Source: Peptoniphilus equinus
GTDB taxonomy: Bacteria > Bacillota > Clostridia > Tissierellales > Peptoniphilaceae
DNA length: 64,000 bases
Assembly: GCF_027921445.1 (NCBI RefSeq)
Contig: NZ_CP115667.1
Coordinates: 1,240,001-1,304,000, forward strand
Direction: 5' to 3'
The notes beneath the pieces are model-generated. The model saw only the letters and a list, made by a program, of their open reading frames with translations, was not told the origin of the DNA and did no database searches. Shown here one piece after another: positions 1 through 64,000 of the stretch (its first letter is position 1; the number at the start of each line of letters is the position of its first letter). A program made the translations under genes and the position numbers.

Positions 1-418
1 TTGGGGGGTGGTCCCCCCGTCTTCCCACCGGGTTTCTCGTGTCCCGTGGTACTCTCTTGTGCTGATAGTGTCCGGTTTTCGCTGACAGGGCTGTTACCTT
101 CTTTGGCTTACCTTCCCAGGTAATTGGACTAACCGTATCTATCGTCTGCACGCTTGGGCTCTATCCCGTTCGCTCGCCGCTACTGAGAATATCGATGTTT
201 CTTTCTTTTCCTCGGGTTACTTAGATGTTTCAGTTCACCCGGTTCGCTTCCTTAAGTTATGGATTCGCTTAAGGATACCTCGTACGAGGTGGGTTGCCCC
301 ATTCGGACATCTACGGATTGATGGCTATTTGCGCCTCCCCGTAGCTTATCGCAGCTTGTCACGTCCTTCGTCGCCTCTTGGTGCCTAGGCATTCACCTAA
401 TGCTCTTTTTTACTTGAC
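1..418 (-). rRNA. 23S ribosomal RNA, 5' end (partial)
   Basis: The complement begins GGTCAAG and runs into the conserved 5' region of bacterial 23S rRNA, including the block around GAATGCCTAGGCACC. Only about the first 420 nt lie in the window. It sits downstream of tRNA-Ile and 16S on the same strand, the normal order of an rrn operon. The exact mature end is inferred. Confidence 0.93.
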
Positions 419-2266
<1,848 letters not shown>

Positions 2267-2392
2267 GTTTTTGTCCTTAGCTTTCAGTTGTTTCACTGAC
2301 TTTTCCGCTAAGCTTGCTTGCTTATGATTTTTCGTTTTCTACACTATGTAATTATCTTGGTTCAGTGCTACCTCTTTCGAGACAGCTTGTAT

Positions 2393-2421
2393 ATTATATC
2401 GCGGCCGTCTCTCTCTGTCAA
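2393..2421 (-). promoter_or_regulatory. rRNA promoter proximal to 16S
   Basis: On the complement there is a perfect TTGACA (2416-2421), a 17-nt spacer and a perfect TATAAT (2393-2398). This is the consensus sigma-A promoter, about 130 nt upstream of the 16S 5' end. Confidence 0.85.
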
Positions 2422-2479
2422 GAACTTTTTTCATTTCTTTTCAGCTCGATTGCCGCTGCCGTGTCAACACAGCTTTTAT

Positions 2480-2508
2480 ATAATAGGTCTTCTGAAGTGG
2501 TTTGTCAA
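2480..2508 (-). promoter_or_regulatory. rRNA promoter distal to 16S
   Basis: On the complement there is TTGACA (2503-2508), a 17-nt spacer and TATTAT (2480-2485). It lies in tandem with the promoter at 2393-2421, as is typical for rrn operons. A third, weaker candidate (TTGACA at 2602-2607 with TAAACT at 2579-2584) lies further upstream. Confidence 0.8.
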
Positions 2509-2666
2509 GTTGTTTTTTCTTTTTCTTTTCAAACTGTCTGCTTCAATATGCCGCCGACATCTTCAGTTGACTTTATCTAGTTTAGCATCTCAAGTTTTCC
2601 TTGTCAATGGAATTTTACAATTATTCCTGAGATTTTTTTCAGACTTTACGTGTCGTATCTCGACTA

Positions 2667-3743
2667 TTATATATACGTATCAATCATCTGCGCTAACGTG
2701 TCTGAAGGTTCGATGGCATTGGCCTGCTTTAAATAGTCGATGCCATCGCGCCGCCCCATATTGATGAGGAGTATCCCTAGGTTATAGAGCATGGTATAAC
2801 TGCTCGGGAAGGTCGCTATACCTTCCCGATAGGTATCTTCCGCCGCGATGTTGTTTCCCACCGAAAGGAGTATAAGGGCCTTTTGATTGTAATACGCCTC
2901 TTCTTTATTCAGCTCAAGAGCCTGCAATACCCAACGGAGAGCTTCGTTGTGCTGTCCGCCGTTGTAAGCTACAAGACTCTTATAATAGTAGAGCTTATCT
3001 AATTGAGGATAGCTTGCGCTGACCTCATCCAGTGCGCTTGCGGCCTGAGCAAACTTGCCGTAACTCAAATAGGTCTCAGCTTCTTCCATGCGGGCACTGT
3101 CTTTGATGTCATCGATGAGGAGACGCACGTCATTCTTCAACTCTTCGTTATCTGTCGTCTCCAGAAATTTTTTAAAGTAAAGGTAGGCTTTGAGCTCATT
3201 ACCTAAGTTGTGATTGATGTAACCCAATTTGTAATAGGCCAAGGTGTACCCTATATCGCAAAGGTGTTCATAGCCTTGGACAAGTTGAGCAATCCACGCA
3301 CTTCGCTCATCATCGTTCAGCTCTTCCTGACGAAGGCTAAACAGCTCTTCATCGATATTCAGTTTAGTAAAGGCCACGTCTGCATCAGAGTCTAAAAGGG
3401 CGCTTTCAGCATTGAGATAAGTTCGTGCTTCATCTAATTTATCGTTATCATAATAGGTTTTGGCTAAAGCGAGGATGTAGTCTTTCGGGTTATTAAGGAT
3501 ATGAATGATCGCCCGATACTCATCTTTGTATTTAAAGTCCGGTTCGATACCCAAGAGGTAGACGATCCCCTCGGTGACGCGTAGAAGGTTGAAATTTTCC
3601 TCCAAGTCCCCTGATTTGATGCCGGTGACAAGACTGGTGAGTCGCACGGGCAGGGGTATGGTGGGAATGGTGATGGTGCCGATGACCATCGGTTCTTTCA
3701 GTTCAATAAACACGATGTCTTTTAGCTGTTCATTTTTATTCAT
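2667..3743 (-). CDS. TPR-repeat protein
   Basis: A 358-residue soluble protein. The first ~90 residues are a beta-rich segment with no family I recognise. From about residue 90 onward it is all helical, with repeating TPR-like patterns such as YLSYGKFAQAASALDEV, YYYKSLVAYNGGQHNEALRW and YNLGILLINMGRRDGIDYL. TPR arrays act as protein-binding scaffolds; the partner here is unknown. It starts 3 nt after the stop of the membrane-protein gene at 3747 and shares its GGAGGG ribosome site, so the two are probably translated together and may work together. No signal peptide is seen. Confidence 0.8.
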   Translation of the reverse strand: MNKNEQLKDIVFIELKEPMVIGTITIPTIPLPVRLTSLVTGIKSGDLEENFNLLRVTEGIVYLLGIEPDFKYKDEYRAIIHILNNPKDYILALAKTYYDNDKLDEARTYLNAESALLDSDADVAFTKLNIDEELFSLRQEELNDDERSAWIAQLVQGYEHLCDIGYTLAYYKLGYINHNLGNELKAYLYFKKFLETTDNEELKNDVRLLIDDIKDSARMEEAETYLSYGKFAQAASALDEVSASYPQLDKLYYYKSLVAYNGGQHNEALRWVLQALELNKEEAYYNQKALILLSVGNNIAAEDTYREGIATFPSSYTMLYNLGILLINMGRRDGIDYLKQANAIEPSDTLAQMIDTYI

Positions 3744-3746
3744 GCA

Positions 3747-4475
3747 TTAAAACCCTCCCATATAGGTGCGTTTGCGCATTGACGAGCCTTTGAGAAGGCT
3801 GTAAAGGGAGCCTCGAAAAACGGCGTATACGGCGGTGATAACTTGGAACACAAAGTAGCTGACACCAAAGCCCGGATAATAGGTTAAGCCTAAAGGTATT
3901 TTTACCACATTGATGAACGTAAGAGGATTCACAGCAAAAAGACCCCAGGCAATCAACGTGTAAATCCCCACCGGCAGAAACCAATGGACAAGATTGTCTT
4001 TGATAAATCGAAAAGCTCCGGTATAAGCGTCAAGGTAGCTCTCGCCGCCAAGATAAATCTCTTCCGCAATGACATTAAAGCCGATAAAAAAGACCATGGC
4101 AATCAGTCCGGATGCGACAGGCAGAATCATGCGGGCAACAGCGAGAATAAAGTAGACGGAATAGATGGAGAGAAAGTATTCCGTAAAGCTGGACTGAAAG
4201 CCCCGACGATTCAGATGAATCCGGTCAAATCGGATGAGATCGTGCATAATATAGAAGAAGCTTGACAGGATAAGCACCTCGACAAGGGGTGTGACCCAGC
4301 CGCTCAGCATAGGACTGAGAACCAACACCACACGATTGACAGCCAACATGATATAGAATATGGCAACGGAATATACAGCCGGCAGTACCACTATCACCGG
4401 ATTATTTTTAATCCGTCTCAAGGTATCTTCCCCCGCTTTTTTATAGACCAGTTGTAGATCGGATACTATGTTCAT
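3747..4475 (-). CDS. Polytopic membrane protein of unknown function
   Basis: A 242-residue protein with about six hydrophobic segments (roughly residues 27-50, 62-78, 103-140, 162-182 and 200-220). I do not recognise a named family, though the layout resembles the small multi-helix proteins often found beside TPR proteins in Clostridia. The start is supported by GAGGTGAACC before ATG. It is the first gene of a two-gene minus-strand unit with the TPR gene. It diverges from the glycosidase gene at 4605, so the 130-nt gap must hold promoters for both. Confidence 0.75.
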   Translation of the reverse strand: MNIVSDLQLVYKKAGEDTLRRIKNNPVIVVLPAVYSVAIFYIMLAVNRVVLVLSPMLSGWVTPLVEVLILSSFFYIMHDLIRFDRIHLNRRGFQSSFTEYFLSIYSVYFILAVARMILPVASGLIAMVFFIGFNVIAEEIYLGGESYLDAYTGAFRFIKDNLVHWFLPVGIYTLIAWGLFAVNPLTFINVVKIPLGLTYYPGFGVSYFVFQVITAVYAVFRGSLYSLLKGSSMRKRTYMGGF

Positions 4476-4580
4476 GGTTCACCTCGGTTTGATTTGTTGG
4501 TTCTATTGTATCCTGCCTGAAGTTTTATTTCAATTCCGTGACAATCCGCCAAAAATCCTTTTTCTCTTTAGGAGAGTTGT

Positions 4581-4586
4581 TATAAT
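4581..4586 (+). promoter_or_regulatory. -10 element for the phosphodiester glycosidase gene
   Basis: A consensus TATAAT lies 24 nt before the ATG at 4605, followed by AAGGAGG. The -35 region is poor (TTTTTC), so an activator or an extended -10 may be needed. Confidence 0.55.
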
Positions 4587-4604
4587 AGTAACTAAGGAGG
4601 AACT

Positions 4605-6758
4605 ATGAAACGATTACGATATTCAATTTATGTTATAGCACTGCTTTGCGTGATGGTCTTGACTCAGACGACCTACGCCGAAGAGGTGTACCGCGAGACG
4701 TTTAGTCCGGGCGCGACGCGTGTGACCTATGATGTGACCTACGACAAAAACCGGGCGATCATTGAAGTGTTGGAGTTGGATCTGAACAATCCGGGTCTGG
4801 ATCTGAAAGTGGTGGCCGGTCAAGGCAAGTATACGCAACACGCCACGGTTTCATCTATGGCTGAACGCACCGACGCGGAAGCTTTGGTCAACGGCGATTA
4901 CTACAACACCTTGCTTCAAGGGGCACCGGACAGCGCTTCCATTATCGACGGACGACTGGTGAGCTCTCCTGCGGTCTATACCGATCGCCACACCCTTGCC
5001 ATTACCGCAGACAAACGCGCCGTCATCGATACCACGTACTTTGAAGGCAAGGTCACGGCCGCCAACGACGTCAGCTATCCCATTGACGGTTTGAATAAAT
5101 CCTATTATTGGTACGACGGCACCGGCGAGTACTCTCACGAAAATAAAATTCAGGTTTACAACGATTTCTGGGCCTCAGCTTCCAGAGGTGATGAGAAAAA
5201 CACGGAAGTTTTAGTCAACGCAAACGGCGTGGTAGAAGCTATCAGTCCGAAACAAAGTCTTCCCTATGCCGTACCAGACGGCAAATTAATTCTTCAGGTA
5301 TCGGCGGCGGCGGAAGACTTTGTCAATCAAAACATCAAGGTCGGCGATACGATCAAAGTCAATTTCGGCATCACGCCAAATGATAACTATCAATTTTTAA
5401 TCGGCGGCCACGCCCTCTTGGTGGACAAGGGACAAAGCGTGCCGTACACCAAGGACATCAATGTACTCGGGGGGCGTCGTGCCCGGACAGCTGTCGGAGT
5501 CTCTGCAGACCACAAAATGATCTATCTTATCGCCGCCGAAGGACGCACCGATCGTTCGAAAGGTCTCACCTTAGGCGAGCTGTCCGACTTTATGACCCGG
5601 CTTGGCGTAGAGCGAGCTATGAACTTGGATGGCGGCGGTTCAACCGCCATGGTGGTGAAGAACCTCGGCAACACGGAACGCACTCGGGTGATCAACCCTG
5701 AAAAGAATGCTGCCGAGCGCAAAGTAGTCTCCGGTATCGGCATCTACAATACACTGCCCAAGACCGGTCAGCCCCAAGGTATCAAGTTTACCGGCCCCGA
5801 TACTCTGGTCATTGGCGAAAGCGGTCTCTATCAAGCGACCGGAGCGTGGGATACCAATCTTCACCCTATGGATATCAGTTCATGGGGTTACCACTTTGAG
5901 ACACCTTCCGACTTAGCTCTGGTGTCTGAAAGCTATCTTCTTGCACTACAGCCCGGCAACTTGGAGCTCGCTTTAAAAGCGGATAACGGACTCAGTGCGA
6001 CAAAACAAATCACCATTCAAGGCTATGATGCCATTAAAACATTGACCGTCACAACCGATAAGAAGCGCATCGCGCCCGGCGAAACACTTCACATTCAGGC
6101 GGAAGCTACGTTGAGCGACGGACGCAAAGTCATCCTCAGTCCGAGAGTGTTGGATTTTATGCTCACGGATATGGAAGGAAGCTGGGACAGCGAATCAGGC
6201 AATCTCCTTATCACCTCTACCGGCAACGGCATCGGACACATCACGCTAAAGGGCGGCGGTATCATACAAGGAGAAGCCAAACTGTTTGACACGTCGGTCA
6301 CAGTGATCGAAATGACCGTCAATAAAAAGGCTTACACTGTGAACGACACGGCGGCGACACTGGATGCCGCACCATTCATCCAAGACTCCAGAACTCTGGT
6401 TCCGGTACGTTTTGTCGCCGAGGCCTTAGGCCTTGATGTCGCATGGGATGAAGCCACCAAACAAGTCACCCTGCAAGGTGCAAAGACGTTAAAGCTCACC
6501 ATCGGATCGAACGCGTATATCGTTGACGGTGTATCACAAGCTATGGACACCAACCCGCTTATCAAAGACAGCCGAACCTTTGTGCCAATTCGCTTTATCG
6601 CGGAGGCCTTAGGTCTTGATGTCGCATGGGATGAAGCCACCAAGCAAGTCACCCTCATCAACATCCCGCAAAATCTGAAGGCGACTAAAACGCCATTGGC
6701 CGACGCGCCTAGCACGCCCGAAAGCAAGCTCGCGGTACCCACCGATCAACCAGCTTAA
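4605..6758 (+). CDS. Secreted phosphodiester glycosidase with two copper-amine-oxidase-N domains
   Basis: A 717-residue exported protein. Residues 1-25 form a signal peptide (KR charges, hydrophobic core, TTYAEE cleavage region). Residues ~90-390 match the phosphodiester glycosidase (NAGPA-like) domain, with the diagnostic NLDGGGSTAMVV near 345 and ARTAVGVS before it. This family cleaves sugar phosphodiesters, probably wall glycans. After a beta-rich linker (~390-570), residues ~575-690 hold two near-identical copper-amine-oxidase-N modules (VPVRFVAEALGLDVAWDEA and VPIRFIAEALGLDVAWDEA), a common surface module of Clostridia. The repeats are almost identical in DNA as well, suggesting a recent duplication or gene conversion. 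A strong AAGGAGG precedes the ATG. Confidence 0.9.
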   Translation: MKRLRYSIYVIALLCVMVLTQTTYAEEVYRETFSPGATRVTYDVTYDKNRAIIEVLELDLNNPGLDLKVVAGQGKYTQHATVSSMAERTDAEALVNGDYYNTLLQGAPDSASIIDGRLVSSPAVYTDRHTLAITADKRAVIDTTYFEGKVTAANDVSYPIDGLNKSYYWYDGTGEYSHENKIQVYNDFWASASRGDEKNTEVLVNANGVVEAISPKQSLPYAVPDGKLILQVSAAAEDFVNQNIKVGDTIKVNFGITPNDNYQFLIGGHALLVDKGQSVPYTKDINVLGGRRARTAVGVSADHKMIYLIAAEGRTDRSKGLTLGELSDFMTRLGVERAMNLDGGGSTAMVVKNLGNTERTRVINPEKNAAERKVVSGIGIYNTLPKTGQPQGIKFTGPDTLVIGESGLYQATGAWDTNLHPMDISSWGYHFETPSDLALVSESYLLALQPGNLELALKADNGLSATKQITIQGYDAIKTLTVTTDKKRIAPGETLHIQAEATLSDGRKVILSPRVLDFMLTDMEGSWDSESGNLLITSTGNGIGHITLKGGGIIQGEAKLFDTSVTVIEMTVNKKAYTVNDTAATLDAAPFIQDSRTLVPVRFVAEALGLDVAWDEATKQVTLQGAKTLKLTIGSNAYIVDGVSQAMDTNPLIKDSRTFVPIRFIAEALGLDVAWDEATKQVTLINIPQNLKATKTPLADAPSTPESKLAVPTDQPA

Positions 6759-6766
6759 TTAAAAAT

Positions 6767-6811
6767 AAAACGTCCACGGTTTCCTAGCTTCTGGAGACTG
6801 TGGACGTTTTT
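6767..6811. terminator. Bidirectional intrinsic terminator
   Basis: An 11-bp stem AAAACGTCCAC (6767-6777) pairs with 6800-6810 and is flanked by T-rich runs on both strands. It separates the converging genes ending at 6758 and 6821. Confidence 0.85.
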
Positions 6812-6820
6812 ATATGCCTT

Positions 6821-7288
6821 TCAATTGTGAATTTTACAGGAAATATCCGTGACGGTAAGCTTAATCACTGCGGTGCGTTCCACACGACCGGGTTCAAATG
6901 TCCAGTCGGATTTGCCTGTCGCCTTTTCCATAATCGCTATCAAGCCGCGGCGCTTTTCCTCCAGGTCGTGAAGCATCTCAATTTTGCCCTCACCAATGAC
7001 TGACTGAAAAGCCGCACCATAAGAACAGGCCGTGTCCTCACCGTAAACACGGTGCCCTAAATCCATTTCAAAAGCCGCATAACCTGTCGCTTCAATCAGG
7101 GACACCTTGCGCCCTTCGCCGGCACCGTGAAAATAAAAGACCCTCTCAGTGTTATGTTCAAACCCGAAGTCCAGGGGCACTATATAAACCCGCTCCCCAT
7201 CTCGCAGTCCGATGCGAATCGTCTCGCACTCACGAATCAAGTTGTCGATAACGACCGAGTCCGTGACCTCCCTATCATGTCTTCTCAT
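6821..7288 (-). CDS. Pyridoxamine 5'-phosphate oxidase-like flavoprotein (NimA-type)
   Basis: A 155-residue protein of the FMN-binding split-barrel family. The opening MRRHDREVTD and the core pattern of RIGLRDGERVYIVPLDFGF, then FHGAGEGRK, are typical of the 5-nitroimidazole-reductase (Nim) and related PNPOx-like proteins in anaerobes. Such proteins bind FMN and reduce small electrophiles. Drug resistance is not implied by sequence alone, because many non-resistant anaerobes carry one. GAGGTGGTCAC precedes the ATG. It appears monocistronic and ends at a shared terminator. Confidence 0.85.
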   Translation of the reverse strand: MRRHDREVTDSVVIDNLIRECETIRIGLRDGERVYIVPLDFGFEHNTERVFYFHGAGEGRKVSLIEATGYAAFEMDLGHRVYGEDTACSYGAAFQSVIGEGKIEMLHDLEEKRRGLIAIMEKATGKSDWTFEPGRVERTAVIKLTVTDISCKIHN

Positions 7289-7610
7289 GTGACCACCTCA
7301 TTCGATTTATTACATTCAGTTTACCATAATGCAACGGCATTGGAAACCTGCTCAATATCGCGAGGCCGCTTTTTCATGGGTAACACAATTCCTATGCGCT
7401 AACAAGTTACACCTTATTTGATTGATCACCATAAGTTTAGTTATACTTGCGCGTGTTATTCGCCGGTACGGTCGGATGCTTTACTCTTACGCAGACAGTC
7501 TCCATAGCCTGCCAATGGTACCTCATCATAAAAACGCTGAAAAACCCCTTACTTTTTACGGCACTTTCATGTATAATTAACTAAAATGAATGTAAAATTA
7601 AGGAGTGCTT
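7289..7610. promoter_or_regulatory. Intergenic promoter region for 6821-7288 and the Rieske gene
   Basis: About 320 nt without a credible gene. A clear -10 TATAAT lies at 7572-7577, and a second possible promoter (TTGATT, 17-nt gap, TTATAC) near 7420-7447 would give a leader of ~150 nt. I see no riboswitch fold I can name. Confidence 0.5.
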
Positions 7611-8627
7611 ATGATTTCAAATATGTGGTACGCCATTGCTGCGTCGTCTCAAGTAAAAGCCGGTTACATCACCACGCTTCGGCGACTTTCAAAAGATCTT
7701 GCTCTCTACCGGGATCCAAGGGGTGCTTTGCACTGCGTCTACGATATGTGTGCGCACCGCGGTGCCAGCTTCGAACGCGGCAAGGTATGTAACGATGGCA
7801 TTAAATGTCCTTTCCACGGCATTGAATACAACACCAAGGGGCAAGCCACGCTCATCCCCAGCGACGGCAAGGCCAACCCTAAAAATCTCTCACGATTCCA
7901 TCTGACGACCTTCCCCGTGATCGAGGTGGATGAGATCATCTACCTGTGGTACGGCAAAGGCGAGCCCAGTCCGTCACCTCGACCCCTGCCCCACATTGGC
8001 AACATGGCCTACGATGAAATTCAAGTACCGTGGACAACTCACTATTCCCGAGTCATTGAAAACCAACTGGACGTGAGTCACTTACCTTTCGTCCATCACA
8101 ATACCATCGGCAAAGGAAACAAAACTTTGGTGAACGGTCCGAAGTTTGTATTTGAATCCCCTAATGAGATGATTCACTCGGCAAACAACGCCGTCGATCA
8201 TGGACAGCTTCCTAAATCCAACGAGGACGCCGCGATTCGATCCACCTATATGACCTTCCGCTGGCCCAACACTTGGGTGAACCATATCAGCGATAAATTA
8301 AACATCATGGCCTACTTTGTGCCTGTGGACGATGAAAATACCCTCTTGTGCCTACGCTTTTACAATCGCTTTACCGGCTTGGAAGCTCTGGACCGATTGA
8401 TCGCCAAGTTCGGTTCCATAGGTAACCGTGTAGTACAAAATCAAGATCGGGTGATTGTACAAACTCAGCGGCCGAAACGCTCAGATCTGAAAATCAACGA
8501 AAATTTGGTGCAGGCCGACCGTCCCATTATTGAGTATCGAAAACGCCGAGCGGAACTTATCGCAGCCGCGGACGAGACCTCCGAGAAATCACCTCAGGCC
8601 GCCAAACCATCGGAACATGATGCATAA
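7611..8627 (+). CDS. Rieske [2Fe-2S] non-heme iron oxygenase
   Basis: A 338-residue protein with the full plan of a ring-hydroxylating oxygenase large subunit. The Rieske centre is Cys47-x-His49 and Cys66-x2-His69 (DMCAHRGASF and CPFHG). The mononuclear iron facial triad includes Asp154, His157 and His162 in DVSHLPFVHH. The family hydroxylates or demethylates substrates using O2 and an external reductase; none is encoded nearby. I chose ATG 7611, which sits 5 nt after AAGGAG, over the upstream GTG at 7605. The C-terminal ~25 residues are low-complexity. An O2-using enzyme in an apparent anaerobe is unusual. Substrate unknown. Confidence 0.88.
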   Translation: MISNMWYAIAASSQVKAGYITTLRRLSKDLALYRDPRGALHCVYDMCAHRGASFERGKVCNDGIKCPFHGIEYNTKGQATLIPSDGKANPKNLSRFHLTTFPVIEVDEIIYLWYGKGEPSPSPRPLPHIGNMAYDEIQVPWTTHYSRVIENQLDVSHLPFVHHNTIGKGNKTLVNGPKFVFESPNEMIHSANNAVDHGQLPKSNEDAAIRSTYMTFRWPNTWVNHISDKLNIMAYFVPVDDENTLLCLRFYNRFTGLEALDRLIAKFGSIGNRVVQNQDRVIVQTQRPKRSDLKINENLVQADRPIIEYRKRRAELIAAADETSEKSPQAAKPSEHDA

Positions 8628-8635
8628 CCACACAA

Positions 8636-8668
8636 AAACACGGAGACTGTCAGCCTCCGTGTTTTATT
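8636..8668. terminator. Bidirectional intrinsic terminator
   Basis: Stem AAACACGGAG (8636-8645) pairs with 8655-8664. T-runs flank it on both strands, and it lies between converging genes. Confidence 0.85.
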
Positions 8669-8674
8669 GCCATC

Positions 8675-9274
8675 TTATTTATAAATTTTCACCCGTTCTT
8701 CAACCGGCTTCACATCTTTATCCCCCGCTTCATCACCGGCTTTGCCGAACGGCATTTGACCTCGAAGCTCCCAGCTCTTCGGAATATCCCAAGCGTCTTT
8801 CACCTGTTGGTCAATGAGCTCCGTGTAGTGTTGCAAAGACGCCCCGTAGCCCGCCAGCGTAAGGGAAGTCCACACATTAAACTGATGCATACCGCTGGCT
8901 TCCTTGGACCAGATAGGAAAGTTTTGTGCGTAAAGCGGGAACTGTTCCTGAAGTGCTTTAACGCCATCTTGATCTTCATAGAAGAGCACCGTCCCGTATC
9001 CCGCTTTGAATCCATTGATCTTATCTTCAGTGGCGCTGAAACTGTCTTCAGGGACAACCTCACGCAGTGCGTCCATAGTGATGTCCCAGAATTTATCATG
9101 CTCCTGACCTAAGAGGACAACAAGCCGTGCAGTTTGTGAGTTGAACGCGGACGGCGTGTGAATCACCACATGTTCAACCAGAGCCTTAATCTCATCATCG
9201 CTGAGCACCGGTTCTTTGCTGATGACGTAATGCGTGCGACGTTGTGCAATAGCATCTTGAAAGTTTTTTAACAT
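8675..9274 (-). CDS. Nitroreductase family flavoprotein
   Basis: A 199-residue FMN-dependent nitroreductase-fold protein. The N-terminal AIAQRRTHYV and the HTPSAFNSQTARLVVLLG block match the FMN-binding region of the short (~200 residue) branch that includes YdgI and fungal Frm2. These enzymes use NAD(P)H to reduce nitro compounds or quinones. I chose ATG 9274 because GGAGG lies 6 nt upstream; a longer reading to 9319 has no ribosome site. The upstream same-strand gene is an HxlR regulator, a very common partner of such reductases that often senses electrophiles. Confidence 0.9.
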   Translation of the reverse strand: MLKNFQDAIAQRRTHYVISKEPVLSDDEIKALVEHVVIHTPSAFNSQTARLVVLLGQEHDKFWDITMDALREVVPEDSFSATEDKINGFKAGYGTVLFYEDQDGVKALQEQFPLYAQNFPIWSKEASGMHQFNVWTSLTLAGYGASLQHYTELIDQQVKDAWDIPKSWELRGQMPFGKAGDEAGDKDVKPVEERVKIYK

Positions 9275-9368
9275 GATTAGCCTCCATATAGTATAGCAGT
9301 TACGTTTTGTAATTAACACTTATATTATGCCCGCAATTTCGTTTTTTAAACCATTTTAAACAGACAAA

Positions 9369-9403
9369 ATAAAAAATCGACCGCATCGCGACCGATTCTT
9401 TAT
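9369..9403 (-). terminator. Intrinsic terminator after the HxlR gene
   Basis: On the complement AATCG...CGATT forms a GC-rich stem closed around GCGATGC, followed by TTTTTTATTTTG. It would end the regulator transcript before the nitroreductase gene. Confidence 0.7.
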
Positions 9404-9711
9404 TTTATCCACTTTTCAGCCCATATTTGAATCTCATCCATAACCTTACTGAGGTCTCTGCCTTTTTCCGTGAGTTCATATTCAATGCGAACAGGCGTCT
9501 CCGAATACACTTTGCGCTCTACAACGCCCTGCTTTTCCAACTCCTTAAACCGTTCAGTCAGCATACGGGCACTCAAATGAGGAATGGCCGCCGCCACATC
9601 GGAAAAACGCTTTTTACCGCCAAGCAGCGTCCGAATAATCAATCCGGTCCATCGCTTGCCAAGAAGCTCGAAAGCATCTTCAAACTTGGGACACATTTGA
9701 AATTCTTCCAT
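9400..9711 (-). CDS. HxlR-family winged-helix transcriptional regulator
   Basis: A 103-residue protein with the classic HxlR layout: a Cys near the N-terminus (MCPKF), then ELLGKRWTGLIIRTLLGG, the recognition helix region LSARMLTERFKELE and the wing VYSETPVRIEYELTEKG. The N-terminal cysteine is the redox or aldehyde sensor in several family members. It probably controls the nitroreductase gene just downstream. AGGTGG lies 9 nt before the ATG. Confidence 0.92.
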   Translation of the reverse strand: MEEFQMCPKFEDAFELLGKRWTGLIIRTLLGGKKRFSDVAAAIPHLSARMLTERFKELEKQGVVERKVYSETPVRIEYELTEKGRDLSKVMDEIQIWAEKWIK

Positions 9712-9821
9712 AACATTTCACCACCTGGTGCTATTTTACCACAAACACAATACTTTTCCGTCTAAGAATTTTTGAATGCTGCCGACTCACAAGAAGACCA
9801 TGCCAATACGCACCGCGAGAT

Positions 9822-10340
9822 TTAAAAAAGTTTGCTGTCCCAAAACTTGACCTGACGATTCTTATATGTGCTGATATGATAGTCCACCTGAGGATCGTGA
9901 ATCGTATCTGTCCGATCCGCCAGTACCCAATGGCCCAGCTCATCCAGATTTGGAAAATACGTGTCCACACGATCAAAACTTCGATGCATCTGCGTCACCA
10001 AGGCCGTGTCACAATAATCTAAAAACATCTTATAGATGGCCGCCCCGCCGATAACGACAAAATCCTCCGGCGCCGTCTCGGCATACCTCGCCATGGCTTC
10101 CTCAGGACTGTGTACCACATCAAACCCCTCGACCTCCACAAGATGCCTGCTGAGAATAATATTGCGCCGCCCCGGAAGAGGCATTTTATTCGGCAACGAC
10201 TCATAAGTGTTCCGACCCATGAGGACGGTTTTATCCATCGTCTGTGTTTTGAAAAATTCCAAGTCACTCTTCAGGTGAATCAACATATCCCCCTGAGTTC
10301 CAATACCCCAGTTGGCGTCGACATTGACAATAGCAAACAT
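9822..10340 (-). CDS. folA: Dihydrofolate reductase
   Basis: A 172-residue type I DHFR. It reduces dihydrofolate to tetrahydrofolate with NADPH. Motifs seen: NWGIGTQGDML (residues ~10-20, substrate/NADPH loop), LMGRNTYESLP (~40-50), RRNIILSR (~58-65), and FVVIGGAAIYKMFL (~94-107). Position 27 holds an Asp-type residue (LKSDLEFF). The ATG follows AAAGGAG. No thymidylate synthase gene is adjacent, although the two are often paired. The upstream same-strand gene is a DUF1722 protein 30 nt away, so they may be cotranscribed. Confidence 0.95.
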   Translation of the reverse strand: MFAIVNVDANWGIGTQGDMLIHLKSDLEFFKTQTMDKTVLMGRNTYESLPNKMPLPGRRNIILSRHLVEVEGFDVVHSPEEAMARYAETAPEDFVVIGGAAIYKMFLDYCDTALVTQMHRSFDRVDTYFPNLDELGHWVLADRTDTIHDPQVDYHISTYKNRQVKFWDSKLF

Positions 10341-10370
10341 AATAACTCCTTTATTCTTCTATACTGCACT

Positions 10371-10778
10371 TCATGTCGTGCTTTCAGCTTGATCGAAAAT
10401 CGACTGTTGCATTAAATAACGGTTTGGATAGCGCTCTAAATAGTCTTTTAACAACGCAATCAAAACAGTAGCGTCCCCCTCCCCGGAGGTGAAAGCATCA
10501 AGCATCTCAAAAAATTCTTTTTTCTGCGCCGTCGTCGCCCGATCTTTAAAGTAACCCCAAAGGTGCAACAAGCCGTTTCGCCCTTCGCCCGGTGTAATCG
10601 GCAGAACCAGTGCCTCATCAATGAGCGCCTGAACCGTCTCAACCTGCACCACATCCTCTTTTAAATAGGTACGCACCGCGACATAAATCCTTTGAGAGCG
10701 GCAAAGCACATTATATTTATGCCTCGCCCATACAGTCTCGGCGCATTGTCGCTCATTCTTTTGCGATGGCATACCCAT
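10371..10778 (-). CDS. DUF1722 (YbgA-like) domain protein
   Basis: A 135-residue stand-alone DUF1722 protein. It shows the family pattern: VWARHKYNVLCRSQRIY near residue 20, NGLLHLWGYFK near 68, then LLKDYLERYPNRYLMQQSIF at the end. In other bacteria this domain is fused to DUF523 or lies next to photolyase genes, and its biochemical role is unknown. The ATG at 10778 follows AGGAGG with a 4-nt gap. It lies 30 nt upstream of folA on the same strand, an arrangement I do not know from model organisms. Confidence 0.82.
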   Translation of the reverse strand: MGMPSQKNERQCAETVWARHKYNVLCRSQRIYVAVRTYLKEDVVQVETVQALIDEALVLPITPGEGRNGLLHLWGYFKDRATTAQKKEFFEMLDAFTSGEGDATVLIALLKDYLERYPNRYLMQQSIFDQAESTT

Positions 10779-10867
10779 GGTTCCTCCTTTGTCTTATGTA
10801 TAGGGTATACCCAAAGACAAACCTACATCACTATCGCCCATAAAGGTTCGCCATTTCCTTATTATGC

Positions 10868-10873
10868 ATTATA
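10868..10873 (+). promoter_or_regulatory. -10 element for the M20 amidohydrolase gene
   Basis: TATAAT lies about 47 nt before the ATG at 10920. The -35 is not clear. Confidence 0.45.
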
Positions 10874-10919
10874 ATAGAAATCAAACAACCCTTTTGAAAT
10901 TTTAATAGAAGGAGTATCT

Positions 10920-12095
10920 ATGTACAATCTATTATCCGACGAAGAAGCCCGCATCATAGATTTTTTCCACACCATGCACGCCCATCCCGAACTGTCGAAT
11001 GAAGAGTTTGAAACCACTGCGCATATTAAAGCCTTTCTCAGCACCTTATCCCATGTTGAACTCCTCCCTATAGCCACCCCCACCGGCGTACTGGCCAAGA
11101 TTGAAGGACCCCATCCCGGTCCGACGATCGGTCTGCGGTGCGATATTGATGCCATTGCCCAAACCGAAAAATACCCTTGTGAGTTTCAGTCCGTCTACCC
11201 AGGAAAAATGCACGCCTGCGGCCACGATTTTCACACCGCCGCCCTGCTCGGTGCGGCACAAATTTTAAATCGCCGCTACGATGAGCTGAAGGGGACAGCC
11301 GTACTTCTTTTTCAATGCGCCGAAGAGACGACAACCGGTGCCGACTCTATGATCCGAGGCGGCCTGTTCGAACTGACCCATCCCGATATGTTTTTCGGTC
11401 TGCACAACTGGCCCTTGATTCCCGTCGGGAAAGTGATTTGCAAAGAAGGCGCGCTGATGGCGGCGAAAACCAACTTTGGCATCACCATTCACGGTCGCGG
11501 CGGCCACGGCTCCATGCCCCACTTAAACGTGGATCCCATCGTCTGCGCAGCATCCGCTATTATGTCGCTGCAAACCGTGTTAAGTCGAAACATCGATCCC
11601 TTTGAACCAGTCGTCTTGTCCATCAACGCCATTGAAGGCGGCAGCTTCGATAATTTAGTGGTCGATAGCGTACGCATAGCGGCCACCATTCGTACGCTGA
11701 GCACCGACGCCATGGCGCGCGCCAAAACTCGAATGGAAAAATTGATCCACGATACCTGCGCCGCCTACGAATGCACTGCCACCATCGTCTACCATGATAA
11801 TATCCCCCTGACCTTTAACAGCCAACCAATGTACAAGCTGGCGGTGAAAGCTGCTGCACGCGTCGTCGACAATAGCGACATTATCACCGTCGAACCCACC
11901 ATGGCCAGCGAAGACTTCGCTAAAATCATGGCAAACGTCCCATCCTTTATGTATTGGTTCGGCAGCGGCACCTCAGGCGTAGAAAACCACGCCCTCCACG
12001 ACCCTTACTTTCACGTCGACGAGCAAGGCATAAAAACAGCCTCCGAGGTTCTTGCCAGTTCTGTATTTACCGCTCAGGAAACACGGACTGATTAA
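10920..12095 (+). CDS. M20D-family amidohydrolase (N-acyl-amino-acid/hippurate hydrolase type)
   Basis: A 391-residue zinc amidohydrolase that removes acyl groups from amino acids. Metal and active-site motifs seen: MHAHPELS (residues ~18-25), GLRCDIDAI (~74-82), MHACGHDFHTAAL (~97-109), CAEETTTGADSMI (~131-143) and, near the C-terminus, ENHALHDPYFHVDE. The dimerisation domain begins near GRGGHGSMPH (~198). The length is normal for M20D. AGAAGGAG precedes the ATG. It ends in a strong terminator. The natural substrate cannot be told from sequence. Confidence 0.92.
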   Translation: MYNLLSDEEARIIDFFHTMHAHPELSNEEFETTAHIKAFLSTLSHVELLPIATPTGVLAKIEGPHPGPTIGLRCDIDAIAQTEKYPCEFQSVYPGKMHACGHDFHTAALLGAAQILNRRYDELKGTAVLLFQCAEETTTGADSMIRGGLFELTHPDMFFGLHNWPLIPVGKVICKEGALMAAKTNFGITIHGRGGHGSMPHLNVDPIVCAASAIMSLQTVLSRNIDPFEPVVLSINAIEGGSFDNLVVDSVRIAATIRTLSTDAMARAKTRMEKLIHDTCAAYECTATIVYHDNIPLTFNSQPMYKLAVKAAARVVDNSDIITVEPTMASEDFAKIMANVPSFMYWFGSGTSGVENHALHDPYFHVDEQGIKTASEVLASSVFTAQETRTD

Positions 12096-12118
12096 TGTAA
12101 AACGAGAATACTATACAC

Positions 12119-12165
12119 AAACACCCCGTACCGAAGTCAACGCTCAGTACGGGGTGTTTTGTTCA
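12119..12165 (+). terminator. Intrinsic terminator after the M20 gene
   Basis: Stem ACACCCCGTAC (12121-12131) pairs with 12147-12157, followed by TTTTGTTC. It overlaps the last codon of the converging DeoR-type gene. Confidence 0.88.
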
Positions 12166-12924
12166 ATATTCTACTGCCACATCGGCGAGGTTAAAAAATT
12201 CGAGCCATTCGCCGTTCAATTTTTTGTCCGTAATGACAATATCCAACTTGCCTATAGGTCCATAGACAATCGCTGTATCATCATTAAATTTCGTATGATC
12301 CATCACTAAAATTTTGGTTTTAGCAATGTCCAAACAGGCTTTTCGAAAATAAAAACCGTCCAGACTGTTGTCCCCCAACCCGCGAACTTGGTGTATCGAC
12401 GTGAAGCTGAGAAAACATAAATCAGCGCCGTATAACTTCAACTGTTCCAATGCACTATACCCATAAAAAGAATGGGTCTTTTTATTGTAGTTGCCACCGA
12501 TGAGGATCAAGTTGATTTTGTCGCTCGCTGAACAAATGGTGGCAATGGACAGCGAGTTCGTAATGATACTCACGTAGATGTCTTTGGTGACAATATATTT
12601 TGCCAGTTCCACGCATGTGGTGCTGGAATCCAGCACGATAATCTTTTTTGCCAGAATGTGCTTAAATGCCAAACCGGCTATATACTTTTTTTCATCGACG
12701 AGAAGATTTTGTTTGATATCATTGCCGATGCCTTTTTCGAAAGCATTTTTTAAATACGCACCGCCGCGAGTTCGGGTCAATTCATCCCGATGCTCCAGCT
12801 CGATTAAATCCTTTCGAACGGTCTCTTCACTACACCCCAACACCGCAGCAATGTCATTAATTTTTAACACGCTGTGAGATTCCAAATATTTTAGAATCTC
12901 ACTGTGCCGTTGAATTTTTAGCAT
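12163..12924 (-). CDS. DeoR/GlpR-family transcriptional regulator
   Basis: A 253-residue sugar-phosphate-responsive repressor. The N-terminal winged helix (residues ~1-57) includes LKINDIAAVLGCSEETVRKD and the family signature TRTRGGAYL. The C-terminal ISOCOT-like effector domain contains IIVLDSSTTCVELAKYI and the end signature LGDNSLDGFYFRKA. Its ATG overlaps the end of the aldolase gene by 7 nt, so the two form an operon. The divergent partner operon (permease, PNP, MtnA-like) lies behind the aldolase, so this protein probably represses the whole locus and is released by a phosphorylated pentose. Confidence 0.92.
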   Translation of the reverse strand: MLKIQRHSEILKYLESHSVLKINDIAAVLGCSEETVRKDLIELEHRDELTRTRGGAYLKNAFEKGIGNDIKQNLLVDEKKYIAGLAFKHILAKKIIVLDSSTTCVELAKYIVTKDIYVSIITNSLSIATICSASDKINLILIGGNYNKKTHSFYGYSALEQLKLYGADLCFLSFTSIHQVRGLGDNSLDGFYFRKACLDIAKTKILVMDHTKFNDDTAIVYGPIGKLDIVITDKKLNGEWLEFFNLADVAVEY

Positions 12925-13508
12925 GATTCACCTATAACGTGGACGTGGCCTACAGTACGTGCATAGTAGTAAAGCTTGGACAAATCTTCCACATATTCCG
13001 CCGCCGTAAATGCACTGTCCAGATCCACGCCGCAACTAATCGCACCATGATTGGCTAAAAGACAGGAGTTGGTCGTCGCTAAGTAGGGTAAGATCTTCTG
13101 TGCCAATGCTAAGGAACCGGCTTCGGCAAAGGGTGCCACTCTAAGTTCTCCACCAATAAAAGGTTTCATTTCAATGGAAATGAGCGGAATATCCTCTCTA
13201 ACAATAGAAAATACTGTGGCAAAAGTGGAATGGGTGTGAATGATGGCGCGGTAATGCGGATAGGTCTTATATACTTCCAGGTGCATCCGCCATTCCGAAG
13301 ACGGCACCTGGGCCGAGTCAAAAGGCTTTCCTTCTCTATCAATGCGCACAATATCCGCTTCCGTGATACTCATATAATCTCTGCCGCTAGGCGTAATATA
13401 AAAGCTGTTGTCATTTTCTTTAATACTGATGTTACCACTAGTACCGGCCACGAGTTTCGTCTCATACATACGACGTCCCGCATCTACCAATGCTTTTCTG
13501 TAGTTCAT
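12918..13508 (-). CDS. Class II aldolase (fuculose-1-phosphate aldolase-like)
   Basis: A 196-residue zinc aldolase of the FucA/AraD/adducin family. All key residues are seen: Glu72 (SSEWRMHLE), His91 and His93 (IIHTHSTFAT) and His154 (LLANHGAISCG). The N-terminal phosphate-binding GTSGNISIK and TPSGRDY are present. FucA-type enzymes split ketose-1-phosphates into DHAP and an aldehyde. The genes across the divergent promoter make ribose-1-phosphate and could isomerise it to ribulose-1-phosphate, which would be a fitting substrate. GAGGTGACCT precedes the ATG. Epimerase activity cannot be excluded. Confidence 0.88.
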   Translation of the reverse strand: MNYRKALVDAGRRMYETKLVAGTSGNISIKENDNSFYITPSGRDYMSITEADIVRIDREGKPFDSAQVPSSEWRMHLEVYKTYPHYRAIIHTHSTFATVFSIVREDIPLISIEMKPFIGGELRVAPFAEAGSLALAQKILPYLATTNSCLLANHGAISCGVDLDSAFTAAEYVEDLSKLYYYARTVGHVHVIGESC

Positions 13509-13709
13509 AGGTCACCTCTTCACCTAAGTATAGAGTATCCCCAAAACGAAAGCAATCTTTTTATTGGAATAAATTGGAATTTCTTTGATTTGTTGTTTAA
13601 AAACTGTTATTTTCACAATATTTTGCTTTCTCGATTTTCAAAACTTTAAAAATCAAGAGTTTTTTAACGCTACACGTATGTAAACTTCACAATTTTCTCC
13701 AACACTTTG

Positions 13710-13737
13710 TTGACTTTGCCCTCCCCTTTGATATACT
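13710..13737 (+). promoter_or_regulatory. Promoter of the permease-PNP-isomerase operon
   Basis: TTGACT (13710-13715), a 16-nt spacer and TATACT (13732-13737). It lies in the 265-nt AT-rich divergent region between aldolase and permease, where an operator for the DeoR-type regulator would be expected. I could not pick out a convincing operator repeat. Confidence 0.65.
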
Positions 13738-13773
13738 GAATTTATTAAAATATAGGGAGGTTTGAGAGAGATT

Positions 13774-15087
13774 ATGAAAAGAACAAAAATTACATTATTG
13801 GATTTGGTGGGCATCGGTATTGGTCAAATCATTGGCTCCGGCGTGATGATTCTCACGGGTCTTGCCGTCGGAAAAACCGGTCACGGCGTACCTTTGGCTT
13901 TTATTGTGGCGGGTATTATCGTCGCCATCACCAACCTTTGCTTAGCCACACTCGGATCCGCCATACCGGCCAACGGCGGTATGTATACTTATGTCAGAGA
14001 TTTAATCGGAAAGAAAACCGGCTTTTTCTATGTGGCACTTTTGGCGGCAGGTCAATTGGTTTTAGCCAACTATGCGATAGGCTTTGCAGAATATTTGAAA
14101 GAACTGGTCCCTGCCATCAACGTGACACTGGTGGCCGCTGTAATGATGACCCTCGTCTTTATTATCAATCTCACAGGTATAAAGAGTGCCGTGCGCTTTC
14201 AAAATCTACTAGTGGTCATACTGATCCTTTCCATTGCTCTGTTTATTGTGCTGGGACTGCCTAAAGTCGGGGATTTTTCACCTTACTTTGATATGGCAAC
14301 GATCATGCCCAACGGTTTTTCTGAATTTGTAGCGGCGATTTTTTTAGTGAGATTCTCTCTTGTCGGCGCGGAATACATCAATGAATTCGGCAGCGATGCT
14401 GAAAATCCCGGAAAAAATATTCCTCTTGCCATGATTATTTCTACCGTCGTGGTATCTGTGGTCTATCTTGGCGTCGGTTTTGTCGCAACCGGTGTACTCC
14501 CCATTGAAGAAGTGGCCTTTCAAACCCTCGGCAATGTAGCTCACACCATTTTCTCAAAACCAATTTACTTCTTCTTTATGATCGGCGGCGCCATGTTTGC
14601 CGTAGCATCATCACTCAATGCAGTTTTTGCATGGGCACCGAAGGGCTTAGCTGTTGCCGTAGACGATGGATGGCTGCCACAATTTCTCGCCCAAGAGAAC
14701 AAAACCTTCGGTACGCCTCACTATCTGCTCACGATCTTCTATGTCATCGGCATGATACCTATTCTCACCGGCGGCACACTCGAAATTATCGCCGTCTTAG
14801 GCAACAACATCGGTCTCATCTTTGCCGCACTGCCTATTATTGCCGTCATGTTCCTGCCGTCAAAAAATCCCGAAGCCTATGCCAATGCCTATTTTAAACT
14901 GCCTCGATGGGCCATGTCGGTGCTTCCTATTTTCTGCCTGATCATCTTTGCCGGAGGATTTTATTCCAACGTTGAGTTCATCGGCGCATTCGGTATGAAG
15001 GTGCTCTTTGGCTACTGTGTCTTAGTGGCTGTGTATGCTAAAGTTAAAGAGCCGCATCTCAACCCTACGAAAGGAGTAGAACGATGA
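13774..15087 (+). CDS. APC-superfamily permease
   Basis: A 437-residue transporter with about 12 hydrophobic helices. The N-terminal helix IGQIIGSGVMILTG is the signature of the amino acid-polyamine-organocation superfamily (residues ~13-26). The substrate cannot be assigned: the family mostly takes amino acids, but the operon context suggests a nucleoside-related compound or a cationic metabolite. I favour ATG 13774; a TTG at 13762 is only 1 nt from GGGAGG, while 13774 is 13 nt from it, so the start is uncertain. The stop overlaps the PNP start (ATGA). Confidence 0.88.
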   Translation: MKRTKITLLDLVGIGIGQIIGSGVMILTGLAVGKTGHGVPLAFIVAGIIVAITNLCLATLGSAIPANGGMYTYVRDLIGKKTGFFYVALLAAGQLVLANYAIGFAEYLKELVPAINVTLVAAVMMTLVFIINLTGIKSAVRFQNLLVVILILSIALFIVLGLPKVGDFSPYFDMATIMPNGFSEFVAAIFLVRFSLVGAEYINEFGSDAENPGKNIPLAMIISTVVVSVVYLGVGFVATGVLPIEEVAFQTLGNVAHTIFSKPIYFFFMIGGAMFAVASSLNAVFAWAPKGLAVAVDDGWLPQFLAQENKTFGTPHYLLTIFYVIGMIPILTGGTLEIIAVLGNNIGLIFAALPIIAVMFLPSKNPEAYANAYFKLPRWAMSVLPIFCLIIFAGGFYSNVEFIGAFGMKVLFGYCVLVAVYAKVKEPHLNPTKGVER

Positions 15088-15911
15088 TTCCCGAAAAATC
15101 TTTCACGACGTATCAACACGCCGCCGATTACATTCTGGCTCGCCTGCCCCATCCGGTAGACGTTGCCATCGTCCTCGGCACAGGTTTGGGCACACTGCTC
15201 GATGCCATGGATGACAAAGTGGAAATTCCCTATCGAGATATTCCCGGCTTCTTACTCGCAACAGCTCCGAACCATCCGGGCAAGTTCATCGCCGGAAAGC
15301 TTGCCGGGCGATATGTCATCTGTATGTCCGGACGATTTCACTACTATGAGGGCTATGACTACAGCGATCTTGCCACGCCGGTCTATGTCCTCAAACTCCT
15401 CGGCGTCACCACACTGATTTTAACCAACGCCGCCGGAGCCATTAACTACAACATTCATCCCGGCGATATCTGTGTTATCACCGACCATCTGAACTTCGCC
15501 ACCGTCTCGCCAACTCGCGGCAACAATTTAGATGCCTTCGGACCGCGATTCTATCCCATCGATAATCTCTATGACAGAGATCTGCGCCGACTTGCCATGG
15601 ACTGCGCCGTCCAACTCGGTTTTTCCCTCAAAGAAGGGGTGTACTTTTATACCGTCGGTCCTTTCTTTGAAACCCCTTCAGAAATTCGAGCCATGCGTCT
15701 GCTGGGCGCAGACCTGGTCGGGATGAGCACCATCACCGAATCGCTTACCGCCGGTCACTGCGGCGTAAAAGTGCTGGGACTGTCGCTTGCCACCAACTAC
15801 AGCTCAGATCGTATCGAGGGCATGGATGGCAGCGAAGTAGAAGACGTCGCCGAACGTGCCTCAGCACAATTTAGACAGCTCATTCTTAAAATTCTAAGCG
15901 CTATGGAGTAA
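15084..15911 (+). CDS. Purine nucleoside phosphorylase (trimeric, 6-oxopurine type)
   Basis: A 275-residue PNP that cleaves inosine/guanosine-type nucleosides with phosphate to give base and ribose-1-phosphate. Motifs: VLGTGLG (residues ~30-36, phosphate loop), SGRFHYYEGY (~82-91, with the catalytic His86), LTNAAGAIN (~113-121), GPFFETPSE with Glu196, and ATNYSS with Asn238. Glu and Asn at these two places are what separate 6-oxopurine PNPs from methylthioadenosine phosphorylases. AAGGAG precedes the ATG, which overlaps the permease stop. The MtnA-like gene follows 3 nt later. Confidence 0.93.
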   Translation: MIPEKSFTTYQHAADYILARLPHPVDVAIVLGTGLGTLLDAMDDKVEIPYRDIPGFLLATAPNHPGKFIAGKLAGRYVICMSGRFHYYEGYDYSDLATPVYVLKLLGVTTLILTNAAGAINYNIHPGDICVITDHLNFATVSPTRGNNLDAFGPRFYPIDNLYDRDLRRLAMDCAVQLGFSLKEGVYFYTVGPFFETPSEIRAMRLLGADLVGMSTITESLTAGHCGVKVLGLSLATNYSSDRIEGMDGSEVEDVAERASAQFRQLILKILSAME

Positions 15912-15914
15912 CTC

Positions 15915-16955
15915 ATGATACGACAGGACTATGACCTACCCTTTATGCTGCGCTATAACAACGTGGCATGGTACGAATCCGGACAAGTAAAAATATTGGA
16001 TCGCCGTATTTATCCCCAAGAAGTGCGCTTTGTCACGTGCACCACACACCGTGAGGTCGCTCAGGCCATTGCAGATATGGTCACTCAAAGTGCCGGCCCC
16101 TACACGGCCGCCGGTATGGGGATGGCCCTTGCAGCCTTTGAAGCGCGGGACATGGACGACGAAGCGATGTACCGCTACCTGGAAGCAGCCTCAGAGACCA
16201 TTTCTCATGCACGTCCCACAACAGCGAACCGCATGGGACAAATCACACGCGCCTGTCTTGACGTAGCAAAAACAGCTCGTGCAAAGGGCCAAGCCGTCGA
16301 TGTTGCGATTTTTGAGTCCACCGTCGACGCTTTAAATCGCCGTTACAGCATAATGGAAAAAGTAGGCAAACATCTCTGCGGACTCATTCCACACCACGGC
16401 CGAGTGTTGACTCAATGCTTCGGCGAAACCATTATCGGCATGATGCTACGGATTTTAAAACATGAGGGCAAAGACGTCGCCTTTTACTGCTGTGAAACAC
16501 GTCCCTACTATCAAGGTGCCCGGCTCACTGCGACATGCTCTCAGCAGATGGGGTTTGAGACAACCGTCATCACTGATAACGCCGCGGCCTATGTGATGAA
16601 AACCATCGGCATTGATCTCTTCACCTCAGCTGCCGATACCATTGCCACAGACGGCCACATCGCGAACAAAATCGGCACTTATCAACTGGCCATCCTCGCC
16701 CAACACTTTCACATCCCCTACTATGTCACCGGCATTCCCGACAAAGACAAAGCGTCAGTTGCCGACATCACCATTGAAATGCGCAGTCCGTCCGATATGC
16801 TGGAAGGACGAACTCACACCGGCGTGAAGGGCCTCTACCCTGCTTTTGACATCACACCGCCAGAGCTGATTACCGGTGTTGTCACAGACAAAGGTGTGTA
16901 TAAGGCCGACAGACTCGGCACCTACTTTGATACGACAACAGAGCAATTCTATTAG
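15915..16955 (+). CDS. MtnA-like sugar-1-phosphate isomerase (eIF2B-alpha/MTR1P isomerase family)
   Basis: A 346-residue member of the family that includes 5-methylthioribose-1-phosphate isomerase. Conserved parts: ILDRRIYPQEV near residue 27, VLTQCFG with catalytic Cys168, CETRPYYQGARLTA (~193-206), the catalytic Asp241 in SAADTIA, and ANKIGTYQLAILA (~250-262). The usual VRGAPAIG loop after the first helix is replaced by TQSAGPYTAAG, so the substrate is probably not methylthioribose-1-phosphate. Next to a 6-oxopurine PNP, ribose-1-phosphate or 5-deoxyribose-1-phosphate is more likely. GGAG precedes the ATG. Confidence 0.85.
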   Translation: MIRQDYDLPFMLRYNNVAWYESGQVKILDRRIYPQEVRFVTCTTHREVAQAIADMVTQSAGPYTAAGMGMALAAFEARDMDDEAMYRYLEAASETISHARPTTANRMGQITRACLDVAKTARAKGQAVDVAIFESTVDALNRRYSIMEKVGKHLCGLIPHHGRVLTQCFGETIIGMMLRILKHEGKDVAFYCCETRPYYQGARLTATCSQQMGFETTVITDNAAAYVMKTIGIDLFTSAADTIATDGHIANKIGTYQLAILAQHFHIPYYVTGIPDKDKASVADITIEMRSPSDMLEGRTHTGVKGLYPAFDITPPELITGVVTDKGVYKADRLGTYFDTTTEQFY

Positions 16956-17129
16956 ACTGTCTGATGGCCCTTGACACAACACGCCAAGCGTCCTTGACAG
17001 ACGACAGACGATAGGCATTGACGCCGTCCCTCGTAGGACTCAGGGCATACATGCCAACACGGATCTCCATACAGCACGATTAAAAAATGTGCCGAAGATA
17101 CAATGCAAGATCTCGATGTACACATACAC

Positions 17130-17160
17130 AACCACCGTTGACACGGTGGTTTTTCTTTTT
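17130..17160 (+). terminator. Intrinsic terminator of the salvage operon
   Basis: Stem AACCACCG (17130-17137) pairs with 17144-17151, followed by TTTCTTTTT. It also marks the left edge of the phage-derived AT-rich region. The stretch 16956-17129 holds no gene I can support. Confidence 0.82.
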
Positions 17161-17164
17161 GCTT

Positions 17165-17697
17165 CAAATGATTATCTGTCATCCCAAGCGATGGTGGACG
17201 ACACCATAAAAACCAATGTGGAATTCCATCACAAGTTGGGTCTTCGTCCTAAAATCGTACGAAAAGAAGCCGGAAACTGTTGCGATTGGTGCAAAGAAGT
17301 TGTAGGAACTTATGAGTACCCCGATGAGGTGCCGGACAATGTGTATAAACGGCACCGATTTTGCCGATGTACGGTGGAATGTAACCCGGGGGATGGCAGA
17401 CTGCAGAACGTGCATACCAAAGAATAGATAGATCCACAAAAAGATGATAAAATAAAAAAAGAAAGAAAGCTGGGTTGGTTTTTGATTTACAACTTTTTGG
17501 AAACAAGGATGCGGAAAAGCAATCAAAGCAGCAACTGAGAAAAGGTATCAATTCTTATATTAAATAAATAGAAGTTCATAAAGATAAAATCAAACACCCT
17601 GAAAAATACGATGTTCAATGGAATAGAAAGACGGACAAACAGAAACAAGGGTTAATTAAGCATTGGAATAAAGAAATTAATATTTTTATCAGAAAAA
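17165..17697 (+). pseudogene. Phage minor-head (MuF/SPP1 gp7-like) protein fragment with toxin-like tail, broken
   Basis: The open part (17165-17427) encodes RPKIVRKEAGNCCDWCKEVV, then RHRFCRCTVE and GDGRLQNVHTKE. This Cys-rich C-terminal motif of SPP1 gp7/MuF minor head proteins is well known. After the TAG at 17427, reading resumes at about 17478 with VFDLQLFGNKDAEK, a linker often seen before toxin domains in such proteins. A helical tail follows (EVHKDKIKHPEKY, KQKQGLIKHWNKEI), interrupted by a TAA at about 17563. The tail resembles C-terminal toxins of phage-encoded MuF proteins. The N-terminal two thirds of the parent gene is gone. Confidence 0.7.
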
Positions 17698-17738
17698 TAG
17701 TATATCATAGAATTAATTTTTTTAGGAGAGTGAGAATT

Positions 17739-17903
17739 ATGAATAATAAATTTTTAAAGTTAGCTATTTTAACTATTTACCTTATAGGTTTTATTTTAAT
17801 CATATTATCCAATATCTATAAAAATATAGGCTTAGCTAAAGTATCTATGGGATTTTACATTTTATTTGGATTAATTATTGTTTTTTCTTTTTTTAAAAAA
17901 TAA
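17739..17903 (+). CDS. Small hydrophobic protein, possible immunity protein
   Basis: A 54-residue ORF: a short charged start (MNNKFLK), then two transmembrane segments (residues ~8-25 and ~37-52) ending in KK. TAGGAG lies about 11 nt before the ATG. It directly follows the decayed MuF toxin tail, the position where immunity genes sit in polymorphic toxin cassettes. That role is inference from position only. Base composition is very AT-rich, like the rest of the island. Confidence 0.55.
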   Translation: MNNKFLKLAILTIYLIGFILIILSNIYKNIGLAKVSMGFYILFGLIIVFSFFKK

Positions 17904-17931
17904 TTTATATTAAGAAATATTGAATATTTTA

Positions 17932-17966
17932 AACACGGTTCTTGCGAAGCAAGAGTATACCGTGTT
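17932..17966 (+). other. oriT-like hairpin upstream of the relaxase
   Basis: A nested perfect inverted repeat: AACACGGT (17932-17939) pairs with ACCGTGTT (17959-17966), and inside it TCTTGC (17940-17945) pairs with GCAAGA (17949-17954). It is followed by ATGCTCTTAATAG. It lies 85 nt before the MobV relaxase start, the usual place for its oriT, and the GTGTTA-x-GCT stretch recalls the nick region of pMV158-type plasmids. Confidence 0.6.
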
Positions 17967-18050
17967 ATGCTCTTAATAGGATTATTTATTGGTTCGTGCA
18001 TTCTTAAAATGTTTGTGCGAATTTTTTATACAGTTTTTTAAGAGGTGTTT

Positions 18051-19129
18051 ATGGGAGTCTTTTCAGTTCATATGCAAAAATTTTCTACTGGAGACATTAA
18101 AGGTCTTGAGTTGGAAGTTGATCGTAAAAGTCAAAATTTAAAGAATCAGGATATTAATTATTCTCTTTCAGAAAAAATATTAATTTGGTCAAACCTAAAA
18201 TTAATTTATATTCTGACACTTTAAATAGAGTTGAGGCATTAAAAAAATTAGGCTCAAGAGTTCAAAAAAATTCTGTTACTTGTGCAGGATTTGTTTTTAC
18301 ACTTCCTAAAGATATTGAGAAGAGCAGTATTAACCAGGAGAAATATTTTAAAATCTGTGTTGAATATCTCCAGGATAAATTTAAAAAAGAAAATGTAATA
18401 CAAGCTACAGTTCATCAAGATGAATCAAGACCACATTTACACGTATATTTAGTTCCTGAAAATAAAGAAATTGGGAAATTGCAAGCTAGAAAAAGCCTTG
18501 ATAGGAATTTTTTAAATGACTTGCACAGTAAATTGCCTGAAATGTTAAATCAATCAGGATTTAATATTTCAAGAGGAGACAGTACAGATAAATACTATGT
18601 TGAGAACATTCATGACTATAAAGCTGCTATGAAAGAAATAGAAAAGCTGAAATTAGAAAAATTTGAGTTAAACAATACCATTAATGCTGAAAGAAAAACG
18701 TATATAGAGCAAATACATAGATTAAAAAACGACATAGAATTATTAAAAGCTGAAAAATCAGATATTAACGGCGCTATAGCTAAAGATAAGGCAGAATTTA
18801 AAAACATTAAAGACTATATATACAAATCTAAAGCCGATATTAAAAACTCTATATCTTATACTTCTATCCCTTTATCTAAAAATAAAGTAATAATCGACAA
18901 AAATTCATTTGAAAAAGTTGTTAGAGTTGCTAGAGATATCAAGTTACAAAAAGAATTAAAAAACAGCTTAGAAAAGCTGCTGTCAGATACCGAAAATCCA
19001 TTAAATATTTTGAGAGATTTAGTTAGAAATAATTTAGACATTAAACGCGACCTTGAACAAACACTTTCAGAAGCCATAGAATCGAATTTAAGGCTTAAAA
19101 AAGAATATAATGAACAATTATTTAAATGA
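18051..19129 (+). pseudogene. mob: MobV-family relaxase (Mob/Pre), frameshifted
   Basis: The start at ATG 18051 gives MGVFSVHMQKFSTGDIKGLE, the typical MobV N-terminus. That frame is lost near 18173-18180, and the protein resumes one frame over with LVKPKINLYSDTLNRVE. One missing A in the A-run at about 18170 restores a continuous product. The catalytic motif HQDESRPHLHVYLVP (about 18413-18457) is intact, and the C-terminal half is coiled coil. Intact protein would nick oriT and pilot mobilization. Either the gene is dead or the run was misread. It overlaps the next gene by 20 nt. Confidence 0.8.
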
Positions 19130-19497
19130 ATCTTTTAATGCCTTAAAAGGCAAATATGAGCGTTTAAACGATATTATAGAATCACAGTCTCGTGAAATTG
19201 AAAAACTCAAAGAAGAAAATCAAAATTTAAAAGTTTTGGCAGATAATAATGCAGAAAGTTTTAAAAATGTTGTTCAAGCTACTAATTGTTTGTTTGATTG
19301 ATGACGATGATTACAAAATAAATCTTGATAAAAAAAGAGTTAATCTCTTAAAGGCTATTGAAAAATATACTATTAAGTATTTAACTCAAGACGGATATTT
19401 AGATAAAGCTGATTTAGTAAAAAACAAATATGGAATATCTAAAGGCATTCAAAAAGAAATAGATACACTGTCTAAAAGTTATGATTTGGAGCGTTAG
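19110..19497 (+). pseudogene. Mobilization-accessory coiled-coil protein, frameshifted
   Basis: The first frame (from ATG 19110) gives a coiled coil with heptad-like EKLKEENQNLKVLADN and stops at 19301. The adjacent frame, open through 19497, continues in the same style (KRVNLLKAIEKYTIKYLTQD, KNKYGISKGIQKEID). The two halves fit one ~125-residue protein broken by an indel near 19280-19300. It overlaps the relaxase end, as accessory genes of MobV cassettes often do. Exact function unknown. Confidence 0.55.
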
Positions 19498-19511
19498 ATT
19501 TTATCTTTCAC

Positions 19512-19557
19512 CCTGGTAAGTAGTGAGATTTTATATAAAATCTCACTACTTACCAGG
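19512..19557. repeat. 46-bp perfect palindrome
   Basis: Two 23-nt arms with no loop: the first begins CCTGGTAAGTAGTGAG and the second ends CTCACTACTTACCAGG. It lies 14 nt after the accessory gene stop and is followed by CAATTTTTA, so it could end transcription of the mob cassette. The length and perfection exceed what a terminator needs. Confidence 0.9.
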
Positions 19558-19623
19558 CAATTTTTATATTCATTATAAATATTAAAGACAATGAAGACGA
19601 GTTGAAAAGGAGGTTAAACCAAA

Positions 19624-19830
19624 ATGATAAAAAATAATGATTGGAATTGGTCTGAAGATACTCTAAAAGCGATTATAAAAAACATAGTTGAAAGAAAAAA
19701 TGAGTATGTTGAAGAAAAAGACGGTTCCGATTATTCTTTAGGGGTCATAGACGGTTATGCCTTTATTCTAGATTCTATAAAAAATGAATTAGAGGCGAGA
19801 GGTTTTGATTTTGAAGAATGGATCAAATAA
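19624..19830 (+). CDS. Small hypothetical acidic protein
   Basis: A 68-residue soluble protein (MIKNNDWNWSEDTLKAII at the start, GFDFEEWIK at the end) with a mostly helical pattern. AAAAGGAGG lies upstream of the ATG and a terminator lies at its stop, so it looks like a complete, expressed unit. I do not recognise the family. It sits in the mobilizable-element remnant and could be cargo or an immunity-type protein. Confidence 0.6.
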   Translation: MIKNNDWNWSEDTLKAIIKNIVERKNEYVEEKDGSDYSLGVIDGYAFILDSIKNELEARGFDFEEWIK

Positions 19831-19868
19831 AAGCACAAACCGACGAATGTTGGTAGGTGCTTTTTTAA
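19829..19868 (+). terminator. Intrinsic terminator
   Basis: AAAGCAC pairs with GTGCTTT, with ACC/GGT inside, followed by TTTTTTA. A diverged copy in inverted orientation lies at 20561-20600. Confidence 0.8.
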
Positions 19869-19879
19869 TGTCATTAATC

Positions 19880-20009
19880 GCGAGTTAATCGTGTGACATT
19901 CGCACATAAAATCACACCTTTAGGAATTGACTATTTAACAGATAATTCGTTTTTAAACAAAGCGAAAGATTTTCTAAAAGACATCAAAGCTATTGTGCCT
20001 TTTGTATAA
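19880..20009 (+). pseudogene. YjcQ-like phage protein, C-terminal fragment
   Basis: The frame ending at TAA 20007-20009 reads HKITPLGIDYLTDNSFLNKA and then AKDFLKDIKAIVPFV. This is the typical C-terminal shape of YjcQ family proteins of prophages (IT-x-x-G-x-x-YL-x-x-NS). No start or N-terminal half is present. Confidence 0.5.
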
Positions 20010-20056
20010 AGTAGTGACCTGAGCACGTCATAAAACTGTTCGAGATGGAAGGGGCG

Positions 20057-20308
20057 ACCATGACAAAGACACCAAAAATTGGCAATCAGAACCCCACGCA
20101 ATCCATCATCCTACCCTACCGAACAAGTCGGTATCGTGACGCCATTGTCCTCTATGAGAAAGCGCAAAGAACTGCCCAACCGTGGCAAGTACAACTCTTA
20201 AAGCACATCTTAGCCATAAACGCGGACGGCCTTTGGACCCACACCAAGTCAGAATCATCTGCGTGGCGAAGCAGTTTGTTTAACTTGCTCATGGTACTGA
20301 TCTGCTGA
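20057..20308 (+). pseudogene. Phage terminase large subunit, N-terminal fragment
   Basis: The first ~60 residues (KIGNQNPTQSIILPYRTS, then YEKAQRTAQPWQVQLLKHI and NADGLWTHTK) match the N-terminus of phage terminase large subunits, which goes on to the Walker A ATPase region in intact genes. Here the match ends after WTHTK, and the last ~20 residues are unrelated, so the gene is cut off before the ATPase motif. Confidence 0.75.
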
Positions 20309-20404
20309 ATACACCAATAGTCATCATCCAATAAAGATCGGGGAACATCGTTTCAATCAACTGAAATCCTCCCCGACATTTTATCGTAATATGCTATTCT
20401 ATAC

Positions 20405-20488
20405 GTAAAAAGTAGGTCTTCCTCTCCCCGCCAAAGCTTACAGTGGGTAATTACGATAATTTGAGGGGGACGCCTACTTATTTTTTAT
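20405..20488 (+). ncRNA. Structured RNA candidate (type I antitoxin-like hairpin)
   Basis: AAGTAGG (20410-20416) pairs with CCTACTT (20473-20479). Inside it CTC/CCC-rich and GAGGGGGA segments can extend the stem, and ATTTTTT follows. The fold spans ~70 nt with a structured loop. T-runs on both strands make it usable in either direction. A -10-like TATTCT lies at 20395-20400. Structures of this shape flank small holin-like type I toxins in Firmicutes. On the complement a short frame ends KEHKK-stop just before it, but no full toxin is left. Confidence 0.4.
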
Positions 20489-20530
20489 GCTCTTTCATAT
20501 CAGTTGTCATGTTCAACCATAAATGCCACC

Positions 20531-20556
20531 ATAAAAAACACTCATTATGAGTGTTA
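20531..20556 (-). terminator. Intrinsic terminator
   Basis: AACACTCAT (20537-20545) pairs with ATGAGTGTT (20547-20555). On the complement it is followed by TTTTTTAT. Confidence 0.65.
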
Positions 20557-20560
20557 AGCA

Positions 20561-20600
20561 ATAAAAAGCACCTACTAACATTCATCAGTCTGTACTTTTA
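20561..20600 (-). terminator. Intrinsic terminator, inverted copy of 19829-19868
   Basis: On the complement it reads AAAAGTACAGACTGATGAAT then GTTAGTAGGTGCTTTTTATT. Base by base this is a diverged copy of the terminator at 19829-19868. It ends the immunity-like fragment whose stop is at 20598. Confidence 0.65.
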
Positions 20601-20716
20601 GTTTTCTACTATCTCATATAACTCCGGCGGATAAATATAGTCCTCTCTAAGACTCTCACTACTTTTATACAATTTAATGCTTGACCTTTTAAAATAGCTA
20701 TAATATCTACTTGCAC
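20598..20716 (-). pseudogene. C-terminal fragment of a small immunity-like protein
   Basis: The frame ending at 20598 reads LREDYIYPPELYEIVEN-stop. From memory, small (~50-60 residue) proteins of the type at 21337-21486 usually end in a YLYPPELFEIVE-like motif, and the gene at 21337 lacks it. Residues further upstream (about 20640-20716) do not match anything. No start codon or ribosome site is seen. 20717-20881 holds no gene I can support. Confidence 0.4.
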
Positions 20717-20881
20717 ACCCTTATTTAAATGGTGTTAAAATGTATAAATATAAAATAAACCCATGCAAAGTATCATAGTCGCATATTATAAATATTAAAT
20801 TAATTAACTATCATTACACGCTATTCAACAATTATAAAAAAGGTACATTATTTAACTTATAATTTGTCGAAACCACAAGTA

Positions 20882-21340
20882 TTATTCTTCAATCCTCAAG
20901 ATGCTTGGCTTTAATCGGCTACTGATAAATTTTATTATTTCTTTTTCTAACTCTAGATTATATTGTTGTAAAAATTCATATCCGTGTGCTTTGATTTTTA
21001 AGTATAGGCTATTTCCCTTCTTTTTTATTGTAATATTGCTTATCTCACTGTAAGGAACTGATAATATAACTATAGAATTCGCCATAAAAGAATTGAAGAA
21101 CTTTTCATTAATACCTATAGCTGAAAAAAAAGATATAAAAAAGACTGTTGCACTTAATAATGTTATAACTCCTAAAATAGATTTATCATTTATATACCAG
21201 ATTACAAATCCTACTACTAATAATAATAAAGTTGCTATGATAGAAGTTTTTGGTATGTTCGCCTTGAATAAATTATGTTTTCTCTTCATTAAATTATAGA
21301 TTATTATAATTAAAAACACTATGTTTACTAATATTTTCAT
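20882..21340 (-). CDS. Hypothetical membrane protein, toxin-cassette neighbour
   Basis: A 152-residue protein. Residues 1-17, ~33-50 and ~57-78 are hydrophobic (three membrane segments). The C-terminal ~60 residues form a soluble domain with the pattern VPYSEISNITIKKKGNSLYL, reminiscent of PH-like domains of small membrane proteins. GGAGG lies before the ATG, which overlaps the stop of the upstream 49-residue gene (ATGA). Its position after a MuF toxin remnant suggests an immunity or accessory role; this is inference. Confidence 0.6.
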   Translation of the reverse strand: MKILVNIVFLIIIIYNLMKRKHNLFKANIPKTSIIATLLLLVVGFVIWYINDKSILGVITLLSATVFFISFFSAIGINEKFFNSFMANSIVILSVPYSEISNITIKKKGNSLYLKIKAHGYEFLQQYNLELEKEIIKFISSRLKPSILRIEE

Positions 21341-21486
21341 AATCTTACCTCCAATTTCACAATGTCAGTAATTACTCCTTCTTCATCAATAATTCTATAC
21401 CAACCCTCTTCAAGGCTAATGACATCGTAAATGTGACTATTAATCATATATACCGGATCAGATTCACCAATATATTTAACTTTCAT
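21337..21486 (-). CDS. Small immunity-like protein (49 residues)
   Basis: MKVKYIGESDPVYMINSHIY is the start of a family of small proteins common in Firmicutes mobile islands, with the central motif SLEEGWYRIIDEEG also present. The end (ITDIVKLEVRL) differs from the usual acidic YPPELFEI-type end, so the C-terminus may have been replaced. The ATG lies within the last codons of the MuF-toxin remnant, and the stop overlaps the next gene, giving a tight toxin-then-small-gene order. Function is inferred only. Confidence 0.6.
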   Translation of the reverse strand: MKVKYIGESDPVYMINSHIYDVISLEEGWYRIIDEEGVITDIVKLEVRL

Positions 21487-22093
21487 TATCAAACCAACTT
21501 TTAACTTTCATTTTTACTCGTCCTGTTTGATCCGATTCAAACCAGTGTAATTCACATCTTCTATTACTATCTTTTAGCTTTATATACCCTTCCCCTCTGA
21601 CTTTCCTCCAGTCTTGCGATTGGTTGCCGTACTGCTTAGCTAAATATTGTGAAACTTTTACTTCTTTACTTGTTTGTCCACCCGCAAATACTACAACGTT
21701 AGTAATCTTAGTTCCTTCTGAAAGCTTTGCAAAAGTGCCATCAGATAACTTTACAGAGTCTCTAAACGCTGCTGCACTCAAACTTTTATGAATAGTTATA
21801 TCATCAAGATAACCTACTATCTCATTTTTTCAATATATTCCTTATACCACGCCTCATAGGTCATGTGAGCAGGTACTTTAATCACATGCCCCTCACCATC
21901 TTCTGCTGCTTTAGTACCGTCTTTATCCGCCCTATAGACGATGGTGGTTGAGCGGCATCGTGGTAGCATAGGCGGTGTTCAGTTGTTCACTGAGAAGCGT
22001 TTCGGCTTTTTTGTCTTGAGCCTGAGCGAGGAGGGCCATCTGTACCACGATTTCCGCTTCTATGGCTTTCAGTCGTGTGATACGCTGCCTCAT
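21476..22093 (-). pseudogene. MuF/minor-head phage protein with toxin-like C-terminus, decayed
   Basis: Three pieces of one parent can be read on the complement. First, ATG 22093 onward gives a helical N-terminal segment (MRQRITRLKAIEAEIVVQMA, LLAQAQDKKAETLLSEQL) typical of phage minor head proteins. Second, about 21830-21945 gives DKDGTKAAEDGEGHVIKVPA then MTYEAWYKEYIEK, the usual linker before the C-terminal domain, ending in a stop. Third, 21476-21829 gives the C-terminal domain (ITNVVVFAGGQTSKEVKVSQ, GEGYIKLKD, CELHWFE). The middle, with the Cys-rich motif, is deleted and a frameshift near 21830 separates the last two parts. Confidence 0.65.
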
Positions 22094-22231
22094 GGTCAAT
22101 ACGTTTAGTTCTAAGAGGCGTACTCCTGACCATATAAATACAACATCAGAGTGCTGCAATCCAACTATAAAACTGATGTTACGATTGCCATCAAACGGTG
22201 ATGCAGCATCTTGGTCATGATAAATCGTACA

Positions 22232-22266
22232 ATTAAAAAGCGACCTCCTACAAGGAAGTCGCTTTG
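22232..22266 (-). terminator. Intrinsic terminator after the CoA-transferase gene
   Basis: On the complement AAAGCGAC (22258-22265) pairs with GTCGCTTT (22237-22244), followed by TTAATT. This is the right edge of the phage-remnant region. Confidence 0.8.
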
Positions 22267-22287
22267 TATGCATAGCGTGACAGCTTA

Positions 22288-23634
22288 TTATCTGCGGTTG
22301 GAATTTCTCCAAATGCCGGCTTTTTCGGCCTGCTTGATCAAGTCATCTCGGAACTCAGGTGCCGCTAAGCCGATAATACCTTCGGCACGTTCCCAAGTGG
22401 ACTTGCCCTTGCAGTTAAAGAGTCCGTGCTCGGTAACGATATAGTGTGTGTTCGGACGGGCGGCGGTGATGATGGATCCTTCCTCGAAGGACAGGACGAT
22501 GCGGGACTCATCTTGTGCCGTTTTTTTATTGTGGAATGTGGAGCTCAGACAGATAAAACTCTTGCCGCCTTTGGAAAGATAGGCCCCCAAGACGAAGTCC
22601 AACTGTCCGCCGGCTCCGGAAATGTGTTTGTACCCTGACGACTCTGAGGACACTTGTCCGAAGAGATCCACGTTGACGGCGTTGTTGATGCTCACAAAGT
22701 TATCCAGTTGTGCAATGACGCGAGCGTCATTGGTATAGCCTACCGTGGCGGCCATACACTCAGGGTTGTTGTCAATGAAGTCGTAGAGTTTCTTGGTGCC
22801 TGCGGCAAAGGCATAGGTTTGACGGAAGCGATCGATATTTTTTTTCGCACCGGTAATTTTCCCTGCGTTGGAAAGATCAGCAAAGGCATCAACCAGCATT
22901 TCAGTATGCACGCCGAGGTCTTTTAAATCACTTTCAGCGATCAGCGAACCTACAGCATTAGGCATACCGCCGATACCAAGCTGAATACAGCTGCCGTCCA
23001 CCATCTCACCGACAATGAGTTCAGCGACTTTGCGATCCACATCAGAGAATGAACCGGCCGGCAGTTCTTTGATTTCAGGATTATCCCCTTCGACAATGTA
23101 ATCTACCTCGGAAATATGCAGCACATTTTCAACACCGCCAAGCGCTACCGGCAACTTTTCGTTGATTTCAACAACAACCACATCAGCAATTTCAGCTGCG
23201 GCTTTTAGGTGGGAGGCATTCAAACCGATGTTGAAATAGCCGTGCTTGTCCATCGGTGTCGCAACGACATAGGCTACGTTGATATGTCGAATGTTTTCAC
23301 GATACCAGCGAGGCAACTCCGAATAGCGCAGCGGCGCATAGAACCCGCCTTGGGTTTTGTTGATACGATTGCGATCAGCGCCTCCGGCATGCCAGGTTTT
23401 CCAGATAAAGGCATCCCCTTCAGGATCGGCGTTAAAAATTTCCGGCGCACTGAGAAGGACACCACCCATGACGGTAACATCTTTCAATTCACCGGCTCGT
23501 TTGGCCAGCGCCGCATCAATCGCAACCGGTGTTTGACCTGCCCACGCATAGTCGATAACATCGCCGCTATTGACGAGAGATGCCGCTTTGTCCGCCGTCA
23601 CGAGTTTACTTTGATAATCTTTTGTGTAATCCAT
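22288..23634 (-). CDS. Butyryl-CoA:acetate CoA-transferase-like (acetyl-CoA hydrolase/transferase family)
   Basis: A 448-residue CoA-transferase of the family with butyryl-CoA:acetate and 4-hydroxybutyrate CoA-transferases. The catalytic glutamate is Glu245 in [10 protein letters not shown]. The CoA-binding region [13 protein letters not shown] (~218-230), GAGGQLDFV (~340-348) and [15 protein letters not shown] near the C-terminus are all present. The length is right. Such an enzyme makes the last step of butyrate formation from acetyl-CoA in many anaerobes. Exact acyl substrate is not certain. GGAGGAAACT precedes the ATG. The gene overlaps the end of the helicase gene by 29 nt. Confidence 0.87.
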
Positions 23635-26572
23635 AGTTTCCTCCGTAGTTTAGTACTGCATTGATAAAGTTTTCGAATTGTTCCATAGTCTGTTCAATGT
23701 TTACCCAATCCAAAGGGACTTGGAACGTTTTATCTTCGTCTAAGGCTATAATTTTTAGGCCTTTCACACATGTCCCGGTAATCTTTGCATAACAGTACGC
23801 ATAAATTTCAAGCTGAGTGGTATAGTGGGGCAATCGTGACGCATTCACTCGACCGGTTTTCAGATCCGCAATGACAACGCCGCCTTCCGTGGCCTCGATC
23901 CGATCGATAAAGCCATGGATGATGCCTCGTCCCAGAGGATAGTAAAATTCCCACTCCCGATCCAGTATGTCTGCATCGGCTTTACTGTAGGTCTCGATGA
24001 GTTTTTCAAAATCCGCCATCATACTCGGTGTGGGCTCAATGCCTGCCTGATGAAGGCGCTCTTCAATAAACGCACGATGGTCTCTCGGCTGAAACTGCGC
24101 ATAGCTGTGCATAATCGAGCCGCGCAGTAGGGGATCCACTTCATGTGCGCCACCTTCGCTGTAGGTTGTCGTCGGCGTCATGTCCATGAGATTTTGGAAG
24201 AAAGCCTCCCGATCTTTTTGATACTCAATGAAGAGTGTGGCGGAAAAATACTCCACAAGAGGCGGCACCGTATGTTCAAAGACGCCTCGAAGATCCCGCC
24301 GCTCAGTTTCTATAGGCGCCTGTGCTTGGGCGGACGCCTCCGGGATCACCTCGTCACTGAAATGATCAAAACCGCTTAAGTTAAAAAAGTCGATGAAGCT
24401 GTGCTTCTTTGGCTTGTCGGGATGCACATAAAAGCAGTGCTTTTTGCCACGGGTTAAAGCCACATAAAAGAGGCGGCGGGCTTCCTCCTGATCCACCATC
24501 TCCGCCCGGCGCTTGTTGTCATTAAATTTTAAACTGACCGTGCCGTTGACAGCCAATCCGTCCGGTCCGGTGTTGTAGCGATGACTGCCGCCTCGAGTCA
24601 TGTAACTTGCGCCGGCTTCCATTAAAAAGACATAGTCGTACTCCAAGCCTTTGGATTTGTGTATGGTCACCAGATTGACGGCCCCCGGACGGCTTTGCAC
24701 ATCCACGCGCTGAGCTTCCACGGCACGGACGAAGTTGAGAATATCGCCGGAGTCCTGCTCAAAGGTGTGGGCAAAGGTATACAGTTTGTCAAGAGCCGCG
24801 TCGTCTTGGGGTGCTGTGGCTGCGGCCATCGCATCCACACTGTTTTTTTCATAGAGTTTGAGACTGACGACAGTACGTGCCACCAAGTCCGAAAGATGTA
24901 CACTATGCTTGAGCCGACGCAGCTCATCCAGTGTGTCCTGCGCCTGCTTAAAACGCTCTTTGCCTGCACCGTCAAGTAACACGCCGTCCAAAATACCATA
25001 ATCCCTATAACCTTTGCCTAAGAGAAAAATGTCGCTCTCGCTCATACCAAAGGCCGGCAGTTTGTAAAAGCTCAGCTTTGTGAGAATGTCGTCTTTCACC
25101 ACAGCTTTGAGTGCAATGAGCACATCGTGGACATTGCGACCCTCGGCAAAGGCTGTAGCGGTATTGACCGCATCAATGCCCATATCACGAAACCGTGCCT
25201 GAACCTCGCCCATAAGCGCAGTCTTACGAAAAAGCAGGGCAATGGACTCCGGCGCTACACCCTGTTGAATGAGCGACGCCACAGTCTCATAAACCTTCTC
25301 ATCATCGGCGAAGGGTGTAATGCCGCCGTTGCCTTGTACGGCAGGGGTGAGGGGATGATAGGGCAGTATCGGTGCAAAGAGGTCGTTGAAATCTGCCATC
25401 AGAGCGGCATTGGTGCGATAATTCTCCGTGAGTTCCAGCTCTAATGCCCCCTCTTCCACAAGCCGCCTGCTATAGGCTTCAAAAGTTTCAAGCGAGCCGC
25501 CTCGAAAGGCATAGATACTCTGCTTGCCGTCGCCGACAATAAAGCGGTTCAACCCCGGATTGTTCGCCTTTAATGCATCGAGGAGAGCCACCTGAATGGG
25601 ACTGGTGTCTTGAAATTCATCCACCATCACATAGTCAAAACACACCGGTTCTTTGGTCAGCACCTCAAGTCCCAACCGCTCCAAGTCGTTAAAGTCCACC
25701 ACATTTTGTGCCAATTTCATCTCAGAGTAGACCTTATCCGCCTCAGTAAGACAGTCCACAATTGCATCGTGAAAGGCTTGGTTCTGTCGCTCCAGCTCGC
25801 CGGCAAACCCACGCACAGCGCCTTCAATAGCCGCAATGGTATCCGCCGCCTTTTTGTTGGTGCCGAGATTGGCAAGGACGGTCATCAGACCGTTAATATC
25901 TTCCTCTTCCAAAATACGCTTAGCCTCATCGGAGTTATAAAATTTTAAAAACGTGGACTTGCCGCCGCACTGCCCGGCATAGGTGTCAAGAAGCGTCTTG
26001 AGACCGCCCCAGTCGCCCCGGCCTCGATTTAAATAGGCCTCATTCAGCGCTTTGAGCTCCGAGATGGCGAGGTGGTCGTTATGGAGCTGGAAATACAGAC
26101 CGATGAGATCTTCAGCCAAAGTCTCCACCCGTTCGTCGCCGCGCTCAATCAGCAGTGCCTGTAGTGTGGGATGGTCCCGTTTGTCTCGTAGCACTCGCTT
26201 CACAGCCTGTCGCAACATGGCTACAGCTTCCTGTTCTTCCACAATCGCCGTGCCGCCCCGTCCGGTGGTCTCGGGATAGGTATCAATCAGCATCTTGGCC
26301 ATGCCGTGAATGGTGTAGATGTGACAGCGAGAGATAAAGCGTCGGTCCATCCCCTCCGCCTCCAAGGCCGCTTTGATTTTTCGAACCATATCCTCCTGAG
26401 CCTTGTTGGTAAAAGTAATGGCAAGGATTGCCTCGGGACTGACGCCGCGGCGCAGCAACTTGAGATAGCGCGCCGTTAAGACGGCGGTCTTCCCCGTTCC
26501 GGCGCCGGCAAGAAGGACCACATCTCGGTCCAGCGTATCTACAGCTTGTTGTTGTATCGGATTTAAATTCAT
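23606..26572 (-). CDS. AddA-like UvrD helicase-nuclease
   Basis: A 988-residue superfamily 1 helicase fused to a PD-(D/E)XK nuclease. It would process double-strand ends for recombination. Motifs: Walker [15 protein letters not shown] (~22-35), [29 protein letters not shown] (Walker B, ~335), [17 protein letters not shown] (~665-680), FYVALTRGK (~720), and in the C-terminal nuclease [13 protein letters not shown] with an [11 protein letters not shown] helix. At 988 residues it is shorter than AddA of Bacillus (about 1230). Its ATG overlaps the stop of the partner at 26569 (ATGA). Confidence 0.85.
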
Positions 26573-29034
26573 CGTCGCACCATATCTTTCATCAGCGGAT
26601 CCACCGTGTCAAACTTGTCATAGACACCGCCGGCCATCTGTTGAAGCAGAACGGTCGCCCCATGGATACAGTCGGCCATCGCCTGGTTGAACTGCGGCGT
26701 ACTCCAGCTTTGGCGAGGCAGCGGACCGACGACATCGGTATTTCTGAAGTACTCGTCCACACTGCCTTTTTTTATATTGCCGTACCTCCCTCCGACAGCG
26801 CCAAGGGCACTCATATAAAGAGGAATTTGAAAAGCTGTCACGCCCATCTCGGTTTTAGGCGGTGTGGCGGAAGTCTTATAATCCATGATCATCATCCCCT
26901 TCGGGCCTCGATCCACCCTATCGACTTTGCCGGTGAGCTGATAATCACCTAAATCCACCACGACTTCTTTCTCAAACGCCGTAGGCACAAAATCGCCTTG
27001 AGCGGCCAGATCGGCAGGAATGTAGCGGCTCAAATTGTTATAAAAAATCTGACGGCGTACGGGATCCGCCACTTCAATATGAATGAGCTCCCGAAGTGCC
27101 GTGTCGTCATAGTCTCGATGATGTGTAAAGTATCGCTCCAAAATGTTGTGGTAGGCGATACCGCGATCCATGTAGTAGCGGTCCTGATAGTAATTATCTT
27201 GAAAACCCAAAAGGCGAAGATAGAGAAAATCGTAGGGCGCTTTGGCATAGGCTTCCAAGCCGGTCACGGACATCTGTCGATGTTGCAGCAGCTCCTGTAA
27301 AAGTTCAAGAGCACGGCCTTCCAGCTCCACCTTCCCGCTACGCCACCGAGCCTCCTCCTGAAACTGAGCTTTGAAGGTGTCATGGAGTGCGCTGTCCACA
27401 CACACGGCTTCGTCATCTCGAGACATCACAGGGCAACACACCTCGCGGCATTCAAAGGCATCGTACAGGGCGGACGGCTTGTCCACAGCGACAAAACTGA
27501 CATGCTCGGCTCGCTGTACCAAGACGTTAAGATAGAGAAGACTGAGTGCATAGCGGTCCTCATCGGAAAGAATATCGCATCCCATGACTCGCAACGCCTT
27601 GGACTTGCGGGCAAGGATGAAATTCCGTTCACGGTATGCCGGATAGCCGTCGTCCAAGGCCACCATGAGATGATCCGGCCAGAGCATTTGACTTTGATCT
27701 ACGGCGTAGACAGCCAGCGTGTTATCTTCCGCCGGCACGGTAAACCGATCCAAAGCATCAAATAAAATCTCAAAATACGCCTTCGGCTCGACCGGTTCAA
27801 AGTAGTCGTCATATTTTTCCAAAGCAAGGAGCTGTTTGTCAATAAATTCCAAAGCCTTGCGATCTCTGTGATACAGGCTGACATCGCCCAGCGCTTGAAA
27901 TTGAGCATCCATTTGCCGACGTGCCGTGTCAAGATATGGGAGTAAAACCTGCCTATACTCGGCGAAAGTGCCTTGAGGCACCGTTTCACTGTCCAGCACT
28001 GCCAGGGTTTCAAAAAGTGCCTCCGCATCCATGGATCGAGGGGATTCGGTTACGAGCAGTGCTTTCAAGTCGACAAAAGCATCGAACTTCAACCTATCCA
28101 ACTCATGAAGGTCAAAACCCAAAGGAAAATAACACAGGCGACTGCGGGCCATCACATGGTCGTGAGATTTGTCCAACAGATACGCCGCCAAAATTTTCAA
28201 TTCGCTCATCAGACGGCTGTCTGCAAGCCCGCTCACCGTAATGCCTTCCCTGCACATCAAAAGACCCATGTCATCCAAAGCGTCCCGGGAGGTGACAACC
28301 ATCGTCTCATGTCCGCACTCATAGCTTACCTTAATCTGTTTGCCCATCTCGGCAGGCACAAGCATAGCAACGACAGTCGTTGCCGGTGCCCATTCATGAA
28401 CAACCACCTGTCCGCCCTGAGCTTGCAGCCGTTCACTGAGCTTGTCGGCATAACAGGCGGCCTCGGTATAAAAGGGCAGCACCACATGGATATCACACTC
28501 CCTGTCCAGCTTCGCCAGAAACTGAATGTCAAGAGGACTCAAGTTGGCATAGCCGTAGAGAATCACCGTATCAAAAGCCTTGGGATCGAAGGCGTCATTC
28601 TCATCTTTTAAATGATACGTTCGAAGCTTCTCTTCATAGGCACTGTAAATACGTCCCACATCTCGAAGGAGGGCGTCACGGTGGTTTAAGAACGGCTCCG
28701 GAGGCACCAACGACCGCTTGGCCAAATCAATGACCTCTGTCACTGCGGCGGCGATGGCTTGTTGTAAAAAAAGCACCTCTGTCGAAGTGTCTTTTAATAC
28801 CGTATAGACCAAATAGTTTTTGAAAGCTTGAGAGATGGTTTCGGGACGCTTTTGCAGGGAGCTGAGGCCTGTGAAAGTCACATTGCTTAAGCCCCCCATC
28901 TGACGAATCATCCGATTTTTCATGGCCTTAGCACCTGCAATGGTAGGAACGGCCACCGTCACCCGCCCTTGGTTATGGGATCGTAAGAGGTCGGCAAGCT
29001 GTCTGCCGTCTCCGGACGTTTTATAAATTTTCAT
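26569..29034 (-). CDS. AddB-like PD-(D/E)XK nuclease subunit
   Basis: An 821-residue partner of the AddA-like protein. The N-terminal ~500 residues have the inactive-helicase style of AddB without a Walker A (GDGRQLADLLRSH start, SNVTFTGLSSLQK near 50). The C-terminal nuclease domain has YHNILERYFTHH (~628), VVVDLGDYQLTGKVDRVD, and MIMDYKTSATPP with the catalytic D and K, then FQIPLYMSALG. AddB of Bacillus is about 1166 residues and carries four Cys for an Fe-S cluster; only scattered cysteines are visible here and none in a C-terminal triplet, so the cluster is probably absent. Overlaps the upstream pseudouridine synthase by 14 nt. Confidence 0.78.
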   Translation of the reverse strand: MKIYKTSGDGRQLADLLRSHNQGRVTVAVPTIAGAKAMKNRMIRQMGGLSNVTFTGLSSLQKRPETISQAFKNYLVYTVLKDTSTEVLFLQQAIAAAVTEVIDLAKRSLVPPEPFLNHRDALLRDVGRIYSAYEEKLRTYHLKDENDAFDPKAFDTVILYGYANLSPLDIQFLAKLDRECDIHVVLPFYTEAACYADKLSERLQAQGGQVVVHEWAPATTVVAMLVPAEMGKQIKVSYECGHETMVVTSRDALDDMGLLMCREGITVSGLADSRLMSELKILAAYLLDKSHDHVMARSRLCYFPLGFDLHELDRLKFDAFVDLKALLVTESPRSMDAEALFETLAVLDSETVPQGTFAEYRQVLLPYLDTARRQMDAQFQALGDVSLYHRDRKALEFIDKQLLALEKYDDYFEPVEPKAYFEILFDALDRFTVPAEDNTLAVYAVDQSQMLWPDHLMVALDDGYPAYRERNFILARKSKALRVMGCDILSDEDRYALSLLYLNVLVQRAEHVSFVAVDKPSALYDAFECREVCCPVMSRDDEAVCVDSALHDTFKAQFQEEARWRSGKVELEGRALELLQELLQHRQMSVTGLEAYAKAPYDFLYLRLLGFQDNYYQDRYYMDRGIAYHNILERYFTHHRDYDDTALRELIHIEVADPVRRQIFYNNLSRYIPADLAAQGDFVPTAFEKEVVVDLGDYQLTGKVDRVDRGPKGMMIMDYKTSATPPKTEMGVTAFQIPLYMSALGAVGGRYGNIKKGSVDEYFRNTDVVGPLPRQSWSTPQFNQAMADCIHGATVLLQQMAGGVYDKFDTVDPLMKDMVRR

Positions 29035-29983
29035 GAAACAACGCCTCTAAAATTTTTCCTTCCACATCGGGAAGAGGCACCTCAAACGTGCGTCCGTCCA
29101 AATACTCCAAACCTTCAATAGCATGAAAGACCACCTTGAAATTGTGGAGGAACTGAGAGCGGTAGTTGAAGTGCTTGGCAAAGTAACCGTTGGTGGACGG
29201 ATCGCCATACTTGTGATCCCCGACGATGGGGTGGTCATGACGCTTTAAGACCGTACGAATCTGATGGGTTCGCCCGGTCACGAGCTCCACATCCAAAAGC
29301 GTGTACGCACTGACGGCCACAGGACGAAAGACTGTTTTGGAATATTTGCCGCCGGATTGGACGCGCACCCGATTGACGGCGCTGTCTTTGACCAGGGCGG
29401 ACTCATCGGTAAATGCCTCGGTCACTTCCCCTTTGACCAAAGCATAGTAGTGTTTGTCCACGGCGTGAGTTTGCAGGCCGCGGTTGATGCTACGAAGCGC
29501 CCCTGCGGTCTTTGCGCCGATAATAATACCTGACGTGTTGCGGTCCAGCCGGTTACAAATCGCCGGGCGAAACGTCTGCTCGGTGCGGGGACTGTAACTG
29601 CCGGTTGCGATAAGATAATCCACCATTTTATCCACCATGTTTGGGACATAAGCCTTGCCGTCGTTGTGGGACAGTACTCCGGCAGGCTTATTCATCAAGA
29701 TAATATTGTCATCTTCGTAGATAATCTCAGGAAAATTTTGAGCTTTTCGTCGTTCCCTGGCTTTGCCTTTAAATTTTTCAATCGTCTCGTCGGAAAAATA
29801 AATATTGACCTCGTCTCCAAGTTGGACAATGGCTTTTTCATCCGTCTTTTTGCCGTTGACGGTGATATTCTTCTTGCGTATCGACTTATAGAGGAGTGAG
29901 GACGTCGCTTCCGGCATCAATTTCTTCAAAAAGCGATCCAGGCGTTGGTTGGCATCGTTTGGGCCAATGGTTAATGTCTGCAT
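29021..29983 (-). CDS. RluA-family pseudouridine synthase with S4 domain
   Basis: A 320-residue enzyme that turns uridine to pseudouridine in rRNA or tRNA. An N-terminal S4 domain (residues ~1-60; NQRLDRFLKKLMPEATSSLL, KKNITVNGKK) is followed by the catalytic domain: EDDNIILMNKPAGVLSH (~91-107), NRLDRNTSGIIIGAK with the catalytic Asp (~144-158) and LVTGRTHQIR near 235. The length fits the RluC/RluD branch. Target uridine unknown. AAGGAAGG precedes the ATG. It leads the addBA unit, a loose association that may only be transcriptional. Confidence 0.92.
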   Translation of the reverse strand: MQTLTIGPNDANQRLDRFLKKLMPEATSSLLYKSIRKKNITVNGKKTDEKAIVQLGDEVNIYFSDETIEKFKGKARERRKAQNFPEIIYEDDNIILMNKPAGVLSHNDGKAYVPNMVDKMVDYLIATGSYSPRTEQTFRPAICNRLDRNTSGIIIGAKTAGALRSINRGLQTHAVDKHYYALVKGEVTEAFTDESALVKDSAVNRVRVQSGGKYSKTVFRPVAVSAYTLLDVELVTGRTHQIRTVLKRHDHPIVGDHKYGDPSTNGYFAKHFNYRSQFLHNFKVVFHAIEGLEYLDGRTFEVPLPDVEGKILEALFHENL

Positions 29984-29985
29984 AG

Positions 29986-30013
29986 TTGAACCTTCCTTTA
30001 TTTCTGATATAAT
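29986..30013 (+). promoter_or_regulatory. Promoter of the 30046 gene
   Basis: TTGAAC (29986-29991), a 16-nt spacer and TATAAT (30008-30013). It diverges from the rluA-type gene. Confidence 0.6.
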
Positions 30014-30045
30014 GATAACACAGTTTTAGGAAAAGAGGTTTTACC

Positions 30046-30723
30046 TTGCGCTTTTTTACAACACTTACTGACGGCATTGCGCGAATCCTTAAATGGCTCG
30101 CCATTATTGTCATTCTGCTGCTGCTCATCTTCATCATAAAATGGAAGGTGGATGCAGTGTACTATGAAAGTATTTCCCAAGAGAATATCCACTTCGGTAT
30201 CGTCGACGGCATTAAGAAAACCGGAAACGATATTCGCTATCTCATCAGCGGCGACGCGGAAGATGCCGTTCAATTTGATACCGTGCCTGAGGAAGAACAA
30301 GTGACGATCAATATCTCCGAAGCGATGGACGTGCAGGCCATTGCCGATCAACTGAAAGACAAAGGTCTCATTGAAAACAGCGACGTATTTAAAGCCATGG
30401 TCAATGACATGGGACTGTTCAATCGCTTTATCAGCGGTACCTACGACATTCCCAAGTCTTCCAAGGCCTTAGATACCCTGCTCACTTTAACCGGCTCCAC
30501 CTATCGGGAGTACGACTTTGAGGTCAAAGAAGGAGACAACGCCGCATCGGTGGCGGCTCGCTTAGAAGAGATGGGCGTCATCAGTGCCGCCTACGCCTTT
30601 GTGGCACAGTGCGAACAGCTCGGCGTCACCAACAGTTTTAAACCCGGACAGTATACCCTCTCCACCCCGTCAAAAGTCGTTCGCATCATCGAAAAACTCA
30701 CCCAGACCACACTGGAAGCGTAA
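30046..30723 (+). CDS. Membrane-anchored protein with MltG/YceG-type LysM-like domain
   Basis: A 225-residue protein. Residues ~11-32 form one transmembrane helix (LKWLAIIVILLLLIFIIKW). The outside part has two YceG/MltG-like segments: VQAIADQLKDKGLIENSDVF (~100-120) and DNAASVAARLEEMGVISAAY (~164-184). This is the N-terminal LysM-like part of endolytic transglycosylase MltG, but the catalytic YceG domain is absent, so it probably binds rather than cuts peptidoglycan. The start is TTG 30046, 7 nt after GAGG. The next gene follows after 50 nt. Confidence 0.7.
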   Translation: MRFFTTLTDGIARILKWLAIIVILLLLIFIIKWKVDAVYYESISQENIHFGIVDGIKKTGNDIRYLISGDAEDAVQFDTVPEEEQVTINISEAMDVQAIADQLKDKGLIENSDVFKAMVNDMGLFNRFISGTYDIPKSSKALDTLLTLTGSTYREYDFEVKEGDNAASVAARLEEMGVISAAYAFVAQCEQLGVTNSFKPGQYTLSTPSKVVRIIEKLTQTTLEA

Positions 30724-30773
30724 GTCACCTGAAGGTGGCTTTCTTTCTTTCATCGACCCTTGAAAGGAGCACT

Positions 30774-31361
30774 ATGAAACCCATTAAACGACTATGTCTC
30801 ATTCTCATCGTCGCACTGCTCATTGCCTTTGCCGCGTTCTTTTACGGCAAAGCGCAGGGTGCGGCCGAATCCGAACCGACCATCACCGCCACCCTCTTGA
30901 AAAACGAACTCCTCGCCGCCAGGGAACTCACCACCACCAAGTACCACTACACCAATATGGGTTCCTTTACCAATCAGAATACCTTCTATGGCTATAACGT
31001 GCCCTTTACGAAAAAACAGTTCATCGTCGCCTATGAAGGCATCATTCACGCCGGTGTCGATTTGTCTCAAGCGACTGTCACCACACGGGACGGCGCCGTG
31101 GAGGTGAGCTTACCGAAAGCCGTCATTCTCTCCCATGACATCGACGAAGCCTCGCTTAAGATTTTTAATGAGGATGCCTCCGTCTTCAATCCCATCAAAA
31201 TTGAAGACTATGCCGGCTTTGCAAAAGACCAAAAATCCCAAGTGGAAAAAGATGCCGTGAAAAAAGGTCTTTTAGTCGAAGCGAACGCTACAGCCGAGGA
31301 CGCTGTAAGAGATATTCTTCGCCTGATCGTCTCTGAGGATGTGGTGATCACGATAAAATAG
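30774..31361 (+). CDS. DUF4230 domain protein, exported
   Basis: A 195-residue protein. Residues ~5-25 are a signal/anchor helix. The rest matches DUF4230: ELLAARELTTTKYHYTNMG, then KKQFIVAYEGIIHAGVDLSQ, and a last helix DAVRDILRLIV. Role unknown; the family is anchored outside the membrane in Clostridia. I chose ATG 30774 with AAAGGAGCACT just before it; an upstream in-frame GTG at 30735 has no site. It ends in a strong terminator. Confidence 0.8.
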   Translation: MKPIKRLCLILIVALLIAFAAFFYGKAQGAAESEPTITATLLKNELLAARELTTTKYHYTNMGSFTNQNTFYGYNVPFTKKQFIVAYEGIIHAGVDLSQATVTTRDGAVEVSLPKAVILSHDIDEASLKIFNEDASVFNPIKIEDYAGFAKDQKSQVEKDAVKKGLLVEANATAEDAVRDILRLIVSEDVVITIK

Positions 31362-31364
31362 CAC

Positions 31365-31394
31365 AAAAAATCGCCCCGATGGGGCGATTTTTTT
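31365..31394. terminator. Bidirectional intrinsic terminator
   Basis: AAAATCGCCCC (31367-31377) pairs with 31381-31391, with a 3-nt loop and T-runs on both strands. Confidence 0.9.
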
Positions 31395-31839
31395 ATGACC
31401 TGAATGTATTGACTTCAGGGCTGTTAAAAAAGATAAATGTGGTGAGGGCAAAGGCAAGGGCAGGCACCATATCCATGTACACCATATAGACATTCAATCT
31501 GCTGATACCTACGATGGCACCGATTGCAACAATCCAAATACCGATGACGATCCAAAGCCGCTTGCTTTTCGTAAAGGCCTTGGCTTTTTTGAATACTTGA
31601 TCTTCATAACACAAGAGAAACACGTTAAGAAAATTCATGGTGATATAAACAAGCTTGCTTCTCAAAGTGATGGCCTCGTGGACCCAACGGTCCCCCTCAT
31701 TCATCAGATACACCACGCGTTCCCGAGTCAGCTGCTGCCACTGAGGAAAGGTCTCCAAATCGTGGTATCGCACCAGGACATACAGGCAAAAGATAAAAAA
31801 CAGGACATGGATGATAAGAATCTTTCTTCGAAGGTACAT
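31393..31839 (-). CDS. Hypothetical membrane protein
   Basis: A 148-residue protein with about four hydrophobic segments (residues ~5-23, ~66-80, ~95-112 and ~118-138). No family recognised. GGAGGGTAACT precedes the ATG. It ends on the shared terminator at 31365. It stands alone between unrelated genes. Confidence 0.65.
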   Translation of the reverse strand: MYLRRKILIIHVLFFIFCLYVLVRYHDLETFPQWQQLTRERVVYLMNEGDRWVHEAITLRSKLVYITMNFLNVFLLCYEDQVFKKAKAFTKSKRLWIVIGIWIVAIGAIVGISRLNVYMVYMDMVPALAFALTTFIFFNSPEVNTFRS

Positions 31840-32162
31840 AGTTACCCTCCTTATTACAACGAGCGGCCGTCACGCCGGTGCCCCATAAGTCTCATAATAA
31901 CATCTCGTGACCAAGCTGCTATGTCCTCGACCCGTCGCGTTCTTTGGAAAAACCCACCCGTGCAGCAACTCACTGACAACCTTCATCACTTGTATCTGCC
32001 ACAACGCTATGGCGCACCTTGCGTGAGCGCACAGATCTACAGCGCCGTGTTAAGTGTTCACTCTGATAGCATCATACATCCTGCCAGCGTTTTTGGCGAG
32101 CGATATCCTGTTTTTTTTTGATAGATGCCACAAATAAAATTGTGTCTTCAACGCTACGTCGG
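31840..32162. other. Intergenic stretch without a supported gene
   Basis: About 320 nt between two minus-strand genes. Open frames on the plus strand have no ribosome site and no recognisable family. The stretch must hold the promoter of the 31839 gene. I do not see a clean hairpin terminator for the PPK2 gene either. Confidence 0.4.
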
Positions 32163-33632
32163 TTACTTGTCTTTGCCTTCCCGGGCTTTCAAATGAGCTT
32201 TGGCCTGTTGAATAAACGTCTTTAATACTTTGATGCGGGCATAGTTCTTGTCGTTGCCCTCCACAAGAATCCACGGCGCATAGTCCCGATGAGTGCGCTC
32301 CAGCATCTCGTCCATGGCTTCAATGTAGTCGTCCCATTTGTTCCGATTGCGCCAATCTTCTTCTGTGATTTTATATTGTTTGTCCGGATCGTCTTCCCGG
32401 TCCTCAAACCGTGTGAGCTGTGTGTCCTTGTCAATCATGACAAAGTATTTCAGCACCAAAGCGCCATGGTCATAGAGTTCTTTTTCAAACTGCGGCAGCT
32501 CTTTATAGGCCCGTTCCCATTCATTTTTTTCGGCGAAGCCTTCCACCCGTTCCACCATCACCCGACCGTACCAGGATCTGGAGAACACGCTCATCTTCCC
32601 GTCTTCCGGCAGACGCTTGTAGAATCGCCACAGGTAGTGGTACCTGTTCTCTTCGGCACTGGGCGCACTGATAGCGTGGACTTTGACCATACGAGGATCC
32701 ATCCGTTTGATAAGCCGCTCAATACTGCCATCCTTGCCTGCCGCATCTACCCCTTCAAAGACTAACACCGTAGGCACTTTGGCCATAAAAAGCTTGAGCT
32801 GTAAATCCGCCGCGTCTTTTTGCAGATCTTTTAACTGGGCATCATAATCGTCTTCACTCAAAGTTTTGGTGAGATCCAGTTCGGCAAGCGGATGTCTGTC
32901 CCCTTGGTAATGGCGAACCAGACGCATACCGCCTTCCCGTCGGCGAAGCATCCGCTCGATGCCGATTTGTAGCTGATCGATTAAAATCCCCAAGGCTTCT
33001 TTGGAGGCTTCTTTCACATCCGCTCCGTCCAGAATATGCCACGGCGCAAAGCTGTAGTTCGTAGCTTCCAGTCCGTGCTCAAAGCGTTTGGCATAGGCCT
33101 CGTAGTGCTTGTTCTGTTCACGATCCAACTTCTCCACATAAACTTGTTCATAGCCGTCGTCAATGAGTGCTTCCATGTTCTCCCGTTGCGTCTTTTCTGT
33201 CACATTGACAAAAAATTTCACCACGACGGTGTAGTCATCATAGAGGGCCTTTTCATAGTTTTCAATACCCTGTTTTAAGAGGTCGTAGGCTGCCGACGCC
33301 TCTTTGTGATTGAACAGTTCGTAGTAGTAGGAGCGATCGAAAAGACGAATGTGCGACTTTTCAGGAATGGCATTCCAATACGGTGTCATCTCAGGATAGG
33401 CTTTTTCTTTTTCACTGAGCGGTTCAAAGACTTTCACGTCGTAGAACTTGGGGTTGAGCTCTCGGACGATGTTGTAGATAATTTCGCCCCGTCCGCTGGA
33501 CTCCCACCCTTCCAAAACTATGAGGACCGGTATCTCAAGATGTTCGACAATCCGTCCCAGGCGGGCCAGTTTGATACCCAACTCTTTCACTTTAAACTCG
33601 CTATATTTTTTAGCTGTGTCTTGTTCGAGCAT
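32163..33632 (-). CDS. Two-domain PPK2 (polyphosphate:AMP phosphotransferase type)
   Basis: A 489-residue protein with two PPK2 domains in tandem. The C-terminal one has an intact Walker A (FEGVDAAGKDGSIERLI, ~296-312) and FSRSWYGRVMVERVEGF with the family's lid region. The N-terminal domain has a degenerate loop (EGWESSGRGEIIY, ~42-54) and FDRSYYYELF. This fused layout is that of polyphosphate:AMP phosphotransferase, which makes ADP from AMP and polyphosphate. AGGAGG precedes the ATG. Confidence 0.9.
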   Translation of the reverse strand: MLEQDTAKKYSEFKVKELGIKLARLGRIVEHLEIPVLIVLEGWESSGRGEIIYNIVRELNPKFYDVKVFEPLSEKEKAYPEMTPYWNAIPEKSHIRLFDRSYYYELFNHKEASAAYDLLKQGIENYEKALYDDYTVVVKFFVNVTEKTQRENMEALIDDGYEQVYVEKLDREQNKHYEAYAKRFEHGLEATNYSFAPWHILDGADVKEASKEALGILIDQLQIGIERMLRRREGGMRLVRHYQGDRHPLAELDLTKTLSEDDYDAQLKDLQKDAADLQLKLFMAKVPTVLVFEGVDAAGKDGSIERLIKRMDPRMVKVHAISAPSAEENRYHYLWRFYKRLPEDGKMSVFSRSWYGRVMVERVEGFAEKNEWERAYKELPQFEKELYDHGALVLKYFVMIDKDTQLTRFEDREDDPDKQYKITEEDWRNRNKWDDYIEAMDEMLERTHRDYAPWILVEGNDKNYARIKVLKTFIQQAKAHLKAREGKDK

Positions 33633-33643
33633 AAAACCTCCTA

Positions 33644-33668
33644 TAAAAAAAGCACCTTACGGTGCCGG
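33644..33668 (-). terminator. Intrinsic terminator of the recG-rsmD-coaD block
   Basis: On the complement GCACC-GTAA-GGTGC is followed by TTTTTTT. It separates the coiled-coil gene at 33672 from the PPK2 gene. Confidence 0.85.
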
Positions 33669-33671
33669 CTC

Positions 33672-34112
33672 TTAACCGCGTAACTGTTGACGGTTATCGT
33701 TGAGCATTTTAATGATTTCAGATAAATTCACCTGAGTGTTTTCCAACAATTCATCCGCATAGTCTCTTGCGCCTTCGCGAATAGCTCTGGATTCTTCGTT
33801 GGCTCGTTCCAAAATTTCTTCAGCGCGAGCATTGGCTTGCAATACCAGCTCATCTTCTCGAATAATTTCTTCCGCATGGGCTTTCGCACCGGCAATGATG
33901 CTGTTGGCTTCAGATTGTGCAGATTCTAAGATGGAATCTTTGCTGCTTGAAATTTGTTTTGCTTCCTGCACTTCGCGAGGAATTTGCAAACGCATTTCAT
34001 GAATGACTTCCAAAAATTCTTCACGATCAAACATCACCTTGCCCGTCAGCGGGATTTGGCTGGATGTTTCCACAAGATCTTCCAGTTCTTCAACGAGTTC
34101 CATTAAATTCAT
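33672..34112 (-). CDS. Coiled-coil protein linked to coaD
   Basis: A 146-residue protein, mostly one long coiled coil (from about residue 45: AKQISSSKDSILESAQSEAN, AKAHAEEIIREDELVLQANA). It has an alanine/glutamate periodicity like ATP-synthase b subunits, but no membrane helix. The N-terminus LMELVEELEDLVETSSQIPL is typical of small DivIVA-like proteins sitting after coaD in Clostridia. Role unknown. Its ATG overlaps the coaD stop (ATGA). Confidence 0.75.
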   Translation of the reverse strand: MNLMELVEELEDLVETSSQIPLTGKVMFDREEFLEVIHEMRLQIPREVQEAKQISSSKDSILESAQSEANSIIAGAKAHAEEIIREDELVLQANARAEEILERANEESRAIREGARDYADELLENTQVNLSEIIKMLNDNRQQLRG

Positions 34113-34591
34113 AGCTTGCCTCCTAGTTTTTTCTTCATGGCTTGTCCCACAATATCGGGCACAAAAAGGGATAAGTCGCCATCAAACGTGGCCACTTCTT
34201 TTGCAAGGGTTGAGCTGACAAACAAATGCTCATTGCTTGCGAGCAAAAACACAGTCTCCACGCCGTCTTTATAGTGCATATTGGCCATGGCGAGAGAGTA
34301 TTCACTTAAGTAATCATCGGCGCTGCGAAGGCCCCGAACAATGGTGCTGCAGTCTTTTTCCCGTGCATAATCCACCAAAAGGCCTTCAAAAGCATCCACT
34401 TCAATGCCTTCTTCTTCCCCTAAGAGTGTCTTTAAAAACTCCAGGCGCTCTTCCACGGAGAACAGTGAGGTCTTGCGTGTGTTCTTCAACACGGCAACAA
34501 TGACTTCCCCAAATATATTTCTTGCCCGGTGAATAATATCCAGATGTCCGTTGGTCACCGGATCAAAACTCCCGGCATAGATAACTTTCAT
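34109..34591 (-). CDS. coaD: Phosphopantetheine adenylyltransferase
   Basis: A 160-residue enzyme of CoA synthesis, joining ATP to 4'-phosphopantetheine to make dephospho-CoA. Motifs: YAGSFDPVTNGHLDII (~4-19, nucleotidyltransferase HxGH-type), KTSLFSVEERLEFL, IVRGLRSADDYLSEY (~86-100) and the ISSSLVRE-like VSSTLAKEVA. The length is normal. I chose ATG 34591, which overlaps the rsmD stop by 4 nt and has GGAG upstream. Confidence 0.96.
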   Translation of the reverse strand: MKVIYAGSFDPVTNGHLDIIHRARNIFGEVIVAVLKNTRKTSLFSVEERLEFLKTLLGEEEGIEVDAFEGLLVDYAREKDCSTIVRGLRSADDYLSEYSLAMANMHYKDGVETVFLLASNEHLFVSSTLAKEVATFDGDLSLFVPDIVGQAMKKKLGGKL

Positions 34592-35118
34592 TGATTGCTC
34601 CAAAAACTGACGGTGGTGGAACCGTACTTTTTTTCTTTGACTAAGGTAAAGTAGTCGCCAAGATCGTGGACGTGATCCGAGGGATTTTCCACAATCAATA
34701 TCCCGTCCAGCATCTCACCTTGACAAATGGCCTCAGCCACGTTCACATAGAGATCATGGTCTTGATAGGGCGGATCCATGTAGATATAATCAAAGGTACC
34801 CTTAACTCGCTTCAGGCTCTCCACAACATCTGCCGCCACCACGGTGCCGTCAAAGCCGGACTTTGTGAGATTGTGCCGAAGCACTTTCACTGCCGCCGGA
34901 TCTTTTTCCACAAACGTCGCAGCCGCTGCACCTCGTGAGAGAAATTCAATGCCGATTTGACCGGTACCTGCAAAAAGATCCAACACCTTGGCATCAAAAA
35001 ACTGCTGTCCCAAAATGTTAAAGACATTTTCTTTAACGCGATCCTCCGTAGGACGTGTGCTCACACCTTGAGGCGAATCCAACTTCAGTCCCCGTTTCTG
35101 TCCTGCAATAACTCTCAT
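34588..35118 (-). CDS. rsmD: 16S rRNA (guanine-N2)-methyltransferase RsmD
   Basis: A 176-residue SAM methyltransferase that modifies G966 of 16S rRNA. Motifs: MRVIAGQKRGLKL at the start, TRPTEDRVKENVFNIL, VLDLFAGTGQIGIEFLSRGA (SAM loop, ~46-65) and the catalytic DPPYQ (~113). I chose ATG 35118, preceded by GGAGGGAAA, over a longer frame beginning at 35166. It forms the usual recG-rsmD-coaD cluster. Confidence 0.95.
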   Translation of the reverse strand: MRVIAGQKRGLKLDSPQGVSTRPTEDRVKENVFNILGQQFFDAKVLDLFAGTGQIGIEFLSRGAAAATFVEKDPAAVKVLRHNLTKSGFDGTVVAADVVESLKRVKGTFDYIYMDPPYQDHDLYVNVAEAICQGEMLDGILIVENPSDHVHDLGDYFTLVKEKKYGSTTVSFWSNQ

Positions 35119-35168
35119 TTTCCCTCCAAGTACTGCTATTTTACCACAATGGCAAATGGTGTACAATT

Positions 35169-37190
35169 CTAATTTAAGCCTTCATCTTTCTTGAATACGT
35201 CCATTAGTGCGGTTTTGAGGAGTTGGTGATCCGCTTGTTCCAAGTCGGGATCTGTCTTCAAAATAGCCTTGGCATCTTCGGCTGCAATTTTAAGTATCTT
35301 CACATCTCGCAGCACATCGGCAAAACGAAGACTCATTACCCCGGACTGCCGTGTGCCGAACAGTTCTCCGGCGCCGCGAAGCTTTAAATCCTCTTCCGCC
35401 ACATAAAATCCGTCCGTCGAGCCGGTGATCACTTTCATCCTCTCCCATGAAATGTCCGACGTACCGGCATTGTAAAGAATACAATAGCTCTTTTTAGCCC
35501 CGCGTCCCACACGGCCCCGAAGCTGGTGGAGCTGTGCCAAGCCGAAACGTTCCGCATTATAGACCATCATCACCGTGGCATTGGGGACGTTCACCCCCAC
35601 TTCAATGACCGTGGTGGCGACCATCACGTCCACGTCGCCTCCGGCAAACTGCGCCATGATCTCGGACTTCTCCTGAGGATTCATCTTACCGTGAAGCAGC
35701 GCCACACGATGGTGCTGAAACCGTTCCTTCAGAGTGTCATAGACCGTAGTGGCATCGTTTAAGTTGAGTACCCCTTCTTCAATGAGGGGACAGACAATGT
35801 ACGCTTGGCGCCCCTGATTCAGTTCGCCTTCGATAAAATCCAAAGCCTTGGGAATCATACCGGCGCTGATGGCTGTAGTGGTGATGGGGATGCGGCCTTT
35901 AGGCATAGTCTTAATTAACGAGATATCAAGATCCGCATAGAGCACTAAAGCAAGCGTCCGGGGAATAGGCGTCGCACTCATAACCAAGGTGTGTGACGGC
36001 GTCTTGGTCATAAGACTTTGCCGTTGACGCACTCCGAAACGATGTTGTTCGTCCGTGACAGTGAGGCCCAAGTTGTAAAACTGCACCCGTTCTTCTAAAA
36101 GCGCATGGGTGCCGATGAGTACATCCACCGCTCCCATTTCAATATCCGAGAGAATCCGCCTGCGGTTTTTCGCCGACGTGCTTCCTACGAGCAGTTCCAC
36201 CTTCATGCCGAAAGGTTCAAGAACACTGCGAAAGCTTTCCAAATGTTGTTTTGCCAAGATTTCCGTAGGCGCCATAATGGTGGACTGATAGCCGTTGATG
36301 GCGGCAATGACCATGGTGATAATGGCGACAATCGTCTTGCCGCTGCCTACATCCCCTTGAAGCAGGCGATTCATCTTTTTCCCGGAGGCGAGGTCTTTTT
36401 TGATCTCCTCAACAGCCTCCTGCTGTCCCTCAGTGAGCTCAAAACTGAGAGACGCGATAAAGTCATCCACCCGTTCATCGACTCGCATCGGCTTCATAAC
36501 CCGGACTTTATCCCGATTAAACCCGGTCTTTAACTGTAATAACAGCAGTTCTTCATAGGCCATGCGCTGTGTGGCTGCCATGAGTTCCGTGGGATTGTCG
36601 GGATGATGCAGAACGGCAAGCGCCTCGTTTTTCTCCTTGAGCCCGTACTTGTCGCGAAGTCCCTTAGGAATGGGATCGTCAAAGAGACGTGTCCCGAGGA
36701 GTGGGGCGATGAGTTTCGCAAGCTCGGTATTGGAAAGGCCGTGGGTAAGACTGTACTTAGGCACCAAAGTCCCAATGACTTTGCCCGCCCCGGCACGCTC
36801 CATCTTCGGCGACGCGATTTGAATTTGGTGCTTAAAACGGTTAATCTTGCCGTAGATGTCGTAGCGTCCTTTGATGTGAACGGACTTCTTCATAAACGGC
36901 GCATTGAAAAAAGTAATGCTGCACGTGCCGGTGCTGTCATGCGCTTCAAAGCTCAGCACATGTTTGCCTTTGATATAGCTGTCCCGTGTAATGCCGTCAA
37001 TAATGACAGATAACGTGGCCTTTTCTCCAACTTCGGCAGTGCTTACGGTTTTAAAATTTTGCGTGTCCTCATACCCGGTGGGGACATGGTAAAGCAAGTC
37101 TTCCACCGTGCTAAGACCCAGTGCACTGAGCTTCTGTGCCTTTTTAGGTCCCACACCCTTTAATGTGGTGAGGGCATCGGTTCGGTTCAT
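35169..37190 (-). CDS. recG: ATP-dependent DNA helicase RecG
   Basis: A 673-residue fork-reversal helicase. It has an N-terminal HhH-like start (TLKGVGPKKAQKLSALGLST), a wedge/OB domain (~60-160), then the helicase core: LLQGDVGSGKTIVA (~275-290), LAKQHLESF, DVLIGTHALLEE, DEQHRFGVRQR (DEQH box), VMSATPIPRTLAL, and motif VI QLRGRVGRG. I chose ATG 37190 with AAAGGCGGTGGGCG upstream over an upstream ATG at 37211 without a site. Confidence 0.96.
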   Translation of the reverse strand: MNRTDALTTLKGVGPKKAQKLSALGLSTVEDLLYHVPTGYEDTQNFKTVSTAEVGEKATLSVIIDGITRDSYIKGKHVLSFEAHDSTGTCSITFFNAPFMKKSVHIKGRYDIYGKINRFKHQIQIASPKMERAGAGKVIGTLVPKYSLTHGLSNTELAKLIAPLLGTRLFDDPIPKGLRDKYGLKEKNEALAVLHHPDNPTELMAATQRMAYEELLLLQLKTGFNRDKVRVMKPMRVDERVDDFIASLSFELTEGQQEAVEEIKKDLASGKKMNRLLQGDVGSGKTIVAIITMVIAAINGYQSTIMAPTEILAKQHLESFRSVLEPFGMKVELLVGSTSAKNRRRILSDIEMGAVDVLIGTHALLEERVQFYNLGLTVTDEQHRFGVRQRQSLMTKTPSHTLVMSATPIPRTLALVLYADLDISLIKTMPKGRIPITTTAISAGMIPKALDFIEGELNQGRQAYIVCPLIEEGVLNLNDATTVYDTLKERFQHHRVALLHGKMNPQEKSEIMAQFAGGDVDVMVATTVIEVGVNVPNATVMMVYNAERFGLAQLHQLRGRVGRGAKKSYCILYNAGTSDISWERMKVITGSTDGFYVAEEDLKLRGAGELFGTRQSGVMSLRFADVLRDVKILKIAAEDAKAILKTDPDLEQADHQLLKTALMDVFKKDEGLN

Positions 37191-37213
37191 CGCCCACCGC
37201 CTTTCCTTCATTC

Positions 37214-37244
37214 TAAAAAAGTAGAGAGCTTCCTCTCTACTTTA
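37214..37244 (-). terminator. Intrinsic terminator of the asp23-fakA unit
   Basis: AAAGTAGAGAG (37218-37228) pairs with 37233-37243. On the complement it is followed by TTTTTTAG. Confidence 0.82.
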
Positions 37245-37250
37245 GCCTCT

Positions 37251-38903
37251 TTATTCAACAGCAATAAGATAGTAATAAATTGGTTGCTTACCTTGAATCA
37301 GTTCCACATCCAGCTCGTCGAATTCCTCGGCGACAGCGTCTCGAAGAGCTTCACTGTCCTCCTCAGTCACATCGTCGCCCGCAAAAAGCGTGATGATGGA
37401 GTGTTCCTCCGTGACAAGATCACGAATCAAATCTCGTGTCACGGTATCAATATCCTTGCCGCTCGCTACAATTTCCTTCCCGCTTAAACCGATAATGTCA
37501 TCTTTTTCGATAACCTTGCCGTTCATCGTCGTATCCCGCACCGCATAAGTCACTTGGGCGGAAACCACATCCGCCATCTGAGAGGTCATGGTTTGTCGAT
37601 TCGTCTCAATATCAGCGCCATCATCAAACCCTAAAATAGCGCTGATACCTTGCGGCACCGTCTTAGACGGGATGACGATGACATCTTTAGCACTGATCTT
37701 CGCCGCCTGTTCCGCCGCCAAAATGATGTTGGAGTTGTTCGGCAACAAAATAACCTGATGCGCTCTGACACTGTCTATAGCCTTGAGGAAATCTTCAGTG
37801 GACGGATTCATGGTCTGTCCGCCTTCAACTACCCGCTCGACGCCGATGGACTGAAACATGTCCGTAATGCCGCTGCCCATGGATACTGCAATTAGGGCAT
37901 AGTTCTCATGGGGGCTGGTCGGCAAATGGGTCTCTTCTTCTCTCGCCGCTTCCACCTGCTCATCAGAAAACAACGTCTCAGCATGCTGAAAACGCATATT
38001 ATCAATCTTAATGTCTTGAAGCGGTCCGAGTTCCAAGGCGTGCTGCAGTGCAACGCCGGGTTCGTTGGTATGCACATGAACTTTGATGAGCTCCGTGCCG
38101 CCACCGCCTACGACCAGAAGGCAGTCCCCCAAAGGTGAGAGTTTCTTTTTAAAAGCTTCCAAATCATCGTAGTCCGTGTGAATGATGAACTCCGTGCAGT
38201 AGCCGTACTTGATGTCCTCATTGGCTTCGCTGAAAGAGACCTCTTTTTGAGCTTTCTTCTTTAAAATCTCATCGTCTTCTGAGGTGATGACTTCCCCTTT
38301 CAGGGCACGCAGCGCACCTTCAATGAGGATACACAGACCCTTGCCCCCTGCATCGACCACTCCGGCTTCTTTGAGCACCTTAAGCTTTTCCGGAGTCTTC
38401 GCGAGGGAGGCGTTCGCCGCCGCTAAAATCGCTTCAAGAAAGACTACTATATCCGTGTACTGCTTGTGATTTTTGACAGCGAAGTCGCTGAGCTCCCGCC
38501 CTACGGTGAGGATCGTGCCTTCCGTGGGTTTCATCACCGCATTGTATGTGGTCTCACTGGCTTTTCTTAAAGCAAAGGCCAGGCCTGCCACAGAGAGGTC
38601 GCTTTGGCCTTCACAGCCTTCAGAGAACCCTCGCAAAAATTGAGACAGTATGACGCCGCTGTTGCCTCGAGCTCCCATCAGAGAGCCTTTTGCACAGGCT
38701 TTGGACAACGACTCCGCCGTACGTTCGCCGACTGCTTCCACTTGTTTTAGGGCCGATTTCGAAGTGAGCGACATATTGGTTCCGGTGTCGCCATCCGGTA
38801 CGGGAAAGACATTCAGTGCATTGACTTCATCCTTGTGCAGCACCAAATAATTTACAGCACCATGAATGGCTTCATAGAACAAGTTCGGGTTTATTTTTTC
38901 CAT
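37251..38903 (-). CDS. fakA: Fatty acid kinase FakA-like (DhaL/DAK2 domain)
   Basis: A 550-residue protein of the YloV/FakA family, which binds ATP and phosphorylates FakB-bound fatty acids. The N-terminal DhaL domain (~1-200) has NVFPVPDGDTGTNMSLT (~26-42) with the Mg-binding aspartates, GARGNSGVILSQFLRGF (~78-94) and VDAGGKGLCILIEG (~185-198). The middle and C-terminal domains (~225-550) match the rest of the family. AGGAG precedes the ATG. It follows an Asp23/YloU gene by 14 nt, the standard pair. Confidence 0.93.
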   Translation of the reverse strand: MEKINPNLFYEAIHGAVNYLVLHKDEVNALNVFPVPDGDTGTNMSLTSKSALKQVEAVGERTAESLSKACAKGSLMGARGNSGVILSQFLRGFSEGCEGQSDLSVAGLAFALRKASETTYNAVMKPTEGTILTVGRELSDFAVKNHKQYTDIVVFLEAILAAANASLAKTPEKLKVLKEAGVVDAGGKGLCILIEGALRALKGEVITSEDDEILKKKAQKEVSFSEANEDIKYGYCTEFIIHTDYDDLEAFKKKLSPLGDCLLVVGGGGTELIKVHVHTNEPGVALQHALELGPLQDIKIDNMRFQHAETLFSDEQVEAAREEETHLPTSPHENYALIAVSMGSGITDMFQSIGVERVVEGGQTMNPSTEDFLKAIDSVRAHQVILLPNNSNIILAAEQAAKISAKDVIVIPSKTVPQGISAILGFDDGADIETNRQTMTSQMADVVSAQVTYAVRDTTMNGKVIEKDDIIGLSGKEIVASGKDIDTVTRDLIRDLVTEEHSIITLFAGDDVTEEDSEALRDAVAEEFDELDVELIQGKQPIYYYLIAVE

Positions 38904-38917
38904 AGTACGCTCCTACT

Positions 38918-39271
38918 TTACTCCGTTCGAATACCCTCAACTAAAACTTCAATAAAATCTACCGTCAGTCCTGTTAAGTTTTCTACATTAAATTTCACGC
39001 GATCCATTATATTATTTCCCACTGTGGAAATACGCACACCATATTCCAGCACCACATGGAGTGAAATGGTGAGTCGTCCTTCTTCAGTGTTGACTTTTAT
39101 ACCTTTAGACAGATTGTCAAAACGCAATATCTCTAAGAGTCCGTCAGCGGCGTTGGTGGATGCCATTCCCACAATGCCGTAGGATTCCATGGCGGAGATC
39201 CCGGCGATATTGGCGATGACACTGTTCTCAACGATGACGTTGCCCAGTTCATTGGTTATACTTTGTGCCAC
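38918..39271 (-). CDS. Asp23/Gls24 family protein (YloU-like)
   Basis: A 117-residue protein. The pattern GNVIVENSVIANIAGISAME, DGLLEIL, then TISLHVVLEYGVRISTVGNN is diagnostic for Asp23/Gls24/YloU. In Staphylococcus Asp23 lies under the membrane and affects envelope stress; YloU's role is unclear. I chose GTG 39271 because AGGAGGTGCAAT precedes it directly; a longer frame to 39346 has no site. It is cotranscribed with fakA. Confidence 0.9.
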   Translation of the reverse strand: MAQSITNELGNVIVENSVIANIAGISAMESYGIVGMASTNAADGLLEILRFDNLSKGIKVNTEEGRLTISLHVVLEYGVRISTVGNNIMDRVKFNVENLTGLTVDFIEVLVEGIRTE

Positions 39272-39422
39272 ATTGCACCTCCTAAAGTCATTTACATATA
39301 GATTTATTATACCACAGCCTTGGCTTTGTAAGAAGTGTACCCACAAAAACCTCCCCTATCTCACTTGAAATCAGACTCTGCCGGGAGTCTGACAAACAAT
39401 TTGTAAATTTGTAAAATAACAT

Positions 39423-39452
39423 TTGCATTTTACGCCTTGGGTATGGTAGAAT
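39423..39452 (+). promoter_or_regulatory. rpmB promoter
   Basis: TTGCAT (39423-39428), an 18-nt spacer and TAGAAT (39447-39452), 40 nt before the rpmB ATG. Confidence 0.6.
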
Positions 39453-39492
39453 AAACGAGTTATATGAACAGGATATCGAAGGAGGTGGCACT

Positions 39493-39687
39493 ATGTCAAA
39501 GAAATGTGAATACTGTGGTAAAACGAAGACTTTTGGAAATACTATTTCTTTCTCTCACAAACGTGGAAATAGAAGTTTCTCACCTAACCTTCGTCGTGTT
39601 AAGGTTAACAAAGATGGCGTTGTCAAACGCGCTTATGTCTGCACAAGATGCCTTAGAACTGAAGGTCTCGTAGAAAGAGCTCAATAA
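39493..39687 (+). CDS. rpmB: 50S ribosomal protein L28
   Basis: A 64-residue L28. It begins MSKKCEYCGKTKTFGNTISF; the two CxxC pairs (Cys5/Cys8 and CTRCL near 54) make it the zinc-binding form. SHKRGNRSFSPNLRRVKVN is the family core. GAAGGAGG precedes the ATG. It stands alone and is followed 21 nt later by tRNA-Phe. It is divergent from asp23-fakA, a classic Firmicutes arrangement. Confidence 0.97.
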   Translation: MSKKCEYCGKTKTFGNTISFSHKRGNRSFSPNLRRVKVNKDGVVKRAYVCTRCLRTEGLVERAQ

Positions 39688-39708
39688 TAGGGACGTATTG
39701 TCCCACTT

Positions 39709-39784
<76 letters not shown>

Positions 39785-39788
39785 CATG

Positions 39789-39818
39789 AGAACACCGTAG
39801 GGTGTTCTTTTTTTTTTG
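39789..39818 (+). terminator. Intrinsic terminator after tRNA-Phe
   Basis: GAACACC (39790-39796) pairs with GGTGTTC (39801-39807), followed by ten T. Confidence 0.9.
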
Positions 39819-39860
39819 CATTTTAAAACCTCTTCACACCGTCGTGTCAAGAGGTTGCTT

Positions 39861-40475
39861 TCAGCGCCAGGTAAGATGATCATAACCCGGCTTTTGAACT
39901 TTGGAATTGATAAGGTAGCGATTCGCCACCAGCTCCAACATCGGGCGGTCGGCCTTATACGAATCGGAAAAGGCCATCGACCTATCGTAGTCGATCGTCA
40001 GGCCTTTGGATTTTAAATGTGCCTGAATTCGCCGCACTTTTTCATAACCTTTGTTGTTCGTCCCTTCAATGCGATAGTAACTGTCGAGGTCAGTGCCGAT
40101 AATCACGTCGAAGTCCAGATACTTGGCGAAATATTTTAAATAATTAATTGGCGATGCGGAGACCAACATTTTATACTCCACATCCAAAGCCTTTAACGCC
40201 GCCACGCCGTCGTGAAGCATATGATTCCCATAGACGTAGTCCGCAAAGGCCTCCAGTTCCCCTTCCGAGAAGTGACGCAGAATTTGCACCATGTCCCCTT
40301 TAAAGGCATTGAAGTCGCCCTTGTGAATATACGAGAGGCCACCGCGTGCCACACCGCCCACACAGGACAGTACGTCACGCCGCCGCTTCGTGCGAAAGAA
40401 ATAGCGCCAGAGGATGGCCATGGTGTCTTCCGTAGTCAATGTTTTATCAAAGTCAAATAATGCCAGTCGTGTCAT
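39861..40475 (-). CDS. HAD-superfamily (IB) phosphatase
   Basis: A 204-residue SerB/HAD-IB-type phosphatase. Motif I is FDFDKTLTTEDT (Asp nucleophile at ~6), with motif II Ser in MLVSASPINYL (~100), then the helix-rich cap and motif III/IV in DRSMAFSDSYKADRPML (~172-188). Substrate unknown; lipid or serine phosphates are typical. I chose ATG 40475 with AAAGGAGACACC upstream. It diverges from dinB. Confidence 0.88.
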   Translation of the reverse strand: MTRLALFDFDKTLTTEDTMAILWRYFFRTKRRRDVLSCVGGVARGGLSYIHKGDFNAFKGDMVQILRHFSEGELEAFADYVYGNHMLHDGVAALKALDVEYKMLVSASPINYLKYFAKYLDFDVIIGTDLDSYYRIEGTNNKGYEKVRRIQAHLKSKGLTIDYDRSMAFSDSYKADRPMLELVANRYLINSKVQKPGYDHLTWR

Positions 40476-40496
40476 GGTGTCTCCTTTTCTTTCGTG

Positions 40497-40525
40497 TTGA
40501 GAAGTCAAACCGCTTCTGATACAAT
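40497..40525 (+). promoter_or_regulatory. dinB: dinB promoter
   Basis: TTGAGA (40497-40502), a 17-nt spacer and TACAAT (40520-40525). The expected start of transcription (~40532) coincides with the ATG, so the mRNA may be leaderless. Confidence 0.6.
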
Positions 40526-40531
40526 ACTGTC

Positions 40532-41584
40532 ATGAACATACATTCGGATTCTGATACGTTACCTATTATTCATATGGATATCGACGCCTTTTTTGCCGCC
40601 GTTGAAGAGTTGGATGACCCCACCCTCAAAGGCAAGGCGGTAGTTGTCGCAGGACGCTCCGAGCGAGGTATCATCACCACGGCAAACTATGAGGCGCGCA
40701 AGTTCGGACTTCATTCCGCCATGCCCCTTTTTATGGCACGAAACCTCTGCCCCGACCTCACCGTAGTCCCCGGCCATCGAAGCCGCTACCTGGAAAAATC
40801 CAAGGAAGTTTTCCAAGTTCTTCGCCGCTTTTCTCCCACCGTTGAAAAAGTCTCCATTGACGAGTGCTATCTTTTGGTCCGTGACGGTGAAGCAGTTGCG
40901 CCGGCCATTCAAAGGGCCGTATATGATGCTACGGGACTCAGTGTGAGCTGCGGTGTAAGCTACAACAAATTTCTCGCAAAGCTCGCCAGTGATTGGAACA
41001 AACCCCATGGTCTCAAAGTGATCACTCCGGCGGACGTGCCGGATATCTTGCGGCCGTTGGACATTAAAAAGGTCCACGGTCTCGGCGGCAAGTCCCAAGA
41101 TCGTCTGCGGGAACTTGGGATCAACACCATTGATGAGCTCCTGACTTTGGATTTGCCCTTTTTAGAGCACCTCTTCGGTAAAATGGGCCGGGACATTTAC
41201 CATCGTATTCGCGGCGTCGATCCTCGGCCGGTGACTCCGGTTCGCGCTATGAAGTCCACAGGTGTGGAGCGCACATTCATGCCCACACGTGACCGAGCTT
41301 TTCTTAGACAACAGCTGATACGCTATGCCGAAGAACTGGACATGGATCTCAACGGCAAACATCTCGTCCCTCAGACTTTAACTCTGAAGCTCAAAGACCA
41401 CACCTTTAAAACGATAACACGCTCAAAGACCTACTTAAGTCCCATCTATACCGTTTCGGACCTTGTTGAGAAGAGCTTGGCACTCTTTGACGAACACTAC
41501 CACGGGGAGAAACTTCGCCTCATCGGTATTACTGCAAGCAACTTCACCGAGCCGGACCATGTGCAGCTGAACTTTTTATCCTAA
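40532..41584 (+). CDS. dinB: DNA polymerase IV (Y family)
   Basis: A 350-residue translesion polymerase. Motifs: HMDIDAFFAAVEELDDP (~14-30), TANYEARKFGLHSAMPL (~50-66), VEKVSIDECYLLV (catalytic DE, ~105-117), then the HhH thumb LGGKSQDRLRELGINTIDEL and the little-finger domain to the end. The family often carries a C-terminal beta-clamp motif, but I cannot point to one; the protein ends HVQLNFLS. There is no clear ribosome site before ATG 40532; an inner Met is possible but would cut into the fold. Overlaps the converging lrgB by 9 nt. Confidence 0.95.
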   Translation: MNIHSDSDTLPIIHMDIDAFFAAVEELDDPTLKGKAVVVAGRSERGIITTANYEARKFGLHSAMPLFMARNLCPDLTVVPGHRSRYLEKSKEVFQVLRRFSPTVEKVSIDECYLLVRDGEAVAPAIQRAVYDATGLSVSCGVSYNKFLAKLASDWNKPHGLKVITPADVPDILRPLDIKKVHGLGGKSQDRLRELGINTIDELLTLDLPFLEHLFGKMGRDIYHRIRGVDPRPVTPVRAMKSTGVERTFMPTRDRAFLRQQLIRYAEELDMDLNGKHLVPQTLTLKLKDHTFKTITRSKTYLSPIYTVSDLVEKSLALFDEHYHGEKLRLIGITASNFTEPDHVQLNFLS

Positions 41585-42277
41585 CCAGTGCACTACGATC
41601 ATGACGAGGGGCATCACCACCACCGTCACCAATCCTGCAATGGCGATGGACAGTCCGCTCATTGCACCTTCCACTTCACCCATCTCCTGAGCTTTTGACG
41701 TGCCCACGGCGTGAGACGCTGTGCCGATGGCTACGCCTTTGGCTACAGGATGGGTGATTTTTAATGCCTTTAACAGCACCGGACCGAGAACAGCTCCGGT
41801 AATCCCTGTCACCATCACAGCAATGACGGCTAGGGTGCCGTTGCCCTGATACTGCTCCGACAACGGCATGGCGATAGCTGTCGTCACGGAATGAGGCAGC
41901 ACGGACGTGGTAAGAAGCTCACTCAATCCAAAGGCTTTAGCAAGTATCACGGTACTGGCAAGGGCCGTGACGGAGCCCACGACAATGCCTACCAAAATAG
42001 GCACGACATCTTTTTTCAGCACAGACAAATTTTTGTACAGTTCCACCATCAGACTCACTGTCGCCGGCGCCACGAGAAAGGAAATATACTTGGCACCGTT
42101 GTTATAGGTATCGAAATCCACATCCAACACCACCAAGGCAAGGATAGTAAACGCAATGCCTAAAAGCAGCGGATTGACCAGTGGCGAACGCACACGCTTG
42201 GCGATGCCAAGGCCCAGAAGATACGCTCCGCAGGAGAGCAGAATGCCGAAATACACCGTATCAATAAAGGGTCTCAT
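41576..42277 (-). CDS. lrgB: LrgB-family protein
   Basis: A 233-residue membrane protein with about seven helices. Family motifs VTTAIAMPLSEQYQGNGTLA (~130-150) and GTASHAVGTSKAQEMGEVEG (~180-200) are plain. With LrgA it controls murein hydrolase activity and, in other bacteria, transports metabolites such as pyruvate. AAGGAGGCTCTC precedes the ATG, which overlaps the lrgA stop. Confidence 0.93.
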   Translation of the reverse strand: MRPFIDTVYFGILLSCGAYLLGLGIAKRVRSPLVNPLLLGIAFTILALVVLDVDFDTYNNGAKYISFLVAPATVSLMVELYKNLSVLKKDVVPILVGIVVGSVTALASTVILAKAFGLSELLTTSVLPHSVTTAIAMPLSEQYQGNGTLAVIAVMVTGITGAVLGPVLLKALKITHPVAKGVAIGTASHAVGTSKAQEMGEVEGAMSGLSIAIAGLVTVVVMPLVMIVVHWLG

Positions 42278-42615
42278 GAGAGCCTCCTTATCACCCTGTC
42301 GACCACCAGCGCCGTCACCGACAAGGTGATGACGGTGGAGAGAATGAGGAGCACGACAATGTGTACCACCTTGCCGTCCATGGTGTGATACTCATTCATA
42401 ATTTCAACTCCCGCCGGCAGAAAATAGAAGGCAAAGTATTTTAAAAGTCCTGACGAAGCCTGCTCCACCTCATCCACAGGCAGAATTTTGAAGTACAGAG
42501 CACTGAATAGAAAGAGCATGCCCCACACCACCATGGGAATGGGCGTGCTAAGCACCACATTCACCATATGTCCCATAAACAGACAGACCGTCAGCACAAA
42601 AAACTGTTGGATCAA
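42274..42615 (-). CDS. lrgA: LrgA/CidA-family holin-like protein
   Basis: A 113-residue protein with four membrane helices and the family pattern TPIPMVVWGMLFLFSALYF (~24-42) and YFAFYFLPAGVEIM (~65-78). It works with LrgB. The likely start is TTG 42615, 8 nt after GAGGTGAT; no ATG lies nearby. It forms a two-gene operon with lrgB. Confidence 0.9.
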   Translation of the reverse strand: MIQQFFVLTVCLFMGHMVNVVLSTPIPMVVWGMLFLFSALYFKILPVDEVEQASSGLLKYFAFYFLPAGVEIMNEYHTMDGKVVHIVVLLILSTVITLSVTALVVDRVIRRLS

Positions 42616-42663
42616 CTTAAATCACCTCTTGTCCATTATAGCTTACAATCCGACCCTGAATAC

Positions 42664-42694
42664 AAAAAAGATTCCCGAAATGAGAATCTTTTGT
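42664..42694 (-). terminator. Intrinsic terminator after the C39-like gene
   Basis: AAAAGATTC (42666-42674) pairs with GAATCTTTT (42684-42692). On the complement it is followed by TTTTTTG. Confidence 0.8.
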
Positions 42695-42698
42695 CCAT

Positions 42699-43343
42699 TT
42701 ATTCAGCTTTGAAGCTCAGCGTGTTGTACGAGCACACCCCTGAAGAGAGTAAACTGTGGTCAAAGGCATTGTAGTCAATATAGGCCGGCATGCGGCGCCA
42801 GCCGTCATAGATCTCAATCACCTTTATCGTCAAGCCGCGCCAACGATACATCCGGTATCCGCTCACAGTGACCGTGTGATTGCGATACTTGCCGAAGGCG
42901 ATGGACATGATCAGCGGTCGGTTGAGATCAATCTCCCTCTTGAGCGGGTTGTAGAAGTTGCCGAAATAGTGGCCTTGAGACCTCACCGCCACACGATAGT
43001 GCCCGTAGTAGTCTCGAAGGATATTGTCAATTTTCGTGGGCATGGTGCCATAGTCTTCACTAAACCCATAGCTCCTCGCAATGGCATAGATCTGAGCATA
43101 CACCGCATCGTCGTCATGGGCATCCTCCTTGTCGTGATAATTGATCAGACGTGTCATCGCCACCAGTGAGCAGTTATTTTTGCTCCTGACAAAATCTGTC
43201 TGTAAAAAATCCTTCAAATCCAGCGACTTGGCCGCCGTCATCACCGCGCCCGGATACGTGGCCTCCATGTAGCGCTCCAAATCCGCTACAGCGTAGTTGT
43301 TCAGCTTTGCTTCCAATGCTTTAAACGTGCCAGGTTTTATCAT
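42699..43343 (-). CDS. C39-like cysteine-peptidase-fold protein
   Basis: A 214-residue soluble protein. KNNCSLVAMTRLINYH (~55-70) looks like the catalytic Cys helix, and YRNHTVTVSGYRMY (~153-166) the catalytic His strand of C39/papain-like folds, with GTMPTKIDNILRDYYGHY between. No signal peptide is present, so it is probably cytoplasmic or exported another way. It follows the TIGR03915 gene by 4 nt, so the three minus-strand genes 45296-42699 form one operon. Activity is inferred from fold only. Confidence 0.65.
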   Translation of the reverse strand: MIKPGTFKALEAKLNNYAVADLERYMEATYPGAVMTAAKSLDLKDFLQTDFVRSKNNCSLVAMTRLINYHDKEDAHDDDAVYAQIYAIARSYGFSEDYGTMPTKIDNILRDYYGHYRVAVRSQGHYFGNFYNPLKREIDLNRPLIMSIAFGKYRNHTVTVSGYRMYRWRGLTIKVIEIYDGWRRMPAYIDYNAFDHSLLSSGVCSYNTLSFKAE

Positions 43344-43347
43344 GATA

Positions 43348-44070
43348 TCATCCTTTTTTCTCAGGTAGGTAGCGCCAATAGCGCTTAGGCATATTGGACT
43401 GCATCAAGTTGGGGTTGTACCGCGCCGGAATGGCAACCGTATCGTAAAAATTTTTCCAAAGCTTTTGAAAAGCCTGTTCACTCGCACCGATCTCAACGGC
43501 AAGCTCCGCCACATGAAGAATCTCACACCGTCCTTCGGCATAACACGCCGCCTTGCTACGCCGAACATCGTGAATGAGAAACGACTCGTTAGGCATACGC
43601 CGTATAAAGTGAGGTGTTACATAAACGAGCAGGTCATTCTCCGGCTCAAAAGGCGCATAAAGTACGCCGTCCTGTATGACCATGAAGCGCAGAAGTCCCT
43701 TATAGCTGTGGGCTTCAGCTGTATAGTTCTTTACTATCTCCCGGTACCGTATCGCCCCGTGCTCGGCGGACTGAAGATACTGCGGACCGTGGTGGTAGAG
43801 ACCATAGATGACTTGCCCGATGGTGTCATCCTTGTCCTCAAACTTCGAGAGAAAAATTTTATGCAAGTCGGTGAGAACTGCTTTGCCGAAGCGTCCTTCC
43901 ACGCCTTGGGCCACTCTTTTGGCCTTGTCAAAATCCGTCGTCACCTTGATGGTCTCAAAGAAATCCAACTGCCCGCCGTCCACGCCGATATGGACGGCGT
44001 CTAACACTTTATACCCATCAAAGACCACCGTGAGCAAGCCTTCAAAGGTGCCGTCGTAGAGGTACTTCAA
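43348..44070 (-). CDS. TIGR03915-family putative DNA repair protein
   Basis: A 240-residue protein of the family paired with a radical SAM protein of TIGR03916. Typical patterns: YLYDGTFEGLLTVVFDGY at the start, LLRFMVIQDGVLYAPFEPEN (~115-134), LVYVTPHFIRRMPNESFLIH (~138-157), and KLWKNFYDTVAIPARYNP with RYWRYLPE at the end. The family is annotated as putative DNA metabolism or repair; its chemistry is unknown. Its ATG overlaps the stop of the upstream partner (ATGA). Confidence 0.88.
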   Translation of the reverse strand: MKYLYDGTFEGLLTVVFDGYKVLDAVHIGVDGGQLDFFETIKVTTDFDKAKRVAQGVEGRFGKAVLTDLHKIFLSKFEDKDDTIGQVIYGLYHHGPQYLQSAEHGAIRYREIVKNYTAEAHSYKGLLRFMVIQDGVLYAPFEPENDLLVYVTPHFIRRMPNESFLIHDVRRSKAACYAEGRCEILHVAELAVEIGASEQAFQKLWKNFYDTVAIPARYNPNLMQSNMPKRYWRYLPEKKG

Positions 44071-45296
44071 AAAAAGCTCAGCTGTTCCCGGCCCATCGGA
44101 TCCAGCGCCCCCATAATCGTTTTAAGCTCCGCCTTACTGGTAAAACGGCTTCCTCGATAGACACCGTTCACAGTGATGAAATGCTTGGCCCGCTTCGTGG
44201 AAATTTTAAGCGCTTCTAACCCGTCATATGTCAGCGCCGCAAACTTGCGCGCCTGAATAATCCGCCGGGCATACGTCCGGCCGAACCCCGGCACGCGCAT
44301 GAGCTCCTCATATGTCGCCCGATTCACTTCAATAGGAAAGTTTTCTACATGTTCCACCGCCCAGTTGGCCTTGGGATCCAGCGCCAAATTAAAATTCGGT
44401 GTCCTCTCATTTAAAAGCTCCTGCGCGCTGAATCCATAAAATCGCAGCAGCCAGTCACCTTGATAAATCCGGTGTTCTCGAAGAAGAGGGGCTTTGGCAA
44501 TGCCTGCCGTGTACGGACTCTTCACCACCGGCACAAAAGCGGAGTAGTACACTCTCTTTAGCGCATAGTCTTTATAGAGCGACTCGGCACGGTTTAGAAT
44601 GTCCCTGTCATCTTCACCGCCGGCGCCGATAATCATCTGTGTCGTCTGACCTGCCGGGACAAACTTCGGCGTATGCTTTAACGTCTTTTTGGCATCAGCT
44701 GTAGCCACAAGCGCCCGGCTCACCTGACTCATGGGGCGCAAGATATCCGAGTACTTCTTGTCCGGAGCAAGCAGGGCCAGACTCCGCCGCGTGGGGAGCT
44801 CAATATTGACGCTCATGCGATCGATGAGATGTCCGAGACGATAGGTCAGCGCTTCACTGCATCCCGGAATGGCTTTCATGTGAATGTAGCCGTTAAAGCG
44901 ATACTCTTCTCTTAGCAAGCGTGCCACTTCAATAAGCTGCTCCATGGTGTAGTCGGGATTTCGCAGCACCCCCGAGCTCAAAAAGAGACCCTCAATATAA
45001 TTGCGCTTATAAAAATTCACCGTAAGCTCCGCCACTTCCCGAGGCGTAAAGGCCGCCCGAGGCGTGTCGTGACTGCGACGGTTGATACAATATTCGCAGT
45101 CGTAAATGCAGTGATTGGTATATAAAATTTTTAAAAGGGAAATGCACCGGCCGTCTTCACTCCAACTGTGACAGATACCGCTGATGTGGCCGTTGCCCAG
45201 TCCGCCTTTGTTTCGTCTCGAGGAGCCGCTGGAAGAACAGCTCACATCATACTTTGCCGCATCGGTTAAAATTTCCAATTTTTCATTGAGTTCCAT
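44067..45296 (-). CDS. TIGR03916-family radical SAM protein (putative DNA repair/modification)
   Basis: A 409-residue radical SAM enzyme. The cluster motif is TNHCIYDCEYCINR (CxxxCxxC, about residues 65-80). After the core (~55-290) the C-terminus has a helix-hairpin-helix-type segment MRVPGFGRTYARRIIQAR (~340-357), which suggests DNA binding. Spore-photoproduct-lyase-like or other DNA repair chemistry is suspected, but the substrate is unknown. I chose ATG 45296, 6 nt after AGGTG, over a GTG at 45305. Confidence 0.87.
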   Translation of the reverse strand: MELNEKLEILTDAAKYDVSCSSSGSSRRNKGGLGNGHISGICHSWSEDGRCISLLKILYTNHCIYDCEYCINRRSHDTPRAAFTPREVAELTVNFYKRNYIEGLFLSSGVLRNPDYTMEQLIEVARLLREEYRFNGYIHMKAIPGCSEALTYRLGHLIDRMSVNIELPTRRSLALLAPDKKYSDILRPMSQVSRALVATADAKKTLKHTPKFVPAGQTTQMIIGAGGEDDRDILNRAESLYKDYALKRVYYSAFVPVVKSPYTAGIAKAPLLREHRIYQGDWLLRFYGFSAQELLNERTPNFNLALDPKANWAVEHVENFPIEVNRATYEELMRVPGFGRTYARRIIQARKFAALTYDGLEALKISTKRAKHFITVNGVYRGSRFTSKAELKTIMGALDPMGREQLSFF

Positions 45297-45413
45297 AGTG
45301 TTCACCTGTGCTTAGCATACCACAAAAAAACCATTTTTGAAACATGCGTTCTTTTTATTTCGGGTATGTATTTTGTAACCACACTTGCTAACGCTACAAA
45401 AAAAGGAGGCCCT

Positions 45414-46586
45414 ATGGATCACAGTTTATCCAATTTAAAAATTTTAGACTTTACCACCCTCCTGCCCGGACCCTTCGCCACAGTCATGTTGGCGGACATG
45501 GGTGCCGAGGTGGTGCGGATCAGCTCCAAATCCCGGTACGATTTGGTCTTTGAATCCGGCGAGGCTCTGGACGATACCTTGACCGCTCCCGGCGCATGGC
45601 TGGGCCGGAACAAAAAAGCGCTGTCGCTGAATTTAAAAACGCCGGAAGCCGTGGCGATTGTCAAACGACTGATACAAGACTATGACATTCTCATCGAACA
45701 ATTTCGACCCGGCGTCATGGAGCGGCTGGGCCTTGGCTATGAGACGTTAAAAGCGCTAAACCCTCGTCTTATCTACGTCTCCATCACCGCCTACGGACAG
45801 ACCGGCCCCCTTAAGAACCGTGCAGCCCACGATATCAACTTCCTCGCTCGAAGCGGCATCATGCACGCCAGCGGACGAACAGCCTCAGGTCCGTCCCTGA
45901 TGAACACTCAAGTGGGTGATCTCGCCGGCGGCGCCCTCCACGGTATCATCGGACTTCTTAGCGCCGTCAACGAACGCCATGTCAGCGGTCTGGGTCAACA
46001 CGTGGACGTGGCCATGATCGATGCGCTGCTGCCTTTAAATACGTTGAGTGCTGTCAACTACCTTGCCGGCGGCGACGAGCCTCGGCGAGAAGGCGAACCC
46101 TTTAACGGTTCCAACCTTTATGACTTCTACGAGACGGCAGACGGCGAGTACCTCAGTGTCGCCCCTCTTGAACCGAAGTTTTTCAATCGCTTTTGCGAGC
46201 TTGTGCCTGTAGCCGGTTTAAAAGAAGCCGGTCCGTACACACGAGATCCCGAGCTGAAAGCATCCCTTCGCCGTCACTTTAAGGGCGAACCGCTCAGCTA
46301 CTGGACAGCGCTCTTTAAGGATGAAGACTGCTGTGTCGAACCGGTGCTGACTTTGGAGGAAGCGCTCTTCAATCCTCAAACCGAGGCAAGAGACATGGTG
46401 ACATCGTTGGACTACAACGGACGCACGATCAGACAAGTCGCCTGTCCGATTCACTTCTCACGCACTGACAACCGGTATGATCACATCGGCGAACCTGCCG
46501 GCAAAGACACCTACGACCTCTTAAGCGCCCTGGGATACAGTGCGACGACACTTCAAGCCTGGGACGACCAAGGTGTGTTTGACTAA
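45414..46586 (+). CDS. CaiB/BaiF-family (class III) CoA-transferase
   Basis: A 390-residue protein of the formyl-CoA transferase/alpha-methylacyl-CoA racemase family. Motifs: LDFTTLLPGPFATVMLADMG (~10-30), WLGRNKKALSLNLK (~60-73), GYGQTG-like AYGQTGPLKNRAAHDINF (~120-138; the Asp of AHDI matches the catalytic position) and later DVAMIDALLPL. The substrate could be a carnitine-like, bile-acid or 2-methyl acyl-CoA. AAAGGAGGCCCT precedes ATG 45414; a frame from 45366 lacks a site. Confidence 0.9.
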   Translation: MDHSLSNLKILDFTTLLPGPFATVMLADMGAEVVRISSKSRYDLVFESGEALDDTLTAPGAWLGRNKKALSLNLKTPEAVAIVKRLIQDYDILIEQFRPGVMERLGLGYETLKALNPRLIYVSITAYGQTGPLKNRAAHDINFLARSGIMHASGRTASGPSLMNTQVGDLAGGALHGIIGLLSAVNERHVSGLGQHVDVAMIDALLPLNTLSAVNYLAGGDEPRREGEPFNGSNLYDFYETADGEYLSVAPLEPKFFNRFCELVPVAGLKEAGPYTRDPELKASLRRHFKGEPLSYWTALFKDEDCCVEPVLTLEEALFNPQTEARDMVTSLDYNGRTIRQVACPIHFSRTDNRYDHIGEPAGKDTYDLLSALGYSATTLQAWDDQGVFD

Positions 46587-46623
46587 CGACGCCATATCAA
46601 ACATCCCCGAGCCACGTTTCTAT

Positions 46624-46656
46624 TAAAAAAACCGACCCAATGGGTCGGTTTTTTGA
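46624..46656. terminator. Bidirectional intrinsic terminator
   Basis: AAAACCGACCCA (46628-46639) pairs with 46641-46652, with T-runs on both strands, between converging genes. Confidence 0.9.
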
Positions 46657-46672
46657 TACCGTTCGTCGCCGA

Positions 46673-48637
46673 TTAATAGGAATACCATCCGTTCGGTTGA
46701 TACGAGTTGGTACGGGTCACGTTCATAACTTGAGTGACTCTACCTTGATAATCCAGCACGCCGGTGATTTCCAACACTTCACCTTGTCTAAAGGTGGTGT
46801 AGAGATCGCCTTGAAGATCAAACTGAGAGTAAGCGTTCAAGCGCGGGTTGTTGGAGCTTAAAATTTGCATGCTGTAGATATAGCCGGTAGCATTCGGTGT
46901 AGTTCCAGGGAAGGATATTTCACCATTATTGGTCCGAACGTTGAGCACTTTAGCTCGCACGATAAACTGATCGCTGCCGTTGGATTCCCGAATGACTGTA
47001 GCATAGTTGCCATTGCGTTCGACAACGACATAGCGATGCAACAGATTTTGCGGATTGTACTGATTGTTTAACAAGCCGCCCATTTCAAAACGGGTGGTGC
47101 TGTCCACATAGAAGCGTGTATCCATGCCGTTGCTGCGCACCGTCACTTCATAACTGTTCATGTAGCCGTTCCGTTGTACGTTGACGACTTGTCCGGCCAA
47201 TGTGGCGCCTTGGAAGTTGTCCACCGTCCCGGTGATGAGTTTATAGTTGGTGCTGAAGCTGACCTTTTGACCCACTCTCACGCCGTTAAATTGAGACGTA
47301 TTGCCATAGAACGGATTATAGTTATTGTACGTGTTGCCATAGAAAGTATAGTTCTTACCGTCTTGCAGCTTTAAGACAATGGTTTCCCGACCGTTGGTGT
47401 CCGCTTGTGAGATACTGACCACTTCGCCGTTAACACGACCGTTTCGCGGGAAAACTACCGCCGTTTTGACGGCGCCCTTAGCATCGGCACTGAAGAGAAT
47501 CATATCGTCCAGGTTCAATTGAGACGGTTGCGTCTCTACGCCGAGAACGTAGAGTTTTGCCCCTGATGCCATTTTAAAGTTACTGCTCATGGTTGTTGCG
47601 ATCGTCGTGGCCCCGGTGAGATCCATGGTCGTCGTGGCTTTAGTGTACTTGGCACTGAAACCGTCAGTCGTCCGGGAGGTGATATATCCGGCATAGTCTT
47701 GCGCGGAATTGACCACGTCCAGAGTGGTGATGACATTGCTGCGGGATGAGTTGGTGCTTGTCACATAGGTGATCTTCACGTCCTGATCCGCTTTAATATC
47801 ACTAAAGGCAATCGTCTTGCCATTTTCTTTGTAGACGGTTTTGCTGTCCACTTTCAGTTGCAGCTGTGTCTTGTCTTTCTTCTCAATGATAATGCTGTTG
47901 ATACCGTTGGCTTTCGTAGCGAGAACGACTGTCCCTTCCACTGTCGCCGTTTGACCTTCATCAGCTAAATAGTCATAGGACAGTTTGGTGATCTTAGCCA
48001 TTTCACTGCGGCGAATATAACGCGTACCTTCAAACTTGCCGTCGGATCCTGTCGATGCAAAGATGCCTGCTTTGACTAAGCTGGCCAGATAGCCTCGCGT
48101 CCCGGCAGGAATGCGGTCTTTGTCATCGTGACGAAGGAGCGACTGATCGCCGTTGGCATCCAGACCCAGTCCCCGTCCGAAATAGACGGCAATCGAGTTG
48201 CGATCCGGATGAATTTTGCCTTCGCTTTCCACAAAGAATTTTTTGTCTGCCATTTCAGACAGTTCACCGGTGGTGACCACGCCTTTGGAGAGTGCATAAG
48301 CCACAGCATCTTCTGCCCATGACGCAATGCCTGCTGCACGGATGTTGCTGCTGTACTTACTGCGAGCCTCGGACAATTCCGACGCAGACGGATTGTTGAG
48401 TTCTTTAATGAGCTCCAACGTTTCTTCCACGCTCACAGAATTATCCGGTCTGAACGTATCATCGCCGTAACCTTTGATGATCCCTTGGTCACTAAGTGTG
48501 TCTATATATGAGTATGCCCAGCTGTAAGGACCATCCTTTGTTACGTCTTTAAAGGTTTTTGCTTGAAGTGCACTTGGCATCAGCACAACGGCTGTCAATG
48601 CCACTGCCAAAGTTTTTTTCATGTGAATGGATTGCAT
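46673..48637 (-). CDS. S-layer-homology-domain surface protein
   Basis: A 654-residue exported protein. Residues 1-26 form a signal peptide (KKTLAVALTAVVLMPSALQA). Residues ~27-225 hold about three SLH modules (FKDVTKDGPYSWAYSYIDTL, GYGDDTFRPDNSVSVEE; WAEDAVAYALSKGVVT; RYIRRSEMAKITKLSYDY), which anchor proteins to wall polysaccharide. The rest (~230-654) is a run of beta-rich repeats with many Asn/Tyr/Gly near 420-440 (NTYNNYNPFYGNTSQFNG). AAAGGAGG precedes ATG 48637. This is probably a major surface protein. Confidence 0.88.
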   Translation of the reverse strand: MQSIHMKKTLAVALTAVVLMPSALQAKTFKDVTKDGPYSWAYSYIDTLSDQGIIKGYGDDTFRPDNSVSVEETLELIKELNNPSASELSEARSKYSSNIRAAGIASWAEDAVAYALSKGVVTTGELSEMADKKFFVESEGKIHPDRNSIAVYFGRGLGLDANGDQSLLRHDDKDRIPAGTRGYLASLVKAGIFASTGSDGKFEGTRYIRRSEMAKITKLSYDYLADEGQTATVEGTVVLATKANGINSIIIEKKDKTQLQLKVDSKTVYKENGKTIAFSDIKADQDVKITYVTSTNSSRSNVITTLDVVNSAQDYAGYITSRTTDGFSAKYTKATTTMDLTGATTIATTMSSNFKMASGAKLYVLGVETQPSQLNLDDMILFSADAKGAVKTAVVFPRNGRVNGEVVSISQADTNGRETIVLKLQDGKNYTFYGNTYNNYNPFYGNTSQFNGVRVGQKVSFSTNYKLITGTVDNFQGATLAGQVVNVQRNGYMNSYEVTVRSNGMDTRFYVDSTTRFEMGGLLNNQYNPQNLLHRYVVVERNGNYATVIRESNGSDQFIVRAKVLNVRTNNGEISFPGTTPNATGYIYSMQILSSNNPRLNAYSQFDLQGDLYTTFRQGEVLEITGVLDYQGRVTQVMNVTRTNSYQPNGWYSY

Positions 48638-48660
48638 AGTAACCTCCTTTTTATGCTTCT

Positions 48661-48666
48661 ATTATA
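48661..48666 (-). promoter_or_regulatory. -10 element for the SLH gene
   Basis: On the complement TGC-TATAAT, an extended -10, lies 24 nt before the SLH gene start. The -35 is weak. Confidence 0.5.
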
Positions 48667-48781
48667 GCATATCCGCTTTTTTGAAATGTTACAGTATTAT
48701 TAAGAAGTGGTTCCAAAGTGACAGCAGTCTGTAAATAGGGTAAACTATAACTAATTATGAAATCTTTTTTGAGGTGACAAC

Positions 48782-50317
48782 ATGAGATACTTACCTATCA
48801 GTTTGGATACGAAAGAGCGCAACGCGCTGGTCCTTGGCGGAGGCCTTTTGGCATTCGGCCGCATCAAAGATCTGTTGGCGACGGATTACCAAGTCTACGC
48901 CATTAACGAGTCTTTTGTCGAAGATATTAAAAAATTGGACGACAACCCTCAGCTCCATTTAAAAGAGCTCGTCCTCGACGACAGCTTTGAATTCTTCGGC
49001 TATGACTTTTTAGTCATTGCCACGTCCAATTTTGAATTGAACAATACGTTAGAGGACAAAGCCATGAAGAAAAACCTCCTCTACGAGCGTTGTGATGTGA
49101 CCCACGACTCTACCGCACGGATGAACACAGTCGTTAAAAATGACGTCCTCTCCGTGGCCCTTTTGGATAACACCACCAACCCTGTCATCACAAAGATTAT
49201 TGAAAAAGATGTCAAAGAACTTCTGGACAGTTACGATGCTGAAAAAATTACCATTCTCAATGCCATCCGCGGTGAGCTGCTGCGCAAGAATGCGCCGAAC
49301 ATCGACGCCACTATTGAGAAGCTCTACTATGAAGAAAAGATTACGGCGAAGGACTTCTATCACGAGCTGACCGAGGACGCCGTCTCCACATCTGAGACAG
49401 AAACGCCAAAGGTCGACGTCGAACCGGTGCCCGACGACGTGGCTGAAGCCATGAAGGAAGACATTATCAACACTTCCGGTGCCCTCTATAAAGAGAAAGA
49501 AGCCTTGGAACACGACGCCGAGCATGACGAAGCGTCTCAGACCGCGACGCCTGAGCTTCATGAGCCGCCAGCCTATCAAACCACCCTCCGCTCACAACCG
49601 GAAGATGTAGCGTCAACGGAGATTCCCATCACCGATTACAAGATGCCACAAGCCACGACGACCTTTGACGACACCGCCTATACGGTAACGACACAAACCG
49701 GTGATGCCCCGCTCTTTGTGGGTGCTGAACCTCTTGAGCTTTCTGAGGACACCGATGCAGCATTTGAAGCCCGCCGCCGTGAACGTCTGGCCCGCCGGGA
49801 AAAGAAACATCGTCGCCACACTGCAACCGTTACACCACCAAGCACACCCCACGACCCGTCAGCTAAGAAAGACAAAAGCCTTGGCACCAGTTTAAAAGAA
49901 CTCTTCGGATTTGGCGATGACGACGAAACCGACACACCGACTCACCTCGACAAGCCAGTACCGCCAACCTCCCAACCGAACCCCGCAGATGAACCTGTCA
50001 TGCCGTCAAGCTCTGTACACCGTGACAGTCTTCTTGACGCTGAGCCTACGCCAACGGAGCAGCCTCTGGAAGTGGATACCTTCGGTATCAAGCCGCCACA
50101 TCCGGCCTCTCGCCGTACCATGTCCGATTTTATCTCCGAAGGCGAAGCGTCGAAACACCACCAAGACGCTCACGTCGAAAATCCAACGCCGTCCTTTAGA
50201 GAGCGGTTCACCACAGAAAGTATGGAACACACTTTTGATGATGCCAAATCCAAATTCAAAGGCTCTTGGGCCAAGTTCCGAAAATCCATCGGTATCGGCG
50301 ATGACAACGATAAATAA
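48782..50317 (+). CDS. Siroheme-synthase-like Rossmann domain with long disordered tail
   Basis: A 511-residue protein. Residues ~1-190 look like the NAD-binding precorrin-2 dehydrogenase/ferrochelatase part of CysG/Met8: MRYLPISLDTKERNALVLGG (with the GGGLLAFGR loop), DFLVIATSNFELNN (~77-90), then SVALLDNTTNPVITKIIEKDV. The following ~320 residues are Pro/Thr/Glu/Asp-rich and probably disordered, broken by a basic patch (RRRERLARREKKHRR, ~330-345) and ending in an amphipathic stretch (FRERFTTESMEHTFDDAKSK). No siroheme genes lie nearby, so a siroheme role is unsupported. GAGGTGACAAC precedes the ATG. Such a fusion is unknown to me. Confidence 0.7.
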   Translation: MRYLPISLDTKERNALVLGGGLLAFGRIKDLLATDYQVYAINESFVEDIKKLDDNPQLHLKELVLDDSFEFFGYDFLVIATSNFELNNTLEDKAMKKNLLYERCDVTHDSTARMNTVVKNDVLSVALLDNTTNPVITKIIEKDVKELLDSYDAEKITILNAIRGELLRKNAPNIDATIEKLYYEEKITAKDFYHELTEDAVSTSETETPKVDVEPVPDDVAEAMKEDIINTSGALYKEKEALEHDAEHDEASQTATPELHEPPAYQTTLRSQPEDVASTEIPITDYKMPQATTTFDDTAYTVTTQTGDAPLFVGAEPLELSEDTDAAFEARRRERLARREKKHRRHTATVTPPSTPHDPSAKKDKSLGTSLKELFGFGDDDETDTPTHLDKPVPPTSQPNPADEPVMPSSSVHRDSLLDAEPTPTEQPLEVDTFGIKPPHPASRRTMSDFISEGEASKHHQDAHVENPTPSFRERFTTESMEHTFDDAKSKFKGSWAKFRKSIGIGDDNDK

Positions 50318-50322
50318 AACAC

Positions 50323-50356
50323 TAAAAAAGAGATAGGTCATGCTATCTCTTTTTTA
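50323..50356 (+). terminator. Intrinsic terminator
   Basis: AAAAAGAGATAG (50325-50336) pairs with CTATCTCTTTTT (50343-50354). It ends the 48782 gene. Confidence 0.88.
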
Positions 50357-50559
50357 GTAGACTTAAATTTACACGCTACGTGCAACCTTAAAACAAAACC
50401 TTAACCTACTACAGAAATTATGCTAAGCAAAAAATCTCTGGTTAGGCCGAGGTTTGCGTTTAGCCTTAGTATTAAAACCAATGGTAAAGTTTACGATCCA
50501 TTTCAAAAACAGCGGAATGTGTTATTCTGTTTAAATATCTTCCAGATAAAATCCCGGAG
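50357..50559. other. AT-rich stretch with no intact gene
   Basis: About 200 nt. A frame fragment (GKVYDPFQKQRNVLF) is visible near 50480-50530 but is broken. It could be the remains of the 5' part of the 50560 gene. Confidence 0.3.
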
Positions 50560-50898
50560 ATGATTACACAACTTAATATAACAGATGTAGACCTTTATAA
50601 TCTGAGTATTATCGGGGAGAATGTTTACATTACGAGCGAGGACGATGAGTTTCTCTGCTACTATCCAGAAAATTTTAGATTTTCCAAGAACCCCAATAAA
50701 AGTGTAACTATGATAGCGGACGGAAAATTATATCTGTCTGACTGGGTAGAAGAAGGCTGGGACAATGGAAACGACTGTGCAACCGAAGAATATAAATATT
50801 ATGAAAAAGTGATTGTGAGAGATTTTAATGGAACTGTTTTATCAGAGACGCTCGGTTGCTTGCAACAGCGCCCAGATGGAACATGGTGGATAGCCTAG
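50560..50898 (+). CDS. Hypothetical acidic protein, accessory island
   Basis: A 112-residue protein with no recognised family. It reads as a beta-rich, acidic small protein (SIIGENVYITSEDDEFLCYY, GTWWIA end). CCCGGAG precedes the ATG. The same frame is open upstream to about 50490 (KYLPDKIPEM just before it), so the gene may once have been longer. Its size and neighbours (lipoprotein, small stopped gene) resemble immunity-gene islands. Confidence 0.45.
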   Translation: MITQLNITDVDLYNLSIIGENVYITSEDDEFLCYYPENFRFSKNPNKSVTMIADGKLYLSDWVEEGWDNGNDCATEEYKYYEKVIVRDFNGTVLSETLGCLQQRPDGTWWIA

Positions 50899-51014
50899 AA
50901 TTAATAAATATCCATAAGAAAAATTATGCGCATCATAATCACTGACAGTTGCCTATGTGAAGCAGTATACTTTGGTTAGTCGAAGCTAATCGAAGGGAGA
51001 AGAACTTTAATTGG

Positions 51015-51222
51015 TGGTTTTTTATTTTTAGGTGGAGTTATAGGCGTTAGTATTATGTTTGCAGTTGCGGCAATCAATCCAGTAGATAGTTGGATTACTC
51101 CGCCAGGAAGATATATTTACACTATGTTAGATAGGGCATTGTGGTTTCCAGCAATAATTTTTTTATTTGTTCTCATCCTTGGAGCGGTTATTCTTGTGTG
51201 TGACTACAAGAATAACCAATGA
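51015..51222 (+). pseudogene. Small two-helix membrane protein without a normal start
   Basis: The frame reads IGGFLFLGGVIGVSIMFAVA, a soluble loop (PVDSWITPPGRYIYTMLD) and a second membrane helix (WFPAIIFLFVLILGAVIL), ending KNNQ-stop. No ATG/GTG/TTG lies in frame before the first helix. AGGGAGAAG precedes a TTA-ATT instead, so the start codon seems to be lost. Confidence 0.4.
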
Positions 51223-51272
51223 AGAAAAAGTTGAAGTAAAAAAATGAAAATCAGGATTAGAGGCGGTAAGGT

Positions 51273-51650
51273 ATGAAAAAGATAGTAAGTCTATTTATGT
51301 TATCAATTTGTATGATGGGATTGGCTGCGTGTAACGATACTACCGATACTTTGCATTTAGGAGTAAATGCTGCTATTGCAGAGCTTGATACAGAAAGGTT
51401 GCAAATCACTGTAAACGGTACAGATGCAGATAGCTTTTTAGGAGAAGGATGCGTTATTTCTTGTGATGATATTCCTATGATTTATTACAATTACAAAAGT
51501 GGTGAAGTGAAGCAGATTTCGATTCAAGACTTACAAGTGGGTGATAACATTATTTTGGGAATAAGAGATTCCGAAATAAATCATTTCCTTGATGATAAAG
51601 GTACGTTGAACATCGAACAATTACAATTAGGGACCCAAAGGCTTAATTAA
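51273..51650 (+). CDS. Small lipoprotein
   Basis: A 125-residue lipoprotein: signal peptide MKKIVSLFMLSICMMGLAAC with the lipobox LAAC (Cys20). The mature part is a small beta domain (LQITVNGTDADSFLGEG, KQISIQDLQVGDNIILGI). No named family. GGCGGTAAGGT precedes the ATG. It sits in an AT-rich accessory patch. Confidence 0.6.
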   Translation: MKKIVSLFMLSICMMGLAACNDTTDTLHLGVNAAIAELDTERLQITVNGTDADSFLGEGCVISCDDIPMIYYNYKSGEVKQISIQDLQVGDNIILGIRDSEINHFLDDKGTLNIEQLQLGTQRLN

Positions 51651-51672
51651 ATTAGAATTTATGGAGGTATAC

Positions 51673-51864
51673 ATGAGAAAATAATTTGAAATAAAGGGTT
51701 GTGTTGAGGTGTCACCAGAAGTGACAGAAGATGAATTTTGGAGAGAGTTTATCGGCTTTGTAGAGTCTACCGGCTGGAGTTTTGGCGGTGGGATTACCGA
51801 AATCCAAGATGGCTACTATATTTTGTCCAACAGAAGCAGTGGTTCTTCTGCGTTGGATGATTAA
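51673..51864 (+). pseudogene. Small hypothetical gene with TAA at codon 4
   Basis: ATG AGA AAA TAA, then an open frame: FEIKGCVEVSPEVTEDEF, FVESTGWSFGGGITE, GYYILSNRS. GGAGGTATAC precedes the ATG. The rest of the frame resembles a common small protein of Firmicutes islands (the FVES-x-GW-x-FGGG pattern), so one codon change has stopped it. No in-frame start downstream would spare much of it. Confidence 0.6.
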
Positions 51865-51944
51865 AACAGCTTTACAATTTACGGTTTATCGGGGAGATAG
51901 CAAATCCAGTCAGGCCAGTTAACAGTCAAGATTAACGGCGCATA

Positions 51945-52345
51945 AATTCGCCACCGTTGACAGTCCCGCCGCCTTTGCTGATGGGTAATCAAGGCGAGAA
52001 AGCCCTAAAACGGCTTCCCGCCCATTTCAGTTTTTTATGGAAGTGCAGCTACACGTTCGGGACAATTTGTCCCGAAGTCCAGCGTGGAACGAAAGACGGG
52101 GTGCCATATACACCCTATCTGCTGATGAAAACAGCCCTGCACTTGCGGCTCCACGCCACGCAATTACAGCACTGTTTTCCTGCCGCTCCAAATGCCCTTG
52201 CCCTCCCCGGCAGCAACGACATTTTCACGGCAACGCCGACAGAGCGTATAACACACTACACTTTGCAAGCAAAGTCGTGTGCCAAGGGGCAAGCCCCTTT
52301 GGAAACCCCGGACAACAAAACAGGCTGAATATCTCGCACTTCCCC
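51945..52345. mobile_element. ICE remnant with oriT-like hairpins
   Basis: A GC-richer block inside AT-rich DNA. It carries ACTTTGC-AA-GCAAAGT (52260-52275) and GGGGC-AA-GCCCC (52286-52297) followed by TTTGGAAACCCC. From memory this motif pair is typical of the mobilization/oriT region of Tn1549-like conjugative elements. No intact gene is left: frames across it have no ribosome site. Both flanks are unrelated, so it is probably a deletion scar. Confidence 0.4.
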
Positions 52346-52497
52346 GGTGCTTGATACTCAGCCTTTATTTGTTGTCAGCAGCCCCCGTTTCGTGGTCTGC
52401 GTGTAGTTCCTTGTAAACTGACCTAAATCATCTTACAGCATGTAAATCAATTTCCGTTATACTGAAAGAACTCATAACTACTACCTAACTATTGAAC
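52346..52497. other. Short stretch with no gene
   Basis: Holds no supported gene. It joins the ICE-like block to the M23 gene remnant. Confidence 0.3.
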
Positions 52498-53370
52498 TTA
52501 GTTATTCGAAACAGTTTGACCTCGATGGATATACTGACACCTATCACGATGTGTTTTTTCTTCCGGCAAAACTCTGTCATCATACTGACTATGATTTACA
52601 GTTTCTGCTATTTGTAAATTTTCAAAACAAATTGGTATGCCCGAAGAAAAGATAAAACTCTCTTTATTTTGTATTTGAAAGTGAAAATGCGGCTCTGTAG
52701 TATTGCCTGAATTCCCACATAGTGCTATTTTTTGTCCTCGTTTAACTTTTTCATTTTCTTTGACGACGATACTATGTGGTTTTAAATGTCCGAAAAATGA
52801 ATACTCGTTATCCTCATGTTTGATAATAATATAGTTCCCTGCCAAATTTTTTACTAAAGGATCCGTTTCATTGTTTTTCATAATACTTGAATCTTTTTGA
52901 TGATTATAAATTTTCACAATCATACCATCAGCAGGAGCTAAAATGTCTTCCTCATAACAATAATATGAATTTAAATCCATTGGATCTCCTGAGTAGCTTT
53001 TTCCATTTTGATCCAACTTAATGAAGTCATAAGCATATCTTTGTCAATTAATAGACCACGAATGAGACAATGGCTTGGTTACCCCTCCATTTATTACAAC
53101 CCACTTACCTTTGAAGGGAAGAGAATACTTTATTTTCCCATTATAATGCTCTAAGCTGGGTACCGGCTTATCAATAATAGGTGTTATGAGCATTGATAGT
53201 GATTGTTCAAGTAACTGTATAGTTACGGGAAGTTTCAAAAGTAATTCTAAAATGGCAAATAACCAAAATAACCATAAGATTTTCCAAATTAAATGATCTG
53301 ATATAAAAATCGGAAGTCCTAATAAGCCAAGCCATTTTAGTTTCTCTATAATTTTAATAAATTTTCTCAT
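52498..53370 (-). pseudogene. M23 metallopeptidase with in-frame TGA
   Basis: One frame from ATG 53370 to 52498, broken only by TGA at 53044-53046. The N-terminal ~70 residues hold two membrane helices (LGLLGLPIFISDHLIWKILW and a following hydrophobic stretch). Then come LPFKGKWVVINGGVTKP and SHSWSIN-stop-QRYAYDFIKLD, with the first zinc motif (His...Asp) straddling the stop. Later motifs GHLKPHS and EPHFHFQIQ (HxH) are intact. Intact protein would be a membrane-bound LytM-type endopeptidase. Without readthrough only the membrane part is made. Confidence 0.75.
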
Positions 53371-54104
53371 TATAAATCTCCGCCTCTCCTCTTAGGCAAT
53401 CGAAATAAAACCCTCTTCTATTGCCATTCAGAAAACATCATTAATCTTCCATGCAAGAACAAGTGGTGGATTATATTTACCCTTTTTCAAATTTCCGGTC
53501 GTCTCTCATCGGACTTTCACTTTTTTGCTACGTCACTTTGGGATGTCATATAAATAGTTCTACATTCTTCAATACTATTTCAAGCCTCTTATTTATGTGC
53601 ATAGTATGCCCTAAATACTCAGCAATCTCCAAACTGCATGAACCAGTATCTTCGGCTCATATACGAATCCCTTAATAATCCTCTCGGATATAATATCTCT
53701 ATCCGGTGTATTTTTCATTCTATATGATCCTTCTTCCTAGACTATTAGATTGATGATAGTTTGAATTGCATGCCCGATAGTTCTCGCTTCAGAGCTGCTA
53801 ATTCAAAAAGTATATAGAATTCTATATACTGAATCCTCAACTGCTTGTGCAGGTATTTCAGCCCATTTTAATAGCGGTGTAAGTGCTTCAGCTATTTTCG
53901 CATAATACTTTCCAACTCGTACAGTAATATCACCAACAACATATTCTTCACTAAGTTAACTATTTCATCTCGTATTATTTTATGTCTGAACAACGCTATT
54001 TATAGTACGGAGGTGATTTTTTGATATAACCTTTGTTGCTTACTTGCCTGCCAGGTAGTTTTTTGTTTTGTTCGCAAGCGAACTCAACTGACTAAAATCA
54101 TAAT
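53371..54104. other. Decayed AT-rich region
   Basis: About 730 nt without an intact gene. A 50-codon minus-strand fragment (53804-53955) reads EYVVGDITVRVGKYYAKIAE then TPLLKWAEIPAQ, stop, and looks like the end of some larger protein I cannot name. Other frames (such as 53451-53675 plus) have no ribosome site. Confidence 0.4.
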
Positions 54105-54130
54105 AAAAAAGACGCCTGACGACGTCTTAT
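54105..54130 (-). terminator. Intrinsic terminator after hslO
   Basis: AAGACG (54109-54114) pairs with CGTCTT (54123-54128). On the complement it is followed by TTTTTTATT. Confidence 0.75.
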
Positions 54131-54143
54131 CTGCGTTAATTGA

Positions 54144-55040
54144 TCAATTATCTTGCGTGTCACTGATATGCTCAAGCATGGACTGCAACGCTGGGGCATC
54201 AAAGTGGTACTTGGTGTTACAGAAATGGCACACCACTTCTGCCTGTCCATCCTCTTCGAGAATGGCCTGCAATTCATCACGGCCGAGAGAGAGAAGGGAG
54301 TCGGTGACTTTCTCACGGCTACAATCGCACTGATAGCTTGCCGTTGTCTCCTCTAGGTACTTAACATCGAAGCCTTCCATGACTTTTGCAATAATATCTT
54401 TCGGCGTCATGCCCTCATCCAGCATGGTGGTGACTGCCTTAAGCCCTGAAATGCTGTGTTCTACTTTTTCAATTAAGGCTTCATCAGCGCCGGGCATGAG
54501 TTGCAATAAAAAGCCTCCGGCCTGTTTCACCGAATAGTCCACATCCACCAGCACACCTAAACTGACTACAGATGGAATTTGATCCGACTGATAAAAGTAT
54601 GCGGCAAGATCTTCTGCAATTTCACCGCTGATAAGCTGGGTCTTGCCCACATAGGGTTCTTTGAGTCCCTGATCCATGACCACAGTCAAGGTGCCTTGCC
54701 CGACAAGGCCGCCCACATCCAATTTGCCGTCCCGCTCTCGCAGGGGCAGGTCCGCCTCGGGATGATTCACATACCCTTTCACTTCCCCATTGCCTTTAGC
54801 AGAGACCACGATACGCCCGATAGGGCCGTCCCCTTTGATGTTTATGGTGAGGCGATCCTTGTCATTTTTCATCGTCACACTCATTAAAAGAGCTCCGGTG
54901 AGCGTCCGTCCAAGAGCTGCTGTGGCTGTAGGCGATGTGTTGTGCATCTGCCGCGCCGTGTCAACCAAGTATCTCGTATCGGCGGCGATAATGCGAATAC
55001 GGCCTTCGCTGTCTACGGCACGTACAATGTTATCTGTCAT
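54144..55040 (-). CDS. hslO: Hsp33 redox-regulated chaperone
   Basis: A 298-residue holdase that unfolds its C-terminal switch on oxidation. The N-terminal domain has SPTATAALGRTLTGALLMSV (~35-55) and KGDGPIGRIVVSAKGNGEVK (~69-90). The zinc switch is complete: CDCSREKV (~238-245) and CHFCNTKYHF (~270-280). The length is normal. It follows the methyltransferase gene with an 11-nt overlap. Confidence 0.96.
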   Translation of the reverse strand: MTDNIVRAVDSEGRIRIIAADTRYLVDTARQMHNTSPTATAALGRTLTGALLMSVTMKNDKDRLTINIKGDGPIGRIVVSAKGNGEVKGYVNHPEADLPLRERDGKLDVGGLVGQGTLTVVMDQGLKEPYVGKTQLISGEIAEDLAAYFYQSDQIPSVVSLGVLVDVDYSVKQAGGFLLQLMPGADEALIEKVEHSISGLKAVTTMLDEGMTPKDIIAKVMEGFDVKYLEETTASYQCDCSREKVTDSLLSLGRDELQAILEEDGQAEVVCHFCNTKYHFDAPALQSMLEHISDTQDN

Positions 55041-55749
55041 ATTTCCTCCTAGCTACAACGGTGAGGCGTTCGGTGGTCGGCTTGAGCGGCGCCAAGGTAT
55101 AGTCATCATAAACATCCGCCTCGAGACCGGCCTGTGCCAGCGCCGTTACAATTTCTTCCACACTGTAGGCTCGCTGCTCGTGTTCTTCATAAAAACGCGT
55201 GTAGGAGCCGTCGTTCTCTTCTTTAAAGAAATTCACACTGTATGTATTAAAATGTGAATCCCGATCATAAAAATTTTCCCATACATAAAACACACCGTCG
55301 GTTTCGTCCACATAGGTGTCGTTCATATCTTCAAATTTAAAAGGCGCATTCATGTCAAAAATAAAGACGCCGTCCTCGCTTAAATGGGTGGCCGCATAGT
55401 GAAATACCTTCTGCAGGTCCTCATCAGCTTTCAAATAATTCAACGTATCACACGATGACACCATAAGGTCGTACGTGCCGTCAAGCGCAAGACTGCGAAG
55501 ATCCTGTTTAAAATAGGTCACATGCTTCAGCCCTTTGGCGTCGGCGACGGCAAGCATATCTTCCGAGAGATCGAAAGCGGTTACCTCAAAAGCTTCAATC
55601 AGATAGCTGGTCAAGCTTCCGGTGCCGCAGCCCATTTCCAAGCACTTGCCTGCCCCTTTAAATTGACGGATAAAGTCATAGACCTTGCCATAGTCAAAGT
55701 CCCACATAAGCGCATCATACACATAAGCAAAATTTTCGTAGTTAGTCAT
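55030..55749 (-). CDS. Class I SAM-dependent methyltransferase
   Basis: A 239-residue methyltransferase. Motif I is CLEMGCGTGSLTSYLIE (~39-55), followed by VTAFDLSEDMLAVADAKG, and a motif like LMVSSCDTLNYL (~98-109). The N-terminus TNYENFAYVYDALM is typical of YqeM/MenG-like small methyltransferases. Substrate unknown. I chose ATG 55749 with GAGGGATACC upstream; an earlier frame to 55770 has no site. Overlaps the sirtuin stop by 8 nt. Confidence 0.87.
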   Translation of the reverse strand: MTNYENFAYVYDALMWDFDYGKVYDFIRQFKGAGKCLEMGCGTGSLTSYLIEAFEVTAFDLSEDMLAVADAKGLKHVTYFKQDLRSLALDGTYDLMVSSCDTLNYLKADEDLQKVFHYAATHLSEDGVFIFDMNAPFKFEDMNDTYVDETDGVFYVWENFYDRDSHFNTYSVNFFKEENDGSYTRFYEEHEQRAYSVEEIVTALAQAGLEADVYDDYTLAPLKPTTERLTVVARRKYDR

Positions 55750-56491
55750 GGTATCCCTCGCTAAGCGCACGATACACAGCGCACAAAGTCTCCCCGGCGC
55801 CGTCGTGAATCACCACATCAGAAAAACGATCGGCCGGCGTCGGCGTCTTGTTGATAATGATGAGATGTTTGGCATAACGAGGCAAAAAGTTTACCGGACT
55901 GACGCTCAAGGATGAACCCACCACAATAAGGAGCTCACTATGCGTCACCGCTTCCACCGCCTGTGCAAAGGTATCGGGCATGGCATCGCCAAACATCACC
56001 ACATTAGAGCGAAGCACGCCGCCGCAGACATCACATCGCGGCGGAATCTCGCCGCTGTCCACTTTCTCGGCAAGGACTTTAAAGGGCGCTTCAACACCAC
56101 AAGCGAGGCAATGGACGCCCCGTGTCTCGCCATGCACTTCAAAAATCGTCCGACTCCCTGCCTTGGCGTGGAGATTGTCGATATTTTGGGTGATAATCCC
56201 CTGAATGAACCCTTGCCGCTCCATATCCGCAAGCGCCCGATGGCCGTCGTTGGGTTCACGATTGTTTAAGTCCTTAAGTATCTCATACCCTTCAGCATAA
56301 AATCGCTTGGGATTGCCGAGCATGACATCCACATTCAGGGCCTGAACAGGATCGAACTTCGCATAGTATCCGGAGTCACTTCGAAAGTCGGGGATGCCGC
56401 TTTCCGTACTCATGCCGGCGCCGGTAAGGACATAGACACCACGGGACGTTTTGATAAGCTCTGCCGCTTGGTTAATCAATGACTGGTTCAT
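55742..56491 (-). CDS. NAD-dependent protein deacylase (SIR2 family)
   Basis: A 249-residue sirtuin. NAD site YVLTGAGMSTESGIPDFRS (~20-38), TQNIDNLHAKAGS (~102-114) and the catalytic His in FEVHGETRGVHC (~121). Zinc cysteines are CLAC then RCDVCGG. VGSSLSVSPVN near 195 is also present. It removes acyl groups from lysines. AGGAGG precedes the ATG. Confidence 0.94.
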   Translation of the reverse strand: MNQSLINQAAELIKTSRGVYVLTGAGMSTESGIPDFRSDSGYYAKFDPVQALNVDVMLGNPKRFYAEGYEILKDLNNREPNDGHRALADMERQGFIQGIITQNIDNLHAKAGSRTIFEVHGETRGVHCLACGVEAPFKVLAEKVDSGEIPPRCDVCGGVLRSNVVMFGDAMPDTFAQAVEAVTHSELLIVVGSSLSVSPVNFLPRYAKHLIIINKTPTPADRFSDVVIHDGAGETLCAVYRALSEGYHD

Positions 56492-56500
56492 TGCCGCCTC

Positions 56501-57481
56501 CTAAAAAACAACCTTGTAATAGATGAAATAGAGAATCACCATGGCGATAACAGGAACGAAGTTAAAGAGATCGATGGATTGTATACTTCGCGTTCGCTGT
56601 GTGCCATAAATGGATTCCCGTAGACGCTTTTCAAATTGCATCTGCTTGTAGAGCAGTCGAATGATAAAAGCACTCACCAAGGACGCCACGACTAAGAGCG
56701 TGATGATATAAAGCTGTAGCGAGCCGATTTCCACAGCCAGGTTGGTATTGCCCAGATAGTCGAAGAGAGATGCGTTCACATACCGTGCAAAGAAGAGGGC
56801 GATCACATTGTTGACAAAGTGAGCCGTCATGCTGGCAATGATGGATCCTGTCAGCTCGAGGAAGCTCCCAAAGAGAATCCCCAGTAAAAACGGTGCCATA
56901 AAGTTTTGAATATCAAAGTGGAAGAGGGCAAAGATTAAAGCGCTCATGACGATGGCAAAACGAGCGCCATAGATGTCGTAGCTGTTGATGAGTGCACCGC
57001 GAAAATAGAGTTCTTCGCATACTGCAGGAAGAATGCACATAAAGGCAAGGTACCCTCCCACCGGTTCATCCAACATAAACATATTCATACTCACATCTTT
57101 AAGCTCCATAAATTGAGAAATAAAGGTGAGAAACAAACCGTTGGCAAGAAGTATGACAGGATAGGCAAGCACTGTCATCACGACGACACGCATCACATTT
57201 TTAAAACTTAGCGGCGCCAGCTTTAACACGCGCCCGAACTTGCCTGTGGCGGCAAGAGCCAGTGCCGGAACGAGCATTATAAAGAGTTCCGTCACCACGG
57301 TACGGGTTAACACCCCGCCGGCGTGAATGACACTGCCGATGACAAGAAACGCTATGGACAGCAGAAGCGTTGCCGTATTGACGGACAGGACATTAAGATT
57401 GTTTTTTCGCAGATGCCACGCCCTTTTTGACGGGGTACGCGTCTTCATGGGCCGTTTCAAAGCCGGTCTATTTGCTTTCAC
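56501..57481 (-). CDS. CPBP-family intramembrane protease
   Basis: A 326-residue membrane protein with about eight helices. The active-site motif is CEELYFRGALIN (EExxxR, ~155-166), followed by ALIFALFHFDIQNF (FxxxH, ~181-194) and a later FVNNVIALFF with the Asn. The basic N-terminus (KANRPALKRPMKTRTPSKRA) is cytoplasmic. These proteases mature peptides or confer immunity in some loci; none is seen here. The start is GTG 57481, 5 nt after AGGAGG. It is coupled to the small ORF upstream. Confidence 0.88.
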   Translation of the reverse strand: MKANRPALKRPMKTRTPSKRAWHLRKNNLNVLSVNTATLLLSIAFLVIGSVIHAGGVLTRTVVTELFIMLVPALALAATGKFGRVLKLAPLSFKNVMRVVVMTVLAYPVILLANGLFLTFISQFMELKDVSMNMFMLDEPVGGYLAFMCILPAVCEELYFRGALINSYDIYGARFAIVMSALIFALFHFDIQNFMAPFLLGILFGSFLELTGSIIASMTAHFVNNVIALFFARYVNASLFDYLGNTNLAVEIGSLQLYIITLLVVASLVSAFIIRLLYKQMQFEKRLRESIYGTQRTRSIQSIDLFNFVPVIAMVILYFIYYKVVF

Positions 57482-57608
57482 GGAGGCCTCCTGTCGTCTG
57501 CAGGGTGAAGAGGATCTCTTTCAGTAAGAGCACCACACGATTTAACGTCAGCTGAATCCCTGCAAGCAGTATGATAAAAATTGCAATAATCACGATTTCT
57601 TTGGACAT
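57468..57608 (-). CDS. Small membrane protein upstream of the CPBP gene
   Basis: A 46-residue ORF: MSKEIVIIAIFIILLAGIQL then LNRVVLLLKEILF, a single hydrophobic helix. Its stop overlaps the start of the CPBP gene by 14 nt, so it may serve translational coupling. The ribosome site is poor (GAGTGATATT). A TATAAT lies just upstream on the complement (57624-57629). Confidence 0.45.
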   Translation of the reverse strand: MSKEIVIIAIFIILLAGIQLTLNRVVLLLKEILFTLQTTGGLRESK

Positions 57609-57670
57609 AATATCACTCATTTCATTATAACAAAGTTTTAGGTTTGACACATTGGCGTTTATAGGGCAAT

Positions 57671-57698
57671 TGAAAGTTGACAGGCATTTGATATAATA
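57671..57698 (+). promoter_or_regulatory. Promoter of the DUF4364 gene
   Basis: TTGAAA, a 16-nt spacer and TATAAT, with the -10 about 20 nt before the ATG at 57715. Confidence 0.6.
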
Positions 57699-57714
57699 GT
57701 GACAGGAGGCAACC

Positions 57715-58224
57715 ATGGATACCAATAATATCAACGAGCTCGCGCTCCACAAACTCATTATATTGACTGCTGTGGACAGTGCCCCTGTTCCCATGACTGA
57801 AGCGGCGTTGACATCTTTTGTACTGCGCGGCGAATTTTTGAATTATTTCTACTTTAAACAGTACCTGGCCGAACTTTTAGAGAGCGGCTTTTTAAACTAC
57901 GTTGAAGGCAAATTCTATATCACTGATGAAGGTGCCTCGGCCTTGGAACTTTTCGGTGAGACGTTAAATCCCGATCTGAAGCATGCCATTCTCAAAGCCC
58001 ATGCCAAAAGCGCCGTTCCAAAGCGCCATGTAAGTACCGATACTTTTGACCGAGAGGATCGCCACTGGGTTCATCTCGCTATGAAAGAAGATGAGGATGT
58101 GATCATGGATCTAAAGCTCGAAGTGCCCGACACTGAGTTCTCTCAACAAGTTGTTGCACGTTTTGAAGCCAATCCCGATGCCATCTATATGGCTCTTGTC
58201 AGCGCGTTGGAAAACTACAGATAA
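57715..58224 (+). CDS. DUF4364 family protein
   Basis: A 169-residue cytoplasmic protein common in Clostridia. The N-terminal ~80 residues form a winged-helix-like domain (LHKLIILTAVDSAPVPMTEA, FYFKQYLAELLESGFLNYVE, ITDEGASALELFGETL), suggesting nucleic acid binding. The C-terminal domain is beta-rich. Role unknown, possibly a regulator. ACAGGAGGCAACC precedes the ATG. Confidence 0.85.
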   Translation: MDTNNINELALHKLIILTAVDSAPVPMTEAALTSFVLRGEFLNYFYFKQYLAELLESGFLNYVEGKFYITDEGASALELFGETLNPDLKHAILKAHAKSAVPKRHVSTDTFDREDRHWVHLAMKEDEDVIMDLKLEVPDTEFSQQVVARFEANPDAIYMALVSALENYR

Positions 58225-58230
58225 TCCTCA

Positions 58231-58260
58231 TTGAAGACTGCTGTCAGTCTTCTTTTTTTG
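58231..58260 (+). terminator. Intrinsic terminator after the DUF4364 gene
   Basis: GAAGACTG (58233-58240) pairs with CAGTCTTC (58245-58252), followed by seven T. It overlaps the 3' end of the converging gene. Confidence 0.85.
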
Positions 58261-59542
58261 TAAGCAGACCGTTTTTCTCCAAAAGCTGCACCATGCTTTC
58301 AAGTTTTGCCACAGGGCAACGCTTCGGTGCAAATCCGAGACATACCAAAGCATAGTTGACAAAGAGCTCTTGTAAAAATTCATTAATACTCGGCAGATCC
58401 GAGCGCAAAAACACTTCCTGATTCGTATCGGTAAAGTGGGTGTAGAGGTTTCGGGTGTTGACCGAATAAGTGAGAAACTGATTCATGCCGTCTTTGCCGA
58501 GACGACGCTCAATCGTTTCAAAAGTCTGTAAAATATCCTTTAAGATATAGCGTAGTGAGATGGGTCGACGGGAAATACGACGCTTGGCCGACTTGCCTTC
58601 AGGTGTCTCAGTGCGGTGCAGCGTTCGATACAGTCCCTCCAGCGCCGCCATAAGCTCCCGATAGATCGTATCCGCCCTCAGGCCTGATGTAAAAGATGCA
58701 TAGAGATATTTATCCATAGAAAACGCCATACGGTCATACTTGTCCATCCAGTGGTTATAAATCGGTGCAAATGCCGGGCCGAAATCCTCAAGAGACAGCA
58801 CCGTGTCCTGCCTTGGGGATGCAGTCTTGGAAAAATCGTTGATCGCGTTGATGTAGAGCCGTTTCGATCCGCCGGTCAACGTTTTGGTCTCGTCGAAGTC
58901 CAAATCTACAGTGCGTACATAGGGGAGACGATTTCTCAAACACAGGTGTAAAAAGCGGGTGAACTGACGTATATGGCGTTCGATGTCCTGAAGTCCTGTC
59001 TTTTGCTTAAAGATAAACCTCACATCCACATGACTTTGCATAGTCTCGGCATTGTCCGCCGAGCGCTTGCCTCCAAAGGCAATTTCTAAATCCAAGCCTT
59101 TGAGATGAAAGATCTCCACCTGTTGTTCGGCATCAATCCAAATCCCGCCGCGGCGCTCTTTAAAAATACTTTTGCCCAGCCAAGGCAGGACGTCACTCAT
59201 ATTCAGCACACAACGTCGGCTCTTTGCCCGACCGGCATGGTCATAGACCCCCTCTAAAAGGTATTTGGGATAATAGTGCACCTTTTGCATTTTCAGCCAA
59301 TAGTCCCATTGAAAGTCCCACTGCACCGTGCGAAATTTCCCCTCAAAGCAGGTAATGACATGGAGATTGGGCGAAGTGAGCTGTATCACAGGTGTGCCGG
59401 CCCCCCACGGCTCATCGTCTCTATCCCGTCCTTCAAAAGCGATAATGAGATAGATATCGTCGGGATCTTGGGTGTTGATAAAGGCACTGGTGCCTTTAAA
59501 GTTATCGTTTTTTATAAATACGGGCTCGATACTTCGCTCCAC
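58244..59542 (-). CDS. ApeA-like HEPN protein (candidate phage defence)
   Basis: A 432-residue protein. The first ~200 residues are beta-rich (GTSAFINTQDPDDIYLIIAF, VEIFHLKGLDLEIAFGGKRS) like the N-terminal ApeA-type domain. The C-terminal ~150 residues are helical with a HEPN active-site motif, YSVNTRNLYTHFTD, Arg-x4-His (~380-393), found in ribonuclease toxins and ApeA defence proteins. It is a lone gene, as ApeA is. If right, it would cut RNA after phage sensing. The family call rests on motif and size only. Confidence 0.55.
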   Translation of the reverse strand: MERSIEPVFIKNDNFKGTSAFINTQDPDDIYLIIAFEGRDRDDEPWGAGTPVIQLTSPNLHVITCFEGKFRTVQWDFQWDYWLKMQKVHYYPKYLLEGVYDHAGRAKSRRCVLNMSDVLPWLGKSIFKERRGGIWIDAEQQVEIFHLKGLDLEIAFGGKRSADNAETMQSHVDVRFIFKQKTGLQDIERHIRQFTRFLHLCLRNRLPYVRTVDLDFDETKTLTGGSKRLYINAINDFSKTASPRQDTVLSLEDFGPAFAPIYNHWMDKYDRMAFSMDKYLYASFTSGLRADTIYRELMAALEGLYRTLHRTETPEGKSAKRRISRRPISLRYILKDILQTFETIERRLGKDGMNQFLTYSVNTRNLYTHFTDTNQEVFLRSDLPSINEFLQELFVNYALVCLGFAPKRCPVAKLESMVQLLEKNGLLTKKED

Positions 59543-59561
59543 GTATGCCTCCCATTTCTAG

Positions 59562-59588
59562 TAAAAAAGACGGCCGAAGCCGTCTTAT
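59562..59588 (-). terminator. Intrinsic terminator of the murF-ddl-rnr-smpB unit
   Basis: AAGACGGC (59567-59574) pairs with GCCGTCTT (59579-59586). On the complement it is followed by TTTTTTAC. Confidence 0.87.
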
Positions 59589-60035
59589 CTAATAACGTAC
59601 TGCCTGATCCATTTTCCGTTGGGCATCTTTTTTAGCCATGTCTGCGCGCTTGTCGTAAAGTTTTTTACCTCGAGCCACGGCAAGTTCCACTTTTACCCGA
59701 CCCTTTTTCAAATAAAGCTTCAACGGAATCAAAGCATTGCCTTTGATGCTCAGTTCTTTGTTCAGCTTTAAAATCTCCCGGCGGTGCAACAGCAGCTTAC
59801 GCACTCGCATGGGATCGGTGTTCATAATGTTGCCCTGTTCATAAGGAGAAATGTGCATCCCCTCTACAAAAACTTCGCCGTTTTTAATCGTCGCATAGGC
59901 ATCTTTTAAATTGGCCTTACCGGCTCGCAGGGATTTCACTTCCGTACCGGTGAGCACGAGACCGGCTTCTATCGTCGCTTCAATAAAGTAGTCATGGCGA
60001 GCTTTGCGGTTGGTAGCAAGTGTGGCATCACTCAT
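59589..60035 (-). CDS. smpB: SsrA-binding protein SmpB
   Basis: A 148-residue partner of tmRNA in rescuing stalled ribosomes. Motifs: [20 protein letters not shown] (~8-27), [19 protein letters not shown] (~29-47), HISPYEQGN, and the basic C-terminal tail [21 protein letters not shown] chose ATG 60035 with GGAGGTG upstream. Its start lies within the end of rnr (8-nt overlap). rnr-smpB is a standard pair. The ssrA gene itself is not in the window. Confidence 0.96.
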
Positions 60036-62151
60036 GCACATCACCTCCATAGGAAATATCGACCAGATCTTCTGTGATGACAAAATCAACTGTGCCCTTA
60101 GTCGTATTGGCTCCCACTACCTTGATCATCACCTTGTCGCCCACGTTATAAATCTTTCCGGTAGAACGCCCGACAGCACGGAAACTATCTTCGTCAAACT
60201 CGTAATAATCATCCAAATCCTGATACGAAATCAAGCCTTCAATGGTATTTTCAAGTTGTGCAAAGAGTCCGAACCCGGTGACCCCGGTGATGACTGCCGG
60301 GTACGTCGCACCGATGCGCTCTTCCATATACTCGGCAATTTTGATATCCTGGACGGTACGCTCAGCTTCCTGAGCCACCCGTTCCATGGCAGAGACATGC
60401 TCCGCCACGTGCGGCAACGTGTTTTCCAAATATCGCTTGCGTCCATCGGTCAGTTTGCCTCGAAGTTGGTCTTTCATAATCCTATGAATGGTCAGATCGC
60501 TATAGCGACGAATCGGTGAAGTGAAGTGAGAATAATACTTGGCCGCAAGACCGAAGTGGATGTCCAGCGTCTCGGAGTACTTGGCCTTCATCAGCGACCG
60601 CAGCACGATCGTGGACACAAAAAGCGCTTCCTCTTTACCTTTAACCCGTTCAATCAGCTCTTGAATCAATTTCGGTTCAAGATCCTCACCTTTCACCGAA
60701 AGACCCAAATGACGAAGCATCTTGTTCAAACCTTCAATACGTTCCCCGTCCGGCGTCTCGTGAATCCGATAGAGGAACGGTACTTTCTTATCATAAAAGT
60801 CCTTCGCCACCACTTCATTGGTCACCAGCATAAATTCTTCAATGAGTTTGTTGGCAACGCGCCGTTCGCTTTTCGCAATGTCCACAGGTTTGCCTTCATC
60901 GTCAACGGTAATAGCGGTTTCAGCAAAATCAAAATCAATGGCGCCGCGGCGATAACGCTTAGCTCTAAGTTTTTCAGCGAGCGCCTCCATCGCCTTCAAA
61001 TCCTCTTCCAAACCTTGAAGGGTAGGATGTGCCGTCCCGTGTTCCAAAAAGTCGCTGACATGGGTATAGACGAGACGCCGGTCGGACTTGATGACCGAGT
61101 TCATAATGGCATGGTCCAGAATATCCCCGGCAGGATTAAAATCGATGGCCACAGTAAAAGCCAGACGATCCACCCCTTCATTCAACGAGCAGATAACGTT
61201 GGAGAGTTCTTTCGGAAGCATCGGGATGACCTTGTCAATGAGATAGTACGAGTTGCCGCGTTTATAGGCTTCCTTATCAATCTCGTCACCTTCTTTGACA
61301 TAATGGCTCACATCGGCAATATGCACCCACAGACGTGTTTTCCCATCCCATGTTTCAATGCTCACCGCATCGTCAAAGTCCTTGGAATCCGCCCCGTCAA
61401 TGGTAAAGGTACGCAGACCTCGCAAGTCTTCCCGCCCTTGTATGTCTTTATCGCGTACCGACTGGGGCATATCTTTTGCCGCCAACTTCGCCGCCTTGGA
61501 AAAATCCGTCGGGATATCCATGTCACGAGCAATGGAGAGAATGTCTACGCCCTTTTCCCCTTTATAGCCCAGAATTTCCACAATGCGCCCTTCCGGCTTT
61601 CGATTGCCTTCAGGCCAGGTCTTCACCTTGGCGACAACTTTTTGACCGTCCTTTGCAGCTAAAAAGTGCTTTTTAGGAATGAAAATATCAAAAGCGATTT
61701 TGTCATCATCAGGTACCACAAAACCGAAGTTTTTCTTATTCTGAAAAGTGCCGACGATGGTTTGGTTAGCCCGATCCACAACTTTGAGAACCTTGCCTTC
61801 AATGGAGTCGCCTCGTGACCCCTCATGAGGATCCAACACACGTACGATGACCTCATCCCCATGAAGGGCGGAGTTCATATTCTTCGCCGCGATAAAAACG
61901 TCCTGATCCGCCTGAAGAAGAAAGCCAAATCCTCGGGCATTGCCCTGAAGCTTGCCACGGCGGATACGCTCACCATCAATGGGAATGTACACATTGCCAT
62001 CAAAATAAATCCGTCCGTCTTTTTCCAAAGTTCGTAGAATCTTATCAAAATCTTTGCGTTGGTTCTTGCCTATTTCAAACTTTTTACGCAGTTTGTCCAA
62101 AGTCATCGGCTTGGAGGATTTGATTTTGTCGTACACTTTATCAATGATCAT
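60028..62151 (-). CDS. rnr: Ribonuclease R
   Basis: A 707-residue 3'-5' exoribonuclease. It has an N-terminal helix-turn-helix-like start ([20 protein letters not shown]), cold-shock domains (~70-220), and the RNB core with [17 protein letters not shown] (~245-262, catalytic Asp cluster), [20 protein letters not shown], and [18 protein letters not shown] (~555). An S1 domain follows at ~620-700. The length is normal. The start overlaps the ddl stop (TAATG). Confidence 0.96.
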
Positions 62152-63320
62152 TATAATTTCGCTCCGTAAGTCGTCTTTGTCAAAAGATCCGTATCATAAG
62201 AGGTGATGTTGTCGTGCCGCTGCTGATAGCGAACTTTCGCCAGGTCAATGAGCTTGTTGATTTCATCCTTGAAGCTGACGCCCGTGGCTTCTAATAAATA
62301 GAAAGACACCGATCCCGGCAGCGTATTGATTTCATTCACGTAAACCGTCTCCCCATCGAGGAGAAAATCAATGCGAGCCACACCCATCCCGTCAATGGCA
62401 CGAAACGCCTTTTTGGCATAGCCCTGAATTTGCTCTTTGATGTCATCGGATACTTGGGCCGGCAGATTTCTGTTGCTCGCCGCCATGCCTTTTGACCCGG
62501 AAGACTTGGCGGACTTGCCTCCCGCCATATACTTTTCATCGTATTTTAAAAACTCTTTCCAACCGACAGGTTCTTCCAACTCCGTAACCAGAAGGTCGTG
62601 TTCATAACCGAGAACTGCCGCATTAATTTCCCGAGGACTCTCCACAGCTTTTTCAATGAGAATCTTCCGGTCATAGTGAGATGCCACAGCAATGGCTTCT
62701 TTGAGTTCCTCACGATTTTTCACCTTGGAAATCCCGATAGATGACCCCAAGTTCGCAGGTTTGACAAAAAGGTTGTACCCCATAGCCTCTGCCCTGTCCA
62801 TGACAGCCTCTTCATCGTCGCCGCGATAAAAATAGAGATACGGCGTCATAGGAATGCCTTCGGATTCAAAGACTTTTTTCATGACGACTTTATCCATCCC
62901 CACGGCGGCACTCATGACACCACAGCCGACATAGGGCACGCCTGCCGTCTCCAAATAGCCTTGAAAACAGCCATCTTCGCCATAGGTGCCGTGAAGTGCA
63001 GGAAAAACACAGTCAATTGTCAAAAACGCCTCTAACGTCGTACCGCCTTTTGAAAACAGACCGCCCTTACTTTCTGCTTCCCGATAGAGACGATTGTCCC
63101 CCGGCTTTAAAAAGACTTCGTATGCACCGGAAAAATCACCACTCTTAAATGTCTTCATGCTCTTTAATACGTCCCCGGACAGAAATTTGCCCTCCTTGGT
63201 CACATACAAAGGTACCGCATTGTACTTCTTGTCCATATTTTCCATCACCTGCATACCGGTGATAATGGACACTTCATGCTCCACAGAACGGCCGCCAAAG
63301 GCCACAAGTATCGTTTCCAT
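62151..63320 (-). CDS. ddl: D-alanine--D-alanine ligase
   Basis: A 389-residue ATP-grasp ligase that makes D-Ala-D-Ala for peptidoglycan. Motifs: VAFGGRSVEHEVSIITGMQV (~6-25), ALHGTYGEDGCFQGYLE (~108-124), KPANLGSSIGISKVKNREEL (~189-208) and VNEINTLPGSVSFYLLEATG (~335-354). It is the long (VanA-like/DdlA) branch. GAATAGGAGGATCT precedes the ATG. Next to murF, it supplies that enzyme's substrate. Confidence 0.95.
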   Translation of the reverse strand: METILVAFGGRSVEHEVSIITGMQVMENMDKKYNAVPLYVTKEGKFLSGDVLKSMKTFKSGDFSGAYEVFLKPGDNRLYREAESKGGLFSKGGTTLEAFLTIDCVFPALHGTYGEDGCFQGYLETAGVPYVGCGVMSAAVGMDKVVMKKVFESEGIPMTPYLYFYRGDDEEAVMDRAEAMGYNLFVKPANLGSSIGISKVKNREELKEAIAVASHYDRKILIEKAVESPREINAAVLGYEHDLLVTELEEPVGWKEFLKYDEKYMAGGKSAKSSGSKGMAASNRNLPAQVSDDIKEQIQGYAKKAFRAIDGMGVARIDFLLDGETVYVNEINTLPGSVSFYLLEATGVSFKDEINKLIDLAKVRYQQRHDNITSYDTDLLTKTTYGAKL

Positions 63321-63328
63321 AGATCCTC

Positions 63329-64000
63329 CTATTCTTCGCTATAATTATCCGGCAAGTCGTTCTCAAAGAGCACGACATCCCCGGGTTGTGTTAAATGTGA
63401 TAAAACACCGGTCGCCTCAGTTAACGTCGTCACCACAAAAATAGCATCTTCCGAGAAACCCGCCGCCTTCAGACCGCGGACAATCGGCTCCGTGCGTTTC
63501 GGTCCTACAAGGATGGCATAGTCGACCACATCCGCCATCGCCTCACCAATCTTCTCGTTCTCAGCCTCTTCCATATCGCCCAGTTCCACCATGCCGGGAG
63601 TAATGATGAGTTTGTGTCCGGTGGTAAAGTTGGACAACACGTCTAAAGCGGCACGAAAGCCTATCGGATTGGAGTTAAAGGCATCATCAATAACTATAAT
63701 GCCGTTTCCGGAATCCACAATATTCAGGCGATGTTCCACCGGCGTCACCTTGCCAATACCGTCTCGAATCTGCTCCAAACTCAGCCCTAAGACGTATGCG
63801 GCACCGGCCGCCGCAAGAAGGTTGGAAATGTTGTGTTTACCCAAAAGTGAACTGGTGCAGTGAATTTCACCAAGACCTCGAATGCCCAGTACGAAAGCTG
63901 AACCTTTTTCGGAGACGGTGATGTCTTTCGCGTACACGTCAAGTTGGTCCACATCATCCATACCATAGTTGATTTTCCGAAGCGTCGTTTTATCCGAGAG
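63329..64000 (-). CDS. murF: UDP-N-acetylmuramoyl-tripeptide--D-alanyl-D-alanine ligase, C-terminal part
   Basis: The frame runs past the window's right edge, so only the last ~223 residues are seen. It adds D-Ala-D-Ala to the UDP-MurNAc-tripeptide. Seen motifs: LLGKHNISNLLAAAGAAYVL (Mur ligase central/C-terminal junction), VEHRLNIVDSGNGIIVIDDA, FNSNPIGFRAALDVL and LIITPGMVELGDMEE. ddl follows 8 nt downstream in the same operon. Confidence 0.95.
   Translation of the reverse strand, partial: LSDKTTLRKINYGMDDVDQLDVYAKDITVSEKGSAFVLGIRGLGEIHCTSSLLGKHNISNLLAAAGAAYVLGLSLEQIRDGIGKVTPVEHRLNIVDSGNGIIVIDDAFNSNPIGFRAALDVLSNFTTGHKLIITPGMVELGDMEEAENEKIGEAMADVVDYAILVGPKRTEPIVRGLKAAGFSEDAIFVVTTLTEATGVLSHLTQPGDVVLFENDLPDNYSEE

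Follow-up and report, generated by a model that had tools for sequence, protein, structure and literature searches.

An orphan SirC-like domain with a long disordered tail in Peptoniphilus equinus, very probably re-used outside tetrapyrrole synthesis

What does a dehydrogenase domain of siroheme synthesis do where no gene nearby makes a tetrapyrrole? The question is raised by one gene in the 64,000-nucleotide stretch of the Peptoniphilus equinus chromosome analyzed here (hereafter, the window; contig NZ_CP115667.1, positions 1,240,001 to 1,304,000). The gene, an exact open reading frame of 511 codons before the stop, runs from an ATG at 48782 to 50317 on the + strand, stop codon included; a ribosome-binding site, GAGGTG, precedes the start by a few bases. 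A terminator-like inverted repeat with a 17-pair stem (50320..50359) begins directly past the stop codon; it was scored on the - strand, and a T run also ends the sequence on the + strand. The gene appears to form a unit of its own and is divergent from a gene with an S-layer homology (SLH) domain match (46673..48637, - strand) which, judging by adjacency in relatives, is a conserved neighbor across the family. The preliminary description had noted the lack of tetrapyrrole genes nearby, and we found none in the neighborhood. Two other parts of the window differ in composition. Just downstream of the gene, positions 50500-54000 are mostly of low GC (32-40%, with one bin of 49% at 52000-52500) and carry small ORFs and an M23 peptidase ORF. 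Positions 17000-22000 (28-36% GC, against 47% for the window) are probably a mobile-element remnant, where the ORF at 18185-19129 resembles a fragment of a plasmid-mobilization relaxase (MobV/Pre-type).

By fold and ancestry, the protein belongs to the SirC/CysG-N superfamily. The SirC/CysG-N/Met8-type domain spans residues 1-200 (48782..49381, + strand) and is identified by Pfam, NCBIfam, and PDB matches in both sequence and fold. The Pfam NAD_binding_7 match covers residues 7-111 with 36.1 bits (cut-off 22.1). In sequence, the domain matches SirC (3dfz, E 2.9e-7) and CysG (1pjq), and the family profile matches SirC at 4.6e-20. The AlphaFold model, built with 32 sequences, is confident over about residues 11-200, the pLDDT exceeding 90 at most positions from residue 11 onward. 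It has the Rossmann domain and the helical dimerization domain, and it matches SirC along the whole domain (TM 0.75, normalized by target). Its top Foldseek matches are SirC, CysG, and Met8, and it also fits the CysG N-terminal module. The CysG/Met8 plan proposed from the sequence is thus borne out, including its three motifs: GGG at residues 19-21, VIATSN at 78-83, and SVALLDN at 124-130. The curated NCBIfam cut-offs for siroheme enzymes are nevertheless missed (63 bits against 181, 53.7 against 400, and 35.5 against 62.3). Since no supplying pathway was found either (see below), we do not file the protein as a precorrin-2 dehydrogenase.

The pathway was searched family by family in the genome of the window (one contig, 1.709 Mb, 99.5% complete), each search having positive controls in well-known genomes. 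We failed to identify in it porphobilinogen deaminase (HemC), glutamyl-tRNA reductase, uroporphyrinogen methylase, a sulfite/nitrite reductase of the siroheme type, or a cobalamin riboswitch. Hence, there is no visible route to precorrin-2 in this genome, and the genome-wide siroheme pathway that would have made the protein a normal dehydrogenase was not detected. Of the two tetrapyrrole-methylase-family proteins in the genome, one is RsmI, complete with the C-terminal domain, and the other is a YabN-like protein. The latter (275 aa; L034:1255-2082, - strand; G000:C1 near 1179601) was called YabN-like, rather than a uroporphyrinogen methylase, by eye, and Pfam gives it a methylase domain only, without a MazG domain. 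A second NAD_binding_7 match in the genome is TrkA, and was therefore discarded as a second SirC-like gene.

Relatives were located with an alignment of the domain, as a query with the full protein, whose patterns come partly from the fast-evolving tail, gave none. Homologues are present in 43 of 101 genomes (including that of the window), and no relative was found in plasmid records. In pathway-positive Peptoniphilaceae, a homologue of about 200 aa lies within the order hemA-sirC-hemC-cobA/hemD-hemB-hemL; the hem names were assigned by eye from cluster representatives, HemC being confirmed by Pfam. In several genomes, this operon type directly adjoins the SLH gene. Where examined, the orphan type usually adjoins the same SLH gene, with the hem genes absent, and beyond it there are often tcdA-like, pcrA-like, and ligA genes, as in the operon type. 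We considered a functional tie to the S-layer protein and dropped it, because the SLH gene also neighbors the intact operon, so that shared ancestry accounts for the adjacency. At two intermediate loci (L055 and L056), only hemC and cobA/hemD remain after the sirC-like gene. In L059, G108, G109, and G120, hemC lies within frames of 780-801 aa, which suggests a hemC-cobA/hemD fusion in genus g24. The matching region of P. asaccharolyticus (L076) and P. indolicus (L077) has a GC content of 31-33%, compared with about 47% in the genome of the window.

A family-wide count was made over 109 genomes that are at least 90% complete. Among their SirC-like genes, 28 adjoin HemC and 27 sit in HemC-less genomes, the latter in 7 genera; G030 was left out of these classes, its SirC-like copy and its HemC being on different contigs. 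The HemC-less genomes number 77, and 50 of them have no convincing SirC-like gene, which means that the new role proposed below is not general in the family. An orphan and an operon copy occur together in G029, G037, and G039, as well as in the less complete G060. In G037, the operon sirC copy (L064, G037:C42:20906-21484) has an in-frame TAA and the orphan is intact; the TAA could be a real loss or an assembly error. The open frames of orphans are longer (median 274 against 209.5, Mann-Whitney p 6e-8, with upstream codons possibly included and rows that are related). In the tree, one clade (support 99/99) unites the 28 orphans from Peptoniphilus and Anaerosphaera, and a second (100/99) unites the four orphans from genomes with both copies. 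The link between these clades is weak, with a support of 65/62 when L107 is left out. L107, a tail-less orphan on a very long branch, is placed elsewhere in the tree, and with it included a single origin of all orphans has a p-AU of 0.06. A single orphan origin is thus neither shown nor rejected.

We then compared the residues of 32 orphans with those of 12 operon copies of the same clade; the Fisher tests on these counts treat related rows as independent. The contacts of sirohydrochlorin in CysG and the catalytic role of its Asp104 are described in PMC7018833. The nucleotide-binding GGG loop (residues 19-21, 48836..48844, + strand) is kept, with G19 and G21 in all 32 orphans and G20 in 31. 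Position 43 closes the second strand and carries an acidic residue in 28 of 32 orphans, against 3 of 12 operon copies. In Rossmann folds, an acid at this place favors NAD(H) over NADP(H). Arg103 and Asp105 (49088..49096, + strand) are each found in 32/32 orphans and in 5/12 and 6/12 operon copies, respectively. Asp105 aligns with the catalytic Asp104 of CysG, so at this position the orphans are stricter than the presumed working enzymes. Among the other near-invariant residues specific to orphans are Y39, I41, K61, F71, R93, Y101, Y151, and N170. The fixed Asp105 would suit a protein that binds or delivers a metal, having preserved the chelatase part of its ancestor's activity. Yet the orphan invariants include no Cys or His cluster, no metal genes lie nearby, and PMC7018833 argues that the metal enters only after the tetrapyrrole is bound; we regard this explanation as unlikely.

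Several positions on the substrate side of the site have changed. The tetrapyrrole loop of CysG (S128-G-G-T-S-P133) aligns with an altered DNTTNP in the window protein (residues 129-134, 49166..49183, + strand); the Pro133 position is mostly kept in the 32 orphans, and most of them have Lys or Arg at the G130 position. At the N101 position, orphans have Glu, Gln, Tyr, Leu, or Met. A basic residue is found at the K27 position in 16/32 orphans against 11/12 operon copies, and at the R137 position in 5/32 against 8/12. Operon copies themselves differ from CysG at some contacts (N101 and R140). Arg163 (49268..49270, + strand), which aligns with CysG Arg162, a ligand of tetrapyrrole rings C and D, is Arg in 30/32 orphans and in all 12 operon copies. 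The window protein is a mild case, departing at Glu102, Thr131, and Glu141: it retains Asp105, Pro134, and Arg163, as well as the charges of Arg27 and Lys138, which are mostly lost at the 27 and 137 positions in the other Peptoniphilus orphans. As far as its sequence goes, the window protein could still take a tetrapyrrole-like ligand. One could imagine a working precorrin-2 dehydrogenase, perhaps also a chelatase, acting on a precursor from neighboring bacteria or the host, given the full SirC fold and the conserved catalytic Asp and Arg163. This seems quite improbable, as the genome has neither a methylase that would supply precorrin-2, nor a known consumer of siroheme, nor a cobalamin riboswitch, as the contacts are eroded across orphans, and as the orphan is kept alongside an operon copy in four genomes.

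The orphan N-terminal domain is under strong purifying selection: in 12 orphan pairs, with several dS near saturation, pairwise dN/dS ranges from 0.008 to 0.13 in the domain, and from 0.08 to about 1.3 in the tail. The loss of the pathway genes around the orphan, the fast evolution of tails (dN/dS up to about 1.3), and the very long branch of the tail-less L107 would suit a gene that is merely decaying after the loss of its operon, with a tail grown by drift. This is barely credible and largely refuted by the selection on the domain (0.008-0.13), which is intact in the 27 HemC-less genomes, has new invariant residues, and is kept in genomes with a working operon elsewhere.

The tail comprises residues 201-511 (49382..50314, + strand), i.e., 311 aa with 10% Pro, 12% Thr, and 20% Asp plus Glu. 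It is predicted to be mostly disordered, with pLDDT mostly below 50, in agreement with the long disordered Pro/Thr/acidic tail that had been described from the sequence. Comparison with orthologues shows that its length is peculiar to the window species: other orphan relatives have roughly 25-156 residues, most of them about 25-90. Nearly all orphans have an acidic tail, except that L101 deviates in charge and L107 lacks a tail. Species of the P. harei group have similar tails. In the genus of the window, the tails are longest (133, 139, and 311 residues) and have freely diverged between the domain and the end, and the window species, P. asaccharolyticus, and P. indolicus share a Trp-centered end motif, K-[FL]-K-x-[SG]-W-x-K. 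The window tail has a predicted helix at residues 219-241 (low confidence), a basic helix at 323-347 (49748..49822, + strand; pLDDT about 82-94), and a C-terminal helix at 478-502 followed by an acidic end, with the motif K-F-K-G-S-W-A-K (50213..50314, + strand; pLDDT about 72-84). Hence, the basic patch of the preliminary description stands, and its amphipathic end stands as a predicted helix, with an amphipathicity that is not significant against shuffles: the maximal helix moment was reached by 134 of 500 shuffles, which lends no support to an exceptionally amphipathic segment. By eye, the stretch KSLGTSLKELFGFGDDDE (residues 365-382, 49874..49927, + strand) resembles both the window tail end KSKFKGSWAKFRKSIGIGDDN and the membrane anchor at the N-terminus of the SepF of the same genome, MDKMKNIFGFSENDYD; this likeness passed no significance test.

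Taken together, a pathway that the gene has outlived, substrate contacts that are lost, a cofactor site that is kept, and a tail that is gained make a new job very probable. We therefore consider re-use of the domain outside tetrapyrrole synthesis, as the preliminary description had ventured, to be strongly favored: the pathway was lost around a kept gene, the domain is under purifying selection, and its substrate-site residues are altered. That this re-use comes with NAD(H) binding kept is likely, though less firmly so. In this view, a SirC-type precorrin-2 dehydrogenase gene stayed beside the S-layer gene when the rest of the operon went, and the retained gene now serves another role. The protein would still bind NAD(H) and dimerize as SirC does, and the pocket that takes an eight-carboxylate tetrapyrrole in CysG would take another ligand, probably touching Asp105, Arg103, and Arg163. 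The tail may act as a flexible tether. In the genus of the window, its basic Trp-centered end, perhaps with the helix 323-347, could hold the domain at the membrane or at another polyanionic surface; we put membrane tethering by the tail at slightly under an even chance. If the domain has been re-used, we see roughly even odds between an NAD(H)-dependent enzyme and a sensor or scaffold that reads NAD(H). Compared with the redox or iron sensor or scaffold ventured in the preliminary description, an enzyme with a new substrate would account at least equally well for the invariant Asp105 and Arg103. The full scenario has in our view an even chance of being right: in Peptoniphilaceae, a dehydrogenase of the siroheme pathway would have been taken over, through duplication or ahead of the loss of the pathway, for a tail-tethered and NAD(H)-dependent non-tetrapyrrole role.

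These results reveal an enzyme that has outlived its pathway under strong selection in at least 7 genera, with some genomes holding a working enzyme alongside its re-used counterpart. If such genes were named by their domain alone, as siroheme synthase or precorrin-2 dehydrogenase, siroheme synthesis would be assigned in error to anaerobes that show no such pathway. Our literature search found no paper describing a tailed orphan SirC-like family, but this does not prove that there is none. The paired copies allow one to ask directly which residues convert a tetrapyrrole dehydrogenase into something else.

Among known systems, SirC of Bacillus megaterium (3dfz), a precorrin-2 dehydrogenase, shares with the window protein the fold (TM 0.75 by target), the profile match, the GGG loop, and the domain length. 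However, the two are only about 21% identical, and SirC has a Ser at the orphan Asp105 position, lacks a tail, and is part of a siroheme pathway, which is missing in the window genome. The N-terminal module of CysG (1pjq, 6p5x) also shares the fold, and its Asp104, Pro133, and Arg162 have counterparts in the window protein. In contrast to CysG, the latter has no methylase module, does not keep N101, G129, G130, and R140, and has a disordered tail instead. Proteins of the SepF type anchor to the membrane by an N-terminal helix. Like the window tail, the SepF of the same genome has a short amphipathic stretch that is rich in Lys and contains FGF, with acidic residues after it; the likeness covers some 15 residues by eye and does not establish homology. 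The closest working relatives are the operon copies of Peptoniphilaceae (e.g., L061, L063, and L104), which in some genomes occupy the same chromosomal place as the orphans. They differ in being about 200-240 aa long with little or no tail, in adjoining hemC, and in lacking most of the orphan-specific invariants.
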